From: Halopiger goleimassiliensis
GTDB taxonomy: Archaea; Halobacteriota; Halobacteria; Halobacteriales; Natrialbaceae
Length of the DNA stretch: 64,000 nt
Reading direction: 5' to 3'
Assembly (NCBI RefSeq): GCF_000455345.1
Contig: NZ_HG315690.1
Span: 1,997,360-2,061,359, forward strand
Part shown: in pieces, positions 1 through 64,000 of the stretch
Layout: every line of letters starts with the position of its first letter
How positions within the stretch are numbered: position 1 is the first letter of the stretch
Program-made: the position numbers and the translations under genes
The notes under the pieces: generated by a model
The model's input: the letters and a program-made list of their open reading frames with translations, nothing else
What the model was told of the DNA's origin: nothing
The model's database searches: none

Positions 1-705
1 GGACGCGGACCGAAACGGGAACTGGCCGAGAAGATCGCCGGGGAGATCACCCTGAGCGACGACCCCGGGGCCACCCTCCGCAAGTGGCGGACCGACTTCG
101 ACGTCTCGCAGACCGATCTGGCGGCCGAACTCGGCGTCTCCTCCTCGGTGATCTCCGACTACGAGAGCGGCCGCCGCGAGAGCCCCGGAATCGGCGTCGT
201 CGGCCGACTCGTCGAGGGGCTACTGGCCATCGACGAGCGCCGCGGCGGCGATCGCATTCGGCAGTACGGCCGGGTGCTCTCGGCCGGCTTCGACAGCGAC
301 GTCGTGCTCGACCTGCGCGAGTACGCGACGTCGATCCACCTCTCGCAACTGTACGACGACCTCGACGCGACCGAAATCGCGACGGGCAACACCGACCGCA
401 TCAGCGGCCACACGGTCATCGACAGCATCGAAGCAATCACGCGGCTCTCGAGCGAGGAGTTCTTCCGGCTCTACGGACAGAGCACCAATCGAGCGCTGGT
501 GTTCACCGACGTGACCCGCGGGGAGTCGCCGCTGGTCGCGCTGCGCGTCGTCAACCCGACGCCGAACGCCGTGATCCTCCACGGCATCGACGAGGACGCT
601 CTCTGGGACCACGCGGCCGACCTCGCCAGGATCGACGGCTACTCGCTCGCCATCACGTCCACGCCGCTCGAGGAGATGCTCGATCACCTCGTCACGCTCG
701 AGTGA
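1..705 (+). CDS. XRE-family HTH transcriptional regulator (5' truncated by window edge)
   Basis: The reading frame is open from the first base, so the true start lies upstream of the window; the first internal ATG at 148 would cut the HTH in half. An XRE/Cro-type helix-turn-helix spans about 75-190 (residues around DVSQTDLAAELGVSSSVIS followed by DYESGRR). The remaining roughly 170 residues form a domain seen in archaeal XRE regulators; I cannot assign a ligand. The protein ends two bases before a small membrane protein on the same strand, so the two may be co-transcribed. DNA-binding role is inferred from the HTH; the target genes are unknown. Confidence 0.85.
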   Translation, partial: GRGPKRELAEKIAGEITLSDDPGATLRKWRTDFDVSQTDLAAELGVSSSVISDYESGRRESPGIGVVGRLVEGLLAIDERRGGDRIRQYGRVLSAGFDSDVVLDLREYATSIHLSQLYDDLDATEIATGNTDRISGHTVIDSIEAITRLSSEEFFRLYGQSTNRALVFTDVTRGESPLVALRVVNPTPNAVILHGIDEDALWDHAADLARIDGYSLAITSTPLEEMLDHLVTLE

Positions 706-707
706 CG

Positions 708-884
708 ATGGTCGATCGAACCGAACGACTGACGCTCGCCGTGACGGTCGTCTTCGGAGTCACGCTCGTCGCAACGGCCGTCGTCGGTCACCCGCTCGTG
801 TGGGTGCTCTGGGCCGTCGCGATGGTAGTTCTGACTGGCGGCACGCTCGTGGCCGTGAACCGGGCCGATCGACGAGACGAGTAG
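708..884 (+). CDS. Small two-helix membrane protein (58 aa)
   Basis: This short frame starts with ATG two bases after the stop of the XRE regulator and encodes 58 residues. Two hydrophobic stretches (about residues 8-27 and 30-50) are separated by a short polar turn, and the C-terminus is charged (NRADRRDE). It resembles many haloarchaeal two-TM proteins of unknown role. The tight spacing to the regulator supports translational coupling. I do not recognise a family and assign no function. Confidence 0.6.
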   Translation: MVDRTERLTLAVTVVFGVTLVATAVVGHPLVWVLWAVAMVVLTGGTLVAVNRADRRDE

Positions 885-938
885 CTACTCGCGGAGCGGC
901 GTGTCGAGTCGTGGCGATCAGGAACGCGGAGAACCGGT

Positions 939-1322
939 TCAGGCGATCTGATCTTCGTACTCGTCGGCGGTCAGCAAGTCCTCGAGTTCGGCCGTATCGT
1001 CGGGATCGATCTCGAGCATCCAGCCGTCGCCGAACGGGTCCTCGTTGACGAGTTCGGGGGCGTCGAACAGTTCCTCGTTGACGGCCGTGACCTCGCCGCT
1101 CACCGGCGCGTAGAGGTCGGAGACGGCCTTGATGGACTCGATGACGCCGAACTCCTCCTCCTGCGTCAGGTCGTCGCCCTCGTCGGGGAGTTCGACGAAG
1201 ACGACGTCGCCGAGTTCGTCCTGGGCGAAATCGGAGATGCCGACGCGGACGACGCCGTCGTCCTCGAGTGCCCATTCGTGCGATTCCAGGTATCGTCTGT
1301 CGTCGGGTACGTCGAAGGTCAT
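939..1322 (-). CDS. gcvH: Glycine cleavage system H protein
   Basis: GcvH is the lipoylated carrier that shuttles the aminomethyl group between GcvP, GcvT and the L-protein during glycine breakdown. The 127-residue length is normal for the family. The lipoyl-lysine motif is visible as ESIKAVSD, with Lys65 as the modified residue, inside a biotinyl/lipoyl beta-hairpin fold (residues about 22-105). It lies 66 bp downstream of gcvT on the same strand, so a gcvT-gcvH operon is likely. No gcvP gene follows: the next gene downstream is on the opposite strand. Confidence 0.95.
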
Positions 1323-1388
1323 GCTGTATCGATCGGGGTGGTGGTTTTCAACGATGTCGATTCGGTGATCGTTCGGTTCGGCGGGTCG

Positions 1389-2504
1389 TTAGACGGTGTC
1401 GACGAACGGCGTCCGTTCGACGCGCGCTTTCTTCCGTTGGCCGCGGACGACCACCTGCAGGGTCGTCCCCGGGTCGGCGTACTCGACGGGGACGTAGCCG
1501 AGTCCGATCGGCTGCTCGAGGGTCGGACTCATCGTCCCGCTCGTGACGGTCCCGACGACGCGACCGTCGGTGTTCGTCACGTCGTAGCCGTGTCGTGGAA
1601 CGCCGCGATCGATGAGCTGGAAGCCGACGAGTTGCTCCTCGACGCCCTCGTCGTTCGCTCGCTCGAGCGCGTCGCGGCCGACGAACTCGGTCTCGAGGGC
1701 GACCGTGAAGCCGATGCCCGCCTCGTAGGGCGTCCGCGGGTTCGACTCCCGATCGAAGTCCTGGCCGGCCAGCAGGAGGCCGGCCTCGATACGAAGGGTG
1801 TCTCGAGCGCCCAGTCCGCATGGCTGGCAGTCGAACAGCGACCAGACCCGTTCGGCTTCTGCCGTCGGGACGAGCAACTCGAAACCGTCCTCGCCGGTGT
1901 AGCCGGTCCGGGCGGTCCAGCACTCGACGCCGTCGAACGTCGCGTAGGTCGCTTCAAATCGCGAGCGGTCGATCACCGACTCCTCGGCGACCGATTCGAC
2001 GAGGTCCGGAGCCGCCGGCCCCTGCACGGCGAACATCGCGAACTCGTCGGTCCGGTTGTCGACGGTCGCCTCGAGGTCCCACTCGTTGCGGTAGCCGATC
2101 CAGCGTTCGTGGGCCGCCTCGTCCGTCCCGGCGTTGGGGACGAACAGGTAGCTCGGCTCGTCTGAGTCTGCCGCCGCACCGTCCCCGTCTGGGAGTCGGT
2201 AAACGACAGTGTCGTCGACGATGGTGCCGTCCTCGTCGGTGATCGCCGCGTACTGAGAGTCGCCGACCGCGAGCCGCGTGACGTCGTTCGTGGTGAGCCG
2301 TTGCATCAGTTCGGTCGCGTCCGGGCCGGTGACGTGGATCTGGCCCATGTGTGAGACGTCGAAGATGCCGACGTCCTCGCGGACGGCCTCGTGTTCCGTC
2401 CGGATCGAGTCGAACTCGACGGGCATGTCCCAGCCGCCGAACTCCGTGAACTTCGCCTCGCGCTCGCTGTGACGCTCCCACAGCGGCGGCTTCGACAGCG
2501 GCAT
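1389..2504 (-). CDS. gcvT: Glycine cleavage system aminomethyltransferase (T protein)
   Basis: GcvT transfers the methylene unit from the aminomethyl-lipoyl H protein to tetrahydrofolate and releases ammonia. The protein has the family features FTEFGGWDMPVEF and FDVSHMGQI near the N-terminus, a central folate-binding region, and the C-terminal barrel domain with GTVTSGTMSPTLEQPIGLGYV. I chose the ATG at 2504 (MPLSKPPLW, 371 aa). A longer frame begins 75 bases upstream, but its extra residues are basic and not family-like. It is the first gene of a probable gcvT-gcvH unit, transcribed away from the divergent aldehyde dehydrogenase. Confidence 0.95.
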   Translation of the reverse strand: MPLSKPPLWERHSEREAKFTEFGGWDMPVEFDSIRTEHEAVREDVGIFDVSHMGQIHVTGPDATELMQRLTTNDVTRLAVGDSQYAAITDEDGTIVDDTVVYRLPDGDGAAADSDEPSYLFVPNAGTDEAAHERWIGYRNEWDLEATVDNRTDEFAMFAVQGPAAPDLVESVAEESVIDRSRFEATYATFDGVECWTARTGYTGEDGFELLVPTAEAERVWSLFDCQPCGLGARDTLRIEAGLLLAGQDFDRESNPRTPYEAGIGFTVALETEFVGRDALERANDEGVEEQLVGFQLIDRGVPRHGYDVTNTDGRVVGTVTSGTMSPTLEQPIGLGYVPVEYADPGTTLQVVVRGQRKKARVERTPFVDTV

Positions 2505-2601
2505 ACCAGAGCGGTCATCCGCCGGGTAGTAATGTCTTTTCGTCGACCCGCCAGTCCGCAGACGGATCAACCGACGCATCTATCGTAACCGGTTGCCGAA
2601 G

Positions 2602-2609
2602 CTATAAAC
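2602..2609 (+). promoter_or_regulatory. Putative TATA box for the aldehyde dehydrogenase gene
   Basis: The octamer CTATAAAC lies about 30 bases upstream of the start codon at 2636, the spacing expected for an archaeal leaderless or short-leader transcript. It sits in a short AT-richer stretch between the divergent gcvT and aldehyde dehydrogenase genes. Confidence 0.5.
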
Positions 2610-2635
2610 CTAAAACTAACGTACCGTTCGAACGT

Positions 2636-4114
2636 ATGAGCGGCCTTACGCTCGAGCCCCAGGCCGACTGGGACCGACAGTACATCGACGGCGAGTGGGT
2701 CGAAGCGACCGGCGGCGAGACGATCACGGTGGAGAACCCGGCGACGCAGGAGGCGTTCGCCGAGGTCCCGGCCGCGACGGTCGACGACGTCGACGCGGCC
2801 TACGACGCGGCAGAGGCGGCCCAGTCCGAGTGGGCCGCACGTCCCCGCGAGGAGCGCAACGAGATCGTACAGAACCTCCTCGAGGAGATCAACGACCGCT
2901 ACGACGAGATCACCCAGTTGCTCGCGACCGAGGCCGGGACGCCGTCGTTCCGCGCGACGGCGGAGTTCGCTAGCGCGACCGGTGACGTCGAGATGGCACT
3001 CGAACTCGAACCCCCCGAGGAAGAAGTTCGCCCATCGACCTCGATCGAGGCCAAGGACAACCACGTCGTCTACGAACCGGTCGGCGTCGTCGGGATCATC
3101 TCGCCGTGGAACTTCCCGTTCCACCTCTCGATGCGCGCGCTCGCGCCGGCGATTGCACTCGGTAACACCGTCGTCCTCAAGCCCGCGTCGGACACGCCGA
3201 TCACCGGCGGCCTCCTCATCGCGAAACTCTGTGAGGCCGCGGGCGTCCCCGACGGCGTCGTCAACGTCGTCACCGGCCGCGGCTCCGACATCGGCGACCG
3301 GATGACCGGCCACCCCACGCCGCGCGTGATTTCCTTCACCGGATCGACGAGCGTCGGCAAGAACGTCGCGAAAAACGCCGGCGAGAGCCTCGCACTACCC
3401 GCCCTCGAACTCGGCGGCAACGCCCCCTTCGTCGTCACCGACGACGCGGACCTCGAGGTGGCCGCCAAGGCCGGCGCTTTCGGGTCGTTCTTCCACCAGG
3501 GGCAGGTCTGTATCTCGATCAACCGCCACCTCGTCCACGAGGACCTTTACGACGAGTACGTCGATCGGCTGGTCGAGCACGCCGAATCGCTGTACGTGGG
3601 CGACCCCTCCGAAGACGAGTCGGTCACGTTCGGCCCCGTCCAGAACGAGACGCAGCGCGACGACATCCTCGCGTTCGTCGAGGAGTCGGTCGAGGCCGGG
3701 GCGACCCTCGAGACCGGCGGCGACGCCGACGGCCTGTTCGTCGAGCCGACGGTGCTCTCGGACTGTACCAACGACATGCCGACCGCGTGTAACGAACACT
3801 TCGGTCCCGTCGCACCCGTGATTCCCTTCTCCGACGACGAGGAGGCGATCGAACTCGCCAACGACACCGAGTACGGCCTCTCCGCGTCGGTCTTCTGCGA
3901 GGACGAAACGCGCGCCCGCGAGCTCGCAGACCGAATCGAGGCCGGGATGGTCCACGTCAACGACCAGCCGATCAACGAGGACCACAACGCGCCGTTCGGC
4001 GGCGTCAAACAGTCAGGCCTGGGTCGGTACCACGGCGAGTGGATCGTTCAGGAACTGACCGAACCCAAGTGGATCTCCGTCCAGAACGACGAGCGCGACT
4101 ACATGATCTTCTGA
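2636..4114 (+). CDS. NAD(P)-dependent aldehyde dehydrogenase
   Basis: This is a full-length (492 aa) ALDH-superfamily enzyme that oxidises an aldehyde to the acid using NAD(P). The general base Glu258 is in ALELGGNAP, the nucleophile Cys292 is in GQVCISINR, and Asn159 of SPWNF stabilises the thioacyl intermediate. The cofactor segment VISFTGSTSVGK is present. The overall pattern is closest to aromatic or semialdehyde-type ALDHs, but the substrate cannot be read from sequence. It stands alone with its own likely promoter, divergent from gcvT. Confidence 0.9.
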   Translation: MSGLTLEPQADWDRQYIDGEWVEATGGETITVENPATQEAFAEVPAATVDDVDAAYDAAEAAQSEWAARPREERNEIVQNLLEEINDRYDEITQLLATEAGTPSFRATAEFASATGDVEMALELEPPEEEVRPSTSIEAKDNHVVYEPVGVVGIISPWNFPFHLSMRALAPAIALGNTVVLKPASDTPITGGLLIAKLCEAAGVPDGVVNVVTGRGSDIGDRMTGHPTPRVISFTGSTSVGKNVAKNAGESLALPALELGGNAPFVVTDDADLEVAAKAGAFGSFFHQGQVCISINRHLVHEDLYDEYVDRLVEHAESLYVGDPSEDESVTFGPVQNETQRDDILAFVEESVEAGATLETGGDADGLFVEPTVLSDCTNDMPTACNEHFGPVAPVIPFSDDEEAIELANDTEYGLSASVFCEDETRARELADRIEAGMVHVNDQPINEDHNAPFGGVKQSGLGRYHGEWIVQELTEPKWISVQNDERDYMIF

Positions 4115-4198
4115 TCGAGGCGGCCCCCAGAGCGGGCTCCGGCCGCTACTCGAGCCGACGTTGCCGATTCTGACTCCTGTCCGTCGGTTTTGGAACCC

Positions 4199-4546
4199 TC
4201 ACTGGAAGACGTAGCCACGACCGTTCGCCTCCACGACGATCGAATACGCGCCGTATTCGAACTCGAGGGAGCCGCCCGCGTCGCCGGGACGGGCCGACCA
4301 GTGCTCGAGGAGTCGGTTCAGCGCGTCCGGATCGAGCGCGTCGTACAGCGGCTCGAGCGCGTCCGGGGCGGCGTCGGTAACCTCGCTCACCGCCATCACG
4401 ACAGCGTAACTGACGGTGGGGCTGTCGTGCCAGTCGAAGGAGTGGACCGGTTCGGAGCGGCTGGCGACGGGGAGGTCTGACGGGGAATCCATACAGTACG
4501 TGGACGGCCACGGGGGATACCTCGTCGCCCCCACGTGCTGAGCCAT
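4199..4546 (-). CDS. HalOD1 output-domain protein
   Basis: The 115-residue frame carries the halobacterial output domain HalOD1 over its C-terminal 75 residues: an SYAVVMAVSEVTDAAPDALEPLYDALDPDAL helix region, then GSLEFEYGAYSIVVEANGRGYVF. HalOD1 is an archaeal signalling output domain of unknown biochemical activity. A second ATG at 4492 (MDSPSDLP) gives a shorter, equally plausible product. It lies next to two bacterio-opsin-activator-type HTH genes on the same strand, which suggests a small signalling cluster. A second HalOD1 gene occurs at 30195-30548. Confidence 0.75.
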   Translation of the reverse strand: MAQHVGATRYPPWPSTYCMDSPSDLPVASRSEPVHSFDWHDSPTVSYAVVMAVSEVTDAAPDALEPLYDALDPDALNRLLEHWSARPGDAGGSLEFEYGAYSIVVEANGRGYVFQ

Positions 4547-4599
4547 TTATATAGTCGATCGACGACGGGCCACGCGTTCGCCGCGGGTCGTCCACTCCC

Positions 4600-5352
4600 T
4601 CAGGAATCCGGGAGTCCGATCCCGGTCGTCCGACCGATGTTCAGGGTGTTGCTGACGAGGTTCGTCTGGCCCCGGCGAAGGCGTTCGGACGCCGATTTCG
4701 GGGAAATCCCGAGCGCGTCCGCGACCTCCTCGAGCGTCGTTTCGCGGGGGACCGAGAAGTAGCCCATCTCCAGGGCGCGGAGGACGGCGTCCCGCTGTTT
4801 CGCCGTGAGGTTGTACTGCCCCAGCTTCGGGGCCTCGAGTTCGTAGAGCCGAACGACGCGGTACCCGTGGTCGCAGTCGGAGAGCACGTCCTGAAAGTCG
4901 GAGAGGTCCTCGTGGGAGAGAAAGCGGATTTTCAGCCGCCACTCGTCACCGTGACCGCTCGCTTTCAGCAGCGTCGTCTTGTCCTGGTTGTTCGCACACC
5001 AGGAGAGCAACTCGCCGTCGGATCGATCCCACTCGAACCGGTAGAGGGCGGCGTCATCGAACGTTGCGATCCGGCTCGCGCGGCTCACCCGCGGATCCGT
5101 TTCGGCCGCCGTCGTGAACCGCGGTGGCGGTTGCTCGTTCGTCCAGAGATACGGGAGGGGCGGATCCGTCGTGGGGACGAACCGTTCGGCTTCGACGACG
5201 AGGTCCGGAAACTCGCGTAACGCGGCCTCGAGACCGATCGCCTCGCTCGGGACGACGAACTCGAACACGACGGTCGGTCCGTCCGCACCGCTGGGTTCCG
5301 ACGCGGGCGTTCCTTCGTTTCGATCGGCGTGATCGTTCGGTGGTGGTGACAT
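4600..5352 (-). CDS. Bacterio-opsin-activator-type HTH transcriptional regulator
   Basis: The 250-residue protein has the two-part layout of haloarchaeal Bat-like regulators. An N-terminal sensor-like domain (about residues 27-175, with FEFVVPSEAIGLEAAL at its start) is followed by the C-terminal HTH_10 domain (YNLTAKQRDAVLRALEMGYFSVPRETTLEEVADALGISPKSASERLRRGQ). Residues 1-25 are low-complexity and acidic. It is transcribed in the same direction as the related gene at 5886-6545 and a DUF7344-type gene. Its regulon cannot be inferred from the window. Confidence 0.85.
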   Translation of the reverse strand: MSPPPNDHADRNEGTPASEPSGADGPTVVFEFVVPSEAIGLEAALREFPDLVVEAERFVPTTDPPLPYLWTNEQPPPRFTTAAETDPRVSRASRIATFDDAALYRFEWDRSDGELLSWCANNQDKTTLLKASGHGDEWRLKIRFLSHEDLSDFQDVLSDCDHGYRVVRLYELEAPKLGQYNLTAKQRDAVLRALEMGYFSVPRETTLEEVADALGISPKSASERLRRGQTNLVSNTLNIGRTTGIGLPDS

Positions 5353-5440
5353 AGGGGCGTCGACGGGACGAAAAACGGGGCTACTGGTCCGCGAACGGGC
5401 TATCGGTCTCCTCGAGTCGGTCTTCGAGCCGTCCCGTCCG

Positions 5441-5794
5441 CTACGTGACGAACTGGGGGTTCGACTCGAGATACGGCCGGAGGCCTTCGAACGCCGCGGA
5501 CGACGCCCGCAACGTCACCGAATCCTGTGCTTGACTGTAGCGAACGCAGTCCGCGTCGGCCAGTTTCGGGACGTGCGTGTGATACAGCGACAGGTAGACG
5601 CGCGTCACGTCCTCGGCGTCGATGTCGGGAAGCGCCGCGTCGTACTCGCGGACGGCGACCTCGTCGGCCAGATCGGCCAGCGCCATCGGGGTGTCGTGCT
5701 CGCGGAGACACTGGAGCGCGTGGCGACGACGGTGGTGAGCGAGTAGCTCGAAGGTGGTGGTGACGGTTTCGTGGTTCTGCTGTGACCCAACCAT
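5441..5794 (-). CDS. DUF7344-type winged-helix-like protein
   Basis: This 117-residue protein has the haloarchaeal DUF7344 pattern: an LLAHHRRRHALQCLREHDTPMALADLADEVA segment that reads as the first half of a winged helix, then RVYLSLYHTHVPKLADADCVRYS. Members are probable DNA-binding regulators. I chose the ATG at 5794 (MVGSQQNHET) because the 26 residues upstream in the longer frame are not typical of the family. It lies between two bacterio-opsin-activator-type genes on the same strand. Function beyond probable DNA binding is unknown. Confidence 0.75.
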   Translation of the reverse strand: MVGSQQNHETVTTTFELLAHHRRRHALQCLREHDTPMALADLADEVAVREYDAALPDIDAEDVTRVYLSLYHTHVPKLADADCVRYSQAQDSVTLRASSAAFEGLRPYLESNPQFVT

Positions 5795-5885
5795 AGGTGT
5801 ACCGAGCGGTGCTGCGGGGAAGAGGAGCCAGGTTGTATTGACCACGTGCAGTTGGCGACGCTGTGGGTCCACGCCCGGCGGTCGA

Positions 5886-6545
5886 TCACTCCTCGGGGTG
5901 GCTGATCGTCAGCGTACTCGTGATGAGGTTCCGGTAGGCGGCGTGAAACCGTTTCGAGAGGGCCTGCTGGGAGATCTCCAGTCGATCCGCGAGGTCGCTC
6001 ATCGTCACTTCCTGGGGGACCTCGTAGTAGCCCGCCTCGAGCGCGGTGACCAGCGTCTCCCGTTGTTTCGTCGTGAGATCGTACTGGGCGCTCGCCATCG
6101 GCTGTTCCTGCTCCTGGATCCGTTTGAGGTCGTACGAGATGTCGTTCCCCGAACAGTAATCCTGAAACTGTGAGAGGCTGTCCCGGTCGTCGAATCGCAT
6201 GCGTAACTCCCAGCGGTCGGCTTTCCCGACGGCCTGCAGGATCGTCGCCCCGAGTTCCACGTAGGCGTAGACGATCGTCTCGACGTTCTGGGTCCACTCG
6301 GCCCGATACAACCGGGCGTCGTCCACCTCGTCGACCACGGTAACGCGTCGAACGGACTCGTCCTCGTGAAAGGCTGACTCGAACGTCTCCTGATCGCCGC
6401 CCGTCACCCAGAAGTACGGCATCACGCGGTCCTCCATCGTCGCGACGACTTGCTCGATCTCGACGACCATCCGGGGAACCGCCGTCAGCGCGTGATGCAA
6501 CGCGAGGTCGGTGGACTTGACCGAGAATTCGGCGATGATGCTCAC
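5886..6545 (-). CDS. Bacterio-opsin-activator-type HTH transcriptional regulator
   Basis: This second Bat-like regulator has an N-terminal sensor domain starting SIIAEFSVKSTDLALHHAL and a C-terminal HTH_10 domain (YDLTTKQRETLVTALEAGYYEVPQEVTMSDLADRLEISQQALSKRFHAA). I chose the GTG at 6545, which gives the usual MSIIAEF start of this family; the frame can also begin at an ATG at 6569 with eight extra basic residues. Related proteins respond to oxygen, light or osmotic cues in haloarchaea, but the stimulus here is not visible. Confidence 0.85.
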   Translation of the reverse strand: MSIIAEFSVKSTDLALHHALTAVPRMVVEIEQVVATMEDRVMPYFWVTGGDQETFESAFHEDESVRRVTVVDEVDDARLYRAEWTQNVETIVYAYVELGATILQAVGKADRWELRMRFDDRDSLSQFQDYCSGNDISYDLKRIQEQEQPMASAQYDLTTKQRETLVTALEAGYYEVPQEVTMSDLADRLEISQQALSKRFHAAYRNLITSTLTISHPEE

Positions 6546-6706
6546 GGTGCGTCTACGAGTCGCATACACAAGAGTTCGCCGCGTCTACGGCGTCGGCGCA
6601 GTAACGCGTTCGATTCCCGATGTCCAACGGCCGCAGTCGTGCCAGGAGCTACCGGCTTCGGCTCGAGGTCGCCTCGAGTACGGGGTTCGGTAGTGCCGAC
6701 TCGCGT

Positions 6707-6752
6707 GACAGTCACCGGCGACCGTGAATCGACAGTCACCGACGACCGTGAA
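6707..6752. repeat. Two near-identical 22-bp direct repeats upstream of proline dehydrogenase
   Basis: Copies at 6707-6728 and 6731-6752 match at 21 of 22 positions and repeat with a 24-base period. The core is ACAGTCACCGRCGACCGTGAA. A shorter related string (GGACCGTGAACG) follows near 6777. They lie about 75-120 bases before the proline dehydrogenase start and could be a regulator site. Confidence 0.6.
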
Positions 6753-6826
6753 CCGGGAGACGGTCGTCGATCCACGGACCGTGAACGTTCAAAAGTTCCA
6801 TACTGTCTCCGGTCCGAACCCTACGC

Positions 6827-7687
6827 ATGATCCCGCCACTTGCGCGTCGGTTCGTCGCGGGAGAGTCGCCGGCGGTGGCGCTCGAGCACGTCCGGACGAT
6901 CAACGAACGCGAGGTCAGCGCTATCGTCAATCTGCTCGGGGAACACTACGACGACCGGGCGTCCGCCCGTGCGGACGCCGAGGAGTACCGGGAACTGGTT
7001 CGCGATATCGGTACCTCGCCGCTGGACGCCTGCATATCGGTCAAGCCGACGCAGTTGGGACTCGACGTCGGGGAGGCCGTCTTCCGGGACCACCTCGAGT
7101 CGGTCGTCGCCGCCGCGGCTGAGCACGACGTCTTCGTCTGGATCGACATGGAGGACCACACGACGACCGACGCGACGCTCGAGGCGTACGTCGACCTCGC
7201 AGAGGAGTACGGGACGGAGCCGTCTTCGGACGCCGAGGCTGGCGTCGGCGTCTGCCTCCAGGCGAACCTGAGGCGGACCCGGGAGGACGCCGAGCGCCTC
7301 GCGGACGTCCCCGGCAAGGTTCGGTTCGTCAAAGGGGCTTACGACGAACCGGCCGACGTCGCCTACACGGACCCCGAACGGATCGATCGGGAACTCGAGA
7401 CGTTGCTCACCTACGCATTCGAGGAGTTCGACGGCGGCATCGCAGTGGGGAGTCACGACCCCGCGATGATCGACCACGCTATCGACTGCCACGAGGAGTA
7501 CGGGACCGACTTCGAGATCCAGATGCTCATGGGCGTCCGCGAGTCGCGACAGTACGACCTCGCGACCGACTACGAGGTGGCCCAGTACGTCCCCTACGGT
7601 GACCGGTGGCTGTCGTACTTCTACCGACGACTGTCCGAGCGGAAAGAAAACCTCATCCTCGCCGGACGCGCTCTTCTCGGTCGCTAA
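6827..7687 (+). CDS. Proline dehydrogenase (stand-alone PutA-type)
   Basis: The enzyme oxidises L-proline to pyrroline-5-carboxylate with FAD. The 286-residue single-domain form has the family barrel signatures: ISVKPTQLGLD (strand with the active-site lysine), DMEDHTTTDATLEAY, VKGAYDEPADVAYTD, the DFEIQMLMGVRE substrate loop and the C-terminal YVPYGDRWLSYFYRRLSERKEN arginine motif. It stands alone in its strand, with no pyrroline-5-carboxylate dehydrogenase next to it; the ALDH at 2636 is a possible but unproven partner. Upstream 22-bp repeats may mark regulation. Confidence 0.9.
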   Translation: MIPPLARRFVAGESPAVALEHVRTINEREVSAIVNLLGEHYDDRASARADAEEYRELVRDIGTSPLDACISVKPTQLGLDVGEAVFRDHLESVVAAAAEHDVFVWIDMEDHTTTDATLEAYVDLAEEYGTEPSSDAEAGVGVCLQANLRRTREDAERLADVPGKVRFVKGAYDEPADVAYTDPERIDRELETLLTYAFEEFDGGIAVGSHDPAMIDHAIDCHEEYGTDFEIQMLMGVRESRQYDLATDYEVAQYVPYGDRWLSYFYRRLSERKENLILAGRALLGR

Positions 7688-7726
7688 AGGGAAGCGCTCA
7701 TTACGGCCCCGTGAGAGTGTCCCTAC

Positions 7727-8446
7727 ATGGCCTCGTGGAAACGGGACGTCGCGAGCGGGCTGGTCGTTCTCGGCCCGATACTCATCACCCTGTACGTCAT
7801 CTACTGGGTGTACGGACTCGTCGCCGGGCTCACCCCCGGCGTCATCCTCGAACCCGGCGTGCTCGAGCCGGTGATTCCGGGACAGGGTGAGCAGGCCCAG
7901 CAGACCCGCGAACAGGTCGCCCAGTTCCTCCGGGTCGTCATCATCCTGACGGTCTTCGCGATCCTGACGCTGTCGGTCGGCTATCTGATGCGGACCACCA
8001 TCGGCGGACTGGTCGAACACATCGTCGACGGCATCGCGAACCGCCTGCCGATCATGCGCGTCATCTACAACGCGTCGAAGATGGCGGCCGAAACCGCCTT
8101 CGGCGAACAGGAGTCCCTCCAGGAACCGGTCAAACTCGAGGTCTGGGACGGACTGCGGATGACGGCGTTCAAGACCGGTCGATCGACCGACGACGGACGA
8201 GACGTGCTCTTTTTGCCGACCTCGCCGAACATCACGACCGGCTACGTCATCGAAGTCGAGCCGGATCGCTACCAGGAACTCGACGAGGACGTCGAGGACG
8301 CACTCACGCGCGTCCTCAGTGCCGGCTTCGGCGACGCCGAGAAACGCGGGATGGACGCCGGCGTCTCAATCGACGTCGTCGACGAAGCCACGATGGAGTC
8401 GGGCGAGACGTCCGTCGGAAACCGCGACTCGAAAACCGACGACTGA
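7727..8446 (+). CDS. DUF502-family membrane protein
   Basis: The 239-residue protein has the DUF502 layout: two transmembrane helices (about residues 9-35 and 66-88, separated by a short loop), then IVDGIANRLPIMRVIYNASKMAAETAFG and a soluble beta-rich C-terminal domain (VLFLPTSPNITTGYVIEVEPD). The family is widespread in bacteria and archaea and its function is unknown. The last 30 residues are low-complexity and acidic. It follows the proline dehydrogenase by 39 bases on the same strand and may share its transcript. Confidence 0.85.
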   Translation: MASWKRDVASGLVVLGPILITLYVIYWVYGLVAGLTPGVILEPGVLEPVIPGQGEQAQQTREQVAQFLRVVIILTVFAILTLSVGYLMRTTIGGLVEHIVDGIANRLPIMRVIYNASKMAAETAFGEQESLQEPVKLEVWDGLRMTAFKTGRSTDDGRDVLFLPTSPNITTGYVIEVEPDRYQELDEDVEDALTRVLSAGFGDAEKRGMDAGVSIDVVDEATMESGETSVGNRDSKTDD

Positions 8447-8562
8447 TCGCAACCGTTCGATGCGACCGATCCCGTCGACCACGGCCGTCTACGGCACGTA
8501 GATCCGAAAAATAGCTCACTCGAAGTGGGCTGGCAGTCGATCCCGGATCGACCTGCAGTCGA

Positions 8563-10227
8563 TCACTTGCCGAGTTCCTCGAGCGACAGCGTGTAGGTGC
8601 CGCTGCCGCTGTAGCGATCGACGAGGATGCCGAGTTCCTCGTCGCCGGAGAGTTCGACCTCGATCTCCTCGTCGCCGCTGGGGGTCGTCGAACCCTCGTC
8701 GTAGTCGGAAGTGGTCGGTTGGCGACCGTCGAGCGTCAGGTACAGGTCGAAGTCCGCGCCGGACGGTCCGTCGAGAGTAACCGTCGCGTGGCACGGATCG
8801 GCCGTCTGGAGCGAGTAGGAGTAGGTGTCGCTCGGGTTGCCCCACCAGCCGCCGCTGAGTTCACCCTGGGCGCTTGCGGTGTTGACTTCGTCGCCACAGT
8901 CGCCCGGTTCCGGATCCGGGTCCGGGTCGGGATCGGGCTCCGTCCCGGGATCGGTGTGAACCGCGTTGTTGGCGTCGACGCGGCCGTACCCCTGTTCTTC
9001 GGGGGCGAGACCCACGTCGACGGCGGTCTGTTGCAGGTGTTCCCGGAGTTCGTCGTTCGAGAGGTTCGGCCACGCCGACAGGGCGAGGCCGGCGACCCCC
9101 GCGACGACCGGCGAGGCCATCGACGTCCCGGAGTAGGAGGCGTAATCGTTCCAGGTGACCGACGACAGGACGTTGCCACCGGGGGCTGCCAACTCGATCT
9201 CCGGACCGACGTTCGAGAAGTTCGACAGCGTCTCGCCCTCGTCGAGCGAGGAGACGGCAACGACCGTGTCGTAGGCGGCCGGATACGAGACGGGGTTTCC
9301 GTACCCGTTTCCGGCTGCGGCCACGATCAGCGAACCCTGCGAATAGGCGTACTCGCAGGCCTCCGCCATGAGGTTCGTGGAGCCGCCGCCACCGAGCGAC
9401 AGGTTGATGATGTCGGCACCCTGGTCGGCCGACCACTGGATCGCGTCGGCGATGTCCGTCAGCGATCCGCCGCCGCTGGTGTCCAGCGCTCGTGCCGACA
9501 GCAGCGAACAGTTCGAGATGCCGGCGTGGCCCTCGCCGTTGTCCGTGGCACCGGCCGCGATACCGCCGACGTGGGTCCCGTGGTCCTCGTTGCCGCTTTC
9601 AGGATAGGGATCGCTATCCCGGTCGGCGAAGTCGTACCCGGAGTTGGAGACGCTGCCGTCCATGTTCTCCGCGAGGTCCGGGTGGTCGTACTGGATCCCC
9701 TGGTCGACGATCGAAATCGTGACGTCCGAGTCGCCCAGCGTTTTCTCCCAAGCGCCCTCACAGTTGACCTGCTGGGGCGCGTACTGACTGCTGTAGTAGG
9801 GATCGTTCGGCGTGTACTCCGGTTCGACGTCGCTGGTCGAAGCGTCGTCGTCGGATTCCAGCGACTCCATCTCGAGGGCCTCGAAGGTGACGTTCTCCTC
9901 GGCGTATTCGACGCCGTCCGCGTCGAGGACCTGCCGTTTGAAGTTCTCCTTGGCTTCGGCCGCCGCAGCCTCGGGGAACTCTACCGCCGCGTAGCCGAGC
10001 GTATCGTTGGTGTGTACGATCTCCGCGTTGCTCGGAATGTTCGATTCGACTGCAGCTTCCGCACTCGCGACCGACGCACCGACGCCGACGACGATCTCGT
10101 TCTTTTTCGGCCCTGGTTCCCGTCCGGGCGTGCCGGAGGCAACGCCACTGAGTCCGAAGACGGCACCGAGGGCACCGGTTGCTTTCAGGACTGAACGTCT
10201 GTTCATACCGGACCTGTCTTCTGACAT
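8563..10227 (-). CDS. Secreted halolysin-like S8 serine protease (Tat substrate)
   Basis: The 554-residue protein is a subtilisin-family protease exported folded by the Tat pathway: [21 protein letters not shown] near the N-terminus contains the twin arginines (residues 10-11). An inhibitor-I9-like propeptide (about 45-115) precedes the catalytic domain with Asp175 ([12 protein letters not shown]), His216 (EDHGTHVGG), oxyanion Asn307 and Ser369 (GTSMASP). A DPDPDP linker near 430-440 leads to a C-terminal prepeptidase-like beta domain (about 450-554). The gene is monocistronic and preceded by an AT-rich region. Substrates are presumably extracellular proteins. Confidence 0.95.
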
Positions 10228-10672
10228 AGTCCGGGATGAAGCATCACATGCAGGAATTAAATAATTTCCAAACGGGGAGAAAAATAATAATTCGTTGAAA
10301 GAAGGTCCGAAATCAACAGGGGTGTCCCACGGACCGTACCCGACATATTATTCATGGTATTGAGGGAATGACGCAGTAAATAAACTGATGGGACGTTTTC
10401 TTCTTTCTGTCCGTCGGAAAAAGTACCAATATTGTAAACAATTACCGCTATTCACGCATCGTACGTTCAAATTTCCACCAGAGATTTGCAACAGTAATTC
10501 GGATGAATGACACGATCTGGATCGGGACTGGAATCGGCGCTCGGTCGACAGTTCGATCGGGGACTCACGACTGGCTGGCTGCTGCTCGCGTCGAGTCGTC
10601 GTTCGAACGAGGAGCCCAGGCCGAAAACACTCCCAATCCCGCTATCGAGGCCGGATCGGTCCTACGCGCGCG
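10228..10672. other. Intergenic AT-rich region without a recognisable gene
   Basis: This 445-base gap separates the halolysin and ilvE, both on the minus strand. The part from about 10240 to 10500 is clearly richer in A and T than the surrounding GC-rich DNA. I see no convincing coding frame: the plus-strand frames that begin at 10503 and 10507 overlap the end of ilvE and have no family likeness. It probably holds the halolysin control region and the relic of older sequence. Confidence 0.5.
10255..10264 (-). promoter_or_regulatory. Putative TATA box for the halolysin gene
   Basis: AATTAAATAA on the plus strand (TTATTTAATT on the coding strand) is centred about 32 bases upstream of the start codon at 10227. 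It lies within a near-palindromic AT-rich string. Confidence 0.45.
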
Positions 10673-11605
10673 TTATTCGACGTACTCGAACCACTCGTCG
10701 TACTCGTCGGTCTGCCGCTCGACGACGTCGAAGAATCGCGACTGGATGTCCTCCGTGATGGGACCGCGGGAGCCGTCGCCGATGACGACGTTGTCGACCT
10801 TGCGGATGGGCGTGACTTCGGCCGCCGACCCGGTGAAGAACAGTTCGTCGGCGGTGTTGAGTTCGCCCCGCGAGATCGAGACGTTATCGTGGACCGTGTA
10901 GCCCAGGTCCTCCGCGAGTTCGATCACGGTATCGCGGGTGATCCCGTCGAGGATCGACTCCGAGAGCCCGGGCGTGTAGAGTTCGCCGTCGCGGACGAGA
11001 AAGAGGTTCTCGCCGGGGCCTTCCGCGACGTTGCCCTCCTTGTTGAGGACGATCGCTTCGGCGTAGCCGTTCCGGCGGGCCTCCTCGCCGGCGAGGAGGC
11101 TGTTGACGTACAGCCCCGTCGTCTTCGCGTTCGTGGGAATCTGGCTCGAGGCGTGTTTTCGCCACGAGGAGATCATCACGTCGATCCCGTTCTCGAGGGC
11201 GTCTTCACCGAGGTAGGCACCCCACGGCCAGGCGGCGATGGCGACGCGGGTCGGACAGTCCTTCGGGCTGACGCCGAGGGAGTTGTAGCCGTAGTAGGCG
11301 ATCGGTCGGATGTAACAGGAGGAAAGCTCCTGGCGTCGAATGAGTTCCTTCGTTGCCTCGGTCAGTTCCGCTTTTGAGAAGTCGATCTCCATGTCGTAGG
11401 GTTTGGCGGACTGGAACAGCCGTTCCAGGTGTTCCTCCCAGCGGAAGATGGCGGGGCCTTCCTCGGTGTCGTAACACCGGGCTCCCTCGAAGACGCCGCT
11501 CCCGTAGTGGAGTCCGTGCGTGAGGACGTGGATCTGTGCGTCGTCCCAGTCGACGAACTCCCCGTCCATCCAGATCGTGTCGACGTCCATCTCGTCGAAT
11601 CCCAT
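10673..11605 (-). CDS. ilvE: Branched-chain amino acid aminotransferase
   Basis: IlvE is a PLP enzyme that transfers amino groups between glutamate and the keto acids of valine, leucine and isoleucine. The 310-residue protein matches class IV aminotransferases: HGLHYGSGVFEGARCY at the N-terminus, the PLP lysine at Lys161 in NAKTTGLYVNS, AIVLNKEGNVAEGPGENLFLV, and LFFTGSAAEVTPI. I chose the ATG at 11605 (MGFDEMDVD); a longer frame begins at 11872 but its extra 89 residues are basic and unlike the family. The gene stands alone on its strand. Confidence 0.95.
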   Translation of the reverse strand: MGFDEMDVDTIWMDGEFVDWDDAQIHVLTHGLHYGSGVFEGARCYDTEEGPAIFRWEEHLERLFQSAKPYDMEIDFSKAELTEATKELIRRQELSSCYIRPIAYYGYNSLGVSPKDCPTRVAIAAWPWGAYLGEDALENGIDVMISSWRKHASSQIPTNAKTTGLYVNSLLAGEEARRNGYAEAIVLNKEGNVAEGPGENLFLVRDGELYTPGLSESILDGITRDTVIELAEDLGYTVHDNVSISRGELNTADELFFTGSAAEVTPIRKVDNVVIGDGSRGPITEDIQSRFFDVVERQTDEYDEWFEYVE

Positions 11606-11729
11606 GATCGTAGGTGTTGAAAGCCACCGTACTAAGTGTTCGCGATTTTCGAGGCCGAAGGGACGTCGCGATTCGAGCCGACGTGGTGAGCCACCGCTCG
11701 AGGGGCGGGCGACGAGTGACCGACGACGG

Positions 11730-13889
11730 CTACGCCGACTCGCGGTCGCCAAGCCGGACCGTTTCGACGACGACGGCGACGGAGCCGACGATAGCGACCG
11801 CGATCGCGCCGAACTGCAGAACTGCGGCGAACGGCGAGCTCGGTTCGGCTCGGGACGGGCCGGCCTCTGCATCGTCGTGATCGTGGTCGACGTGCCCGTC
11901 TCCCGTACCCGCGGTCTCGGTTCCGCTTTCGCCCCCGCCCGTATCCTCGTCCGCCGGCGCGTTCGAGAGCCGGAACTCGTCGTCGATGAACGTCTCCCCG
12001 GTCCAGACGTTCAGCCGAACGGTCCACTCGCCGGACTCCGGCAAGATGAGCACGACACCGTAGCGACCCGGTTCCTCGAGCGGTTCGAGAACGGGGCCGA
12101 TGGTGGTGTCGCTCTCCCCGTGTTCGGCGAGCAGTCGTTCCTCGGTCTCGAGTTCGATCGGCTCGCCGTCGGCTGACAGCGCGAGTTCGACGACGATCGG
12201 GGTTCCCTCGGCGGTCTCGAGGACGGGTGGGGCTCGATCCGCGTCTCCGCCACCGCGGCTCTCGCTTCCGTTTCCGTTCGCGTTTTCGCCGGCCGACCGG
12301 TCGGCCGGCAACACGGTGAGGGTCCCCTCGTGATCCCCCTCGAGGCCCAGGTCGATCTCGACCGAGTCGTGATCCGGCCCGTCCCCGGCCGTCGTGACGG
12401 CGACGACGCCCGGCACGGCAGCGGTGAGCGCGCCCGATAGCAGGAGGACGAGGAGGACGACGGCGATCTCGAGCCGAACGGCTCGGACGATCGACGCGAT
12501 CGAATCGTCGCGGCCGCCGTCGCTCCGCACGCTCTCGCGCTCGTCGCGGTCCTGCCGGCCGCCGGGACGTACTCCACCGTCGTCGATCGCGGAATCGATC
12601 CGGCGGAGGAGGACGAACCGTGAGGCGGTTCCGAGCACGAGCGCGACCGCGACGAGGAGGAGTTTCGCGCCGAGGAGCGTCCCGTGGACCGTTCCGACGA
12701 ACGCCTCGAGATCGGGGACGAGCCAGGCCGTCAGTCCCAGGCCGGTCGACGCGAGAAGCGTCACGCCGGCGATCGCCAGGACCGAGAACCGCCGGACGGC
12801 GGCAGCCGCGACTCGGCGGCGGTCGGGATCGCTCGAGTCCAGGTGGCGGAGCAATTTCGGAAGCACGAGGCCCAGCATCGCCAGGCCGCCGATCCAGACG
12901 GCGACGCCGAGTAGGTGTCCGAGCGTGACGACCGTTCCCGCGAGGAGGCCGACCTGACTCGCGGCGTGGCTCGTCGCGCCGATTCCGACGGCGAGACACA
13001 GTCCGCCTAGCGCGCTGACGGCCCCACCGAGTCGGACGCCGAGTCCGGGGCCGGAACTGGTGGGCCGATCCGCACCGTACCGGCGCGCGGCGACGGCGGC
13101 GACGACCAGCGCCGCCGCGACGGCGACCTGCGCCGCCAGGATTCCGCCCGTCCGACTCGAGCCCACCGTACCCGCGGCCTCGAGCGACCGACCGGTTCCG
13201 AGAACGGCTTCGAGGTACAGCGCGCCCGTCCCGACGAGGGCTGCGATAGCCGCACCGGCCAGGAGACGGCGTACGGCGACCTCGGGGACCGCACTCGAGC
13301 ATCCGAACCGAGCCGCGACGGGGCGGACGACCCCGATCGTGGCCGTCGGAATCCCGATCAGCGCGATCACTGCAGCGTAGAGCACCCCCTTCGGGAGAAT
13401 CTGCGCGTACTCGAGCCCGTCGTCGCCCGTTCCGCCGTCACTCTCGTAGGCCGCCCGGAGCGCAGCGGGATCGGACGGCTCGTCGCCGACGGTGAAGAAC
13501 CACGTCCCCTGGACGACGTGGGTATCGGTCGAGCGAACCTCCCACTCGACCACGTAGATTCCATCGCCGCCGTCCGCGACGTCGACGAAGACGTCCCTCG
13601 AGACCTCGCCCTCCTTGTAGGCATCTTGCGTGACGTCCTCTCCGTCCGGGCCGGTCACCGTCACGTCGATGATCTCGTCGACCCCGTCGCCGGTGTAGGT
13701 CATCGTCATCGTCTCCGGGACCTCCTCGACGTGCCCGCCCTGCGCCGGATCGGTCTCGCTGAGAACGGCGTGGGCGCTCGCGACGGGGACGAGCGTCGCC
13801 GTTGCCACGAGGACGCCGAAGACGAGGACGATCGCTACTCCGGGGGCTGACGTCGACCGGCCGCGATCGCAGGTGGTGAGTTTGGCCAC
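11730..13889 (-). CDS. CopC-CopD fusion, probable copper handling membrane protein
   Basis: The 719-residue protein joins a periplasmic-type CopC copper-binding domain (about 40-130) to a multi-helix CopD membrane domain (about 165-480) and a C-terminal extracytoplasmic domain (about 520-660) with a final TM helix. Signal cleavage after VASA would expose His40 as the mature N-terminal residue, and the DTHVVQG motif supplies the Asp and second His, the three ligands of the CopC Cu(II) site. In other organisms CopCD imports or buffers copper. It follows a propeller lipoprotein by 22 bases, so the two probably form an operon. Confidence 0.88.
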   Translation of the reverse strand: MAKLTTCDRGRSTSAPGVAIVLVFGVLVATATLVPVASAHAVLSETDPAQGGHVEEVPETMTMTYTGDGVDEIIDVTVTGPDGEDVTQDAYKEGEVSRDVFVDVADGGDGIYVVEWEVRSTDTHVVQGTWFFTVGDEPSDPAALRAAYESDGGTGDDGLEYAQILPKGVLYAAVIALIGIPTATIGVVRPVAARFGCSSAVPEVAVRRLLAGAAIAALVGTGALYLEAVLGTGRSLEAAGTVGSSRTGGILAAQVAVAAALVVAAVAARRYGADRPTSSGPGLGVRLGGAVSALGGLCLAVGIGATSHAASQVGLLAGTVVTLGHLLGVAVWIGGLAMLGLVLPKLLRHLDSSDPDRRRVAAAAVRRFSVLAIAGVTLLASTGLGLTAWLVPDLEAFVGTVHGTLLGAKLLLVAVALVLGTASRFVLLRRIDSAIDDGGVRPGGRQDRDERESVRSDGGRDDSIASIVRAVRLEIAVVLLVLLLSGALTAAVPGVVAVTTAGDGPDHDSVEIDLGLEGDHEGTLTVLPADRSAGENANGNGSESRGGGDADRAPPVLETAEGTPIVVELALSADGEPIELETEERLLAEHGESDTTIGPVLEPLEEPGRYGVVLILPESGEWTVRLNVWTGETFIDDEFRLSNAPADEDTGGGESGTETAGTGDGHVDHDHDDAEAGPSRAEPSSPFAAVLQFGAIAVAIVGSVAVVVETVRLGDRESA

Positions 13890-13911
13890 GGTCTTCGTTC
13901 CCCGTCAGGGC

Positions 13912-15195
13912 TCAGTACCAGGCACCCGATCCGTCCCCGACGTACGCGAGCGTGTCGACGCCCTCGCTAACCTCGACCTCGTGGCGGAGTTCGCGCGCCC
14001 CCACGTCGATGATCGGCACGGTCCCGTCAGCGCCGGACGTCGTGAAGTAGTTGCCGTCGGCGAGCGTCCCGGATCGGTGGAGGTGCTCCCCGTCCCGTGA
14101 GATCGAGCCCGCAGCGACGTGGGCGACGATTTCCAGGTCGTCGACGTTCACCACGGAGACTTCGCTCGAGGTCGTGTTCGCGACGATCGCGTACAGGGTG
14201 CCGTCCTCCTCGAAGTAATCGACGTCGTCCGGGCCGCGGCCCTCGAGGTCGAGGGTCCCGAGAATCTCGCTGTCCTCGTCGGTCGCGTCGATGAAGTGAA
14301 CCTGATCGCCCTCCCAGACCGCGAGCCGCTCCAGGTTCGGTCCGATCGAGAGGCCACCGTTGATATCGAGGCGGTCGACGACCTCGTCGGTCGCAGGATC
14401 GACGACCGGCATGTCGTCGCCGCCCGAGCGCTCGACGTAGACGAGGCCGTTCTCGGGCGCGTACATCGCGTAGTGGGTGCCACCCTCGTCGCCGACCGCC
14501 TCGATCGAGTCGGGACGCTCGTGGGCCTCGAGGTCGATGACGTGGAGCGCGGAATCGTCCGTATTCGTCGCGTACGCCGTCGGATAGATCTCATCGTGGT
14601 GGATCAGCTTCCCGTGGCCGCTGACGTCGAACCCGGACTGGACGACGTGTTCGACCTCGTGGGAGTCGACGCCGATCACGTAGAACCGACCCTCGGCGTC
14701 CGCGTGGACCCAGATCTCGTCGTCGACGGGGTGGAACGCGTGGGTCGCGCCGGGTCCGACGTCGACCCAGTCGACGAACGCGCGGGCGTCGGTATCGACG
14801 ACGCCGACGCGGTTGTTCCCCGACTCGACGGCGAACAGTTTGCGCTCGTCGTGCGTGAGTCGCGCGTCGCCCCAGTCGGCGTCGGATAGCTCCGCGTCGA
14901 GATCCGTGACGATCTCGCCGGCTTCGGGATCGATCAGAACCGCCCGATCGGGGGCGAACGCGTACAACAGTCCCTCGCTTCCCTCGCCGGTCGAGTCGTC
15001 GCCAGAATCGTCGTCGCTCGAGGGGTCCGTATCGGTTTCGTTGCCCTCGGACTCGTCACCTCCGTTACTGCCGGTTGTAGCGGGTTCTGAGTCGGTCTCG
15101 TCCTCCTCGTTGTCATCCATACAGCCCGCGAGTCCGATCGCGAGGCTGCCGGTCGCGGCCTGTACAAACCGCCGTCGATTGACGGGTCGATCCAT
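13912..15195 (-). CDS. Tat-exported lipoprotein with beta-propeller domain, possibly metal binding
   Basis: The 427-residue protein starts MDRPVNRRRFVQAATG and continues to LAIGLAGC, a twin-arginine lipoprotein signal with the lipid-bearing cysteine. An acidic Ser/Asp-rich linker (about residues 25-75) leads to a seven-bladed YVTN-like propeller. His-rich loops (GATHAFHP, HGKLIHH, GGTHYAMY, GEHLHRSG) face similar positions in the blades and could bind a metal. It sits 22 bases upstream of the CopCD gene, so a role in copper binding outside the cell is a reasonable inference. I chose the ATG at 15195 because it places the RR motif correctly. Confidence 0.75.
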   Translation of the reverse strand: MDRPVNRRRFVQAATGSLAIGLAGCMDDNEEDETDSEPATTGSNGGDESEGNETDTDPSSDDDSGDDSTGEGSEGLLYAFAPDRAVLIDPEAGEIVTDLDAELSDADWGDARLTHDERKLFAVESGNNRVGVVDTDARAFVDWVDVGPGATHAFHPVDDEIWVHADAEGRFYVIGVDSHEVEHVVQSGFDVSGHGKLIHHDEIYPTAYATNTDDSALHVIDLEAHERPDSIEAVGDEGGTHYAMYAPENGLVYVERSGGDDMPVVDPATDEVVDRLDINGGLSIGPNLERLAVWEGDQVHFIDATDEDSEILGTLDLEGRGPDDVDYFEEDGTLYAIVANTTSSEVSVVNVDDLEIVAHVAAGSISRDGEHLHRSGTLADGNYFTTSGADGTVPIIDVGARELRHEVEVSEGVDTLAYVGDGSGAWY

Positions 15196-15330
15196 ACGTC
15201 CCCTCCACCCCGAATTGCAGTTATTATTCTGGTCCAACGGTCGAAATTATGGTCCGTCCGTCGAATTCGGATGGCGAAACACGGCCGTACCGACCGGTGA
15301 ACGTCTCTGCCAACTGCAGCCCTATCCGCT

Positions 15331-15864
15331 TCAGACGCGCTCCGTTCCGGTTGCGTCCTCGAGCAGGCCGTCGACGAGCCGCGTGAACCGGTCGATCAGG
15401 CGATCGGGGACGGTCGGCTCCACTTCCGCGAGTAATTCGGCCGTTCGTTCGGGCGCAGCGAGTTCGAGCGTGACCCGGTTCCGATCGTCGTACTGTTTCT
15501 CGACGATCCCGCGTTCGACGAGTCGATCGAGGTGATACTCGAGTGTACTCCGGGCGATCTCGAGAGCGTCGGCGACCTCGCTCGGAACGGCGGACTCGTT
15601 GGCGATCAGGTGCATGACGATCTCGCGGGTCGTTTCGCGCCGGAACAGGGCCAGTGCGGCGCGTTCCCACTCGTCGTACGCCGGCGGATAGTAGTGCGTC
15701 CGGCCGTAGAACTCCTCGCGAACGAGTGCGCCCTCGTCGAGCAACCGGCGGACGTGATACTGGATCTGTCCCGGCGCGAACTCCGATTCGCGGACGAGTT
15801 CGTTGAAGTGGATTCCGGCGTTCGACTGGACGTGGGCTCGGATCGTACGTCGGGTATCGGTCAT
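15331..15864 (-). CDS. Double winged-helix transcriptional regulator
   Basis: The 177-residue protein contains two tandem winged-helix modules: residues about 1-60 (IRAHVQSNAGIHFNELVRESEFAPGQIQYHVRRLLDEGALV) and about 75-135 (TREIVMHLIANESAVPSEVADALEIARSTLEYHLDRLVERGIVEK). No metal-binding cysteine cluster is visible. It lies upstream of the lipoprotein and CopCD genes on the same strand and next to a small membrane protein on the other strand, and may control either. The ligand is unknown. Confidence 0.85.
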   Translation of the reverse strand: MTDTRRTIRAHVQSNAGIHFNELVRESEFAPGQIQYHVRRLLDEGALVREEFYGRTHYYPPAYDEWERAALALFRRETTREIVMHLIANESAVPSEVADALEIARSTLEYHLDRLVERGIVEKQYDDRNRVTLELAAPERTAELLAEVEPTVPDRLIDRFTRLVDGLLEDATGTERV

Positions 15865-15970
15865 AGCAGTGATCGCGGCTCCGGTCGGTACCCGCGGCTA
15901 GCGATGCCGTACTGATAACGGGTTCCGTCGGTTCCCGACAACTGAGAACCGGTCATACGACGGGTCATGG

Positions 15971-16012
15971 TGTCAGTATCGAACTACGTCATCATGTCGG
16001 TATCGAACTACG
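15971..16012. repeat. Two 18-bp near-identical direct repeats in an intergenic region
   Basis: Copies at 15971-15988 and 15995-16012 share TGTCRGTATCGAACTACG with one difference and are 24 bases apart start to start. They lie between the divergent regulator at 15331-15864 and the membrane protein at 16140, and are followed by a 6-bp hairpin (16017-16022 with 16031-16036). They may be binding sites for the adjacent regulator. Confidence 0.55.
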
Positions 16013-16139
16013 GAAACCGCGCTGATTGTGGCGCGGCCTGCAACTGCACGCTGCGGGAGCTCACCTCGCTCCGGGGGCGAACGCCGGGTATCCGACCGAA
16101 GCACATACGTGACTCTCCCTCCGAGGTAGGATAGCGGCG

Positions 16140-16490
16140 ATGGACCACACGAATCCGTTCGACGTCGGATGGCTGGATCCGAACCTCGCGCCGGTGTTAC
16201 TCGCCATCATCGTCCTGGCGGTCGCCGGGACGACGGTCCTCTTCGGGTGTGGCGTCGTCGCCTACTTACGACGGCGATCACAGCGTTACCTGTTGATCAC
16301 GGTCGTTCTCGGTTTGCTCGTCGGCCGATCGATTACGGGACTCGGAACCGTGTTCGGGCTCGTCCCGATGACCGTCCACCACCTCGTCGAACACAGTTTC
16401 GACTTTACGATCGCCGTCCTCGTTCTCTACGCGGTCTACCGGAGCGGCTCCGATGCCGACCGAACTGGCTTCGAGTCCGAGGGCGACTGA
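16140..16490 (+). CDS. Small membrane protein (DUF7471-like)
   Basis: The 116-residue protein has three hydrophobic helices (about residues 17-42, 49-72 and 80-98) and an HH-x2-EH string in TVHHLVEHSFDF between the second and third. It looks like a haloarchaeal membrane family that I know only as a DUF, probably DUF7471. It is divergent from a double winged-helix regulator, an arrangement that often marks regulator-target pairs. The histidines would suit metal or haem binding, which is speculation. Confidence 0.65.
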   Translation: MDHTNPFDVGWLDPNLAPVLLAIIVLAVAGTTVLFGCGVVAYLRRRSQRYLLITVVLGLLVGRSITGLGTVFGLVPMTVHHLVEHSFDFTIAVLVLYAVYRSGSDADRTGFESEGD

Positions 16491-16513
16491 CGCCGAAAAC
16501 GGGGACGATCCGA

Positions 16514-17221
16514 TCAACCCAGTCGCTCGAGGACGTCACGGCCCTCGAGGTAGACGAAGTCGTGGCGGTCGGCGTAGGCCCGTGCGTCGGCCGGGGAGCG
16601 GGCCTCGCCGGTCTCGTCGTCGAGCATCTCGCAGACGACGACGGCTGGCGGGAGGTCGGCGGCCTCGGCGAGTGCGACGCCCAGTTCAGTATGGCCCTCG
16701 CGCTGTGAGAGCAGGTCCGGGGCGGCTTTCAGCAGGTGGACGTGGCCGGGGACGCGAAATTCCGACGCGAAGTCGAACGACTCGGGGGCTGCGGCGGCCT
16801 CCGCCAGCGTCCGGATGGTCAGCGATCGGTCGGTGTCGGTGATCCCCGTGTAGGTATCCCGGTGGTTGACCGTCAGCGAGAACGACGAGCGCTCGTCGTA
16901 GCCGAGTTCGTGGTCGCCCGCGGCGGGGTGGTCGACGGTCTCCGCGTAGAAGGGGAGGTCGAACGCCTCCGCGACGTCGTGGCTCAGGGCGGCACAGACC
17001 AGGCCGCCAGCGTCGTTTCGCAGCCGGGCGACCGCCTCGGGCGTCACGGCGTCCGCGTGATAGATCAGGTCGGTCTCGCCCTCGCGGTCGGCCGCGTCGT
17101 GAACGAGGACCGGCTCGCCCGCTCTCAGGGCCTCGAGCGCGCGATCGACGGCGTCTGCCGCCCGTCGCGTCGCTTCCCCGTCGTCGGCCGTCGGCTGGGT
17201 ACCGGCGTGATGGCCCGTCAT
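16514..17221 (-). CDS. ribB: 3,4-dihydroxy-2-butanone 4-phosphate synthase
   Basis: RibB converts ribulose 5-phosphate to 3,4-dihydroxy-2-butanone 4-phosphate plus formate, one branch of riboflavin synthesis. The 235-residue protein has the acidic metal-binding motif [17 protein letters not shown] and the later [32 protein letters not shown] and [10 protein letters not shown] motifs of the family. It overlaps the riboflavin kinase/regulator gene upstream by four bases (ATGA-type overlap), so the two are translationally coupled. Confidence 0.95.
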
Positions 17222-17925
17222 TCGCGATCACCCACCGTGACCGTGACGTGATCGTCGTCCTCGAGGCCGAGTTCGTCCCGAAGCTTCACCGGTGCGATCA
17301 CCTCGAGTTGGTCATCGTCGTGGTGCGTTCGTTCAGGCGCGATGGTGTGTGCGCCCTCGTAGACCGCGTCGTCGGCGGTCTCGATCGTCGCGGGATAACA
17401 GACGGCGGGGCCGTAGGTCCGCTCCTCGTCCTCCCAGCCGTCGATCGGCACCGGCTCGAGCGACGAGACGGCGCTACGGCGACGGACGCTCTCGTCGCGC
17501 AGTTCGACGTTCAGCGTCCCTGGGAACGGCTCGTAACCGAGCCGGTCCTCGAACTGGCGTTTGTAGCCCGGCAGCGAGATGTAGTGGCGTCCCTCGCCCA
17601 TCCCGCTGGTAACGACGCCCTCGAGTTCGACCTCGGCGTCGCGTTCGAAGATGCGCCGGTAGTCCTCGTACTCGGCGTGGAGGGCGCGTTCGCCCTCGTC
17701 GGTGACCGCGACCCACTGGCCGTCGCTGACCGTGTCTCGTTCGAGCAGATCCGCGCTCTCGAGCCGTTGCAGTCGGCGGGAGGCGGTCTGGTTCGACGCG
17801 TCCAGCCGGTCAGCAAGGTGCGAACAGGAGATCTTGACGTCACCCTCGAGCCCGCCCTCGAGCGCGAGCAGTTTGAGAACGGCGAGTTCGTCGTGTCCGA
17901 CGGTCGCCTGCGCAGTCTGTGACAT
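17218..17925 (-). CDS. rbkR: CTP-dependent riboflavin kinase fused to HTH regulator (RbkR)
   Basis: The 235-residue protein combines an N-terminal winged helix (about residues 8-85, with [23 protein letters not shown]) and a C-terminal archaeal riboflavin kinase domain (about 95-235, with [33 protein letters not shown]) that makes FMN using CTP. In archaea such RbkR fusions act both as kinase and as repressor of riboflavin genes. The ATG at 17925 (MSQTAQ) is preferred over a start at 17979 whose extra residues are not conserved. It is the promoter-proximal gene of rbkR-ribB and has a dyad just upstream. Confidence 0.92.
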
Positions 17926-17973
17926 ACCTAGGCGTTTCGCCGGCTCCCCCAAAAGCATACCGAATGTGAGGAG

Positions 17974-17991
17974 CATCACGCAACTGTGATG
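17974..17991. promoter_or_regulatory. Perfect dyad upstream of rbkR, candidate autoregulatory operator
   Basis: CATCAC and GTGATG (17974-17979 and 17986-17991) form a perfect 6-bp inverted repeat around a six-base spacer. A third half-site, GTGAG, lies at about 17966-17970. A TATA-like string on the minus strand at about 17951-17959 lies between this dyad and the start codon at 17925, so a bound protein would sit just upstream of the basal promoter. Confidence 0.45.
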
Positions 17992-18054
17992 GCGTTGTCG
18001 ACAGTTTATTCGTATCTCGCGGTCGGTGCGTCGGCTGAAAAACCCACCGATGGC

Positions 18055-18849
18055 TCAGTACGCCCGATCGATCGCGTCGCGGACCCGCTCGACGCAGTCC
18101 GGATCGAACGTGAAGAAGCCGTCCCAGATGCGGGATTCCCGTTCCACGCAGACGAGTGCCCCTGCTCGGTCGGCGGCCTCGTCGGGGTCGAAGACGACGA
18201 ACCAGGGGTCACGGTAGGCGGGGCCGACGCCCGCGTGGATCGTCGCCTCGAGCCCCAGGTCGGTCGCGTCGCCGACGCCGTAGCAGTGGCAGTCGACGTC
18301 GGTTCGCTCGAGTCGGTCGTAGACCTCCTTCGTCCCGATTTCGTCCTCGATGCGGGAAAGTCGCTGGAACCCCGCCAGAAGCGTGCCGGAACCGGCTTCC
18401 CAGGCCAGGCGTTCGACGTACCGCGACACCAGGATCAACAGGAGTTTCTCCTTGTGCGCGAGCGGATACCCCCGGAGGGACAACCGGGTTCCCGCCAGGC
18501 CGGCCAGCACGTCCGGCAGATCGATTTCCGAAAGCCCGCGGGACCCGGTTACGAACGCATCCGAGTTGATCGCGAGAATCGAATCGTAGAGGTCGGCCAT
18601 CGCGGAGGCCGCCACCGGGTCTCCCTCCTCGAGCAACACTGCAGTCGCGCCCGCTCCCTCGAGCGTTCTGGCGTCGTCGTCGGACAGGCCGTCGAACGAG
18701 GCTGGTTCGAGTGTCTCGACCGATGCGACCGTGGTTCCATCGCCGACCGCGTCGTCGAGCATCATCTCGAGTTGCTCGGGACCGTCGCCGACGACGGCAA
18801 TCGTCTGCGAGGTCCGCCCTACCTCGTCGACGACGGCACGGAGCAGCAT
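18055..18849 (-). CDS. DICT sensory-domain protein
   Basis: The 264-residue protein lacks an HTH, kinase or transmembrane segment. Its C-terminal half (about 145-264: LLILVSRYVERLAWEAGSG, then YRDPWFVVFDPDEAADRAGALVCVERE) matches the DICT domain, a ligand-sensing module found with diguanylate cyclases and two-component proteins. The first half contains an ALLxSMADLYDSIL-like helical region typical of haloarchaeal DICT proteins. It stands alone on the minus strand. It probably senses a signal for a partner protein that is not encoded here. Confidence 0.75.
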   Translation of the reverse strand: MLLRAVVDEVGRTSQTIAVVGDGPEQLEMMLDDAVGDGTTVASVETLEPASFDGLSDDDARTLEGAGATAVLLEEGDPVAASAMADLYDSILAINSDAFVTGSRGLSEIDLPDVLAGLAGTRLSLRGYPLAHKEKLLLILVSRYVERLAWEAGSGTLLAGFQRLSRIEDEIGTKEVYDRLERTDVDCHCYGVGDATDLGLEATIHAGVGPAYRDPWFVVFDPDEAADRAGALVCVERESRIWDGFFTFDPDCVERVRDAIDRAY

Positions 18850-18912
18850 CGCTCGAGGTGTTGCGGAGCCGGACGGGAAACCGTTCTGGCCGACGAGGAG
18901 TATCGAGGGCGA

Positions 18913-19938
18913 TCAGTCGCCTGTGACCGGGTCACGCGCCCAGAAGTCGCTGTCTTTCTTCAGTTTCGGGACCCACGTATCGCTCGTCTTCGCGAGGAGG
19001 GCGACCCGCGAGGCAGGCACCTGCTTGCACTCGGTGAACGCGGGCATGTACTCCTGGACGGATTCGGCGAAGTCGACGACGTCCTCGTGCTCGGGCATCG
19101 ACGAGCGATCGAGCCGGCCCTGGGAGTGTCCGACGTGCATGTACGCTTTCAGTTCGACGAAGTCGGGGTCGGCCAGACGGTAGAAGCCGGCGTACCAGTC
19201 GGGGTGGTGCATGTTCTCTCCCTGAACGAGCGTCGTCCGCAGGACGGTCCGGGTGTCGTCTTTCTCCCGGAGGACGTCCATCGTCTCGAGCAGTCGCTCC
19301 CAGGCGTCGTCCTCGACGGCCTTGACGACCCGGTCGAAGGTGTGGCGTTCGGGTGCGTCGACGCTGACGTAGAGTTGGGTCGGGTCGCACTCCCGGAGCA
19401 CGTCGGGGTTGGTCCCGTTCGAGACGAGGAAGGTGGTGATGTCGCGCTCGTGGAACGCCTCGAGCAGTTCCGGCAGGTAGGGGTACAGCGTCGGTTCGCC
19501 GTCGAGCGAGATGGCGACGTGCCGGGGCTCCATCGCCTCCTCGAAGACCTCGCGTGGCACCTCGTCGTTGCCGCCGAACCCCGACAGGAGCTTCTTCTGC
19601 AGGTCGATGGAGGCGTCGGCGACGGCTTCGGGATCGTCCCACTCGACGTCGCCCAGTTCGTAGGCGTGGCCTTTGTGGTCGCGCCAGCAGAAGACGCAAC
19701 GCTCGTTGCACTTGACCACGGGCGTCATCTGGATACAGCGGTGGGACTCGATTCCGTACCAGATGTTCTTGTAACACTTCCCCTCGCCGCGCAGGGCGTT
19801 GGCCGTCCAGCCACACGTCTGGGCGGCCGTGTGGTTCTCGCTGTGGTAGTCCGGACTCGAGACCTGTGCCGGACCCCCGTCGTCGTCCCCGTCGACGTCG
19901 GTGCCCGGTCCGACGCCGCTCTCGGCGGAATCGCTCAT
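18913..19938 (-). CDS. taw1: 4-demethylwyosine synthase (radical SAM)
   Basis: TYW1/Taw1 builds the tricyclic imidazopurine ring at guanosine 37 of tRNA-Phe from N1-methylguanosine and pyruvate. In the 341-residue protein Cys42, Cys55 and Cys68 are spaced 13-13 as expected for the second Fe-S cluster, and Cys77, Cys81, Cys84 (CNERCVFC) form the radical SAM CX3CX2C. The ATG at 19938 (MSDSAESGVG) gives a normal length; a frame running up to 20331 is not conserved. The first 40 residues are acidic and likely disordered. Confidence 0.95.
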   Translation of the reverse strand: MSDSAESGVGPGTDVDGDDDGGPAQVSSPDYHSENHTAAQTCGWTANALRGEGKCYKNIWYGIESHRCIQMTPVVKCNERCVFCWRDHKGHAYELGDVEWDDPEAVADASIDLQKKLLSGFGGNDEVPREVFEEAMEPRHVAISLDGEPTLYPYLPELLEAFHERDITTFLVSNGTNPDVLRECDPTQLYVSVDAPERHTFDRVVKAVEDDAWERLLETMDVLREKDDTRTVLRTTLVQGENMHHPDWYAGFYRLADPDFVELKAYMHVGHSQGRLDRSSMPEHEDVVDFAESVQEYMPAFTECKQVPASRVALLAKTSDTWVPKLKKDSDFWARDPVTGD

Positions 19939-20000
19939 GTTGCTCCCGGTTGGGGAGGCGAACCCAAAAGGTGTGTGGTCCGCGAGACGGGGCCGGCAGT

Positions 20001-20276
20001 TCAGGGCAGCGTTCCCGGTTCGGCCGGCTCCTCCTCCTCGGTAGCCACCTCGCGCTCGAAGCCGTACAGCACTAGCCCGGTGTTGGCCGTCATGATGACG
20101 CCCGTGGTGGGGACGGTCGCGAAGAGATACATGGTGGCACCGAGAGCGACCGGGACGCTGACCACGAGGGACCACAACATCGGCCGCCCGACCTCGACGC
20201 GAAGGGCGTCTTGGTACGTCCAGATGAGCAGTCCGGGCGTCGCCATGACGGCAAGCGCGGCGACGAGGGAGTCCAT
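20001..20276 (-). CDS. Small membrane protein (91 aa), unknown function
   Basis: The 91-residue protein has two or three hydrophobic helices (about residues 3-20, 34-52 and 57-72) and an acidic, Glu-rich tail (REVATEEEEPAEPG). I do not recognise the family. It lies between taw1 and another tiny membrane-protein gene on the same strand; there is no obvious link to tRNA modification. Confidence 0.7.
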   Translation of the reverse strand: MDSLVAALAVMATPGLLIWTYQDALRVEVGRPMLWSLVVSVPVALGATMYLFATVPTTGVIMTANTGLVLYGFEREVATEEEEPAEPGTLP

Positions 20277-20397
20277 ACCGAACGTTCGGCTGGACGGAAG
20301 AAAAACGTTCTGTGTCCCGACGTCCGCTCACACAGTGAAAACCGACGACCGAAGCGGGCTCCCGTGCAATCGATCGCTCGATTCGCGTCTCGACCGG

Positions 20398-20577
20398 CTA
20401 CAGCCCGACGATGAATCCCCAGGCCACGAAGAGGAAGTAGCCGAAGACGATGAGATAGAAGAAGACGATAAAGGCGTGTACCGGCAGGTTGGGATACTCG
20501 TCGAGGAGTTGTCGGAGGAGGCCCTGCTCCTCGACGCTGCCGTCGAAGGGGAGCCCGAAACTGTTGGCAGCTGCCAT
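20398..20577 (-). CDS. Tiny single-helix membrane protein (59 aa)
   Basis: An ATG at 20577 opens a 59-residue frame that ends with TAG at 20398-20400. The N-terminal 30 residues are soluble and acidic (FDGSVEEQGLLRQLLDEYPNLP) and the C-terminal 29 form one strongly hydrophobic, aromatic helix (FFYLIVFGYFLFVAWGFIVG). This biased layout makes a real gene likely despite the size. The family is not recognised. It could be a small subunit of a membrane complex, but nothing nearby identifies one. Confidence 0.65.
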   Translation of the reverse strand: MAAANSFGLPFDGSVEEQGLLRQLLDEYPNLPVHAFIVFFYLIVFGYFLFVAWGFIVGL

Positions 20578-20677
20578 ACGGGACAGTTAGGCTAGCAGTA
20601 ATTAAACGTTTAGGGCCCGAATCCGCGTTCGAACCACGGCGTTCGCGGTTCGAATCACCGACGGCTCCGAGCGCCGG

Positions 20678-22630
20678 TCAGTCCTGCAGGAAGTCCGGCT
20701 CCGTCCGCTTCTCGTCGCGTTCGGCCCGGAGATGCCGTCTGAACGCGTCGATCGCGACGTCGTACTCCTGGTCCTCGAAGCGGTCGCGCACCGAGATGTT
20801 GCCGGCTTCCTCCTCGTTGTCGCCGACGATGATCTGGTAGGGGACGCGGTCGTCGTGGGCCGCGCGGATCTTGCGCTCTAAGGTCGCGTCCCGGTCGTCG
20901 ACCTCGACGCGGAAGTCGTCGAACTCGCTCGCGACCTCGCGGGCGTACGCGAGGTTCTCGTCGGAGATGGGCAGCACGCGGACCTGCTCGGGCGCGAGCC
21001 ACAGCGGGAAGTTGCCCTCGAAGTGCTCGATGAGCATCATGAAGAAGCGCTCGTAGGAGCCGTAGAGGGCGCGGTGAATCATAACGGGGCGGTGTTCCTC
21101 GTTGTCCTCGCCGACGTAGGTCAGGTCGAACCGCTCGGGCATGTTGAAGTCCAGCTGGACTGTCGGGCCGTCCCACTGGCGACCGATGGCGTCCTCGAAG
21201 GCGTAGTCGATCTTCGGCCCGTAAAACGCGCCGTCGCCCGCCTCGAGTTCGTACGCCATCTCGCGGTCCTCGAGGACTGACTCGAGTTGCGCTTCCGCCT
21301 TCTCCCAGATCTCGTCGGAGCCGACCGACTTCTCGGGTCGGGTCGCGAGGGCGACCTCGTACTCGAGATCGAACGTCTGTAGCACCTCGTCGATCGAGTC
21401 CATGATCGCCTCGACCTCGCTCTCGATCTGGTCGGGACGGACGAACAGGTGGCCGTCGTCGATGGTGAAGGCCCAGACCCGCGAGAGGCCCGACAGTTCG
21501 CCGCGCTGTTCCTTCCGGTACACCTTGCCGTCCTCGGCGTACCTGACGGGGAGATCGCGGTAGCTCCAGGAGCCGTCGTCGAAGATAGTGGCGTGGCCGG
21601 GGCAGTTCATCGGCTTCAGGCCGAACTCGTCGTCGCCGAGTTCGAAGACGAACATGTCGTCCTTGTAGTTCTCGTAGTGGCCCGACTTCTGCCAGAGATC
21701 CGTCTTGAACAGGTGCGGCGTCTCGACGTAGTCGTAGCCCGACTCCGCGTTGAGGTCGGTGACGAACGCGGACAGTTCGTTCAGGACGGTCTTGCCCGGC
21801 GGGTGATACAGCGGCAGGCCCGGACCGGTCACGTCCTGGATCGAGAAGAGGTTCATCTCGGAGCCGATCTTGCGGTGATCGCGCTCTTTGGCCTCCTCGC
21901 GCCGCTCTATGAACGCCTCGAGGTCGCTCTCGTCCTCGAACGCGGTGCCGTAGATGCGGGTCTGCATCTCGTTTTCCTCGTCGCCGCGCCAGTACGCGCC
22001 GGCGATCTCGAGTAGTTTCACCGCGCCGATTTCGCCCGTCGAGTCGACGTGCGGGCCGGCACAGAGATCCTCCCACTCGCCCTGTTTGTAGAAGGAGACG
22101 GTATCGTTCTCGTCGGCGAACTCCTCGAGCAACTCGAGTTTGTAGGGTTCGTCCGCGAGGCGTTCTTCGGCCTCCTCGATCGGGACTTCCTCCCGTTCGA
22201 TGTCGTAGTCGGCTTCGACGATCTCCTTCATCTCCGCTTCGATCGCCTCGAGGTCCTCCTCGTCGACGTCTAAGTTGTCGAAGTCGTAGTAGAACCCCTC
22301 GTCCGTCGGCGGGCCGATGGCGAGTTTGACCTCCTCGGCGTCGAAGAGTCGTTCGACGGCCTGGGCGAGACAGTGCGAAGCGGAGTGGCGCATCACGCGC
22401 AGGTAGTCCTCGCCACCGTCGTCGGTGACGATCTCGAGTTCGGCCCCGTCGTAGACGGGTTCCTCCTTGGCGACGAGGTCGCCGTCGAGTCGGCCCGCGA
22501 CGGTGTCGCTCCCGAGGCCGGGACCGATCTCGTAGGCGCAGTCCTCGACGGTCGCGTCGGCGTCGACCTCGAGTTCCGAGCCGTCCGGCAGTACCACTGT
22601 AACCGTTTCCTGTGGATCTGATTCTGACAT
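20678..22630 (-). CDS. thrS: Threonyl-tRNA synthetase (bacterial-type domain layout)
   Basis: ThrRS charges tRNA-Thr. The 650-residue protein has a TGS domain (about 10-68), the N2 editing domain with the HSASHCLAQ motif near 83 and [13 protein letters not shown] near 190, the class II catalytic core, and a C-terminal anticodon-binding domain (about 545-640). Zinc ligands are visible in MNCPGHA, DDGHLF and MIHRALYG. This is the bacterial-like layout, not the archaeal form with a DTD-like editing domain. The start at 22630 follows directly from a long structured upstream region. Confidence 0.97.
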
Positions 22631-22678
22631 GTGTGTAGCTACCGCTGGGTGGGGAACTTCGGTGAGAAGTTCGATCGC

Positions 22679-22773
22679 GTGTCCGCCGGTACCGCTCGAC
22701 TGCGTGGGAACGACACAGCGAGCGGTAGGTGGTGATGGTTAGAAGCGGGCGAGAGCCCCTGTAAAGCGGACAC
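22679..22773 (-). ncRNA. Candidate structured RNA or leader upstream of thrS
   Basis: The 95-base segment about 50-145 bases upstream of thrS can fold into a three-way junction. P1 pairs 22679-22686 with 22766-22773 (8 bp, perfect), P2 pairs 22690-22698 with 22719-22727 (9 bp, perfect), and P3 is GGGC-GAGA-GCCC at 22747-22758 (drawn on the plus strand). Two more perfect stems are close by: 22654-22660 with 22666-22672, and 22724-22731 with 22771-22778, which conflicts with P1 and P2. The strand and function are unproven; a thrS leader is the simplest reading. Confidence 0.35.
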
Positions 22774-22920
22774 CTACCATCGTGGATACGCGTAGTCTCG
22801 AGCAGGTTAAAAACATTGTGATGGCCTGCGAGACGCGGGACAGCGTCGTCGCGCCGAACGGGACTGCCGAGACCGTCTCGGATCGGTACTCGTTTTTCCC
22901 TGCCCTACGAGGGCCAGCGT

Positions 22921-23625
22921 ATGGCAACCGTCGTCCTGTTCGACCTCGACGACACGCTCTATCCGTACCCGCCCTGTAATCGCGCGGGGAAAGCCGCCGC
23001 GCTCGAGCGGGCCAGAGAGCTGGGATACGACTTCGATCGCGACTCGTTCGCGGAGTTCTACCAGGCCGGTCGCCGCGACGTGAAACGCGAAATCGACGGC
23101 ACTGCTGCCTCACACGAGCGGTACCTCTACTTCAAGCGAGCCCTCGAGCGCCACCTCGGCGAGCCCCGACCGAGCGACGCGCTGGCACTGGGTGACGCCT
23201 ACTGGAGCGCCTACCTCGAGGAGATGACCCTCGCCCCCGGGGTCGAGGAGACGCTCGAGACGCTGCGGGAGCGCGGGATCGACGTCGCGATTACGACCAA
23301 CCTCACGACGACGATCCAGCTCGCGAAACTCCAGCGGCTGGGGCTGACACCGTACGTCGACCTGGTGCTCACGTCCGAGGAGACGGGCCGAGAGAAGCCC
23401 GCGTCGGTCATGTTCACGCTCCCGCTCGCACGACTCGATCGACGCGTCTCCGAGGCGGTGATGGTCGGCGACGACGTCGACGCCGATATTGCAGGTGCGA
23501 ACGCGGTCGGCCTCGAGACCGTGCTGTTCGATCCTCGGGACGAGGTCGACGAATCGCTGTCGGGCGAGCGCGAGCCGGACCACCGGATCGACGCCGTCGC
23601 GGACCTGGCTGAGGTGATCGCATGA
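22921..23625 (+). CDS. HAD-superfamily hydrolase (pyrimidine 5'-nucleotidase-like)
   Basis: The 234-residue protein has the HAD core: nucleophile motif FDLDDTLYP at residues 7-15, motif II TTNLT, the lysine in EETGREKPA, and motif [16 protein letters not shown]. An all-helical cap domain (about 20-95) resembles the pyrimidine 5'-nucleotidase/phosphoglycolate phosphatase branch. A phosphomonoester is the expected substrate, but which one is not clear. It overlaps a tiny frame that leads directly into the class II aldolase gene, so the two enzymes may act together. Confidence 0.85.
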
Positions 23626-23675
23626 GCGTCGCGACCGCGGGGACGCCGGAACTCGTTCCGGAGGTGGTCGTATGA
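23622..23675 (+). CDS. Possible 17-residue linking ORF between HAD hydrolase and aldolase genes
   Basis: An ATG at 23622 overlaps the HAD stop codon (ATGA) and the frame ends at a TGA that overlaps the aldolase ATG at 23672 (again ATGA). The product would be the 17-residue [17 protein letters not shown]. Such double coupling could carry ribosomes from one gene to the next. It may equally be chance in a short gap. Confidence 0.3.
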
Positions 23676-24313
23676 TCCTCGCCGAGGAGCGCCGGCAGGT
23701 CGTCGAGTACGCCTCGGAACTCGCCGACCTGACGCCGGGTCGAACGGGGAACCTGAGCGTCCGCGACGGGCGCGACGGCGACGCCTTCGCGATCACCCCC
23801 ACCGGCGTCCCCTACGACTCCTTCGACGCCTCGGACGTCCCGGTCGTCGGCGTCGACGGCGAGCAACGCGACGGCGCGATGAAACCCAGTAGCGAGGTGC
23901 CGATGCACGCCTCGATCTACGAACGCGAGGACGTCGGCGCGATCGTTCACACCCACTCGCCGTGGTCGACGGCGCTGGCCGTCGCCCGCGAGGAACTGCC
24001 GCCGATCCACTACATGATCGTCGCCGTCGGCAAGCGGGTCCCCGTCGCGGAGTACGCCCCTTACGGCACGGACGAACTCGCGGCGAACATCGTGCAGGCG
24101 ATGGACGAGGCCGACGCCACCGCGTCGCTGATCGAGAACCACGGCCTCGTCGTCACCGCCGCGGACCTCGAGACGGCCCTCGAGAACACCGTCCACGTCG
24201 AGAGCCTGGCGCGGCTCTACCTCCAGACCCGGGCGGCCGGGCTCGAGCCGGCGACCCTGAGCGACGAGCAACTGGAGACGGTACTCGAGCAGTTCGAGTC
24301 CTACGGGCAGTAA
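23672..24313 (+). CDS. Class II aldolase/adducin-family protein
   Basis: The 213-residue protein matches fuculose/ribulose-phosphate-type class II aldolases: [11 protein letters not shown] near residue 23, the catalytic Glu in [11 protein letters not shown], the zinc ligands HTHS (about 91-94) and a later His in LIENHGLVV. Members cleave sugar phosphates to dihydroxyacetone phosphate or glycolaldehyde, or make methylthioribulose-type products. The neighbour is a HAD phosphatase, which fits salvage of a phosphorylated sugar or nucleoside by-product. The precise substrate is not visible. Confidence 0.88.
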
Positions 24314-24332
24314 CCCCGCCGCCGAACCGTCG

Positions 24333-24824
24333 TCACAGGTATGGGCGAAGCAGGTCCCCGTCGTGTAACTCGTCGGGAATCGATGCGAACCACCGCGCCG
24401 CGGCGATCTCGTCCGGTCCTACGCCCAGCCGTTCCGGGTCGGGGATGTCGCCGTCGGCCCGGGCGGCAAACACGACGTACCGGGCCGAGAACCGGTGGGT
24501 TCCGTCCCGTTGCGATCGATACGTCTGCTCCACGACCAGGATCGGATCGCCGACCGTCGCCTCGAGTCCGGTCTCTTCCCTGACTTCGCGACGGACGGCC
24601 GCAACGGGTCGTTCGCCCGGTTCGACGCCGCCACCCGGCAGGATCCAGCCGTCCGACCACCGGTTCTTCACGAGTGCGATGCGGTCGTCGGCGTCGCGCA
24701 CTCGAGCCGCGGCCGTGAGCGCGGTCCCCTCGACGGCCCACTCCCGGAGCTCGGCCAGTTTCGACTCGGGGAGGGAGAGTTGCTGGCGTTCCCGGGGCAC
24801 GTCGGCATCGACGTCGAACTCCAT
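24333..24824 (-). CDS. Nudix hydrolase
   Basis: The 163-residue protein carries a canonical Nudix box at residues 65-87 (GGVEPGERPVAAV followed by RREVREETGL), which binds Mg2+ and hydrolyses a nucleoside diphosphate linked to another group. An N-terminal helical extension of about 35 residues precedes the fold. Substrate specificity cannot be read from the box. It faces the aldolase gene tail-to-tail and precedes pyrE on the same strand by 36 bases. Confidence 0.9.
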   Translation of the reverse strand: MEFDVDADVPRERQQLSLPESKLAELREWAVEGTALTAAARVRDADDRIALVKNRWSDGWILPGGGVEPGERPVAAVRREVREETGLEATVGDPILVVEQTYRSQRDGTHRFSARYVVFAARADGDIPDPERLGVGPDEIAAARWFASIPDELHDGDLLRPYL

Positions 24825-24860
24825 GTCCGTTCGAAAGCAGCTAAGCGACGGCTCAGTCGG

Positions 24861-25388
24861 TCAGTCCCGATCCGCGAGCAGTTCGCTCGCGGTCACCAGC
24901 GCTTCCATCTCGACGCCCGCGTCCTCGACGTTCTCGCGGCCGCCCTCCTCGCGGTCGACGACGACGAGAGCGCGTTCGACCGTCGCGCCCGCCTCGCGCA
25001 GCGCCTCGATGGCTTCGACGAGGCTCGTCCCTGTCGTCACGATGTCCTCGAGGACGACGACCTCCTCGCCATCCTCGAGGCGGCCCTCGATCAGGTTGGC
25101 CGTGCCGTACTCCTTGCGCTGTTTGCGGGCGATGACGTAAGGGACGTCGGCCGCGACGCTCGTGGCGGCCGCGAGCGGGACCGCGCCGAGCGCGACGCCG
25201 GCGAGTTTGTCGTCGGAGTCGATCCGCTCGGCGAAGGCCTCGGCGATGGCCTCGAGGCAGGTCGGATCGGTCTCGAAGAGGTACTTGTCGACGTAGTACT
25301 CGCTCGTCCCCCCGTGGGAGAGTTCGAACTCGCCGAACTCGACCGCGTCCGCGGCCCGCAGTGCGTCGATGAGTTCCTGATTGGGCAT
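24861..25388 (-). CDS. pyrE: Orotate phosphoribosyltransferase
   Basis: PyrE joins orotate to PRPP to give OMP in pyrimidine synthesis. The 175-residue protein has the PRPP-binding motif [17 protein letters not shown] near residues 108-124, the catalytic-loop [11 protein letters not shown] lysines, and [12 protein letters not shown] in the hood. It lies upstream of the Nudix gene on the same strand with a 36-base gap and may share a transcript with it. The divergent esterase begins 107 bases away. Confidence 0.95.
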
Positions 25389-25495
25389 GCTCGAAGGGCC
25401 GCGGCCCGACGAAATAAGCGGTGTGGAAACGCGCCGAGTCCGATCGGACCGGGGCGGAGTAGATTTTTACTTCCCAGCGGCGACAGTGTGAACAG

Positions 25496-26461
25496 ATGAC
25501 ACCAACGCGAGCCGACGAACCACATCCGAAGGTCCAGGAGTTCCTCGAGATGTACGAATCGTTCGACGCGCCGGACTTCTCCGCGGTCTCCGCCCAGGAG
25601 GCCCGCGAGATGTTCGAGCAACTGCGGGTCGGCGGGACGGCGGCCGTCGACCTCGAGTCGATCGAGGACCGGACGATCGACGGCCCCCACGGCGATCTCG
25701 ACGTTCGCATCTACGAACCCGGATCGGCAGACGGGGGCGGCGACCGCCCGCTGATTTGCTACTTCCACGGGGGCGGCTGGGTCATCGGCAGCATCGAGAC
25801 GCACGACGACGTCTGTCGGAAACTGGCCGACGAGACTGGCTACCCCGTCGTCAGCGTCGACTACGGACTCGCACCCGAACACCCGTTCCCCGAGGGACTC
25901 GAGGACTGCTACGCCGCCCTCGAGTGGGCCGCCGCCTCTGCGGCCGACCTCGGGGCCGACCCGGATCGCATCGTCCTCGCGGGCGACAGCGCCGGCGGCA
26001 ACCTCGCGGCGGCGACGGCGTTGCTCGCGCGGGATTACGGCGGCCCCGACGTGGCCTACCAGTTGCTCGTCTACCCGGGGACCGGCGACGTCACCCGGAC
26101 GGATGCCTACGAGGAGAACGGCGAGGGGTACTTCCTCACCAGCGACGATATGGAGTGGTTCCGCGGCCACTACTTCGAACGCGAGATCGATCAGGGGAAC
26201 GTCTACGCGATGCCCCGGCGTGCCCACGACCTCTCGAACCTCCCGCCGGCGACGGTCATCACCGCCGGGTTCGATCCGCTCCGCGACGACGGCGCTGCCT
26301 ACGCCGAGCGACTCGAGGAGGCGGGCGTCCCCGTCTCGCATCACCACTACCCCGACATGATCCATGGCTTCTTCAACATGGTCGCCGAGCCGTTGCGACT
26401 CGAGGCCGCCCACGAGGCCTACGACGCGGCGGTCGCCGACCTCGAGGCGGCCCTCGAGTAA
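25496..26461 (+). CDS. Hormone-sensitive-lipase-type alpha/beta hydrolase (esterase)
   Basis: The 321-residue enzyme belongs to the HSL family of carboxylesterases: the oxyanion motif HGGGW at residues 91-95 and the nucleophile elbow GDSAGGN with Ser165. The Asp is in TAGFDPLRDDG and the His in MIHGFF, completing the triad. The N-terminal cap is about 55 residues. The natural ester is unknown. The gene has its own upstream region and is divergent from pyrE. Confidence 0.9.
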   Translation: MTPTRADEPHPKVQEFLEMYESFDAPDFSAVSAQEAREMFEQLRVGGTAAVDLESIEDRTIDGPHGDLDVRIYEPGSADGGGDRPLICYFHGGGWVIGSIETHDDVCRKLADETGYPVVSVDYGLAPEHPFPEGLEDCYAALEWAAASAADLGADPDRIVLAGDSAGGNLAAATALLARDYGGPDVAYQLLVYPGTGDVTRTDAYEENGEGYFLTSDDMEWFRGHYFEREIDQGNVYAMPRRAHDLSNLPPATVITAGFDPLRDDGAAYAERLEEAGVPVSHHHYPDMIHGFFNMVAEPLRLEAAHEAYDAAVADLEAALE

Positions 26462-26519
26462 CGCGGTCGGCTCCCGCCGATCGCTCGGTTACGGTGGGAG
26501 AAACACGAGCGTATGGCCG

Positions 26520-27065
26520 TTACCAGGGTTCGTTCTTCAGTCCGAGTTTGTACGCGATCACGTTCGTCGTCACGTGCAGGACCGGCGTCAACACGACGAC
26601 GACGAGGATGACGTCCCACGTGAACCACGTTCGGAACCAGTCGGTCGCCAGCAGCGCCGTCAAGGGCAGAGAGACGACGACGAAATCCAGTTGGTCGACG
26701 CCGGGGAACATCGCACCCCGCTGTCGCCCGGTTCGGCGCTTCAGGAAGGAGGCGAGGATGTCTCCCAGCATCGCTCCCGCGGCGAGAGCGACGGCGGCAG
26801 GGACCGTGAACTCGGGGACCTCGATGTCGATCGCGGCAGAAACCTCCGGAGCGAGCAGCGTCAGGACGGCCGCGAGCGCGAGTCCCGCGAGAATCCCCGC
26901 TGCCGTCCCGCGCCAGGTCTTCCCGTCCCCGAGCAGGCGGGTACCGTTCCAGGTCCGGCCGCCGTCGATCGGTCGGCCGCCGCCGGCCAACACCGCTGCG
27001 TTGTTCGGGACGTAGGCGGGCAACATCGCCCAGAACGCGACGACGATCGTCTCGAGTACTGCCAT
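26520..27065 (-). CDS. carS: CDP-archaeol synthase
   Basis: CarS activates 2,3-bis-O-geranylgeranylglycerol 1-phosphate with CTP, giving CDP-archaeol for polar lipid synthesis. The 181-residue membrane protein has about five helices and the family motifs LPAYVPNNAAVLAGGGRPIDGG, LLGDGKTWRGT and AGAMLGDILASFLKRR. The ATG at 27065 (MAVLETIVV) is preferred over a frame start at 27152, which would add 29 non-conserved residues. Its presence confirms archaeal lipid synthesis. Confidence 0.93.
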   Translation of the reverse strand: MAVLETIVVAFWAMLPAYVPNNAAVLAGGGRPIDGGRTWNGTRLLGDGKTWRGTAAGILAGLALAAVLTLLAPEVSAAIDIEVPEFTVPAAVALAAGAMLGDILASFLKRRTGRQRGAMFPGVDQLDFVVVSLPLTALLATDWFRTWFTWDVILVVVVLTPVLHVTTNVIAYKLGLKNEPW

Positions 27066-27155
27066 GATCGGCGCGAAGAACCGACGCGTCTTAATCGTCG
27101 GTGGTTCGCCGCCGATCGGTGAAGCGTTAAGCGATTGGAAAACCAACATCAACGT

Positions 27156-27485
27156 ATGCTCGTGGTCGGCCGATTCCGGATCGCCCTCGAGGCGCTGACG
27201 GCTCTGCTGAACGTCGCGTTCGCTCGTCGAATCGGGGATGGCGTTCGCCCGACGTCGATCGTCCTGGGATGGGTCGGAGGCCTCGGTTATCGGGTCGTCG
27301 AGGGAAGATACGTCGGTCGATTTCGGGACCGTCCGCTTCGGTATCTCGTCTTCCTGACGATCTGGTCAGCGATCGTCTGGGCCGCGTTGATCCCGAACGA
27401 CGACTCGACCGACCACTCGCTCGCGGCCGGCATCGGGGCCGGATCGGTCACCTATCGGATCGTCGCCCGAATGCGGGAGTCGTGA
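27156..27485 (+). CDS. Hypothetical membrane-associated protein (109 aa)
   Basis: The ATG at 27156 lies about 28 bases after a CGTTAAGCG string that could be a TATA element, so I prefer it to the TTG at 27135. The 109-residue protein is basic near the N-terminus with hydrophobic segments around residues 8-22, 35-45 and 66-98. I recognise no domain. It is divergent from carS and may or may not be related to lipid metabolism. Confidence 0.55.
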   Translation: MLVVGRFRIALEALTALLNVAFARRIGDGVRPTSIVLGWVGGLGYRVVEGRYVGRFRDRPLRYLVFLTIWSAIVWAALIPNDDSTDHSLAAGIGAGSVTYRIVARMRES

Positions 27486-27546
27486 CCGTCGGCCACGTCG
27501 GTTTCCCACGGACGGTAGTCGATGGCGATCGTACCGACCGCGGCCG

Positions 27547-27678
27547 TCATCGCTTCGCACTGGGACGCGCCGGAAGCGACCCCAGGCAACTCCGGCAGTA
27601 GGTGTAGAAGCCGTCGTTTTCCGTTCCACAGACGCGACACGTCACGCGATTCGTCCCGGACCCTCCGTGCGAACTCAT
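27547..27678 (-). CDS. 43-residue zinc-ribbon protein
   Basis: The ATG at 27678 opens MSSHGGSGTNRVTCRVCGTE and the frame closes at 27547. Two CxxC pairs (CRVC and CRSC) 13 residues apart make a rubredoxin-like zinc ribbon with YTYCRSCLGSLP at the C-terminal knuckle, like the DUF7577-type ribbons of haloarchaea. Small zinc-finger proteins of this size are common and important in these organisms but easily missed. It follows the D-2-hydroxyacid dehydrogenase on the same strand. Confidence 0.7.
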   Translation of the reverse strand: MSSHGGSGTNRVTCRVCGTENDGFYTYCRSCLGSLPARPSAKR

Positions 27679-27771
27679 CGGGGGAGGTACTCGTGGCCGC
27701 CGGAAATCGTTCGGCCAGACGATCGCAAGCGTCCCGAGCCCGGTTCCTTCGACGACGGAAACCGATCACGG

Positions 27772-28740
27772 TCACCCGGTCCCGGGCTCGAGCACGACGT
27801 TCTCGAGTTCGTCGCCGGTCTCGAGGGCTGCGACGTTGCCGGCGACGATGTCGGCCAGCCGCTCCCAATGTTTCGGGGTGTGACCGCCGGTGTGGGGCGT
27901 GATCAGACAGTTCTCCAGATCCCACAGCGGGTGATCGCCGGGCAACGGCTCCGGGTCGGTAACGTCGAGCGCCGCGCCGCGGATCGCGTTCGATCGCAGC
28001 GCCGCGACGAGCGCGTCCGTGTCGACGACGCCACCCCGGGCCGCGTTCACCACCACCGCGTTCGGGGGCAACGTCGCGAGTTCCGCCTCGCCGACGAGTC
28101 CGCGCGTCAGGTCCGTCAGCGGACAGGCGAGCACCACGTAGTCGCTGCGAGCGAACGCCTCGTGGACGTCGGCTTCGTCGTACCCCCGCACCTCGTCGGT
28201 CGGTCCGCCCTTCGACGGGGTGTGACGGATGCCGATCGTCTCCACGTCGAACCCCTCGAGGCGCTCGGCGATCGCCGTCCCGATGGAGCCGAGGCCGACG
28301 ATCGTGACCGTCGAGCCGGCGAACTCCGTCGACTGGAAGTGTCGCCACTCGCCGTTTCGCTTCCGCCGCCATCCCTCGTGGAGCCGGCGGGCGAACACCA
28401 GCATGTTCGCGATCGACTGCTCCGCGATCCCGGGCGCGTGAATCCCGCCCGCGTTGGTGACCGTGACGCCGTGTTCGGCGAAGGCCTCCAGCGGCAGGTG
28501 GTCCGTGCCGGCGAAGGTGCAGGCGAATAGCTCGAGCCGATTGGCGTCCTCGAGCAGCGCCGGATCGATCGAGATGCCGGTCACGACTCGAGCCTGGGGA
28601 ACGAGGTCGCGCTCAGCCTGTGGCGTTCGCGCTAGTTCGACGGTGGCGTCGGGAAGCCGCGCGTACAACGCGTCCGCGTACGATTCCATCGATAACCCTT
28701 CCGTGCCCTCGCGAAGCACGACGACGTCGGGGGCTGTCAT
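27772..28740 (-). CDS. D-2-hydroxyacid dehydrogenase
   Basis: The 322-residue protein belongs to the NAD(P)-dependent D-isomer-specific 2-hydroxyacid dehydrogenases. The GxGxxG dinucleotide fold is at residues 149-154 (GLGSIG), the substrate Arg is in VVNAARGGVVD, the Glu in ALDVTDPEPLP, and the catalytic His in LITPHTGGHT. It converts a 2-oxoacid to a D-2-hydroxyacid or the reverse; the physiological substrate is not clear. The downstream gene is the tiny zinc ribbon. Confidence 0.92.
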   Translation of the reverse strand: MTAPDVVVLREGTEGLSMESYADALYARLPDATVELARTPQAERDLVPQARVVTGISIDPALLEDANRLELFACTFAGTDHLPLEAFAEHGVTVTNAGGIHAPGIAEQSIANMLVFARRLHEGWRRKRNGEWRHFQSTEFAGSTVTIVGLGSIGTAIAERLEGFDVETIGIRHTPSKGGPTDEVRGYDEADVHEAFARSDYVVLACPLTDLTRGLVGEAELATLPPNAVVVNAARGGVVDTDALVAALRSNAIRGAALDVTDPEPLPGDHPLWDLENCLITPHTGGHTPKHWERLADIVAGNVAALETGDELENVVLEPGTG

Positions 28741-28947
28741 ATACGGAGGGCGACGCCGCGGACGCTTTGGGTTATCGGCTCGGGATGGCGATGGGAACGG
28801 ACGTCGTCGACGAAGGAGTCGGTCCCGGATCCGTCAGTGCTCGAATCGGTCCGACGACTAGGCCGGCGATTCTCGATCCGTCACTGCCGTCGGCTTCGGG
28901 GCGGAATCGACTCGGAAAAAACGAACGCGTCGGTCGGTCGAACTGCC

Positions 28948-29322
28948 TCAGTCCTCGAGCAGCACGGCGTTGACCTGGCCGGTCTGGCCGGGTCGGGACG
29001 TGACACGCGCGCGACCCTCGCTGGTCTCGATGACCGCGCCCTTCGTGATGATGTTCCGTCGGACGTAGTTGGGGTTGGCGTCGTTCTCGACGACGTCCTC
29101 GATGTCGGCCGAGACGGTCTCGTCGCCGGTGTTGACGCTCGCGACGTTCGTCGCCAGCGCGCGGGTCTTCGTGTCGTTCCCGCGTGCGTCGACCGTCCGG
29201 AAGCGGGGCTCGCCGACCTGCGTCTCCGTCGGCTGACGCCCGAGTTCGTTCTTCCGGCGCTTGCGGACGTTCTTCAGTCGGCCTCCGGTTCGCTTGCGCG
29301 TAGAGCGTCCCTGATCTTGCAT
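28948..29322 (-). CDS. rps8e: Ribosomal protein eS8
   Basis: The 124-residue protein starts MQDQGRSTRKRTGGRLKNVRKRRK, the basic N-terminus typical of archaeal eS8, followed by FRTVDARGNDTKTRALATNVASV and the C-terminal NPNYVRRNIITKGAVIETSEG motif. It binds 16S rRNA in the small subunit. The ATG at 29322 is preferred over the longer frame from 29358. The gene stands alone, outside the main ribosomal cluster that begins 2 kb away. Confidence 0.95.
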   Translation of the reverse strand: MQDQGRSTRKRTGGRLKNVRKRRKNELGRQPTETQVGEPRFRTVDARGNDTKTRALATNVASVNTGDETVSADIEDVVENDANPNYVRRNIITKGAVIETSEGRARVTSRPGQTGQVNAVLLED

Positions 29323-29399
29323 ACTTCGAGCAACGGGCCGGGCGATACTTGAATGCACGCTTTCCGCTCGAGGGCGCGTTCAGGTACTACCGCTGAGTA

Positions 29400-29700
29400 A
29401 GCTTCGGTAGTGCTGAACACCACGAAAGCCCCTGCTCCGCTCGACTCCCGCGACTCGCTGCGCGCCGCCTGCGGCGGTGCTTGCATCGTCACGTACGTCG
29501 AGCGGGCGGTCGGCTCTGCCGACCGCCTGTTACGTGGCGGGGAAGCCGCCACGCGTGTCAACCTTCATTCCCACCCGTATCGGCTGGCCAGTCGGGTCAC
29601 AGTTGGGTGGGAAGGAAAGGACTGGCGCTGAGCGTACGCGAAGCGTTCACTCGACGCCTGGGGGGCACGTGGAGGTCGCACTCGTTCCGGACTCCGGGAA
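29400..29700. repeat. Hairpin-rich intergenic element, probable repeated or relic sequence
   Basis: This 453-base gap between eS8 and the thiamine-binding-type gene holds four strong inverted repeats in a row: 29462-29469 with 29473-29480 (one mismatch), 29506-29514 with 29518-29526 (9 bp perfect, loop TCT), 29533-29540 with 29546-29553 (8 bp perfect), and 29568-29576 with 29605-29613 (9 bp perfect). The opening ACCACGAAAGCCCC resembles a string I have seen recurring in haloarchaeal genomes. Short frames here are unconvincing. It may be an insertion-sequence end, a mobile intergenic repeat or a structured RNA. Confidence 0.4.
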
Positions 29701-29775
29701 CGTAACCCGAACACTACAGATCTCGGACACTCCACCCTCGGCGTAGCAACCGGTCACACCGCCCGAATCGGGCGT

Positions 29776-30090
29776 TCACTCCTCGCTCGAGGTCGGCGGC
29801 CGACCGAGTTCCGACTCGACGGCGTCGACCTTCGCCGACGCGGATTCGTCGCGCGTGCGTTTGTCGTCGATCTTGAGCACCGTACTCACGCGGTCGGCGT
29901 CGACCGCTTCGTGGGCCGCCTGCGCCGCGGCGAACAACTCGTCGATCTCTTCGGCCTCGATCACCGTCCCCATCGGGTTCGTCTCGTACTCGACGTCGTA
30001 GGCCTCGAGCGCGTCGACCGCCTTCGCGATTTCGCCGGCCATGCTGTCCTCGATTACCGGTGCGACGCTCAACAGTGCGATTACCGTCAT
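29776..30090 (-). CDS. Thiamine-binding-type protein (MTH1187/YkoF-like)
   Basis: The 104-residue protein matches the MTH1187/YqgV family: MTVIALLSVAPV at the N-terminus, EIAKAVDALEAYDVEYETNPMGTVIEAE and a second helix pair to DRVSTVLKIDDKRT. Members form ferredoxin-like tetramers and some bind thiamine or its precursors. No thiamine genes are near it here. The function is inferred only from the family. Confidence 0.85.
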   Translation of the reverse strand: MTVIALLSVAPVIEDSMAGEIAKAVDALEAYDVEYETNPMGTVIEAEEIDELFAAAQAAHEAVDADRVSTVLKIDDKRTRDESASAKVDAVESELGRPPTSSEE

Positions 30091-30194
30091 GGACGACAGT
30101 GACGAGCCCCCGGTTCCTAAAGCCGCCCCATGCGAGGGGCCGATCGGTGCAGGCGGGACTCGAGCGTGGGCGATGACGAGAGAAAACGGGAGGG

Positions 30195-30548
30195 CTAGTT
30201 CTCGGGGCTGGGACGGGTCGCGTCGGCGGGCGGGTAGATGATGACGTCGCCGTTCGCGTAGACGTAGACCTCGTGCTCGAGGGCGGTGAACGCGACGTGG
30301 CCACCCGTTCGCTTGCTCCCGTCGGCCTTGGTGCTGAACAGGCGCTCGAGGGCGTCGGGGTCGACGCTGTCGTAGAGCGAGAACTCACCCTGCGAGACGT
30401 CGGTGTCGGCGATGGAGGCCAGGGCGTGGACGACCGTCGTCGTGATGGTCGCGGTGCCCTCGTCGTCGTGGTGGAAGACGTAGCGATCGTTGGTCTGGTC
30501 GTATCGAAGGTCGGACGTGCCCTCGTCGGGCGAAAGTTCGGTTTGCAT
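30195..30548 (-). CDS. HalOD1 output-domain protein
   Basis: The 117-residue protein consists almost wholly of a HalOD1 domain: TATITTTVVHALASIADTDVSQGEFSLYDSVDPDALERLF and then GGHVAFTALEHEVYVYANGDVIIYP. It is the second such protein in the window (the first is at 4199-4546). HalOD1 is a haloarchaeal signalling output of unknown biochemistry. It stands alone between the thiamine-binding-type gene and the tRNA-Gly region. Confidence 0.82.
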   Translation of the reverse strand: MQTELSPDEGTSDLRYDQTNDRYVFHHDDEGTATITTTVVHALASIADTDVSQGEFSLYDSVDPDALERLFSTKADGSKRTGGHVAFTALEHEVYVYANGDVIIYPPADATRPSPEN

Positions 30549-30930
30549 AGTACTCGAAGGCTGGTAATCGACTACCGATCCGTAGTCCGTTGAGGTATAA
30601 AAGCCAATCGCAGGCAGTATCAGTAGACGTCCGTGAGAGATAACGGCACTAACGGTTCACGTTCGGAAACTCTCCGCTCGAGCGACCGGTCCCCGGTTCG
30701 CGTCGCTTCTGTACAGCGAGTTCTTTCGTTGAGCTGTCGGAGAACGGTGCTAACGGATGGGCAAACACACCGGAGAAATGCGCTGGCTGGGATTTGAACC
30801 ACGGTCAGACGGTCGCCTCGCGTTGCTCGGCGCTACGACTGACCTGATTCAAATCCAGGACGCGTTCCCGAATTCATCGCGTACTCGCGACACGCTATCG
30901 CGGTCGCTCGTGGGATTGAATTCGGAGAAA
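30549..30930. other. Intergenic region around the tRNA-Gly scar
   Basis: About 380 bases between the HalOD1 gene and tRNA-Gly hold the 30-bp tRNA fragment copy and a second T-arm-like relic, but no convincing gene. A frame from 30757 to 30981 on the plus strand reads through both tRNA copies antisense (WDLNPG strings) and is spurious. Confidence 0.6.
30771..30800. repeat. 30-bp exact copy of the tRNA-Gly 3' end and flank (attachment-site scar)
   Basis: Bases 30771-30800 are identical to 30923-30952, which cover the last 22 bases of tRNA-Gly and 8 bases of its 3' flank. A displaced tRNA 3' end is the hallmark of tyrosine-recombinase integration. Only 122 bases lie between the copies, so any integrated element has been lost. 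A T-arm-like string (about 30842-30858) lies in between. Confidence 0.7.
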
Positions 30931-31001
30931 TGCGCTGGCTGGGATTTGAACCCAGGTTGTGACCATGGCAAGGTCACGTGATACCACTACACTACCAGCG
31001 C
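30931..31001 (-). tRNA. tRNA-Gly (anticodon GCC)
   Basis: Read on the minus strand from 31001, the acceptor arms GCGCTGG and CCAGCGC pair perfectly, the anticodon stem TGACC/GGTCA closes loop TTGCCAT with anticodon GCC, and the T arm is CTGGG-TTCAAAT-CCCAG. The discriminator base is A; CCA is not encoded. The tRNA decodes GGC and GGU. The 3' end serves as the site of the duplicated fragment at 30771-30800. Confidence 0.95.
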
Positions 31002-31032
31002 CCTGTTGCACTTACATCTACTCGGGGGTGGA

Positions 31033-31040
31033 TGTATAAG
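31033..31040 (-). promoter_or_regulatory. Putative TATA box for tRNA-Gly
   Basis: TGTATAAG on the plus strand (CTTATACA on the coding strand) is centred about 35 bases upstream of the tRNA 5' end at 31001, leaving room for a short 5' leader removed by RNase P. Confidence 0.5.
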
Positions 31041-31228
31041 GGTTGCGAATCGACGCCGCATCGGTACGAGACACCACGCCGTACCACGGTTTTCGATCGG
31101 CCGGAACGTGTCAGTTGGCTCGAAAATCGCTGGCCGCTCGAGACCGTTCGGTCGGCGAAGGTGTGTGGACGGTAATCACGGATTTCCGGGGTGTGAGCGG
31201 TTCACAGCCGGGATGGAATCCGCTATCC

Positions 31229-31235
31229 TTTTAAG
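31229..31235 (+). promoter_or_regulatory. Putative TATA box for the ribosomal-protein cluster
   Basis: TTTTAAG at 31229-31235 sits in CCTTTTAAGACC, about 57-63 bases before the first start codon at 31292. It is the clearest TATA-like string ahead of the cluster, which would give a leader of about 30 bases. Confidence 0.45.
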
Positions 31236-31291
31236 ACCCTATCCGCAACACATCGCTACAGTCTAGTGACGCGGCGCCGAAGCGTTACGGC

Positions 31292-32188
31292 ATGACCGTC
31301 AGCGTGCTCGTGCCGTCGTCGCTCACCCGGGAAGCCGAGGACAAACGCGAGGCAACTCGCAAACTCGGATACGTCGCCCGCGCGGCGACGGTCTTCCGGG
31401 CCGATCGCCTGATCGTCTTCCCCGATCCGGAGGGCGAAACCGGGCGATTCGACGGCGGGTTCGTCAGTACCGTCCTGCGGTACGCCGCGACGCCCCCGTA
31501 CCTCCGAAACGAGGTCTGGGGCAAGCGGGACGAACTGGAGTACGCGGGCGTCCTGCCGCCGCTCCGCGCCGTGTCACGGACCGGCTCCGAATCGAACGAT
31601 TCGGGGTCGTTAAGACAAGGGATCGTGACCGAGGTCGGACCTGATCATCGCGTCCGGGTCAATTGCGGCTTGCAACACCCGATCTCGCTCAACGTACCGC
31701 CCGAAATGGCGGTCGCTGAGGGAGAACGCGTGACAGTCAGGATCTCTTCGCGACGACCGGTCCGGGCGAAGCTCGTCGACCGGCCCCTTCCGGGGCTGTC
31801 GGTCGAGCGGACGGACCTTTCGGCAGCACTCGGCCGTGAGGACGCCGGCGTCCGCATCGCCGCCTCCCGCTACGGTGAACGGCTCACCGTCGGGCGGCTC
31901 GAGACGCTGGCCGGACGCGTCGAGGCCGACGGGATGACCGTCGCCTTCGGCGCGCCCGAGAGAGGGCTGCCGAGCATCCTCGGAATCGAGGCGTCGGCCG
32001 TCGAGTCGTCGTCCACCGGGGACGACGCCGGACGATCGTCCAACCGGGACGACGCCGACGACGGAGTCGAACCCACAGACCCCGGGTTCGACCTCTGGTT
32101 GAACACGGTTCCGAACCAGGGAAGCGAGGTCGTGCGAACGGAGGAGGCTCTGTTCGCCACCCTTGCTCCCCTCTCACTCAGAGAGTGA
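31292..32188 (+). CDS. Putative SPOUT-superfamily RNA methyltransferase
   Basis: The 298-residue protein starts MTVSVLVPSSLTREAEDKREATRKLGYVARAATVF, which matches the DUF171/SPOUT RNA methyltransferase family that commonly opens the archaeal uL3 cluster. A central OB-like insert follows (about residues 100-160, VTEVGPDHRVRVNCG), and the knotted C-terminal SAM-binding region includes TVAFGAPERGLPSIL and FDLWLNTVPNQGSEVVRTEEALFATLAPL. It is expected to methylate rRNA. The gene ends four bases before the uL3 start codon. Confidence 0.85.
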   Translation: MTVSVLVPSSLTREAEDKREATRKLGYVARAATVFRADRLIVFPDPEGETGRFDGGFVSTVLRYAATPPYLRNEVWGKRDELEYAGVLPPLRAVSRTGSESNDSGSLRQGIVTEVGPDHRVRVNCGLQHPISLNVPPEMAVAEGERVTVRISSRRPVRAKLVDRPLPGLSVERTDLSAALGREDAGVRIAASRYGERLTVGRLETLAGRVEADGMTVAFGAPERGLPSILGIEASAVESSSTGDDAGRSSNRDDADDGVEPTDPGFDLWLNTVPNQGSEVVRTEEALFATLAPLSLRE

Positions 32189-32192
32189 TAGA

Positions 32193-33212
32193 ATGCCACA
32201 GAAAAACGCACCACGCAAAGGCTCACTCGGGTTCGGCCCACGAAAGCGCGCCTCCTCGGAGGTTCCGCGCTTCAACTCGTGGCCGGACACTGACGGACAG
32301 CCGACGCTGCAGGGCTTCGCGGGCTACAAGGCCGGCATGACCCACGTCGTCATGGTCGACGACCAAGCGAACTCGCCGACCGAGGGGATGGAGACGACCG
32401 TCCCCGTGACGATCGTGGAGACGCCGCCCATGCGCGCCGTCGCCCTGCGAGCGTACGAAGACACGCCGTATGGAAAACAGCCGGTCACCGAGGTCTGGAC
32501 CGACGAGTTCGTTCCCGAACTCGAGCGCGTCCTCGACCTCCCCGGCGACGACTACGACGCCGACGCCGCCGAAGACGAGCTTCGGGGCTACCTCGAGGAA
32601 GGACGCGTCGACGACGTGCGCGTCATCACGCACACGGTTCCGGCCGAGGTCCCCTCGGTCCCGAAGAAGAAACCGGACGTGATGGAGACGCGCGTCGGCG
32701 GCGGTTCCATCGAGGAGCGCGTCGACTACGCCCTCGAGACGCTCGAGGACGGCGGCGAACACGTCATGAACGACGTGTTCCGCGCCGGCGAGTACGTCGA
32801 CGCAAGCGGCGTCACGAAGGGTAAAGGGACCCAGGGCCCCGTCAAGCGGTGGGGCGTCCAGAAACGCAAGGGCAAGCACGCCCGGCAGGGCTGGCGCCGC
32901 CGCATCGGGAACCTCGGTCCCTGGAACCCCAGCCGCGTCCGGTCGACGGTCCCCCAGCAGGGCCAGACCGGCTACCATCAGCGGACGGAACTGAACAAGC
33001 GCCTCGTCGACATCGGCGACGGCGCGGACGCGACGGTTGAGGGCGGCTTCGTCAACTACGGCGAAGTCGACGGACCGCACGCGCTGATCAAGGGCTCGCT
33101 CCCCGGGCCGGAAAAGCGGCTCATCCGCTTCCGCCCGGCGATCCGACCCGGAGACCAGCCGCGCCTCGATCCCGAGGTGCGCTACGTCTCCACCGCATCT
33201 AACCAGGGATAA
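32193..33212 (+). CDS. rpl3p: Ribosomal protein uL3
   Basis: uL3 organises the peptidyl-transferase region of 23S rRNA and is an early assembly protein. The 339-residue sequence has the archaeal opening MPQKNAPRKGSLGFGPRKRA, the core GYKAGMTHVVMVDD and the internal loop WRRRIGNLGPWNPSRVRSTVPQQGQTGYHQRTELNK. The ATG at 32193 is preferred over a frame start at 32163. It is the first ribosomal protein of the cluster, just after the methyltransferase. Confidence 0.97.
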   Translation: MPQKNAPRKGSLGFGPRKRASSEVPRFNSWPDTDGQPTLQGFAGYKAGMTHVVMVDDQANSPTEGMETTVPVTIVETPPMRAVALRAYEDTPYGKQPVTEVWTDEFVPELERVLDLPGDDYDADAAEDELRGYLEEGRVDDVRVITHTVPAEVPSVPKKKPDVMETRVGGGSIEERVDYALETLEDGGEHVMNDVFRAGEYVDASGVTKGKGTQGPVKRWGVQKRKGKHARQGWRRRIGNLGPWNPSRVRSTVPQQGQTGYHQRTELNKRLVDIGDGADATVEGGFVNYGEVDGPHALIKGSLPGPEKRLIRFRPAIRPGDQPRLDPEVRYVSTASNQG

Positions 33213-33215
33213 CAT

Positions 33216-33968
33216 ATGGAAGCAACAGTACGCGACCTGGACGGCTCCGAGGCGGGCTCGGTCGAGCTCCCGGCGGTCTTCGAGACCCAGTACCGCCCGG
33301 ACCTGATCGCCCGCGCCGTGCAAGCCGCCCAGGCAAACCGGAAGCAGGACTACGGTGCCGACGAGTTCGCCGGCATGCGCACGCCGGCCGAGTCGTTCGG
33401 CAGCGGGCGCGGTATGGCCCACGTCCCGCGACAGAACGGTCGCGGTCGCCGCGTTCCCCAGACCGTCTCGGGACGCAAGGCCCATCCGCCGAAGGCAGAG
33501 AAGGACTGGACCGAATCGATCAACACGAAAGAGAAGAAGCTGGCCGTCCGCAGCGCCATCGCGGCGACGACCGACGAGGAACTCGTCGCCGAGCGCGGCC
33601 ACGAGTTCGACGACGACGCCGAGATTCCGGTCGTCGTGGACGACGAGTTCGAGGACCTCGTGAAGACGAAGGAGGTCGTCGAATTCCTCGAGGCCGCCGG
33701 CCTCCACGCGGACGTCGAACGCGCCGACGAGGGTCGCAGCATCCGCTCGGGTCGCGGGAAGACCCGCGGACGCAAGTACAAGACGCCCAAGTCGATCCTC
33801 TTCGTCACCTCGAGCGAGACCGGCCCGTCGCGGGCCGCCCGCAACCTCGCCGGGGCCGACGTCGCGACGGCTGCGGAGGTCAACGCCGAGGACCTGGCAC
33901 CCGGCGCACAGCCGGGTCGCCTGACCGTCTGGACCGAAAGCGCACTCGAGGAGGTGGCAGACCGATGA
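33216..33968 (+). CDS. rpl4p: Ribosomal protein uL4
   Basis: uL4 lines the polypeptide exit tunnel with a long basic loop. The 250-residue sequence shows the N-terminal ATVRDLDGSEAGSVELPAVF, the loop FGSGRGMAHVPRQNGRGRRVPQTVSGRKAHPPK and the C-terminal domain with GRSIRSGRGKTRGRKYKTPKSILFV. It starts three bases after uL3 and overlaps uL23 by four bases, so translation of the set is coupled. Confidence 0.97.
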   Translation: MEATVRDLDGSEAGSVELPAVFETQYRPDLIARAVQAAQANRKQDYGADEFAGMRTPAESFGSGRGMAHVPRQNGRGRRVPQTVSGRKAHPPKAEKDWTESINTKEKKLAVRSAIAATTDEELVAERGHEFDDDAEIPVVVDDEFEDLVKTKEVVEFLEAAGLHADVERADEGRSIRSGRGKTRGRKYKTPKSILFVTSSETGPSRAARNLAGADVATAAEVNAEDLAPGAQPGRLTVWTESALEEVADR

Positions 33969-34219
33969 GCACATTGATCGAACACCCGCTGGTCACGGAG
34001 AAAGCGATGAACGACATGGACTTCGAGAACAAGCTCCAGTTCGTCGTCAACCCGGAGGCAAGCAAGCCGGAGATCCGTGACGAGGTCGAGGAGCGGTTCG
34101 ACGTGTCCGTCGAGGACGTCAACACGCAAGTAACCATGAAGGGCAAGAAGAAAGCGACCGTCAAACTGTCCGAGGACGACGACGCCCAGGAAGTCGCCTC
34201 GCGAATCGGGGTGTTCTGA
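33965..34219 (+). CDS. rpl23p: Ribosomal protein uL23
   Basis: uL23 sits at the tunnel exit and helps dock the signal recognition particle. At 84 residues it has the compact archaeal form: IEHPLVTEKAMNDMDFENKLQFVVNPEASKPEIRDEVEERFDV and KVNTQVTMKGKKKATVKLS-type C-terminal strands. It begins inside the last codons of uL4 (ATGA overlap). Confidence 0.96.
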   Translation: MSTLIEHPLVTEKAMNDMDFENKLQFVVNPEASKPEIRDEVEERFDVSVEDVNTQVTMKGKKKATVKLSEDDDAQEVASRIGVF

Positions 34220-34221
34220 CG

Positions 34222-34944
34222 ATGGGACGACGCATTCTCGGACAACGACGCGGGCGCGGCGGCTCGACGTTCCGTGCCCCGTCCCACCGGTACAAGGCAA
34301 AGCTCGACCACAAAAAGGCCGAGGACAGCGACGTCGTCCGCGGTGAGGTCGTCGACATCGAACACGACCCCGCCCGCTCGGCACCGGTTGCGGCCATCGA
34401 GTTCGAGGACGGCGAACAGCGCCTCGTCCTCGCACCGGAAGGCATCTCCGTCGGCGAGGAGATCCAGGTCGGCGTGAGCGCGGAGATCAAGCCGGGTAAC
34501 ACGCTCCCGCTGGCGGAGATCCCAGAGGGCGTGCCGGTCTGTAACGTCGAGGCGAACCCGGGCGACGGCGGCAAGTTCGCCCGCGCCTCCGGCGTCAACG
34601 CGGACCTGATCACCCACGACCGCAACGCCGCGGTCGTCCAGCTGCCAAGCGGCGAGGTCAAGCGCCTCGATCCGCAGTGTCGTGCCACCATCGGCGTCGT
34701 CGCCGGTGGCGGCCGCACGGAGAAGCCGATGGTCAAGGCCGGCAACAAGTATCACAAGATGAAAGCCCGCGGGGGCAAGTGGCCCCGCGTCCGCGGTGTG
34801 GCGATGAACGCCGTCGACCACCCCTTCGGTGGCGGCGGTCGCCAGCACCCCGGCAAGCCCAAGTCCGTCTCGCGGAACGCCCCGCCGGGACGGAAGGTGG
34901 GCGACATCTCCTCGCGCCGCACCGGCCGAGGTGGTAACAAATGA
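34222..34944 (+). CDS. rpl2p: Ribosomal protein uL2
   Basis: uL2 is needed for subunit joining and peptidyl transfer. The 240-residue archaeal form begins [26 protein letters not shown] and retains the C-terminal [32 protein letters not shown] motif, whose histidine lies close to the catalytic centre. It follows uL23 by two bases and overlaps uS19 by four. Confidence 0.97.
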
Positions 34945-35366
34945 GCCAGGAGTACAGAACCGGCCGCGAAGGTGAGGAGTTCACCTACCGCGGTCACACG
35001 CTCGAGGAGCTGCAGGAGATGGAGCTCGAGGAAGTCGCGGAACTGTTGCCCGCTCGCCAGCGGCGAAGTATCGAACGCGGTCTCTCCGTCCAGCAGGAGA
35101 AGCTGCTGGAGGAGGCCCGCGAGAAGGACGAGGAAGAAACCGCGAACGCGCCGATCCGGACCCACCTGCGGGACATGCCGGTCCTGCCGGAGTTCGTCGG
35201 CCTCACGTTCGAGGTGTACGACGGGCAGTCGTTCGAACGCGTCCGGATCGAGCCGGAGATGATCGGCCACTACCTCGGCGAGTTCCAGCTGACCCGCACG
35301 TCCGTCGAGCACGGCCAGGCCGGCATCGGCGCGACGCGATCGTCCAAGTTCGTGCCACTGAAGTGA
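34941..35366 (+). CDS. rps19p: Ribosomal protein uS19
   Basis: uS19 is in the head of the small subunit near the tRNA A site. The 141-residue sequence has the archaeal N-terminal extension ([31 protein letters not shown]) and the conserved core [40 protein letters not shown]. The start codon overlaps the end of uL2. Confidence 0.96.
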
Positions 35367-35373
35367 TCGACAC

Positions 35374-35877
35374 ATGGGAATCAACTACTCAGTCGACGCG
35401 GATCCGGACACGACCGCGAAAGCGATGCTCCGGGAGCGTCCCATGAGCCACAAGTACAGCAAGGAGGTCGCCCGCGAGATCAAGGGCAAAACGGTCGCGG
35501 AGGCCCAGGAGTACCTCCAGGACGTCATCGACGAAGTCCAGTCGGTGCCGGTCAAGTCCCACAACAGCGGTGCCGGACACCGGTCCGACGTCGAGGGCTG
35601 GGACGCCGGCAAGTACCCCGAGAAAGTTTCCGGGGAGTTCCTCGACCTGCTCGAGAACGTCGAGGCCAACGCCGAACACCAGGGCTTCGACGGCGGGTCG
35701 ATGGAGATCGTCCACGTCGCCGCCCACAAGGTCGGCGAGTCGACCGGCCGCAAACCCCGAGCGATGGGCCGGGCGACCGCCTGGAACACGCCGGAGGTCG
35801 ACGTCGAGATCGTCGTCGAGGACGTCGACGAGACGCGAACCGTACAGGACGACGAGGACGAGGAGGGTGATAGCTAA
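35374..35877 (+). CDS. rpl22p: Ribosomal protein uL22
   Basis: uL22 extends a beta-hairpin into the exit tunnel. The 167-residue sequence has [29 protein letters not shown], the hairpin-region [31 protein letters not shown], and an acidic tail. Its stop codon shares one base with the uS3 start (TAATG). Confidence 0.96.
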
Positions 35878-36845
35878 TGGCTGACGAACACCAATTCATC
35901 GAGAACGGCCTGCAGCGGTCCCAGATCGACGAGTTCTTCGAAGAAGAACTCGGCCGCGCAGGCTACGGTGGCATGGACGTCGCCAAGACGCCGATGGGAA
36001 CCCAGATCGTCCTCAAGGCCGAGAAGCCGGGGATGGTCATCGGCAAAGGCGGCGAGAACATCCGGAAGGTCACGACGGCCCTCGAGGAGAAGTTCAACCT
36101 CGAGGACCCCCAGATCGACGTGCAGGAGGTCGACGAACCCGACCTCAACGCGCGGATCGTCGCTGACCGCCTGGCCAACGCCCTGGAACGGGGCTGGTAC
36201 TTCCGCAAGGCCGGTCACACGACGATCGACCGGATCATGGAAGCCGGCGCGCTGGGTGCCGAGATCGTCCTCTCCGGGAAGGTCACGGGTGCCCGCTCGC
36301 GCGTCGAGAAGTTCAACCGCGGCTACATCAAGCACAACGGCGAACCCGCCGAAGAGATCGTCGACGAGGGCCAGGCGACGGCCGTCATGAAGCTGGGCAC
36401 GATCGGCGTGACGGTGAAGATCATCCCGCCGGACGCCGAACTGCCCGACGACTTCACCATCCGCGACGACGTCGACCCCGAGGAACTCGTCCCCGACGCC
36501 GTCGAGGCCAACGAGGCCGAAGGCGTCGAGGAACTCCTCGAGGGCGAACCCGAGGAGGCCGAGGCCGCCGCCGAGGGCGTCGAAGCCCCGGCCGACGAGG
36601 CCGTCGAAACCGCCGGTGACGAGGACGACCTCGACGAGGAGGTCGTCGAAGAGGTCATCGAGGAAGAGGTCGAGGCCGACGCCGACGAGGAGTTCGAAGA
36701 AGTCGAAGTCCCCGGCGAAGACGACGACGTCGCGGAAGAACTCGAGGAACTCGAGGAAGACGTCGAGGCGGAAGCCGAGGAACTCGTCGCCGAGATGGAC
36801 GAGGAAGCCGACGCCGACGACGAAGACGAGGGAGGTGATGCCTGA
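35877..36845 (+). CDS. rps3p: Ribosomal protein uS3 with a long acidic tail
   Basis: uS3 lies at the mRNA entry channel. The first 210 residues hold the KH domain ([23 protein letters not shown]) and the C-terminal S3 domain ([38 protein letters not shown]). Residues from about 200 to 322 are a repetitive Glu/Asp/Ala/Val tail, which makes the protein about 110 residues longer than the common archaeal form. The tail is probably disordered and a halophilic elaboration. Confidence 0.96.
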
Positions 36846-37063
36846 TGGCGATCCTGCACGTCGAAGAGATCCGCGACATGACCCCTGCCGAACGGCAGGA
36901 GGAACTCGAGGAGCTCGAGACCGAACTGCTCAACCAGAAATCCGTCCTCGCGGCCGGTGGTGCCCCGGAGAATCCGGGCCGCATCGGCGAGCTGAGTCGC
37001 ACCATCGCGCGGATCAAGACGATCCAGCGCGAAGAGGGCGATCTGGACGAAGACGAGGAATAA
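36845..37063 (+). CDS. rpl29p: Ribosomal protein uL29
   Basis: uL29 packs next to uL23 at the tunnel exit. At 72 residues it is the usual pair of long helices: [31 protein letters not shown] and [22 protein letters not shown]. It shares one base with the end of uS3 and is followed after three bases by the RNase P subunit gene. Confidence 0.95.
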
Positions 37064-37066
37064 GAG

Positions 37067-37528
37067 ATGGCACTGACACCCGAGACGCTGCCGCGACACG
37101 AACTCAACGGACTGCCCGTCCGCGTCGTCGAGAGCGACGACGAGGGACGGGTGGGCCTCGAGGGGCGCGTCGTCGTCGAGACGACGAACACCCTCTCGGT
37201 TGAAGTTCGTGAAGACGGCGAGTCTCGGGTCGTCACGGTGCCGAAATCGGGCTCGACGTTCGAGTTCGCGATCACAGATGACGCCGCCGACCTCGCCAAG
37301 GGGTCGGGGACCGCGTCCAAACTGGCCGAATCCCAACCCTCCGAGGCCGAAACCGGCGAGGAGGAGCGAGCCGGCGGTGACCCCGTCGGCTGTCGTGGCG
37401 ACGATCCCTCGCGAGGTCGTCGTGACGACGCCGGCGAGGACGTGGCCTACGTTACGGTCGATGGATCGCGACTGCTCTCACGACCCGCCCGACGCACGGA
37501 AACGAGTGGTGACTCACCATGGCAATAG
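37067..37528 (+). CDS. rnp1: Ribonuclease P protein component 1 (Rpp29/Pop4)
   Basis: Rpp29 is an Sm-like protein subunit of archaeal RNase P, which trims tRNA 5' ends. The 153-residue sequence keeps the family core: [40 protein letters not shown] and [15 protein letters not shown], then [18 protein letters not shown] near the C-terminus. Between them lies a long acidic, low-complexity insert (about residues 80-125). It is embedded in the ribosomal cluster as in many archaea and overlaps uS17 by ten bases. Confidence 0.93.
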
Positions 37529-37956
37529 GACTAGACGTTGAAACCCCTCCGGAACCCGAAAACCCGGAGGAATACGACTACGAGAAGTGTCCGTTCTACG
37601 GCGACCTTCCCGTTCGAGGCCAGATCCTCGAGGGAACCGTCGTCTCGACGGACATGGACAAGACCGTCGTCGTCGAGCGAGAGTACGACGTTGCCGTACC
37701 GAAGTACGACCGGTACATGAAACGTCGCTCGCGCATCCCGGCTCACGTGCCGGGCGTGCTCGAGCCGCTCTCGGTCGGCGACTCGGTCAAGATCGCAGAG
37801 ACCCGACCACTGTCGAAGACGAAATCGCACGTGGTCGTCGAAGTAACCGAAGAAGCGACCGCGGAGGACGTCGCGGAGCTGACCGGCCAGACCGAACCCG
37901 AGCCGGAGCTCTCCGACGAGGACTTCGCGGCCGAAGCCGACGAGGGTGATCAGTGA
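37519..37956 (+). CDS. rps17p: Ribosomal protein uS17
   Basis: uS17 binds the 5' domain of 16S rRNA. The 145-residue archaeal form has an N-terminal extension with [14 protein letters not shown], the OB core [42 protein letters not shown], and an acidic tail of about 30 residues. It begins within the RNase P subunit gene and ends sharing one base with the uL14 start. Confidence 0.96.
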
Positions 37957-38354
37957 TGGAGGCGATGAAAGCCGACGTCACGCAGGGCCTGAAGAAGGGC
38001 TCGCTGGTCACGTGCGCCGACAACACCGGCGCGCGTGAGCTGAAGGTCATCAGCGTCTCGGGCTACCACGGCACCAAGAACCGCCAGCCGAAGGCGGGAC
38101 TCGGTGACAAGGTGACCGTCTCGGTCACGAAGGGTACCCCCGAGATGCGACGGCAGGTCCTCGAAGCGGTGATCGTCCGCCAGCGGAAATCGGTCCGCCG
38201 ACCGGACGGCACGCGCCTGAAGTTCGAGGACAACGCGGCCGTCATCATCGACGAGAACGAAGAGCCCCGCGGCACGGAGATCAAGGGGCCGATCGCTCGA
38301 GAAGTCGCAGAGCGCTTCGGAGCAATTGCCTCCACCGCGACGATGATCGTATAG
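37956..38354 (+). CDS. rpl14p: Ribosomal protein uL14
   Basis: uL14 contacts the small subunit and translation GTPases. The 132-residue sequence includes [27 protein letters not shown], a [15 protein letters not shown] core, and [33 protein letters not shown] chose the ATG at 37956, which overlaps the uS17 stop; a GTG one codon earlier and an ATG at 37965 are alternatives. Confidence 0.96.
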
Positions 38355-38356
38355 AT

Positions 38357-38719
38357 ATGAGCGAGCAACCACACAAACAGCGAACCCAGACGGAGCGTGC
38401 GCCGCTGCACCAGCGACACAAGCAGCTCCACGCGACGCTGTCCGACGAGCTCCGCGAGGAGTACGGCACCCGTCGCGCCCGCGTCAACGCGGGCGACACG
38501 GTCGAGGTCATGCGCGGGGACTACGCCGGCGAAGAAGGCGAGGTCCTGCGCGCGATCCTCGAGGACGGGACGATCCACGTCGAGGACGTGACGATCGAGA
38601 CGGCCGACGGCGAGGAAGTGCCGCGACCGCTCGACCCGTCGAACGTCCGGATCACGGAGCTCGATCTGGAGGACGAGCGTCGCGAGGCGCGCCTCGAAGA
38701 ACGAGGTGACAGCGAATGA
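38357..38719 (+). CDS. rpl24p: Ribosomal protein uL24
   Basis: uL24 is an assembly initiator of the large subunit. The 120-residue sequence has the archaeal N-terminus [40 protein letters not shown] and the KOW motif [35 protein letters not shown]. It follows uL14 by two bases and overlaps eS4 by four. Confidence 0.96.
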
Positions 38720-39465
38720 CGAAACACCAGAAGCGACTGTCAGTACCGAAGTCCTGGCCGGTCGAGCGCAAGACCGACGTGTTCACGGTCAAGGCCGGTG
38801 CCGGCCCGCACGGCGAAGAGGGCGTTCCCCTCGTCGTGTTGCTGCGGGACGTGCTCGGCTACGTCGACTCGGCGAAGGAAGCACGATTCGCCCTCAACGA
38901 GGACTCCATCCTCGTCAACGGGCAGGCGATCAACGACGAGAAGCGGCCGATCGGGATCTTCGACATCATCGCGTTCCCCGGCCGCGAGGAGTACTACCGC
39001 GTCTTCCCCGACGAGGGCGGTCGGCTCGCGCTGACCGAGATCGACGCCGACGCCGCGGGGAGCCGCCTCGGCAAGATCGAGAAGAAACAGCACGTCCCCG
39101 GCGGCGACGTCCAGCTGACGCTGCACGACGGAACCAACGTCACCGTCGAGGGCGACGGCGAGTACAGCACGAACGACTCGATCGTCGTCGACAACGACGA
39201 CAAGTCGATCGTCGCGCACTTCCCCTACGAGGAAGGTGCACTCGTCACCGCCATCCGCGGCAACCACGGCGGCAAGATCGGCGAGATCGAGACGATCGAC
39301 GTCACGCCGGGCAGCGGCTCGAACACCGTCGGCGTCTCCACCGACGACGGCGGCTTCGAGACCGTTGAGGAGTACGTCGTCGTGATCGACGAGAACTTCA
39401 CGGGCGACGACTCGTCGTCGGAAGACGCGAGCGGTGAAACCGTGAGCGCGGGTGATGACGAATGA
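38716..39465 (+). CDS. rps4e: Ribosomal protein eS4
   Basis: eS4 is an archaeal/eukaryotic small-subunit protein. The 249-residue sequence opens with [30 protein letters not shown], has an S4-type RNA-binding region ([45 protein letters not shown]), then a central domain and a KOW motif ([20 protein letters not shown]). The tail is acidic and Ser/Asp-rich. It overlaps uL24 and uL5 by four bases each. Confidence 0.96.
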
Positions 39466-39998
39466 GCGAGGCCGAAGCCGACTTCCACGAGATGCGCGAA
39501 CCGCGCGTCGAGAAGGTCGTCGTCCACATGGGCGTCGGTCAGGGCGGTCGCGAACTCGGCCACGCCGAGGACATCATCGAGGAGATCACCGGCCAGGAGA
39601 GCGTCCGCACCCAGGCACAACGGACCGAACCCGACTTCGGCATTCGCCAGGGCGACCCGATCGGCACGAAGGTCACCCTTCGTGGCGAGGACGCCACCGA
39701 CTTCCTCGAGACCGCCCTGCCGCTCGCGGAGCTCTCCGCGAACCAGTTCGACGACACGGGCAACTTCAGCTTCGGCGTCGAGGAACACACCGAGTTCCCG
39801 AGCCAGGAGTACGACCCGAACGTCGGGATCTATGGGCTGGACGTCACCGTCAACCTGGTGCGTCCGGGCTACCGCATCTCCAAGCGCGACAAGGCCACCC
39901 GCTCGATCCCGTCGAAACACCGACTGACGCCCGAGGACGCGATTTCGTATCTCGAGGCGAACTTCGACGTCACCGTCGAGGAGGCAGACGATGAGTGA
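39462..39998 (+). CDS. rpl5p: Ribosomal protein uL5
   Basis: uL5 binds 5S rRNA and contacts P-site tRNA. The 178-residue sequence contains [61 protein letters not shown] and the C-terminal [26 protein letters not shown]. It starts in the last codons of eS4 and overlaps uS14 by eight bases. Confidence 0.97.
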
Positions 39999-40182
39999 AA
40001 GCGAACCAGACGAGCGCGAGCGCGAACGCACGGGCGAGCACGCCGCCAAGCGCACCGGCCAGATCGAGGAGTGCCAGCGCTGTGGCCGCAAGCAGGGGTT
40101 GGTGGGCAAGTACGACATCAACCTCTGTCGGCAGTGCTTCCGTGAGATCGCTCGCGACATGGGATTCAAGAAGTACCGATAA
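39991..40182 (+). CDS. rps14p: Ribosomal protein uS14 (zinc form)
   Basis: uS14 is in the head of the small subunit. This 63-residue form has the zinc knuckle CQRC and CRQC separated by 17 residues ([14 protein letters not shown] between them) and the conserved tail [14 protein letters not shown]. The first 20 residues are a charged extension. It begins inside the end of uL5 and ends one base before uS8. Confidence 0.95.
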
Positions 40183-40183
40183 C

Positions 40184-40576
40184 ATGACAGGGAACGATCC
40201 ACTCAGCAACGCGCTCTCGGGCATCGACAACGCCGAGAGCGTCGGGAAACTGAGCCACGAGGTAGCGCCCGCCTCGAACGAGATCGGCAGCGTACTCGAG
40301 GTCTTCTACGACCGCGGGTACATCGACGGCTTCGAGTTCGTCGACGACGGGAAAGCCGGTCGGTTCGAGGTCGAACTGAAAGGAGCGATCAACGAGTGTG
40401 GCCCCGTCAAGCCCCGCTACAGCGCCGGTGCCGACGAGTTCGAGAAGTGGGAGAAGCGATTCCTCCCGGCTCGAGACTTCGGTGCCCTCGTCGTCACGAC
40501 GAGCAGTGGCATCATGAGCCACTACGAAGCGCGCGAGCAGGGCATCGGGGGCCAAGTGATCGCGTACGTCTACTAA
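40184..40576 (+). CDS. rps8p: Ribosomal protein uS8
   Basis: uS8 binds the central domain of 16S rRNA. The 130-residue sequence starts [22 protein letters not shown] and ends with the conserved [36 protein letters not shown]. The ATG at 40184, one base after the uS14 stop, is chosen over longer frame starts that run through uS14. Confidence 0.97.
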
Positions 40577-40578
40577 CC

Positions 40579-41112
40579 ATGCGAGTCGAACTGGACATCC
40601 CCGACGAGGTAACCGTCGAGAAAGACCACCTCGACGTGACCGTCGACGGACCGGAAGGCAGCGTCACCCGCCGCCTCTGGTACCCCGACGTGAGCGTCAC
40701 GGTCGACGACGGACAGGTAGTGATCGAAAGCGAGAACGAGGACGCGAAGACCACGGCGACGGTCGGGACCTTCGAGAGTCACCTCGAGAACGCGTTCCAC
40801 GGCGTCACCGAGGGCTGGGAGTACAAGATGGAAGTCTTCTACTCCCACTTCCCGATGCAGGTTCGCGTCGAAGGCGACGACGTCGTCATCGAGAACTTCC
40901 TCGGTGAGAAGGCCCCGCGACGGACGCCGATCCACGGCGACACGGACGTCTCCGTCGACGACGAGGTCATCGTCCTCTCCGGTCCCGACAAGGAAGACGT
41001 CGGCCAGACGGCCGCGGACATCGAGCAGTTGACGAAGGTCAGCGGCAAGGACACCCGCGTCTTCCAGGACGGTGTCTACATCACCGAGAAACCCGCGACA
41101 GGAGGTGCCTGA
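40579..41112 (+). CDS. rpl6p: Ribosomal protein uL6
   Basis: uL6 lies near the factor-binding site. The 177-residue protein has two copies of the L6 alpha/beta fold, with VTVDGPEGSVTRRLWYPDVSVTV in the first, GVTEGWEYKMEVFYSHFPMQVRVEGD between them and ENFLGEKAPRRTPIHGDTDVSVDDEVIVLSGPDKEDVGQTAADIEQLTK in the second. The ATG at 40579 is two bases after uS8. Confidence 0.96.
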   Translation: MRVELDIPDEVTVEKDHLDVTVDGPEGSVTRRLWYPDVSVTVDDGQVVIESENEDAKTTATVGTFESHLENAFHGVTEGWEYKMEVFYSHFPMQVRVEGDDVVIENFLGEKAPRRTPIHGDTDVSVDDEVIVLSGPDKEDVGQTAADIEQLTKVSGKDTRVFQDGVYITEKPATGGA

Positions 41113-41115
41113 TAG

Positions 41116-41856
41116 ATGGCTGACGAGGAACAATCCAACGACGAACAGGCGGCTGCCGACGAGCCGGACTCGCTCGAGGACATCAGCGGCGTCGGCGCGA
41201 GCAAGGCCGACGCGCTGCGCGACGCCGGCTTCGAGACCATCCAGGACGTCAAGGAAGCCGACCAGGACGACCTGGCCGAAGCCGAGGGCGTCGGCAACGC
41301 GCTCGCCGCGCGTATCAAAGCCGACGTCGGTGACCTCGAGGTCACCGAGGAGACCGAGGCCGAGATCGAAGACGAAGCCGCGCCGGAGGAGCCGGCCGAG
41401 GACGTCGAGACGGAACTGCAGGCCCGCGGACTGACCGAGAAGACGCCCGAACTCAGCGACGAGGAACAGCGCCTGCTCCAGCGCCGGCGCGAGGTCGGCA
41501 AACCGCAGTTCAACCGACAGGATTACCACAAGAAAAAGCGGACGCCCGAATCCTGGCGTCGACCGCGCGGCCAGCTATCCAAGCAGCGCCGCGGTATCAA
41601 GGGCAAAGGCCCGAAAGTCGAAGCCGGCTTCCGGTCGCCCACCGAGGTTCGGGGCAAACACCCCAGCGGCTTCGAGGAAGTCTACGTCGAGAACCCCGAC
41701 GACCTCGAGGGCGTCGACGGTTCTCGCGAGGCCGTTCGCATCGCCTCCTCGGTCGGCGCGCGCAAGCGCGAGCGCATCGAGGAACTCGCCGAGGAAGAAG
41801 GCATCCGCGTACTGAACCCGACCTACGAGGAAGTGGAGGTGGAATCAGATGACTGA
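41116..41856 (+). CDS. rpl32e: Ribosomal protein eL32 with N-terminal helix-hairpin-helix domain
   Basis: The conserved eL32 core is in the C-terminal half ([53 protein letters not shown]). The first 115 residues add an acidic leader and a helix-hairpin-helix module ([49 protein letters not shown]), giving 246 residues against about 130 for a minimal eL32. An N-terminal extension is known in haloarchaeal eL32. It overlaps eL19 by eight bases. Confidence 0.95.
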
Positions 41857-42298
41857 TCTCTCCGCACAGAAGCGACTGGCAGCCGACGTCTTAGACGTCG
41901 GCAAGAATCGGATCTGGCTCGACCCCGACGCCCAGGGCGAGATCGCCGAAGCGATCACTCGCGACGAGGTTCGCGAGCTGATCGACGAGGGGATCATCCA
42001 GGCCGAGGACGCCGCGGGCAACTCCCGTGGCCGCGCCCGCGAACGGAACGCGAAGCGATCCTACGGGCACCAGAAGGGTCCGGGGAAGCGCAAGGGCAAG
42101 AAGGGCGCTCGCCAGGATCCGAAACAGGAGTGGCAGGACAAGATTCGCGCACAGCGCCGGAAGCTGCGCGAACTCCGCGACAAGGGCGAGATCACGCCCA
42201 CGCAGTACCGCGAGCTCTACAAGAAGGCTGGCGGCGGGGAGTTCCGTAGCGTCCGGTACCTGTTGAACTACATCGACGAGAACTACGGTGATCAATAA
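41849..42298 (+). CDS. rpl19e: Ribosomal protein eL19
   Basis: eL19 forms an inter-subunit bridge with a long basic helix. The 149-residue sequence has [47 protein letters not shown], then the basic [29 protein letters not shown] stretch and a helical C-terminus. It begins within eL32 and ends sharing one base with uL18. Confidence 0.96.
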
Positions 42299-42846
42299 TG
42301 GCGACAGGACCACGATACACGGTGCCGATGCGACGTCGGCGCGAGGTCCGGACGGACTACCACCAGAGGTTGCGCCTGCTGAAGTCGGGTAAGCCCCGCC
42401 TCGTCGCTCGAAAGAGCAACAAGCACACCACGGCGCAGCTGATCGTTCCCGGACCCCAAGGCGACGAGACGCTCGCGAGCGCACACTCGAGCGATCTCGA
42501 GGAGTACGGCTGGGAAGCACCCACGAGCAACATTTCGGCGGCGTACCTGACCGGCCTGCTGGCCGGCCAGCGTGCCGTCGAGGCCGGACTCGAGGAAGCA
42601 GTGCTGGACATCGGCCTCAACACGGCGACGCCCGGCAACAAGGTGTTCGCCGTCCAGGAGGGTGCCATCGACGCCGGCCTCGAGATCCCACACAACGATA
42701 GCGTGCTCGCGGACTGGTCGCGTACCCGGGGCGAACACATCGCCGAGTACGCCGAACAGCTCGACGAGCCGCTGTACAGCGGCGAGTTCGACGCAACCGA
42801 CCTACCCGAACACTTCGACGACGTACGAGAGGCGATTCTCGAATGA
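42298..42846 (+). CDS. rpl18p: Ribosomal protein uL18
   Basis: uL18 binds 5S rRNA. The 182-residue archaeal form begins [49 protein letters not shown] and continues with [27 protein letters not shown], and a C-terminal acidic region. It overlaps eL19 by one base and uS5 by four. Confidence 0.96.
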
Positions 42847-43502
42847 GCGCAAACGACTACAACGACGACGGATGGGAACCCGTCACCCGTCTCGGCCGGA
42901 AGGTCCAGGAGGGCGACATCGACACGATGGACGACGCCCTCAACTCGGGACTCCCGCTGAAAGAGCCCGAGATCGTCGACCAGCTCCTGCCGGGGCTTGA
43001 CGACGAGGTGCTGGACATCAACATGGTCCAGCGGATGACCGACTCCGGACGCCGCGTGAAGTTCCGCTGCGTGGTCGTCGTGGGCAACCGCGACGGCTAC
43101 GTCGGCTACGCGGAAGGCCGGGACGACCAGGTCGGGTCCGCCATCCAGAAGGCGATCGGTATCGCGAAGCTGAACATGATCAAGGTCCCCCGTGGCTCGG
43201 GGTCGTGGGAGGACCGCTCGGACCGGCCCCACTCCCTGACCCGAAAGACGACGGGGAAGGCCGGCTCCGTCGAGGTCGAGGTCATCCCCGCCCCCGAAGG
43301 GCTGGGCCTGGCCGCCAGCGACACCGTCCGCGCGGTGCTCGAGCTGGCCGGCATCGAGAACGCCTGGACCAAGAGCCACGGCAACACCCGAACCACTGTC
43401 AACCTCGCGAAGGCGACGTTCAACGCGCTCGAGAACGCCTCGCAGTCGCGCATGCCCGAGACGCGAGGCTCCGACCGGGAAGAAGCCGAGGTGAGTGAGT
43501 GA
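42843..43502 (+). CDS. rps5p: Ribosomal protein uS5
   Basis: uS5 lines the mRNA channel and influences decoding accuracy. The 219-residue sequence has the double-stranded RNA-binding-like S5 domain ([37 protein letters not shown]) and the C-terminal fold with [43 protein letters not shown]. It overlaps uL18 by four bases and uL30 by one. Confidence 0.97.
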
Positions 43503-43969
43503 TGCGAGCAGTCGTCCAAGTTCGCGGTGAGGTGAACCGCAAGCAGGACATCCAGGACACCCTGGAGATGCTGAACATCCACAACGTCAACCACTGCGCG
43601 CTCGTCCCCGAGACCGACACCTACCAGGGGATGGTCGACAAGGTCAACGACTACGTCGCCCACGGCGAACCCGACGCCGACGTGCTCGAGACCGTGCTGG
43701 AAAAGCGCGCCGAGCCCCTGGAGGGTGACCAGTCGGACGTCGACGAGGAGTGGCTCGCCGAGAACACCGACTACGACGACTTCGGTGCGCTCGCCGAGGC
43801 GCTGCTCGAGGAGGAGACGACGCTGCGCGAGGAGGGCCTCTCCCCGACGCTGCGACTGCACCCGCCACGGGGCGGTCACGACGGTATCAAGAAGCCGACC
43901 GCGGAAGGAGGCCAACTCGGAAAGCATACAACAGAGCAGATTAACGACCTGCTAGAATCGATGCGATAA
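43502..43969 (+). CDS. rpl30p: Ribosomal protein uL30
   Basis: The 155-residue archaeal uL30 opens [61 protein letters not shown] and ends with the conserved LHPPRGGHDGIKKPTAEGGQLGKHTTEQINDLLESM. I chose the ATG at 43502, which overlaps the uS5 stop; a GTG one codon upstream is possible. Confidence 0.96.
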   Translation: MRAVVQVRGEVNRKQDIQDTLEMLNIHNVNHCALVPETDTYQGMVDKVNDYVAHGEPDADVLETVLEKRAEPLEGDQSDVDEEWLAENTDYDDFGALAEALLEEETTLREEGLSPTLRLHPPRGGHDGIKKPTAEGGQLGKHTTEQINDLLESMR

Positions 43970-43971
43970 CC

Positions 43972-44472
43972 ATGACGAGCAAGAAACGACGCCAGCGCGG
44001 CTCCCGAACCCACGGCGGTGGCTCCCACAAGAATCGACGCGGTGCGGGCCATCGCGGTGGCCGTGGCCGTGCCGGGCGCAGCAAACACGAGTTCCACAAC
44101 TACGAACCGAAGCAGAAACACGGCTTCAAGCGTCCGCAGGACGCGCGACCGGACGTCGTCGAGATCGACGTCCGCAAGCTCGACGAGGACGCGATCCTCT
44201 ACGTCGCCGACGGCGACGCCGAGGAGACCGACGACGGCTACCGTATCGACGCCCGTGACGTCGTCGAAGACGGTCACGAGGTCGACGTCGTGAAGGTCCT
44301 CGGCTCCGGCCAGGTCCGCAACGCCCTCGAGGTGACGGCCGACGCCTTCTCGGATGCGGCCGAGGAGAAACTCGAGGCTGCCGGCGGCGAGGCCGTCCTC
44401 TCGGAACGAGCCCAGGACGCCGAATCCGACGACGAAGCCGAGGACGCCGACACTGAACAGACTGAGGACTAA
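43972..44472 (+). CDS. rpl15p: Ribosomal protein uL15
   Basis: uL15 is a late-assembly large-subunit protein. The 166-residue sequence starts with the glycine/arginine-rich SKKRRQRGSRTHGGGSHKNRRGAGHRGGRGRAGRSKHEFHNYEPKQKHGFKRP, then a short globular domain and an acidic tail. It begins two bases after uL30 and ends two bases before secY. Confidence 0.96.
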   Translation: MTSKKRRQRGSRTHGGGSHKNRRGAGHRGGRGRAGRSKHEFHNYEPKQKHGFKRPQDARPDVVEIDVRKLDEDAILYVADGDAEETDDGYRIDARDVVEDGHEVDVVKVLGSGQVRNALEVTADAFSDAAEEKLEAAGGEAVLSERAQDAESDDEAEDADTEQTED

Positions 44473-44474
44473 CT

Positions 44475-45944
44475 ATGGGATGGAAGGAAGTCGCCGAACC
44501 GGTCTTGACGCGGATGCCAGCAGTGCAGCGTCCGCAAAAGCACGTCCCGTTCAAGCGCAAGCTCGCGTGGACTGCCGGCATCCTGATGTTGTACTTCTTC
44601 CTGACGAACATCGCGCTTCTCGGAATGGAAGCCGGCGGGGGAGAAGACCTCTTCAACCAGTTCCGTGCCGTGCTCGCCGGCGAGTTCGGCTCGGTGTTGA
44701 CGGTCGGTATCGGCCCGATCGTCACGGCGAGCATCGTCATGCAGTTGCTCGGCGGTGCGAATCTGCTCGGGCTCGATACCGACGACCCCCGAGACCAGGT
44801 CCTCTACCAGGGCCTCCAGAAGCTGCTCGTCATCGTGATGACCGCACTGACAGCGCTGCCGATGGTGTTCGCCGGCGGCTTCCTGCCAGCCCAGGAATCG
44901 CTGACGCTCGGCGGGATCACCTTCAGCCAGTCCCAGATCCTGTGGATCATGTTCCTCCAGATCTTCGCTGGCGGGATCCTCATCCTCTACATGGACGAGG
45001 TCGTCAGCAAGTGGGGGATCGGTAGCGGGATCGGGCTGTTCATCGTCGCGGGCATCAGCCAGCGGCTCGTCACCGGGTTCATCCAGCCCACGGAGGGTGG
45101 GTTCTTCTACAACTGGTACCTGATCCTCACCCAGCAGATGGAGGTCGGCTCTATCACCTCCCTCAACGGGCTCTCGACGCTGCTGCTGGCGGACGGCGGG
45201 ATGATCATCCCGCTCCTGACGACGCTGCTGATCTTCGGCATCGTCGTCTACGCGGAGTCCGTTCGCGTCGAGATTCCGCTCAGTCACGCCCGGGTCAAGG
45301 GCGCCCGCGGTCGCTTCCCCGTGAAGCTCATCTACGCGAGCGTCCTGCCGATGATCCTCGTTCGGGCGCTGCAGGCGAACGTCCAGTTCATCGGACAGCT
45401 CCTGCACAACCAGCTCGGCGAGAGCATGCCGGCGATTCTCGGCGTGTACAACGCCCAGGGACAGCCGGTGAGTGGGTTCTTCTACTACACCGCGCCGATC
45501 TACTCGTACGAGGACTGGATGTGGTGGACCGGTCAGGTCTCCCAGGACGCGTGGATGGTCATGCTCCGCGTCGGCATCGACCTGACGATCATGGTCGTCG
45601 GCGGTGCGGTCTTCGCCATCTTCTGGGTCGAGACCACCAACATGGGGCCCGACGCGACGGCCCGGCAGATCCAGAACTCCGGGATGCAGATCCCCGGATT
45701 CCGACAGAACGTCGGGGTCTTGGAGCAGGTCATGCACCGCTACATCCCGCAAGTGACCGTCATCGGCGGTGCGCTCGTCGGCCTGCTGGCCGTCTGGGCG
45801 AACATGCTGGGGACGGTCGGCGGCGTCTCGGGAACCGGCCTGCTGCTCGCAGTCTCCATCACCTACAAGCTCTACGAGGAGATCGCCGAGGAGCAGATGA
45901 TGGAGATGCACCCGATGATGCGCCAGATGTTCGGCAAAGAATAG
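44475..45944 (+). CDS. secY: Preprotein translocase subunit SecY
   Basis: SecY forms the protein-conducting channel of the cytoplasmic membrane. The 489-residue protein has ten predicted transmembrane helices, the N-terminal FKRKLAWTAGILMLYFFLTNI helix, a plug-region segment, and the conserved cytoplasmic loop SVRVEIPLSHARVKGARGRFPVKLIYASVLPMIL. It closes the ribosomal cluster, as in other archaea. A T-rich stretch follows. Confidence 0.97.
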   Translation: MGWKEVAEPVLTRMPAVQRPQKHVPFKRKLAWTAGILMLYFFLTNIALLGMEAGGGEDLFNQFRAVLAGEFGSVLTVGIGPIVTASIVMQLLGGANLLGLDTDDPRDQVLYQGLQKLLVIVMTALTALPMVFAGGFLPAQESLTLGGITFSQSQILWIMFLQIFAGGILILYMDEVVSKWGIGSGIGLFIVAGISQRLVTGFIQPTEGGFFYNWYLILTQQMEVGSITSLNGLSTLLLADGGMIIPLLTTLLIFGIVVYAESVRVEIPLSHARVKGARGRFPVKLIYASVLPMILVRALQANVQFIGQLLHNQLGESMPAILGVYNAQGQPVSGFFYYTAPIYSYEDWMWWTGQVSQDAWMVMLRVGIDLTIMVVGGAVFAIFWVETTNMGPDATARQIQNSGMQIPGFRQNVGVLEQVMHRYIPQVTVIGGALVGLLAVWANMLGTVGGVSGTGLLLAVSITYKLYEEIAEEQMMEMHPMMRQMFGKE

Positions 45945-45955
45945 CGAATATCCGG

Positions 45956-45976
45956 CTCTTTTTCCGTTCTTTCGAG
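45956..45976 (+). terminator. T-rich terminator after secY
   Basis: CTCTTTTTCCGTTCTTTC begins about 12 bases after the secY stop codon. Archaeal termination often needs only a T-run on the coding strand, so this is the likely end of the S10/spc transcript. No hairpin is needed or seen. Confidence 0.55.
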
Positions 45977-46309
45977 GGAGCAGACGAATCTATTCGATCT
46001 CCGCACTCGAGCCAGGGGATAGTCGCAGTACCCACGTGCAAGCTCCTGGTAGTACTACGCGTTCGGCAGACGCGTTCACACGGTCCGGAACGGGCTGAAA
46101 CCGACCTCCGCGGTCACGGCCGGTGATCGTTACCGACATCGACCCAGCTGGAGGAACGCCCATGACCGGACGGGTGGAAACGGCCGCTCCGAGAGCGTGT
46201 GGAGGGTTCGACTGCGTTCGAGGGTTTCAGGAACGCGACGCTCGGGCTGCAGAAACACGGTCAACGGTTATGCCCTCCGGAGTACTGTCGTGGAACGGAT
46301 CCGATTCCG
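45977..46309. other. Intergenic region after secY
   Basis: About 330 bases between the secY terminator and the next plus-strand gene. Frames run through it in several phases but none has a start with a recognisable protein; the long frame of the following gene begins here at 46199 without conserved residues. I see no RNA gene or repeat. Confidence 0.5.
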
Positions 46310-46957
46310 ATGACACTGCTCTCAACGCGAACGTCCCGGTCGATCGATACGCGCGTCTGGACTCTCGCGAACCGCCTCCTGCAGTTCGGCATCGTAACCG
46401 GACTCGTCGCGGGGATCCGGCGACGCGATCCGAGTGTGATCGTCAACGGCGTCATCTCGCTCGCGTTCGTCTCGCTTCCACAGTACGTCGAACGGCGGTA
46501 CGACGTTACCGTTCGTCCGTGGCAGCGAGGCTGGATCTCGACGTCGGCGCTGGTCCACACGATCGGAATGCTCGGTCCGTACGACCGCGTCTGGTGGTGG
46601 GATCATCTCGCGCACACGCTCTCGAGCGTCGTCGTCGCCGGCGCGGCTGACGTGCTCTACCAGTCCGAGTCGAACAGCGAACTTCCCAGTCGCTCCCGGC
46701 CCGCGTTCGTCGCCGGCGTGACGTTCGGACTCGGGTTCGTCTGGGAACTGTTCGAATACGTCGTCCACAGGGTCGGAGACCGAATCGGGTTCGAACCGCT
46801 GCTCGTCCACTACGGGCGACTCGATGCAATTGGAGATCTCGTCTTCGACCTGTTCGGTGCAGCGATCGTCGTTCAGTTCGGGCGGGACAAAGCGGCGAAG
46901 ATCATCGATTCGAGAGCGACGAGTTCCGAGGCAGTAGACGCGACTCGCTCGAGATAG
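46310..46957 (+). CDS. DUF2238/YjdF-like membrane protein
   Basis: The 215-residue protein has about five membrane helices and the string YDRVWWWDHLAHTLSSVVVAGAADV with a later FGLGFVWELFEYVVHRVGDRIGF, the pattern of DUF2238 (YjdF-type) proteins. The acidic DH-x3-H motif inside the helix suggests metal binding. The function of the family is unknown. The ATG at 46310 is preferred because the extra residues of the longer frame (from 46199) are not membrane-like. Confidence 0.75.
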   Translation: MTLLSTRTSRSIDTRVWTLANRLLQFGIVTGLVAGIRRRDPSVIVNGVISLAFVSLPQYVERRYDVTVRPWQRGWISTSALVHTIGMLGPYDRVWWWDHLAHTLSSVVVAGAADVLYQSESNSELPSRSRPAFVAGVTFGLGFVWELFEYVVHRVGDRIGFEPLLVHYGRLDAIGDLVFDLFGAAIVVQFGRDKAAKIIDSRATSSEAVDATRSR

Positions 46958-47300
46958 CCCGTCGGTTCGAGACGCTAAAAGGCTTGGTCCGGAGTGTCGG
47001 CACGCGAGGACTGCTGGAAACGCGTACCGGTTATGGCGCTTTTCCCGTCCAGTAAGCGAGCGTTACGGTGATCAGTTCCCGTAGGCGCTGGCATCGACAC
47101 ACCCCAGGCACCGCTGCTCGAGTACGCGTTCCACGACCGACCGTTGGGTCCGGATCTCGAGTACGATCATCGGAACGCGAGTTCGCTCGAGTACCGAGTG
47201 TCCTGACACCACCGAGACCGGCCGTCGGATCGGGGCCGACTCACGATCCGGCGATCGACGAGGGGGACCGAAACCGTCGCCCTGGAACGTATGAGGAAGG
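46958..47300. other. Intergenic region before the oxidase subunit IV gene
   Basis: About 340 bases with no convincing gene. Three copies of CTCGAGTAC occur at about 47128, 47158 and 47190. CTCGAG is very common in this genome, so these are probably compositional. The end of the region holds the promoter of the next gene. Confidence 0.5.
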
Positions 47301-47306
47301 TATAAG
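47301..47306 (+). promoter_or_regulatory. Putative TATA box for oxidase subunit IV
   Basis: TATAAG lies 26-31 bases upstream of the start codon at 47332, the spacing of a leaderless haloarchaeal transcript. Confidence 0.55.
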
Positions 47307-47331
47307 TGCCCGTCACACAGAGGATGGGATA

Positions 47332-47595
47332 ATGGCTGACGTTCGAACCTACACCCTCATTTACGTCGCCCTGTTGTTACTGGGTACGGGCAAGTTCGTC
47401 TTCTTCGAGGCACCGATGATCGGCTACCAGACGGCGTTGGCGGCGACGTTCGTCTTGGCGATCATCAAGGTGTTGCTGATCGCCGGCTACTACCAGCACC
47501 TGCGGGAGGAACCGCGTTCGGTTACGTACATGATGGTCACGGCGCTGTTCATGGTTCTGCTGTTGACCGTCGCCGCCGGCTACTCGATCCAGTAA
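47332..47595 (+). CDS. Cytochrome c oxidase subunit IV-like protein
   Basis: The 87-residue protein has three membrane helices (about 8-26, 31-53 and 65-86) and the family string IIKVLLIAGYYQHLREEPRSVTYMMVTALFMVLLLT, typical of the small prokaryotic subunit IV of haem-copper oxidases. It lies near the CoxAC and CoxB genes, but on the opposite strand with a protease gene between them. It probably stabilises the oxidase complex. Confidence 0.85.
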   Translation: MADVRTYTLIYVALLLLGTGKFVFFEAPMIGYQTALAATFVLAIIKVLLIAGYYQHLREEPRSVTYMMVTALFMVLLLTVAAGYSIQ

Positions 47596-47736
47596 CGTTC
47601 GCCCGCCCCGTCCCCCGTTCGATTCTACGCTTCGGTCGTCGACCCGAGACGCGTCTATCGTCGCGATTTCTATCAATCGAGAGAGACGGTCACGCGACCC
47701 GGAATGTCTTTGGTCACGGACGCCCAGTGACGGGGC

Positions 47737-49371
47737 ATGGTCGGCAGTTGGCCACCGCGCCACCGCGTCCTCGTCTGTCTCGTCTGCGTCCTGCTCGTCG
47801 CAGCTACAGCACCGCTGCCCGCCGCGTCGGGACCTCCCCTCGACGACGATAGCGAGCCGGTCGACGTCGACGTCGACGACGAGACCCTCGAGGCCGAGGA
47901 GACGCTGTCGGTCGTCGTCAGACTCGAGGACGCCCCCGTGGACGACCGGTCGGCGTCCGAGGCCGAACGGCTCCTCGAGGCCCACGCCGAGGAGACCCAG
48001 GCACCACTGCTCGAGTACGCGTCGTCGACGGCGGGAATCGACGTGCTGGAGACGTTCTGGGTCACCAACGCCGTCCTCCTGGAGATCGAAACGGATCGCG
48101 TCGACCTCGGGACGTTCGAGCGGTTCGACGCGGTCGAACGGATCCACGAGAACGTGGCCTACGACCGACCGGAGCCGCCGAAAGCGAACGCGACGGCCGT
48201 CTCCGAGCCCGACGGAACCGCTGCCGCCGATCGGTATCGAACGACGAGAACCGTCGCGTCGATCGGCGCGCCGTCCGTCTGGGAGGCGTACGAGACGCGA
48301 GGCGAGGGGACCCGCGTCGCGGTCCTCGATACGGGAGTTGCGGTCGATCATCCCGACATCGACCTGTATACGGACGACCCGTCGGATCCGACCTACCCGG
48401 GTGGGTGGGCCGAGTTCGACGAACACGGTGACCGCGTCGAGGGGTCGACCCCACACGACACCGGGAGACACGGCACGCACGTCAGCGGAACCGTCGCCGG
48501 CGGGGCGACGACGGGAACGACCGTCGGCGTCGCCCCCGACGCCGAGTTGCTCCACGGACTGGTACTGGACGAAGAGGGCGGGACCTTCGCGCAGATCGTC
48601 GCCGGAATCGAGTGGGCCATCGCCGCCGAGGCCGACGTGATCAACCTGAGTCTCGGAACGACGGGGACTCACGCCGCGTTGATCGACCCCGTCCGCAACG
48701 CCAGGGAGACGGGGGCGCTCGTCGTCGCTGCGATCGGCAACGAAGGCGTCGACACGTCCGGATCGCCCGGCAACGTCTACGAGTCGACGAGCGTCGGGGC
48801 CGTCACGGTCGACGGCGAGGTCGCGCCGTTCTCCGGGGGAGAACCGATCGCTCGTTCCGATTGGAACGGAGCGCCCGACGAGTGGCCGGAGACGTACGTC
48901 GTCCCGACCGTCACAGCGCCGGGCGTCGAAGTCGTCAGCACCGTTCCCGGCGGCTACGCCCGTCTGCCCGGCACGTCGATGGCCGCACCACACGTCGCGG
49001 GAACCGCGGCACTGTTGCGGTCGATCGCTCCCGAAGCGACCGGCGACGAGGTCGAGCGTACTATCGTCGAGACGGCCTGGAAACCGGAGGGCGAGTCGCT
49101 CGAGCAGGACCACAGATACGGCTACGGGATCGTCGATGCAGTGGCCGCTGCAGACGCGCTGATCGCCGAGCAGGAGCGACTCGCCCGACAATCAGAAGGT
49201 GAGAGGGCAAGCAACGAAACGCTGGCTGGCGGCGACGTACGCACCCAGGGCGACGATCACGACGACCCGATTCGCTCGCTGGGTCTGCTGGGTGTCGGCG
49301 CGGTCGTCGTCGGTCTCCTCGTCTCGCTTGCTCTCGTTGCCCGGTATCGAGAGGGCGTTCTCGAGCGGTGA
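47737..49371 (+). CDS. Membrane-anchored S8 serine protease
   Basis: The 544-residue protein is a second subtilase. A Sec-type signal (HRVLVCLVCVLLVAATAPLPA) is followed by a propeptide-like region (about 45-140) and a catalytic domain with Asp198 (VLDTGVAVDHPDI), His245 (GRHGTHVSG), oxyanion Asn335 and Ser414 (PGTSMAAPHVAG). A C-terminal helix (LGLLGVGAVVVGLLVSLALVARYREG) would anchor it with the protease outside. Unlike the Tat-exported enzyme at 8563-10227 it has no beta-domain tail. It sits between the oxidase genes; a functional link is not evident. Confidence 0.92.
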   Translation: MVGSWPPRHRVLVCLVCVLLVAATAPLPAASGPPLDDDSEPVDVDVDDETLEAEETLSVVVRLEDAPVDDRSASEAERLLEAHAEETQAPLLEYASSTAGIDVLETFWVTNAVLLEIETDRVDLGTFERFDAVERIHENVAYDRPEPPKANATAVSEPDGTAAADRYRTTRTVASIGAPSVWEAYETRGEGTRVAVLDTGVAVDHPDIDLYTDDPSDPTYPGGWAEFDEHGDRVEGSTPHDTGRHGTHVSGTVAGGATTGTTVGVAPDAELLHGLVLDEEGGTFAQIVAGIEWAIAAEADVINLSLGTTGTHAALIDPVRNARETGALVVAAIGNEGVDTSGSPGNVYESTSVGAVTVDGEVAPFSGGEPIARSDWNGAPDEWPETYVVPTVTAPGVEVVSTVPGGYARLPGTSMAAPHVAGTAALLRSIAPEATGDEVERTIVETAWKPEGESLEQDHRYGYGIVDAVAAADALIAEQERLARQSEGERASNETLAGGDVRTQGDDHDDPIRSLGLLGVGAVVVGLLVSLALVARYREGVLER

Positions 49372-49598
49372 GTCGAGGCTGTGACGCCAGGATCGGAGCG
49401 ACCAGAGGTTCCCCGCCCGAAATACCGGAGCGCTGTGATCGTTCTGAGGGGCGTACTCGGCAGTGATTCGGACTCGGGTACCGATGTAGTGACGCTCACC
49501 AACCCGGTTAGAGCACGCTGTATCGCCACCGAGGACCGGCCACGAGACGGTGACGAACGCGAGTGAACTCCCGTCGGTGGAGGGACGAAGACCGGAGA
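49372..49598. other. Intergenic region after the protease gene
   Basis: About 230 bases of unassigned sequence lie between the protease stop codon and the tandem repeat. No gene or RNA is recognisable. Confidence 0.5.
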
Positions 49599-49694
49599 GC
49601 CGGTGGCTACTCGGTCGGGAAAGCCGGTGGCTACTCGGTCGGGAAAGCCGGTGGCTACTCGGTCGGGAAAGCCGGTGGCTACTCGGTCGGGAAA
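49599..49694. repeat. Perfect tandem repeat, four copies of 24 bp
   Basis: Four identical 24-base units occupy 49599-49622, 49623-49646, 49647-49670 and 49671-49694; the unit begins GCCGGTGGCTACTCGG. There are no spacers, so this is not CRISPR. The unit length is a multiple of three, so eight-residue repeats appear in every frame, but none belongs to a recognisable gene. It lies downstream of both the protease and CoxAC, which converge here. Confidence 0.95.
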
Positions 49695-49702
49695 CGAAGA
49701 AC

Positions 49703-49717
49703 CCCACGTCGCGTGGG
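49703..49717 (-). terminator. Putative hairpin terminator after CoxAC
   Basis: CCCACG (49703-49708) and CGTGGG (49712-49717) pair around a three-base loop directly after the CoxAC stop codon at 49720-49722. Read on the coding strand, the hairpin is followed by GTTCTTCGTTT, a modest T-rich tail. Confidence 0.4.
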
Positions 49718-49719
49718 CC

Positions 49720-52194
49720 TTACATCAGGTAGAACAGCGGGAAGAGGAAGACCCACACGATGTCGACGAAGTGCCAGTAGAGGCCGAAGTACTCCACCGG
49801 CCGATGGTCCTCGAGGTAGGCGTCCACGCTGACGATCCGGTAGATCATGAAGAGCGCGATGAGGACGCCGATGATCACGTGCAGGGCGTGGAGCCCGGTC
49901 GTGACGTAGTAGATCGAGTACTCGATACTGTACCACCAGTACTCGCCTTCGGAGATCTTCGAGCCGTACTCGAAGGCCTTCACGCCCATGAACGTGAACG
50001 CGAGCAGCAACGTCGCCCCCATCGAGGCGAGCAGGCCTTTCTTGTTGCCGCGTTCGGCGAACACCAGCGCCAGGATGACCGTGAAACTCGAGGTGAGCAA
50101 CACGTAGGTGTTCAACAGCCCAGCCTCGGTGATCGTCTCGATGTGCCAGTCACCCCACCCCAGATGGAGCCGCATGAAGATGTACGCGCCGATGATAGCG
50201 CCGAAGACGACGACGTCGGACGCGAGGAACACCCAGATACCGAACTTGGTGTTCCCGATACCGTCGAACGGCCACCGCTCCGCGATGGGCATCTTCGGGG
50301 CGTCGAACTGCTCGACGCCGAACTTGAACAGGGTGACGCCGAGCATGACGAGTCCGATCCCCGTCAGCGCGGGGTAGATGACACTGGGTTCGGGCGCCGT
50401 GTTGAGCGACTGCCCGAGCGTGTCCGGCACGCTCTCGGCGAACTGGAACACGTAGGACGTGATCCCCGACAGGCCGAGGAAGAGCACGAACGTCGAGATA
50501 CCGATGCCGAACGGCCAGATGCTGGCGTGGTCGGCGTGTTCCTCCTCGTGGGCGTTGACGGCGTCGGCTTCGTTGCCGTGGGCGACGCCGCCGTCGGTCG
50601 CAGCGCTCGAGTCGTCGACGAACTCGAGGCGACCGCTGGCGTAGCTCGGGCGACCGCTCCAGTTCTCGAGCGGCGGCGGCGAGGGAACTGCCCACTCGGC
50701 CGTGCGTGAGTACTCCCACGGGTTGTCGGGTGCCTTCGGCCCGTACAGCAGGCTGTGGACCAGCGTCCCGAGCAGGATCAGGAACGACGCGCCGAAGACG
50801 AACGCGCCGACCGTCGAGAGCTGGTGGTAGAACTGCACGTCGTCGGCGAAGTGGAAGACGCGCCGGGGGGTCTCCCAGGCGAGGAACTGTGGGAAGTACA
50901 GCAGGTTGAAGCCGACGAAGAAGACGGCGAAGTTGAGCTTCCCGAGCGCCTCGGAGTACATCTTCCCGGTGATCTTCGGCCACCAGTAGTAGAGGCCGCC
51001 GACGAGGGCGGTCGCCCCCGAGACCATCACGTAGTGGAAGTGGGCGACGACCCAGTAGGTGCCGCGGAACTCGTAGTCGAGTACGACGGCCCCGAGGAAG
51101 ACCCCGGTGATGCCGCCGAGGATGAACAACACGAGTGCACCGAGTGCGAACAGGAACGGCGTCGTGAACCGTACCCGTCCCTTGACCATCGTGTAGATCA
51201 GCGCGAAGACCATCAGGTCGAACGGCAACGAGATCCCGATGGTCGTCGCCATCATCAGCGTCTTGATCTCGAGGTTGATGGTCGTCAGGAACATGTGGTG
51301 CATCCAGACGAGGAACGACTGGACGGCGACCAGCACCATCGCGATGATGACCCACTTCCGGCCGACCAGACGCCGTCCGGTGAACGTCTGGAACACCTCG
51401 AACATGATCCCTAGCGCGGGGAAGAAGACGATGTACACCTCCGGATGGCCGAAGAACCAGAAGATGTGGGCCCACAGTAATCCCGACCCCTGTTCGCTCG
51501 CGAAGTACTGGGTCAGGAACAGTCGGTCGGAGAGTAACAACAGCGCCGCGGCCAGCAGCGCCGCGAACGCGAACAGCATCATCCAGACCGTCAGCAGCCA
51601 CGACCAGGTGAAAAGCGGCATGTTCCACAGGCCCAGCCCTTCGGCGCGCGAACGGTGAATCGTCACGAGGAAGTTCACCGTCCCGATCGTGATCGAGATC
51701 ACGAACAGGGCCAGCGCCAGCACCATCGCGTTCCCACCGGTCGTCGCCTGCATCGCGGGCGTGTACGTCGGCACGTTCAGCGGCGCGTACATCGTCCAGC
51801 CGCCGGCGAGCGTGCCGCCCTGGAAGAACGAGATGCCCGCGAGGATTCCCGAGAAGAGGTAGAACCAGTAGCTCAGGGCGTTCAGGCGCGGGAACGCGAG
51901 GTCGTCGGCCCCGATCTGTAGCGGGACGAAGTAGTTCGCGAACCCGGCCGCGAACGGCGAAAGGAACCAGAAGACCATTATCAGCCCGTGGGCTGTGACG
52001 GCCTGGTTGAACTCGACCGCGTCGAGAATGCCGGCTCCACCCGCCTCCCAGAGGTGGGCGCGGAACAGCAGCGCCAGCACCCCGCCCAGTAGCAGGAAGA
52101 ACAGGGCAGTCGACAGGTAGAGGATGCCGACGTCTTTGTGGTTCGTGGTCACCAGCCAGCGCTTGACTGAGCGCTTCGGTGGTAGGTCACCCAT
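49720..52194 (-). CDS. Fused cytochrome c oxidase subunits I and III (CoxAC)
   Basis: The 824-residue protein joins subunit I (about 1-560) to subunit III (about 590-824) of a haem-copper oxygen reductase. Haem ligands are His69, His385 (a3) and His387; CuB ligands are His250, His299 and His300, with Tyr254 and Glu252 in GHPEVY. D-channel Asp98 is in GADDLAFPRLN. The position of the classical K-channel lysine (in PTGIK of bacterial A1 enzymes) is Met328 here (PFDLM). The gene is downstream of CoxB with a one-base overlap at 52194. Confidence 0.93.
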   Translation of the reverse strand: MGDLPPKRSVKRWLVTTNHKDVGILYLSTALFFLLLGGVLALLFRAHLWEAGGAGILDAVEFNQAVTAHGLIMVFWFLSPFAAGFANYFVPLQIGADDLAFPRLNALSYWFYLFSGILAGISFFQGGTLAGGWTMYAPLNVPTYTPAMQATTGGNAMVLALALFVISITIGTVNFLVTIHRSRAEGLGLWNMPLFTWSWLLTVWMMLFAFAALLAAALLLLSDRLFLTQYFASEQGSGLLWAHIFWFFGHPEVYIVFFPALGIMFEVFQTFTGRRLVGRKWVIIAMVLVAVQSFLVWMHHMFLTTINLEIKTLMMATTIGISLPFDLMVFALIYTMVKGRVRFTTPFLFALGALVLFILGGITGVFLGAVVLDYEFRGTYWVVAHFHYVMVSGATALVGGLYYWWPKITGKMYSEALGKLNFAVFFVGFNLLYFPQFLAWETPRRVFHFADDVQFYHQLSTVGAFVFGASFLILLGTLVHSLLYGPKAPDNPWEYSRTAEWAVPSPPPLENWSGRPSYASGRLEFVDDSSAATDGGVAHGNEADAVNAHEEEHADHASIWPFGIGISTFVLFLGLSGITSYVFQFAESVPDTLGQSLNTAPEPSVIYPALTGIGLVMLGVTLFKFGVEQFDAPKMPIAERWPFDGIGNTKFGIWVFLASDVVVFGAIIGAYIFMRLHLGWGDWHIETITEAGLLNTYVLLTSSFTVILALVFAERGNKKGLLASMGATLLLAFTFMGVKAFEYGSKISEGEYWWYSIEYSIYYVTTGLHALHVIIGVLIALFMIYRIVSVDAYLEDHRPVEYFGLYWHFVDIVWVFLFPLFYLM

Positions 52195-53168
52195 CAGTTG
52201 TCACCTCCGTCGTCAGCGTCGTCGGATTCGTCATCGGTTTCTTCGGTCTCTTCGACCAGTCCTTCGAGGGTGTACGTTTCGTCGACCGGTTCGACGAACT
52301 CGACCGAGTCCTCGACCGGTTCGAACTGATCGTCGGTCGGGGTGATCTCCAGGTCGTAGTCTCCACCCTGTTCGATCTCGGTGATCGAGATCGTTCCGTT
52401 CTCGAAGTCGGCCTCGTCGTAGGAGAAGCTGAGATCCTCCTCGTACTGATCGTTCTCCTGGTGTTCGAGGCTGAGTTCGAAGCCTTCGGTCACCCGATCA
52501 CCGTTCTCGTCCTCGAGGGTGATGTTCATCGTGAGCATTTCGTCGAGCCACTCGTCGTAGCGATCCTGCTCGACGACCTCCACGGGGGCGTTCATCCCGG
52601 AGTGGCCGAAGCCACAGAGTTCGAAACACTCGACGGTGTGTTCACCGGTCTCTTCGGCCATGAACCAGGTCTCGTCCTGTTCGCCCGGGATCGCGTCGGC
52701 TTTCGCCCGTAAGCCGTTGATCCCGAACGAGTGCCAGACGTCGTCGGAGGTCACCTGGACGCGAACCGGTTCGTCGACCGGAACGACCAGCTCGTCGGAT
52801 TCGACGCCGTTCTCGTAGTAGAAGTTCCAGCCGAACGCGAAGCCTTCGACATCGATCTCGATGGCCTCTTCGGGTTCGTCCGGGCCGTCCTCGACGTAGA
52901 GCAACATCCCGTACGTCCAGACGACTAACGAGATGACGATGATGGCACTCAGACCAAACGAGAGGAACAGCTTCTTGCCGCCCTTTCCACCTGTCGGAAG
53001 TTCCCCGACTGACGGGAGGTCCTCGTCGTCGCCGGGATCGCCGGTATCCCGGTACTTGTACGCGTTGTACAAGGTGTAAGATATGACGACGACGCCGACG
53101 ATCGTCCCGAGTCCGAGGAACACCAGAAAGATGTCCTCGAACACGTCGACGCGCGTCTGCACCTCCAT
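52194..53168 (-). CDS. Cytochrome c oxidase subunit II (CoxB)
   Basis: Subunit II accepts electrons into its CuA centre. The protein has two N-terminal membrane helices (IFLVFLGLGTIVGVVVISYTL and LFLSFGLSAIIVISLVVWTYGML) and an outer cupredoxin domain with the CuA ligands His in VWHSFGI and Cys, Glu, Cys, His, Met in CFELCGFGHSGM. A long acidic tail follows. I chose the ATG at 53168; a GTG at 53201 adds 11 residues and is possible. It is the first gene of coxB-coxAC. Confidence 0.93.
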   Translation of the reverse strand: MEVQTRVDVFEDIFLVFLGLGTIVGVVVISYTLYNAYKYRDTGDPGDDEDLPSVGELPTGGKGGKKLFLSFGLSAIIVISLVVWTYGMLLYVEDGPDEPEEAIEIDVEGFAFGWNFYYENGVESDELVVPVDEPVRVQVTSDDVWHSFGINGLRAKADAIPGEQDETWFMAEETGEHTVECFELCGFGHSGMNAPVEVVEQDRYDEWLDEMLTMNITLEDENGDRVTEGFELSLEHQENDQYEEDLSFSYDEADFENGTISITEIEQGGDYDLEITPTDDQFEPVEDSVEFVEPVDETYTLEGLVEETEETDDESDDADDGGDN

Positions 53169-53216
53169 CGGGTACGTTAGTGCGCTGAAGATTGTATTCA
53201 CCTCTATTGAAGTCCG

Positions 53217-53224
53217 TCTATATG
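53217..53224 (-). promoter_or_regulatory. Putative TATA box for coxB-coxAC
   Basis: TCTATATG on the plus strand at about 53217-53224 (CATATAGA on the coding strand) would place the transcription start near 53194, downstream of the alternative GTG at 53201 and upstream of the ATG at 53168. A weaker AT-rich string lies further upstream near 53255. Confidence 0.4.
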
Positions 53225-53554
53225 TCGGTCGATGGTCGCCGGGGGCACTTATCTATTTGGAAACTGGCCGACGACGGTCTGCTCTCCGACCTCCCCGCGA
53301 CGAATACGACCGTCGTTCGCCGGTGATTCCACATGCCAGTCCTCGACGGATGTCAAGGGTTCCTCCACCTTTGTTCTAACGCCATTCCATCCGGTTAATT
53401 GTGGAAAATAAGCCAATGAGGGCGCGTTACGGGAAGTTTTCCCGAACCAGTTCGGGATGGCAGACCGGACGGTTCCCTGGCGCGGATCACCCACGACCGT
53501 ACTCCCCTCGCGCGCGACCCCCGACGGAAGACTCTAACGCCACGACGGTCAGGT
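53225..53554. other. Intergenic region between coxB and the amphi-Trp gene
   Basis: About 330 bases between divergent genes. An AT-rich stretch at 53365-53415 (including GGTTAATTGTGG and AAAATAAG) may hold control sites for one or both. I see no gene. Confidence 0.5.
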
Positions 53555-53794
53555 ATGCCAGAAGACGTCCTCTTCGAGTTCGAGCGCCGTCTCTCCGCCG
53601 ACGACATCGCCTCGTACCTCCGAACCGTGGCCGACACGCTCGAGGAGGGTGACGCGATCACCCTCGAGGCCGGCGAGGAGTCCGTGACGATGACGCCGCC
53701 GCCCCGGCCCGCCTTCGAGATCAACGCCGAGCGGGAGACTCCCAGCGACGGCCTGGCGAACTCAGTCTCGAGTTCGAACTCGAGTGGGCGGTAG
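53555..53794 (+). pseudogene. amphi-Trp domain gene with probable 3' frameshift
   Basis: The 79-residue frame starts MPEDVLFEFERRLSADDIASYLRTVADTLEEGDAITLEAGEES, the opening of haloarchaeal amphi-Trp proteins, but its C-terminus turns into Ser-rich VSSSNSSGR. The expected final strand with its tryptophan, GELSLEFELEW, is present in another frame at about 53755-53787. One added base near 53750 would restore it. The annotated product is therefore probably truncated or the base call is wrong. The role of the family is unknown. Confidence 0.6.
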
Positions 53795-53878
53795 CGAGGA
53801 CCGAACGGACGACGTCGACCTCACGATCGGGTAGCCCGTTTTCGAGGGGACCGGTTCCACGAGAACGGGTACCCATTT

Positions 53879-53893
53879 CTTTAAGCCTTTATG
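53879..53893 (+). promoter_or_regulatory. Putative TATA region for adk
   Basis: CTTTAAGCCTTTATG holds two overlapping TATA-like strings centred about 26 and 34 bases upstream of the adk start at 53916. Adk therefore seems to be separately transcribed. Confidence 0.55.
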
Positions 53894-53915
53894 CGACGGG
53901 GGAGAACGAGGGCGT

Positions 53916-54563
53916 ATGGCTCAGCCACACGTCCTGATCCTGGGAGCACCGGGCGCAGGGAAAGGGACCCAGAGCGCGAAGATCAGCGAGGAGTTCGACG
54001 TCGAACACGTCACCACGGGCGACGCGCTCCGGGCGAACAAGGAGATGGACATCTCCGACATGGACACCGAGTACGACACGCCGGGCGAGTACATGGACCA
54101 GGGCGAACTCGTTCCGGACGAGGTCGTCAACGCCATCGTCGACGAGGCCCTCTCGCAGGCCGACGGCTACGTCCTGGACGGCTATCCGCGCAACCTAGAA
54201 CAGGCCGAGGAACTCGAGGGGATGACCGACCTCGACGTCGTCCTCTATCTCGACGTCAGCGAGGAGGAACTGGTCGATCGACTCACCGGCCGTCGCGTCT
54301 GTTCTGAGTGTGGCGCGAATTACCACGTCGAATACGACCAGCCCGAAGAGGAGGGCGTCTGCGACGAGTGTGGCGGCGAGTTGATCCAGCGCGACGACGA
54401 CACCGAGGAAACCGTCAAAGAGCGACTGCGCGTCTACCGGGAGAACACCGAACCGGTCGTCGACCACTACGAGGACCAGGGCGTTCTCGAGCGTATCGAC
54501 GGCGAACAGGCCCCGGACGAGGTCTGGGAGGACGTGAAACACACGATCGAGACCGTCGCCTGA
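53916..54563 (+). CDS. adk: Adenylate kinase
   Basis: Adk interconverts ATP + AMP and 2 ADP. The 215-residue enzyme has the P-loop [10 protein letters not shown] at residues 8-17, the AMP site ([12 protein letters not shown]) and [11 protein letters not shown], and a long LID with two CxxC pairs (CSECGANYH and CDECGG) that would hold a structural zinc. It is the bacterial-type short/long-LID enzyme found with secY in many archaea. Here an oxidase-containing block separates adk from secY. Confidence 0.95.
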
Positions 54564-56045
54564 CTAGGTGTTGTCGACCTCGATCTCGTGGTGAGCGACG
54601 TTGAGATAGGTTAGCTGTGGCGGCAACGTGTACTCGTCGGGATAGAGATCGATGTCGCTGTCCCGAAGCGCTTCGTCGTACTCGAAGTCGACGCTCGCCG
54701 AGTGGACGTTCGTCGAGGCCGCGATCAGCGCACCGGTGAACTCGACGTTCGACTGCATACAGACCTGTTCCTGGCACTGCCCCTGGTGGAACACCTCGTT
54801 GTCCTTGTCACCCCACTCGGCTTCCCTCGAGACGTACATCGTGCCGGTGTAGGAACTCGATCCGGGACCGATCCCGACGTGCGTTTCGGAGGTCCCGTAC
54901 ACCTGCAGTTGGGCAGTCTCTCCACCGACCACGGAGACGTGCCCACCCTCGATGTCGAGGTTGCCCGTCGTGTAAATCTTCAGTTCGTTATCCGTCCCGC
55001 CAGGGACGGCGCGCAACTCACCTTCGATGGTGATGTCGTCGTCGACGATCAGCGTCGCGTTCCCCTCCGAGAGGTCGAACTCGAGTTCGTCCCCGATGTA
55101 CAGTTCCTCGTCGGTCCAGTAGGTGCCATTGCCCTTCGCGGTGTCGCTGCTCGAGATGGGATCGGCGTCGGCTTGCTCTTCCTCGACCATCTCCTCGATC
55201 ACCTCGTCGAGTTCGGGCATCGTCCCGTGGCGGACGGAGCCGTCCTCGACGTCCGCGTTGTCGAACCCGTCGAAGTTCTCCGAGACCACGATGCCGTCCT
55301 CGTAGGCCTGATCGATGTCGAGGTATCCGACTTCGATCTCCACCGTGCGGTTGTCGTGATCGACGTCCTGCACTGACGTATCGCCGGCCTCGTTCTTGAA
55401 GAACCGCTCCCAGCCGCGATAGTAATCGCTGTGGATCGTGATCGTCACGCTCTCGTTCTCGACGACGTTGACGTTCCGGAACGGCTCCGTCCGATTGGTC
55501 GCGAACGTGACGTCGCCGGAGGAGAGGTGGTCCTCTCCGACCGTAGTGATCACCGGCAGGTGAAGCGTGTTGGTCTCGTGCGTGTAGTGGATCCGCGGTG
55601 TGGAGACGAGCTGGGTCTCGTTGCCCGTTTCGCGGAACACGGCTCCCGACTCGTAAGCGATGGTCGTCCCACCGCTGCCCACGTACTCGATCGTCCCGAT
55701 CGTCATGTCCGTCAGGTCGCCCTCCGCGAGGGCGTCCGAGGTGACGTTGATCCAGCCGCTATCCTCGCGGACGACCGCGCCGTCCTGGCCGACGTCGAGG
55801 TCGATCGATCGCGGGCTATCGGCGGTCATCGTCGTGGTCGTCAGTTCCTGACTCATCTCGACGAACGCGGTCTCGATGCGTTCCTGTTCGCTTTCCTGCT
55901 CGAGGCTCGTTGCGGCATCGCTGGCGACGAAAAAGAGTCCGACGCTGATCGTCGCGGCCATGCCGATCAACAGCACCATCCCGAGGACGGCCGACTGGCC
56001 GCGGCTCGGGAGATCCACCCGCCGGTCATCACGCCGGATACTCAT
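54564..56045 (-). CDS. DUF7289-like pilin-type surface protein
   Basis: The 493-residue protein begins MSIRRDDRRVDLPSRGQSAVLGMVLLIGMAATISVGLFFVA, the N-terminal signal and helix of DUF7289-type archaeal proteins related to type IV pilins. The rest is an extracellular beta-rich region with VDDDITIEGELRAVPGG and GGHVSVVGGETAQLQVYG blocks that look like stacked strands. An acidic Glu/Asp loop sits near 290-310. I chose the ATG at 56045; a frame start at 56159 adds a non-conserved leader. It probably is a surface or pilus-associated protein. Confidence 0.75.
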   Translation of the reverse strand: MSIRRDDRRVDLPSRGQSAVLGMVLLIGMAATISVGLFFVASDAATSLEQESEQERIETAFVEMSQELTTTTMTADSPRSIDLDVGQDGAVVREDSGWINVTSDALAEGDLTDMTIGTIEYVGSGGTTIAYESGAVFRETGNETQLVSTPRIHYTHETNTLHLPVITTVGEDHLSSGDVTFATNRTEPFRNVNVVENESVTITIHSDYYRGWERFFKNEAGDTSVQDVDHDNRTVEIEVGYLDIDQAYEDGIVVSENFDGFDNADVEDGSVRHGTMPELDEVIEEMVEEEQADADPISSSDTAKGNGTYWTDEELYIGDELEFDLSEGNATLIVDDDITIEGELRAVPGGTDNELKIYTTGNLDIEGGHVSVVGGETAQLQVYGTSETHVGIGPGSSSYTGTMYVSREAEWGDKDNEVFHQGQCQEQVCMQSNVEFTGALIAASTNVHSASVDFEYDEALRDSDIDLYPDEYTLPPQLTYLNVAHHEIEVDNT

Positions 56046-56145
56046 GGCTTGAGGTATTTCGCGCCGAGGATTATGACGTTTGCCCTGGAATAGTTGGGGA
56101 AGGGACAGGAATGCTGGCGAGGCTCGGGACGACCGAAGAAAAACA

Positions 56146-56155
56146 CTTGTATACC
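56146..56155 (+). promoter_or_regulatory. Putative TATA box for the DUF106 gene
   Basis: CTTGTATACC is centred 27 bases upstream of the start codon at 56178, suggesting a leaderless transcript. Confidence 0.5.
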
Positions 56156-56177
56156 GCACGTGCGCTAGCCCAACCAG

Positions 56178-57134
56178 ATGACGCGTACAGCCGAGAAGGT
56201 CAACTCCCTCGTCCGCGAGGACGCCGAGATGGTCGACGCCCTCGAGACCATCCGCGAGACGGCCGACGAGAACGGCGGCGAAATACAGTGGGGGGACGTC
56301 AGCGACGATCTCTCGACCGGGCAGTGGGGGCGGTTGATCGAGAAGGGTGTGTTGGTCGACGGCGACGAAGGGTTCGAGATCGCGGACCGAGAGGCCTTCG
56401 ACGAGGCACTCGACGGCGACACCGACTCGATGGTCCCCGAGGTCGACATCGACGACGAAGCGACGAAGTGGTCCCAGTGGGACAAACTCGCCGGCGTCGG
56501 CGCACTCATGCTGATGGTCGGCTACTGGTTCGACTCCGTTCGAAACACCGTCGGCGGAACGATCGACATCGTGCTGGCACCGCTCGATGCCGCTCTGCCG
56601 TTTTACGCCGTGATTCTCTCCGTCTCCCTCCTGACGGGGCTATACTCCACGTTGCTGCAGGCGAACCTGATGAACCCCGAGATCATCGGGAAGTACCAGG
56701 AGCGGATGCAAGCGATGCAGGAGAAGCAGAAAGACGTCCAGGAGCGTCTGCAGGAGGCCAAAGAGCGCGACGCACCGGAGGCCGAGATCGAACGCCTCGA
56801 GAACGAACAGGAGCAGGTTCGGGAAGAACAGATGGAGGCTATGGCCGAGAACCTCGGCATGTTCAAAGAGCAGTTCCGGCCGATGGTCTGGATCATGCTG
56901 TTGACGATCCCGCTGTTCCTGTGGATGTACTGGAAAATTCTCGGGAACCACGGCTCGGCCCTCGGTGAGGCGGAGTTGCAGATGGTCATGCCGATTGCCG
57001 GCCACGTCCACCTCGACAGCGGCCTCCTCGGTCCGATGTGGGGCTGGATCGTCTGGTACTTCCTCTGCTCGATGGGCTTTACGCAGTTGCTCCGCAAGGC
57101 GCTGAACGTCGACATGAGCCCGTCGAGTTCCTGA
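56178..57134 (+). CDS. DUF106 membrane protein (Oxa1/YidC-superfamily insertase-like)
   Basis: The 318-residue protein has an N-terminal soluble domain (about 1-95) and membrane helices near 105-125, 140-165, 235-255 and 285-305 with a cytoplasmic coiled coil between ([46 protein letters not shown]). DUF106 is the archaeal relative of Oxa1, Get1 and EMC3, which insert membrane proteins. Its conserved position downstream of secY and adk fits that role. It has its own likely promoter. Confidence 0.9.
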
Positions 57135-57166
57135 TCCCGCGGCACGCGCTCGAGCGATTCAAAACC

Positions 57167-57175
57167 CCTTTTACT
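57167..57175 (+). promoter_or_regulatory. Putative TATA box for cmk
   Basis: CCTTTTACT is centred 25 bases before the start codon at 57196, suggesting a separate leaderless cmk-truB transcript. Confidence 0.5.
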
Positions 57176-57195
57176 TGCCCCGTCGCAGATCGAAT

Positions 57196-57774
57196 ATGTT
57201 ACTGACCGTCTCCGGCCCGCCGGGAAGCGGGAAGAGCACGACTGCGGAGTTGCTCGCCGACGCGTTCGATCTCGATCACGTCAGCGGCGGAGACATCTTC
57301 CGGGAACTGGCCGACGAACGCGGTTATACGCCCCTCGAGTTCAACAAACTCGCCGAGGAGAACGACGAGATCGATCGCGACCTCGATCGCAGACTGCGCG
57401 AGATCGCCATCGAGGAGGACGACCTCGTGCTCGAGTCCAGACTCGCCGGCTGGCTGGCCGGCGACCAGGCGGATTTCCGGTTCTGGCTCGACGCCCCAGC
57501 ACGCGTCCGCGGCGAACGGATCGCCGAGCGCGAGGAGAAAGACCCCGCTCGAGCGACCGAGGAGACCCAGGCCCGGGAGGCCAGCGAGGCCCAGCGCTAC
57601 GAGGAGTACTACGGGATCGACATCCGCGATCTGACGATCTACGACCTCTCGGTGAACACGGCCCGCTGGGAACCCGACGCCGTCCTCGACATGCTCGTCA
57701 CCGCCGTCGAGGAGTACGACCCCGCCGGCGACGAAGGGAAGGCCCCCATCGACCTCGACTACGAGTTCGAATGA
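57196..57774 (+). CDS. cmk: Cytidylate kinase
   Basis: Cmk phosphorylates CMP and dCMP. The 192-residue archaeal form has the P-loop GPPGSGKST at residues 7-15, [26 protein letters not shown] and [37 protein letters not shown]. The ATG at 57196 (MLLTVSG) is used because the seven residues upstream of it in the frame are not conserved. The truB start codon overlaps its end by four bases. Confidence 0.95.
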
Positions 57775-58682
57775 CGGCCCCGCTACGTGGACCGCCCGAC
57801 GAGCGATCACCCGCCGAGTTGCTCACATTCGGCGTCGTCAACCTCGACAAACCGCCGGGGCCGTCCTCGCACCAGGTCAGCGGCTGGCTCCGGGACGCCG
57901 TCGCCGGCGCGCTGGCCGACGCCGCGGACGCGTCGATCGACCAGGCCGCCCACGCCGGGACCCTGGATCCGAAGGTCACCGGCTGTCTCCCGGTCATGCT
58001 CGGCGACGCGACCCGGCTCGCACAGGTCTTCCTCGAGGGACCGAAGGAGTACGTCGCCGTCCTCGAGTGTCACGGCCGCGTCCCCGAGGACGCCGGATCC
58101 GTCGTCGCCGCGTTCGAGGGACCGATCTACCAGAAACCGCCCCGGAAGAGCGCCGTCTCGCGACGCCTGCGCGTCAGGGAGGTGTACGACCTCGAGGTCC
58201 TCGAGCGCGAACAACGTCGGCTCCTCTTGCGGATCCGCTGTGAGAGTGGCACCTACGTTCGCAAACTCTGTCACGACCTCGGCCTGGCGCTGGGGACGGG
58301 CGCACACATGGGGGATCTGCGGCGAACCGCCACGACGCCGTTCGACGATACGGACCTCTGCTCGGCGACCGAGTTCCTCGACGCGCTCGCGTTCTGGCTC
58401 GAGGACGACGACCCCGACCCCCTCTACGAGGTCGTCGACCCGGCCGAGCGCATCCTCGAGGGGATTCCACGGGTCGTAATCGCCGAGTCGGCCGCCCGCG
58501 AGGTCGCCAACGGTGCGCCGATCTACGCCCCCGGCGTCCTCGAGGCGGACGACGCGGCGGGCGAGGAGGACCTCGTCGCCTGTGTCACCCCCGACGAGGC
58601 AGCAGTCTGTCTGGGGACGATGGTCGGCGATCCGAGCGCCGACTCCGGCGTCGTCGTCGACCTCGAGCGCGTGCTCGTGTAA
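57771..58682 (+). CDS. truB: RNA pseudouridine synthase (Cbf5/TruB)
   Basis: This archaeal Cbf5-type enzyme makes pseudouridine in rRNA within H/ACA particles and can modify tRNA U55. The 303-residue protein has the catalytic Asp in [11 protein letters not shown] (about residue 66), [19 protein letters not shown], and a C-terminal PUA domain (about 220-303, with [24 protein letters not shown]). It overlaps cmk by four bases and is followed by tRNA-Pro. Confidence 0.95.
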
Positions 58683-58725
58683 CGACGGGCTCCCGGTCGG
58701 CCGGCCACGCCGGAACGAAACGACA

Positions 58726-58734
58726 CCCTTAAGC
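58726..58734 (+). promoter_or_regulatory. Putative TATA box for tRNA-Pro
   Basis: CCCTTAAGC is centred about 29 bases upstream of the tRNA 5' end at 58760. Confidence 0.5.
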
Positions 58735-58759
58735 GGCAGACGGCCATCGATCCAGATGC

Positions 58760-58830
58760 GGGACCGTGGGGTAGTGGTATCCTCTGCGCATGGGGTGCGT
58801 AGGACCCGAGTTCGACTCTCGGCGGTCCCA
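58760..58830 (+). tRNA. tRNA-Pro (anticodon GGG)
   Basis: The acceptor arms GGGACCG and CGGTCCC pair fully; the anticodon stem TGCGC/GCGTA closes loop ATGGGGT with anticodon GGG; the T arm is CCGAG-TTCGACT-CTCGG. Discriminator base A, no encoded CCA. It decodes CCC and CCU. Its 3' end is the source of the degenerate fragments downstream. Confidence 0.95.
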
Positions 58831-58834
58831 TATT

Positions 58835-59025
58835 CTGTCGCAAGCAAATTCGCAAGCGACAGCAGTGGAAGAGCCGGGATCGAACATGCGAGTCGCAGCC
58901 CACGAGCGACCGTAGGGAGCGCACCGGACCGTCTTGCTCCTGTTCGAGTCTCGGTGGTCCCACGAACGTGGTGACTGGGTCCCCGTTGCATCATCGACGT
59001 AACAGGAGCCCATATTCTGCTGCGA
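58835..59025. repeat. tRNA-Pro 3'-end fragments downstream of the tRNA (integration scar)
   Basis: A hairpin (58835-58841 with 58856-58862) follows the tRNA. At 58942-58962 a 21-base copy of the T arm and acceptor end of tRNA-Pro (58810-58830) differs by two bases. At 59009-59019 the 11 bases CCCATATTCTG repeat the tRNA end and its flank (58827-58837). These are what remains when elements insert and excise at a tRNA 3' end. Confidence 0.55.
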
Positions 59026-59071
59026 AGTACACAGTGAGCAACAGATTCCTGTAGTGAACCGACAGCGTGAA

Positions 59072-59458
59072 CTACTCGAGATCGCGGGGATCGATGTGAT
59101 CGATCTCTTCGATGGTTGGATACAGCGTGTCGGTCGAAACGATCGGTTCCTCGAGAACCGTCGCGACGCCGAGGTGGATGGCGTCGAACAGGTTTAACCG
59201 ATCGTACGAGAGTTGCAACGCCGACCCGGCAGCGACGTGTTCCGGTCGCAGTGGGACGAACGTAATTCCCTCGTCGGCAATCAGTTCGTGAACCGTCGCT
59301 CGTTGCTCCCGGTCCCATTCGCCCTGCATCGCGTACTGGACCTCGATACACGTCGCAACCGAGGTCTTTGGATCGTCGATCGTCTCGAGGTCGACGACCG
59401 AACTGAGCCAGTCGTCTGCCTTCAGAACTGCGAGAACGACATCTGTGTCAACGTACAC
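59072..59458 (-). CDS. vapC: VapC-type PIN-domain toxin
   Basis: VapC toxins are PIN-domain RNases that cut tRNA or rRNA. From the GTG at 59458 the protein has 128 residues and four expected acidic residues: Asp4 (YVDTD), Glu39 (CIEVQYAM), Asp92 (LFDAIHL) and Asp110 (STDTL). The GTG start is chosen because it gives the compact PIN fold, and it overlaps the antitoxin gene by 11 bases as in many vapBC operons. A longer frame reaches back to 59557 through the antitoxin. It lies beside the tRNA-Pro scar. Confidence 0.85.
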   Translation of the reverse strand: MYVDTDVVLAVLKADDWLSSVVDLETIDDPKTSVATCIEVQYAMQGEWDREQRATVHELIADEGITFVPLRPEHVAAGSALQLSYDRLNLFDAIHLGVATVLEEPIVSTDTLYPTIEEIDHIDPRDLE

Positions 59459-59672
59459 GTTTCCGCTCCAGTCGGTCTTCGATGTCCTGCTCGGCGGCGT
59501 CACCCGTTCGCTCGTGCATTCGTTTCTGCTGTGCTTCGCGCGCGACCAGCCGGGCACCGTATCGGAGGGCCTCGGACCGTGATCCGAACTTCCCCTCGTC
59601 GACGAGTTCGTCGAGTTCCTCGACGAGACCCTGGGGCAACGAGACTGGGATCGACTTTCTATCCGTGCTCAT
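59448..59672 (-). CDS. vapB: Ribbon-helix-helix antitoxin (VapB-like)
   Basis: The 74-residue protein MSTDRKSIPVSLPQGLVEELDELV continues EGKFGSRSEALRYGARLVAREA, a typical ribbon-helix-helix DNA-binding antitoxin with a charged tail that would bind the toxin. The ATG at 59672 is set by a palindromic operator and TATA box immediately upstream; a longer frame to 59783 runs through them. It is the first gene of the pair and probably represses its own promoter. Confidence 0.85.
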   Translation of the reverse strand: MSTDRKSIPVSLPQGLVEELDELVDEGKFGSRSEALRYGARLVAREAQQKRMHERTGDAAEQDIEDRLERKRVR

Positions 59673-59675
59673 GTG

Positions 59676-59689
59676 TATACATATGTATA
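59676..59689. promoter_or_regulatory. 14-bp perfect palindrome, probable antitoxin operator
   Basis: TATACATATGTATA is a perfect palindrome three bases upstream of the antitoxin start codon. A ribbon-helix-helix protein bound here would block transcription initiation, since it lies between the TATA box and the start. Confidence 0.7.
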
Positions 59690-59694
59690 GGGAC

Positions 59695-59702
59695 CGTATA
59701 TG
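59695..59702 (-). promoter_or_regulatory. TATA box of the toxin-antitoxin operon
   Basis: The core GTATAT at 59696-59701 (ATATAC on the coding strand) is centred 26 bases upstream of the antitoxin ATG, so the transcript is probably leaderless and starts at or next to the initiation codon. Confidence 0.6.
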
Positions 59703-59897
59703 ATTTTCGAACTCGCCACCGTCACTGGTCCGGTAGTCGTCTCTTTCCCTCGACGAAACGTCAAGATACCGTCCGTAGAACACGAGTCGCTGACCGCGGC
59801 GGAGCCGACCTATACTGGGTAGCTGAGGGTGTTCACACGCCCGAAGACCGGACGCCCGGTTGCAGAAACATTAAAGACCCGGTGTGATAATCCTAGC
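59703..59897. other. Intergenic region upstream of the toxin-antitoxin promoter
   Basis: About 195 bases between divergent genes. A TATA-like ATTAAAG at 59870-59876 lies 25 bases before the short GTG frame at 59898. No other feature is recognised. Confidence 0.5.
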
Positions 59898-59999
59898 GTG
59901 ACACTATCGAGAATCCTGACGATGCCGACCGGATCCGTCGTGACGACCGCCCGTACCGAACCCGAGCCGATCGACGGTTCCACCCTGCGCTCGAGCTAG
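59898..59999 (+). CDS. Possible 33-residue ORF before a small membrane protein
   Basis: A GTG at 59898 lies about 25 bases after ATTAAAG, a good leaderless spacing, and the frame ends two bases before the ATG at 60002. The product would begin MTLSRILTMPTGSVVTTART. It could be a small coding gene or a translated leader coupling to the next gene. Evidence is limited to spacing. Confidence 0.3.
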   Translation: MTLSRILTMPTGSVVTTARTEPEPIDGSTLRSS

Positions 60000-60001
60000 C
60001 G

Positions 60002-60262
60002 ATGATTCAACGACTGGACGACGCACTGCCGCCGGCGATAACGAAGACGACCCTCTATCACGTCGTCCGCCTCGGACTGCGCCTCTACGTCGCCTGTCTC
60101 CTGTTGCTGGGCACGTACAGCGTCTTCTGGCTCGCCGAAGTCGCCGGAATCCTGCCCGGACAGTTGCTGTCGACGATCTGGATCGGCATCGCCGTGATGG
60201 GGTGTGTCTTCCTCGTGTTGCTGGTCGTCCTCTTCTACAACGCCCGCTCGAGCGCCCGATGA
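60002..60262 (+). CDS. Small two-helix membrane protein (86 aa)
   Basis: The 86-residue protein has two hydrophobic helices (about residues 26-50 and 56-80) after a basic N-terminal segment (HVVRLGLRLYVACLLLLGTYSVFW). The end is positively charged. I recognise no family. It is upstream of the Nmad3-like gene with a 58-base gap. Confidence 0.6.
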   Translation: MIQRLDDALPPAITKTTLYHVVRLGLRLYVACLLLLGTYSVFWLAEVAGILPGQLLSTIWIGIAVMGCVFLVLLVVLFYNARSSAR

Positions 60263-60320
60263 GAGTCCGAGCCGAGCGACAGTCGGGACGCTTAACCCCG
60301 CTCGCTCGAAGGATCGGGTG

Positions 60321-61139
60321 ATGACGGTCGTCCTCGCCGGCGTGGGTGCCGACACGACGAACCTCGGCGCGCTGGCACCGCTGTACGACGACGGACGGTT
60401 CGAGTACGTTCCGATCCCCGAGAAGACTCGGGAGACGAGCGAAACGGAGACGCTGGGGTCGTGGACGCTCCGGGCCGACGGCCGTACCGCCGCGGATCTG
60501 ACGACCAGGATCGACCCCCAACCCGTGCGGGGCGAGGCCGATCCGGTGACGGGCGAGGCGCTCGAGTCCTGGCCGCTGCACCGCGACCCGAACTTCACGG
60601 CGTTGACCTACGGCGAACACCGGACGAGCGGCTACGTCTCGCGGCTCCGGGCGCTCGAGCCGGGGGATATCGTGGGGTTCTACGCGGGCCTGCGAGGTCC
60701 CGACGGGAACCGCTCCCACCGGTACCTGATCGGCTACTTCACGGTCGCGGACGTCGCGGTCGTCAGGCCCGAGACGCCCCGTGAACGACGCGAGGCGATT
60801 CTCGAGGCCAATCCCGAGAACGCTCACGCGAAGCGCGCTCGAGACGGCGACCTCTACCGCGCGGACAAGACGGTCGTCATCGTCGACGGCCGCGAACCCG
60901 GCGGGCTGTTCGATCGCCATCCGATCCGGCTCAGCGACTACTACGTCAAGCCAGGTAACGAGCGGGCGCAGTACTACCTCCGCGAGGAACTGGCGTCGGC
61001 CTGGGACGTCAGAGCGGGGGGCGAGAACATGATGTACAAACCGGCCTACCGGTGTGCGATCGACAGCGCGGCGTTTCGAGAGCAGGTTGGGCCGCTCGAG
61101 GGACGGACGCCCGCCGACGCCCGGATCGGAAAAACGTGA
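60321..61139 (+). CDS. Nmad3-like protein (nucleotide-modification-associated domain 3)
   Basis: The 272-residue protein starts MTVVLAGVGADTTNLGALAPLYDDGRFEYVPIPE, the pattern of the Nmad3 domain, then has FTALTYGEHRTSGYVSRLRALEPGDIVGFYAGLR and SHRYLIGYFTVADVAVV. Nmad3 was defined from gene neighbourhoods of DNA base-modification systems, mostly of phages. No modification enzyme is beside it here, so its role is open. A nuclease- or glycosidase-like activity is possible but unproven. It starts from an ATG eight codons after the neighbouring TATA-poor gap. Confidence 0.65.
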   Translation: MTVVLAGVGADTTNLGALAPLYDDGRFEYVPIPEKTRETSETETLGSWTLRADGRTAADLTTRIDPQPVRGEADPVTGEALESWPLHRDPNFTALTYGEHRTSGYVSRLRALEPGDIVGFYAGLRGPDGNRSHRYLIGYFTVADVAVVRPETPRERREAILEANPENAHAKRARDGDLYRADKTVVIVDGREPGGLFDRHPIRLSDYYVKPGNERAQYYLREELASAWDVRAGGENMMYKPAYRCAIDSAAFREQVGPLEGRTPADARIGKT

Positions 61140-61218
61140 ACGACCGCTCGCCAGTACTCCCACGCCAGGGCGAGCGAAACCGGTCGGTTTCTTGTAGCGT
61201 TCGCTCGAACCCCCGTCA

Positions 61219-61764
61219 GTGACGGACGACAGTTCCCGCCACGAGCGCATCCGGCACCACGCGACCCCGGGGAGTCGGAACTCGCTGGCCTTCTGGACGG
61301 ATGCCAAGTCGCCCCTGCGGATCGCGTACAACTACGTGCTCGTCTGGCTAGCGCGGATCGCGCCGAGCCTGCGGCTTCGACGCTGGTTCCTCCGACGCCT
61401 CGGGATCACCGTTGGAACGGGCGTCTCCTGGGGCCTCGAGGCCACGCCGGACGTGTTCTGGCCCGAGTTGATCACGCTCGAGGACCACGCCATCGTCGGC
61501 TACGACGCGACGCTGCTCTGTCACGAGTTCCTCCAGGACGAGTACCGGACCGGCGAGGTCGTGATCGGCGAGCGTGCGATGATCGGCGCGGGAGCGATCG
61601 TCCTGCCCGGCGTGGAGATCGGCGACGAGGCACGCGTAGCGGCGAACTCGCTTGTGACGCAGGACGTGCCGCCGGGCGAAACTGTCGCCGGCGTTCCGGC
61701 CCGACCGATGGGGACCGACGCGGACGACGAACGCTCGTCGAAAGGGTCGAACGTCGAGGAGTAG
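61219..61764 (+). CDS. Hexapeptide-repeat acyltransferase
   Basis: The 181-residue protein has an N-terminal helical region and a left-handed beta-helix of hexapeptide repeats (GEVVIGERAMIGAGAIVLPGVEIGDEARVAANSLVTQDVPPGETVAGVPARPMG), as in O-acetyltransferases of the xenobiotic/galactoside type. A catalytic His is likely in LLCHEFLQDEY. The start is a GTG at 61219 near a run after the Nmad3-like gene. The acceptor molecule is unknown. Confidence 0.85.
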   Translation: MTDDSSRHERIRHHATPGSRNSLAFWTDAKSPLRIAYNYVLVWLARIAPSLRLRRWFLRRLGITVGTGVSWGLEATPDVFWPELITLEDHAIVGYDATLLCHEFLQDEYRTGEVVIGERAMIGAGAIVLPGVEIGDEARVAANSLVTQDVPPGETVAGVPARPMGTDADDERSSKGSNVEE

Positions 61765-61776
61765 CGGTTGGACTGA

Positions 61777-62946
61777 CTACAGCGACGACCAGGACTTGCG
61801 GGCCGTGTTCCAGGACGTGATCGACGCGATCCAGCGGGCGGCGATGAGCTTTTTCAGCGTTTGAGCGGGCTTGCCACCGAACGTATCGACGGGCAAGGAG
61901 AGGCCAAGCGCCGGCTTGACCTCGTGGGCGACGGCTTTCTCACCGACCGAGATGACGGTCCCCTTGTCGGTGAACTCCCAAGTCTTGAGTGGGCGTCCCT
62001 CGATCGCACGCGCGATGTTTTCACCGACGACTTCGGCGGCCTGCCAGGCGGCCTGGGCGGTCGGCGGGGCGGGCTGGTCGCCTTGATCGACGATCGCCGA
62101 GTCGCCGATGGCAAAGACGCGCTCCTCGGAGGTCTGGAAGGTAGCCTCGGCGTTGACGCGGTTGTGCTCCTTCTCGAGGTCGGCGTCGTCGAGCGCGTCG
62201 CGCCCGGTGATGCCGCCGGTCCAGACGAGTACGTCGTGCTCGAGCGGTTCACCTTCGTCGAACTCGATGTGGTCCTCGGTGGCCTCGGTGATCGGGTCGT
62301 CCGTGTGGATCTGGACGCCCGCGTCCTCGAGCAGGTCGCGCAGGGCCTGCTGGATCTCCGGATCGTTCCCCGGGAAGATCTCCTCTAAGGCCTCGACGAG
62401 ATGGATTTCGATGGGCGCGCGGTGGTTGTCGCGGAACTCCGCGATTTCGCCGGCAGTCTGGATGCCCGAGAGGCCGGCACCACCGATGACGACCTGCGCG
62501 GGTTCGCCGCGGGTTGCCTCCTCGCTGGCTTCTTTGACGGCCTCGTGGATCTCGAGGGCGTCGTCCAGGCTCTTCAGCGTCAGCGAGTGTTCCTCGAGGC
62601 CGGGGATCCCGTAGTAGGCGGTCTGACTTCCCAGCGCGACGAGGACGTAGTCGTACTCGACGTCCTCGGCGTCGGCCAGTTCGACGACCTGTTCGTCGAC
62701 GTCGAGTCCGGTTACGTCGGCCTGGATGAACTGAGTCGACGGATCGGCGATCTCTTCGACCGGGAACGTGATGTCCGAGCGGACGTCGGGGTCGCGGATC
62801 ACGCGGTGGGCCTCGTGCAGGACGAGGTGGTAGTCGACGTCTGCGATCCACGTGAGCCGCGCGTCCTCCCCGAGTTCCGACTGGAGCGTGTTAATCGCAC
62901 CCGCACCGGCGTATCCGGCACCGAGTACGACGACCTTTTCAGTCAT
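61777..62946 (-). CDS. NAD(P)/FAD-dependent oxidoreductase (NDH-2-like)
   Basis: The 389-residue flavoprotein has an FAD Rossmann motif VVVLGAGYAGAGA at the N-terminus, a second NADH motif VVIGGAGLSGIQTAGEIAEF near 160, and the FAD-closing VFAIGDSA near 280. This is the layout of type 2 NADH dehydrogenases and related sulfide:quinone oxidoreductases; no extra conserved cysteine pair is seen, so NDH-2 is the better guess. The C-terminus has an amphipathic helix (LKKLIAARWIASITSW) that could bind the membrane. Confidence 0.88.
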   Translation of the reverse strand: MTEKVVVLGAGYAGAGAINTLQSELGEDARLTWIADVDYHLVLHEAHRVIRDPDVRSDITFPVEEIADPSTQFIQADVTGLDVDEQVVELADAEDVEYDYVLVALGSQTAYYGIPGLEEHSLTLKSLDDALEIHEAVKEASEEATRGEPAQVVIGGAGLSGIQTAGEIAEFRDNHRAPIEIHLVEALEEIFPGNDPEIQQALRDLLEDAGVQIHTDDPITEATEDHIEFDEGEPLEHDVLVWTGGITGRDALDDADLEKEHNRVNAEATFQTSEERVFAIGDSAIVDQGDQPAPPTAQAAWQAAEVVGENIARAIEGRPLKTWEFTDKGTVISVGEKAVAHEVKPALGLSLPVDTFGGKPAQTLKKLIAARWIASITSWNTARKSWSSL

Positions 62947-63099
62947 AGTCCACAGTCAGAAACACTCTGTTACAAAGGTGTTGAAACGCGAATGGGTATG
63001 ATAGATGATGACACAACGAAACGATGATGAACGATTCCGGCGCGCCGGCCGCTCGCGCTCGCACCGACGGGAGCGGACGTACCGGAGGGTTCGACCCGA

Positions 63100-64000
63100 C
63101 TAGAGGATCCGCTTCCCGAACGCGCTCGCCGCGAGTTCGGCCGCCAGGATCGCCGTCTCGTTGCCCTCGTCGAGGATGGGGTTCACCTCGACGACGTCCA
63201 TCGAGCGAAGGACGTCGTCGCGCTCGTGGCGTTTGGAGACGGTCTCGAGCGCGGAGTGGGCCTCTCGGTAGGTGACACCGCCCCGTACTGGCGTTCCGAC
63301 GCCGGGCGCGGCCGTCGGGTCGAGCCAGTCGAGATCGAGGCTGACGTGGATTCCGTCGGTCCCGTCGGTCGCGACCTCGAGGGCGTCTTCGACGACGGCG
63401 GTGATCCCGCGCTCGTCGATGTCGGCCATCGTAAAGGCAGTCATCTCGCTCTCCCGGACGAGTTCACGCTCGCGGTCGTCGATGCTCCGGAGGCCGACGT
63501 AGGCGATCGACTCCTCGCGGACGGTGGGGGCGTTTGCCCAGTCCATCTCGCCGAAGACGCCACGGCCGAGCACCGCGCCGAGGGGCATCCCGTGGACGTT
63601 CCCGCTCGGCGACGTCTCGGGGGTGTTGAGGTCGGCGTGGGCGTCGAACCAGATCCCGCCGAGGGTCGCGTCTTCGGCCGATCCGACCATCGATCCGATC
63701 GCGACCGAGTGATCGCCGCCGAGGACGAGCGGGAACTCGCCGTCGGCGAGCGTCGCCGCGACCTCCTCCGAGAGGCGCGAACAGACGTCTTCGATCTCGC
63801 GGAGGAACTTGGCGTCGCCGCGGACCGGTGGATCCGCGTCGGGATCGCGTTCCTCGGCACGAGGGACGAACAGATCACCGCTATCGACGGTGTCGACGCC
63901 GGCTTGCTCGAGTTCGTCGCTCAACCCCGCGTATCTGATCGCCGACGGGCCCATGTCGACGCCGCGGCGGTTCGCCCCGTAGTCCATCGGTGCGCCGATG
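63100..64000 (-). CDS. rocF: Arginase (ureohydrolase), 5' truncated by window edge
   Basis: Arginase hydrolyses arginine to ornithine and urea with a Mn pair. The frame shows GGDHSVAIG, WFDAHADLNTPETSPSGNVHGMPL and HVSLDLDWLDPTAAPGVGTPVRGG, the Mn-binding His and Asp motifs; the ETSPSGNVHGMPL and APGVGTP strings are more like arginase than agmatinase. The internal ATG at 63987 would drop the usual N-terminus, and the codons upstream read IGAP, so the gene continues beyond the window. Confidence 0.85.
   Translation of the reverse strand, partial: IGAPMDYGANRRGVDMGPSAIRYAGLSDELEQAGVDTVDSGDLFVPRAEERDPDADPPVRGDAKFLREIEDVCSRLSEEVAATLADGEFPLVLGGDHSVAIGSMVGSAEDATLGGIWFDAHADLNTPETSPSGNVHGMPLGAVLGRGVFGEMDWANAPTVREESIAYVGLRSIDDRERELVRESEMTAFTMADIDERGITAVVEDALEVATDGTDGIHVSLDLDWLDPTAAPGVGTPVRGGVTYREAHSALETVSKRHERDDVLRSMDVVEVNPILDEGNETAILAAELAASAFGKRIL

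Follow-up and report, generated by a model that had tools for sequence, protein, structure and literature searches.

Is the threonyl-tRNA synthetase gene of a haloarchaeon controlled by an RNA leader, and what would such a leader sense? The question arises in a 64,000-nt stretch of the Halopiger goleimassiliensis genome (the window, meaning the whole of the DNA analysed), in which thrS (20678..22630, minus strand) encodes a bacterial-type threonyl-tRNA synthetase (ThrRS) of 650 aa. This gene is the presumed target of a leader RNA that would run from about 22783 down to 22631, thrS lying on the minus strand. A preliminary description of the region had pointed to four perfect inverted repeats and a tetraloop hairpin upstream of thrS, had nested three of these stems as a three-way junction with a fourth as its mutually exclusive alternative, and had cautioned that high GC content could produce such stems by chance.

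The repeats are present at 22654-22660/22666-22672, 22679-22686/22766-22773, 22690-22698/22719-22727 and 22724-22731/22771-22778, and the GGGC-GAGA-GCCC hairpin at 22747-22758, just as described. The minimum free energy fold holds the second, third and tetraloop stems of the junction, plus the first stem, and the fourth is an excluded alternative that overlaps the second by 3 nt and the third by 4 nt. Chance stems are a poor explanation: the minus-strand leader folds at -60.6 kcal/mol, compared with -44.2 +/- 3.8 kcal/mol for dinucleotide shuffles (z = -4.28; 1 of 200 shuffles as low), and the region is conserved in about 110 species with compensatory changes in mutually exclusive helices. The plus strand is less striking (z = -2.26). 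A search of 22560-22920 returned no Rfam family match at E<=5. Elsewhere in the window, Rfam strongly matches an L4-Archaeoglobi ribosomal protein leader (RF03135, 70.8 bits, 31641-31740, plus strand), a tRNA-Gly at 30931-31001 was found by both ARAGORN and Rfam, and ARAGORN calls a tRNA-Pro (GGG) at 58760-58830 (plus strand) that falls below the Rfam tRNA gathering score.

The most conserved element upstream of thrS in relatives is an open reading frame, not a loop. This uORF (22739..22780, minus strand), a conserved core that the preliminary description had not included, holds the starts of the second and fourth stems. It is leaderless, with 13 codons plus TAA (peptide MVGVRFTGALARF), and reads ATG GTA GGT GTC CGC TTT ACA GGG GCT CTC GCC CGC TTC TAA (22780-22739). 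Its exact motif, ATGGYAGGTGKCNRYTTTACA, occurs in 111 of 392 Halobacteriales whole genomes, always in one copy each, and a reversed control pattern gave 0 matches in the same 392 genomes. Almost all members of the GTDB family to which the window belongs (Natrialbaceae) have the motif, and outside it the motif turns up in three further families and in a single genus of another. Of the 112 distinct leaders recovered, a position could be assigned to 111, in every case 5' of thrS at a distance of 90-268 nt. Archaeal-type thrS genes lack the leader, as seen in three relatives from family f1 that have that enzyme instead, and these genome comparisons show that the leader is tightly linked to bacterial-type thrS.

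The preservation of its frame suggests that the uORF is apparently translated. Between nt 22 and 60, 72 of 72 non-redundant species have a stop in frame with the uORF, against 0/72 and 3/72 for the other frames. This stop interchanges among TAA, TGA and TAG in relatives, and uORF length ranges from 10 to 18 codons, varying in whole codons with the frame kept. The conserved part of the peptide is M-[VA]-G-[VG]-x-F-T, and the C-terminal half is free in length and residues. In two leaders (L016 and L322) the exact motif has been lost and replaced by an N-terminal part about 48 nt longer, with a new leaderless ATG and a divergent middle in the same frame; these extended uORFs end in RFTRAVARF (L016) and RFTRAFARF (L322) before the stop. 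In another leader (L162, genome G117), a large inverted repeat has been inserted between the hairpin of the uORF and the downstream region 2; its uORF is extended to 18 codons, and the P1 helix described below is retained. We also considered and rejected that the uORF is read through into thrS or fused to it in frame: the spacer is open to the same degree in each frame (89, 87 and 85 of 111) and thus gives no coding signal. The uORF-thrS distance is a multiple of 3 in 90 of 111 leaders, above one third, an excess of shared frame that possibly reflects common descent together with triplet-repeat slippage.

Within the uORF, the rare codon pair TTT ACA (Phe6-Thr7; 22760..22765, minus strand) is invariant in the leader alignment (A1); the alignment was gathered with a pattern that fixes region 1 (the first uORF codons) and TTTACA, and the invariance was cross-checked on loci found through thrS itself, where it holds, including in both extended uORFs. 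Among the genes of the window, ACA accounts for 3.4% of Thr codons and TTT for 6.1% of Phe codons. We propose that the ACA at 22760-22762 is a threonine sensor codon. As a counterpoint, there is a single Thr codon, it adjoins an equally invariant Phe codon, and what is conserved in TTT-ACA may be the RNA and not the codons. Bacterial leader peptides usually carry runs of cognate codons. Alternatively, the conserved M-[VA]-G-[VG]-x-F-T residues may mark a peptide that itself acts in a sequence-specific manner, by nascent-chain arrest or as a small protein, in response to a signal other than threonine. This is distinctly improbable: the C-terminal half is variable (10-18 codons), L016 and L322 have a different N-terminal half, and the wobble bases of the rare codons, needless for a peptide, are invariant as well.

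Promoter sequence places the uORF at the very start of the predicted transcript. A TATA box (TTTTTAA, 22807..22813, minus strand) with a BRE-like ATCACAATG upstream lies about 30 nt above the uORF ATG in the window; of 104 relatives scored, 98 have 31 or 32 nt between TTTW and this ATG. This arrangement predicts that transcription starts at about 22780-22783, i.e., at the uORF ATG and upstream of 22679, in favour of the preliminary description, which a start downstream of 22679 would have contradicted. Leaderless transcripts are typical for haloarchaea (PMC3986360). Since the TATA-ATG spacing matches that of leaderless haloarchaeal mRNAs, we read the uORF as leaderless.

The arms of the competing helices can be numbered from the 5' end of the RNA (all on the minus strand). 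Region 1 comprises uORF codons 1-5 (GGTAGGTGTC..) and can pair with region 2 (forming P1) or region 4 (forming P2). The P1 5' arm, GGTAGGTG, lies in codons 1-4 at 22771..22778, as seen from sequence and alignment pairing; its 3' arm, region 2 (CACCTACC, 22724..22731), begins 7 nt past the uORF stop, and its last 4 nt also begin P3. The P2 5' arm, GTGTCCGC (22766..22773), overlaps region 1 and is assigned from sequence and arm permutation, and its 3' arm, region 4 (GCGGACAC, 22679..22686), from matched changes across species. P3 joins TACCGCTCG (22719..22727), which overlaps the P1 3' arm, to region 3 (CGAGCGGTA, 22690..22698), both arms resting on arm permutation. The tetraloop hairpin P0 (22747..22758) sits within the uORF directly 3' of the Thr codon; its stem is retained in most relatives, often in a shifted register, and is lost in genus g80. 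P4, a hairpin near the thrS start (GAACTTC-TCACC-GAAGTTC, 22654..22672), is lineage-specific, occurring in 22 of 72 non-redundant leaders.

Compensatory substitutions in related species support P1, P2 and P3 alike. In the main P1 helix, 92.8% of cells are paired across 71 relatives, with a U-A to C-G change in 7 sequences and many G-C/G-U exchanges. Sliding the partner arms as a control lowered whole-structure pairing from 92.5% to 33-52%. A whole-structure shuffle control was mixed: paired cells, covariation score and double-change cells exceeded all shuffles, and the number of pairs with double changes did not. P1 stands at the 5' end in nearly all lineages; L016 has lost the motif that holds its 5' arm. 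RNAalifold yields a weak consensus for the core alignment (-3.1 kcal/mol, 6 pairs), blurred as it is by gaps and by hairpins that change register, and the helices were hence tested arm by arm. P2 and P3 arms are out of register in the alignment, so permutation tests were used rather than column counts. For P2, the downstream arm reads GCGGAC or ACGGAC in step with CCGC or CCGT in the uORF (Fisher p = 9e-6, 51 non-redundant species), other lineages show TGTCTGC/GCAGACA and TGGCTAC/GTAGCCA, and a leader's own arms beat permuted arms in 400/400; P2 is missing from several lineages. P3 arms pair at 7.96 of 9 positions within a species, versus 7.60 +/- 0.07 with arms permuted among species (0/500), examples of matched arms being CCGCGTGTT/AGCGTGCGG and CCGCCTGCT/CCAGGCGG. 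These pairing tests count species as independent, which makes their p-values optimistic; the sturdier covariation evidence is that of separate lineages with matching double changes. Together, the comparative data show two covarying fold sets, in which P1 excludes P2 and P3, and P2 and P3 are mutually compatible. The archaeal thrS-controlling RNA leader that the preliminary description had envisaged is supported: the leader is deeply conserved, both of its mutually exclusive folds covary, and the promoter about 30 nt above it is conserved too. It is nevertheless more than a plain structured UTR sensing threonine or tRNA, for its conserved, apparently translated leader peptide with an invariant Thr codon points to a device that senses the ribosome and not to a riboswitch or an E. 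coli-type thrS operator.

These fold sets also bear on a simpler possibility, that the uORF or 5' hairpin is constitutive and sets mRNA level or stability without sensing anything. P1 closes off the 5' end in almost every lineage, and modelling gives no clear on/off difference at thrS, as such a hairpin would allow. A constitutive element does not predict two covarying, exclusive folds or the cognate-codon leaders that we describe below at trpS and pheS, and we regard it as improbable.

We consider it likely, instead, that the thrS leader acts in cis by sensing translation of its Thr codon, in the manner of an attenuator, with a ribosome slowed at that codon selecting the RNA fold. Transcription would begin at or within about 3 nt of the uORF ATG, so that the first ribosome would load on a leaderless 5' end. 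With plentiful threonyl-tRNA, this ribosome would clear the rare TTT-ACA pair, terminate at TAA and depart, leaving region 1 free to form P1. With scarce threonyl-tRNA, it would wait with ACA in the A site, covering region 1 and preventing both P1 and P2, and region 2 would then build P3. A ribosome at ACA (nt 19-21) should mask roughly nt 1-33, which includes region 1. Expression of thrS would then change, presumably upwards. We infer the translation of the uORF, the stalling at ACA and the direction of this response.

How the chosen fold might reach thrS was considered at several steps. An intrinsic terminator was rejected, most leaders having no U-tract (longest T-run mostly 2-4 nt). Simple sequestration of the thrS start codon was rejected as well: its partition-function accessibility is 0.57 in the free leader, 0.59 with a stalled ribosome and 0.56 with a ribosome at the stop. 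An SD-like motif precedes thrS in 1 of 87 f1 leaders and 15 of 24 other leaders; family f7 has a short leader (about 105 nt) in which P3 pairs with a GGAGG-like element just 5' of thrS, and the motif is paired in P3 in the f7 folds. Lineages with longer leaders rarely have an SD motif. Candidate output steps would be factor-dependent termination (FttA/aCPSF1), SD-less initiation at thrS, reinitiation or mRNA decay.

Bacterial leader-peptide attenuators (trpL, thrL, pheL and pheM) are among the closest known parallels. Like them, the thrS leader has a short leader ORF with a cognate codon (the invariant ACA), a region 1 inside that ORF, mutually exclusive 1:2 and 2:3 pairings (P1 versus P2 and P3, all covarying), and a position ahead of a gene that makes or charges the same amino acid. 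Unlike them, it is archaeal, its uORF is leaderless at the very 5' end and has a single Thr codon, it has no intrinsic terminator, and in f1 it adds a 1:4 pairing (P2) that closes around 2:3. The leader may thus operate as bacterial leader-peptide attenuators do, yet it is not to be classed with them, since most leaders have neither a U-tract terminator nor a sequestered start as output, start accessibility being unchanged.

Two other bacterial modes of thrS control could also account for a structured leader. E. coli thrS is autoregulated through an mRNA operator, a mimic of tRNA-Thr to which ThrRS binds at the ribosome-binding site. Comparable autoregulation here, with the synthetase binding a tRNA-Thr-like part of the leader and blocking its own translation, would fit the strong, conserved P3 hairpin and the restriction of the leader to the bacterial-type enzyme. 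The archaeal leader differs in its uORF and in its loops, however: those of P0 and P3 vary freely among relatives, with no conserved anticodon-like loop of the kind found in an anticodon-arm-like hairpin, and an SD is mostly absent (again 1 of 87 in f1). The leader is therefore not clearly an E. coli-type operator. Autoregulation would also leave the frame-specific stop, the leaderless ATG and the parallel Trp and Phe leader peptides unexplained, and appears unlikely. Alternatively, the leader may be a riboswitch for a metabolite, or it may resemble a T-box and bind tRNA-Thr directly, its ACA pairing with the UGU anticodon. The T-box logic is known from bacterial thrS (Firmicutes), and the invariant, codon-like ACA upstream of thrS could serve as a specifier. 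This is highly improbable in view of the missing Rfam match and of alignments in which no further unpaired motif is conserved that could receive the 3' end of a tRNA; moreover, the uORF start and in-frame stop, needless for a T-box, are kept, which implies ribosomes rather than direct tRNA binding.

Sensing through a translating ribosome gains a wider context from independent leader peptides at other synthetase genes. A trpS motif, TGGCGNTGG..GCGGACAGT, occurs in 115 of 392 genomes (low background in the reversed control), and of 30 such loci fetched, 26 prove to be uORFs with Trp codons that precede one of the trpS genes, for example MRSALSTWRWQTPGERTVS and MAASDGWRWRWRTSEADSLATPAAR, each followed by a stop. 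These look like trp-type leader peptides. Leaderless Trp-codon uORFs (WRW, WRWRW) precede trpS across haloarchaeal families (L292-L321 and L216-L222; G000:C2:675212-675244, outside the window), and arms such as GCTCTCGAG / CTCGAGAGC flank their Trp codons. At pheS, 10 of 15 loci examined have leaderless uORFs with Phe-rich ends (GFGFFFAR before the stop, or near variants), and in the window's own genome the pheS uORF ends in GFGFRFRG. The pheS uORFs (L276-L290) lie up to about 270 nt upstream of pheS and are followed by conserved GAAACCG and GTCGGAACCGCTAACTGA. In the upstream regions of ileS, leuS and hisS that we read, no similar leaders were seen, and these genes look leaderless.

Mapped transcription starts in Haloferax volcanii place short uORFs before a tryptophan--tRNA ligase and pheS: Table 2 of that study lists one of 23 aa for the ligase gene HVO_A0127, which has a long 5'-UTR, and one of 26 aa before pheS HVO_2948 (PMC4983044). 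That table gives uORFs by size and isoelectric point, with neither cognate codons nor RNA switching mentioned in it and thrS not among its entries (PMC4983044). Three synthetase genes, each with a leader peptide containing its own codon, point to sensing of charged tRNA via the ribosome, and another explanation for this pattern is hard to find. On balance, we lean slightly towards a general ribosome-sensing leader-peptide system in haloarchaea, spanning thrS, trpS and pheS, in which leaderless cognate-codon uORFs choose between mRNA folds. It would be a counterpart of bacterial attenuation that has no need of intrinsic terminators and may act by factor-dependent termination or by controlling initiation.

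To our knowledge, leader-peptide attenuation has been described for bacteria and not for archaea; we found no record of it in archaea in the open-access literature, a search that could miss a report in a subscription journal. The proposal is testable at once in H. volcanii, a species open to genetic work in which uORFs have been mapped ahead of both pheS and a trpS gene. If true, it would mean that archaea, too, gauge their supply of amino acids by way of a ribosome translating a leader ORF, and that they have a route from ribosome position to gene expression that needs no U-tract terminator.
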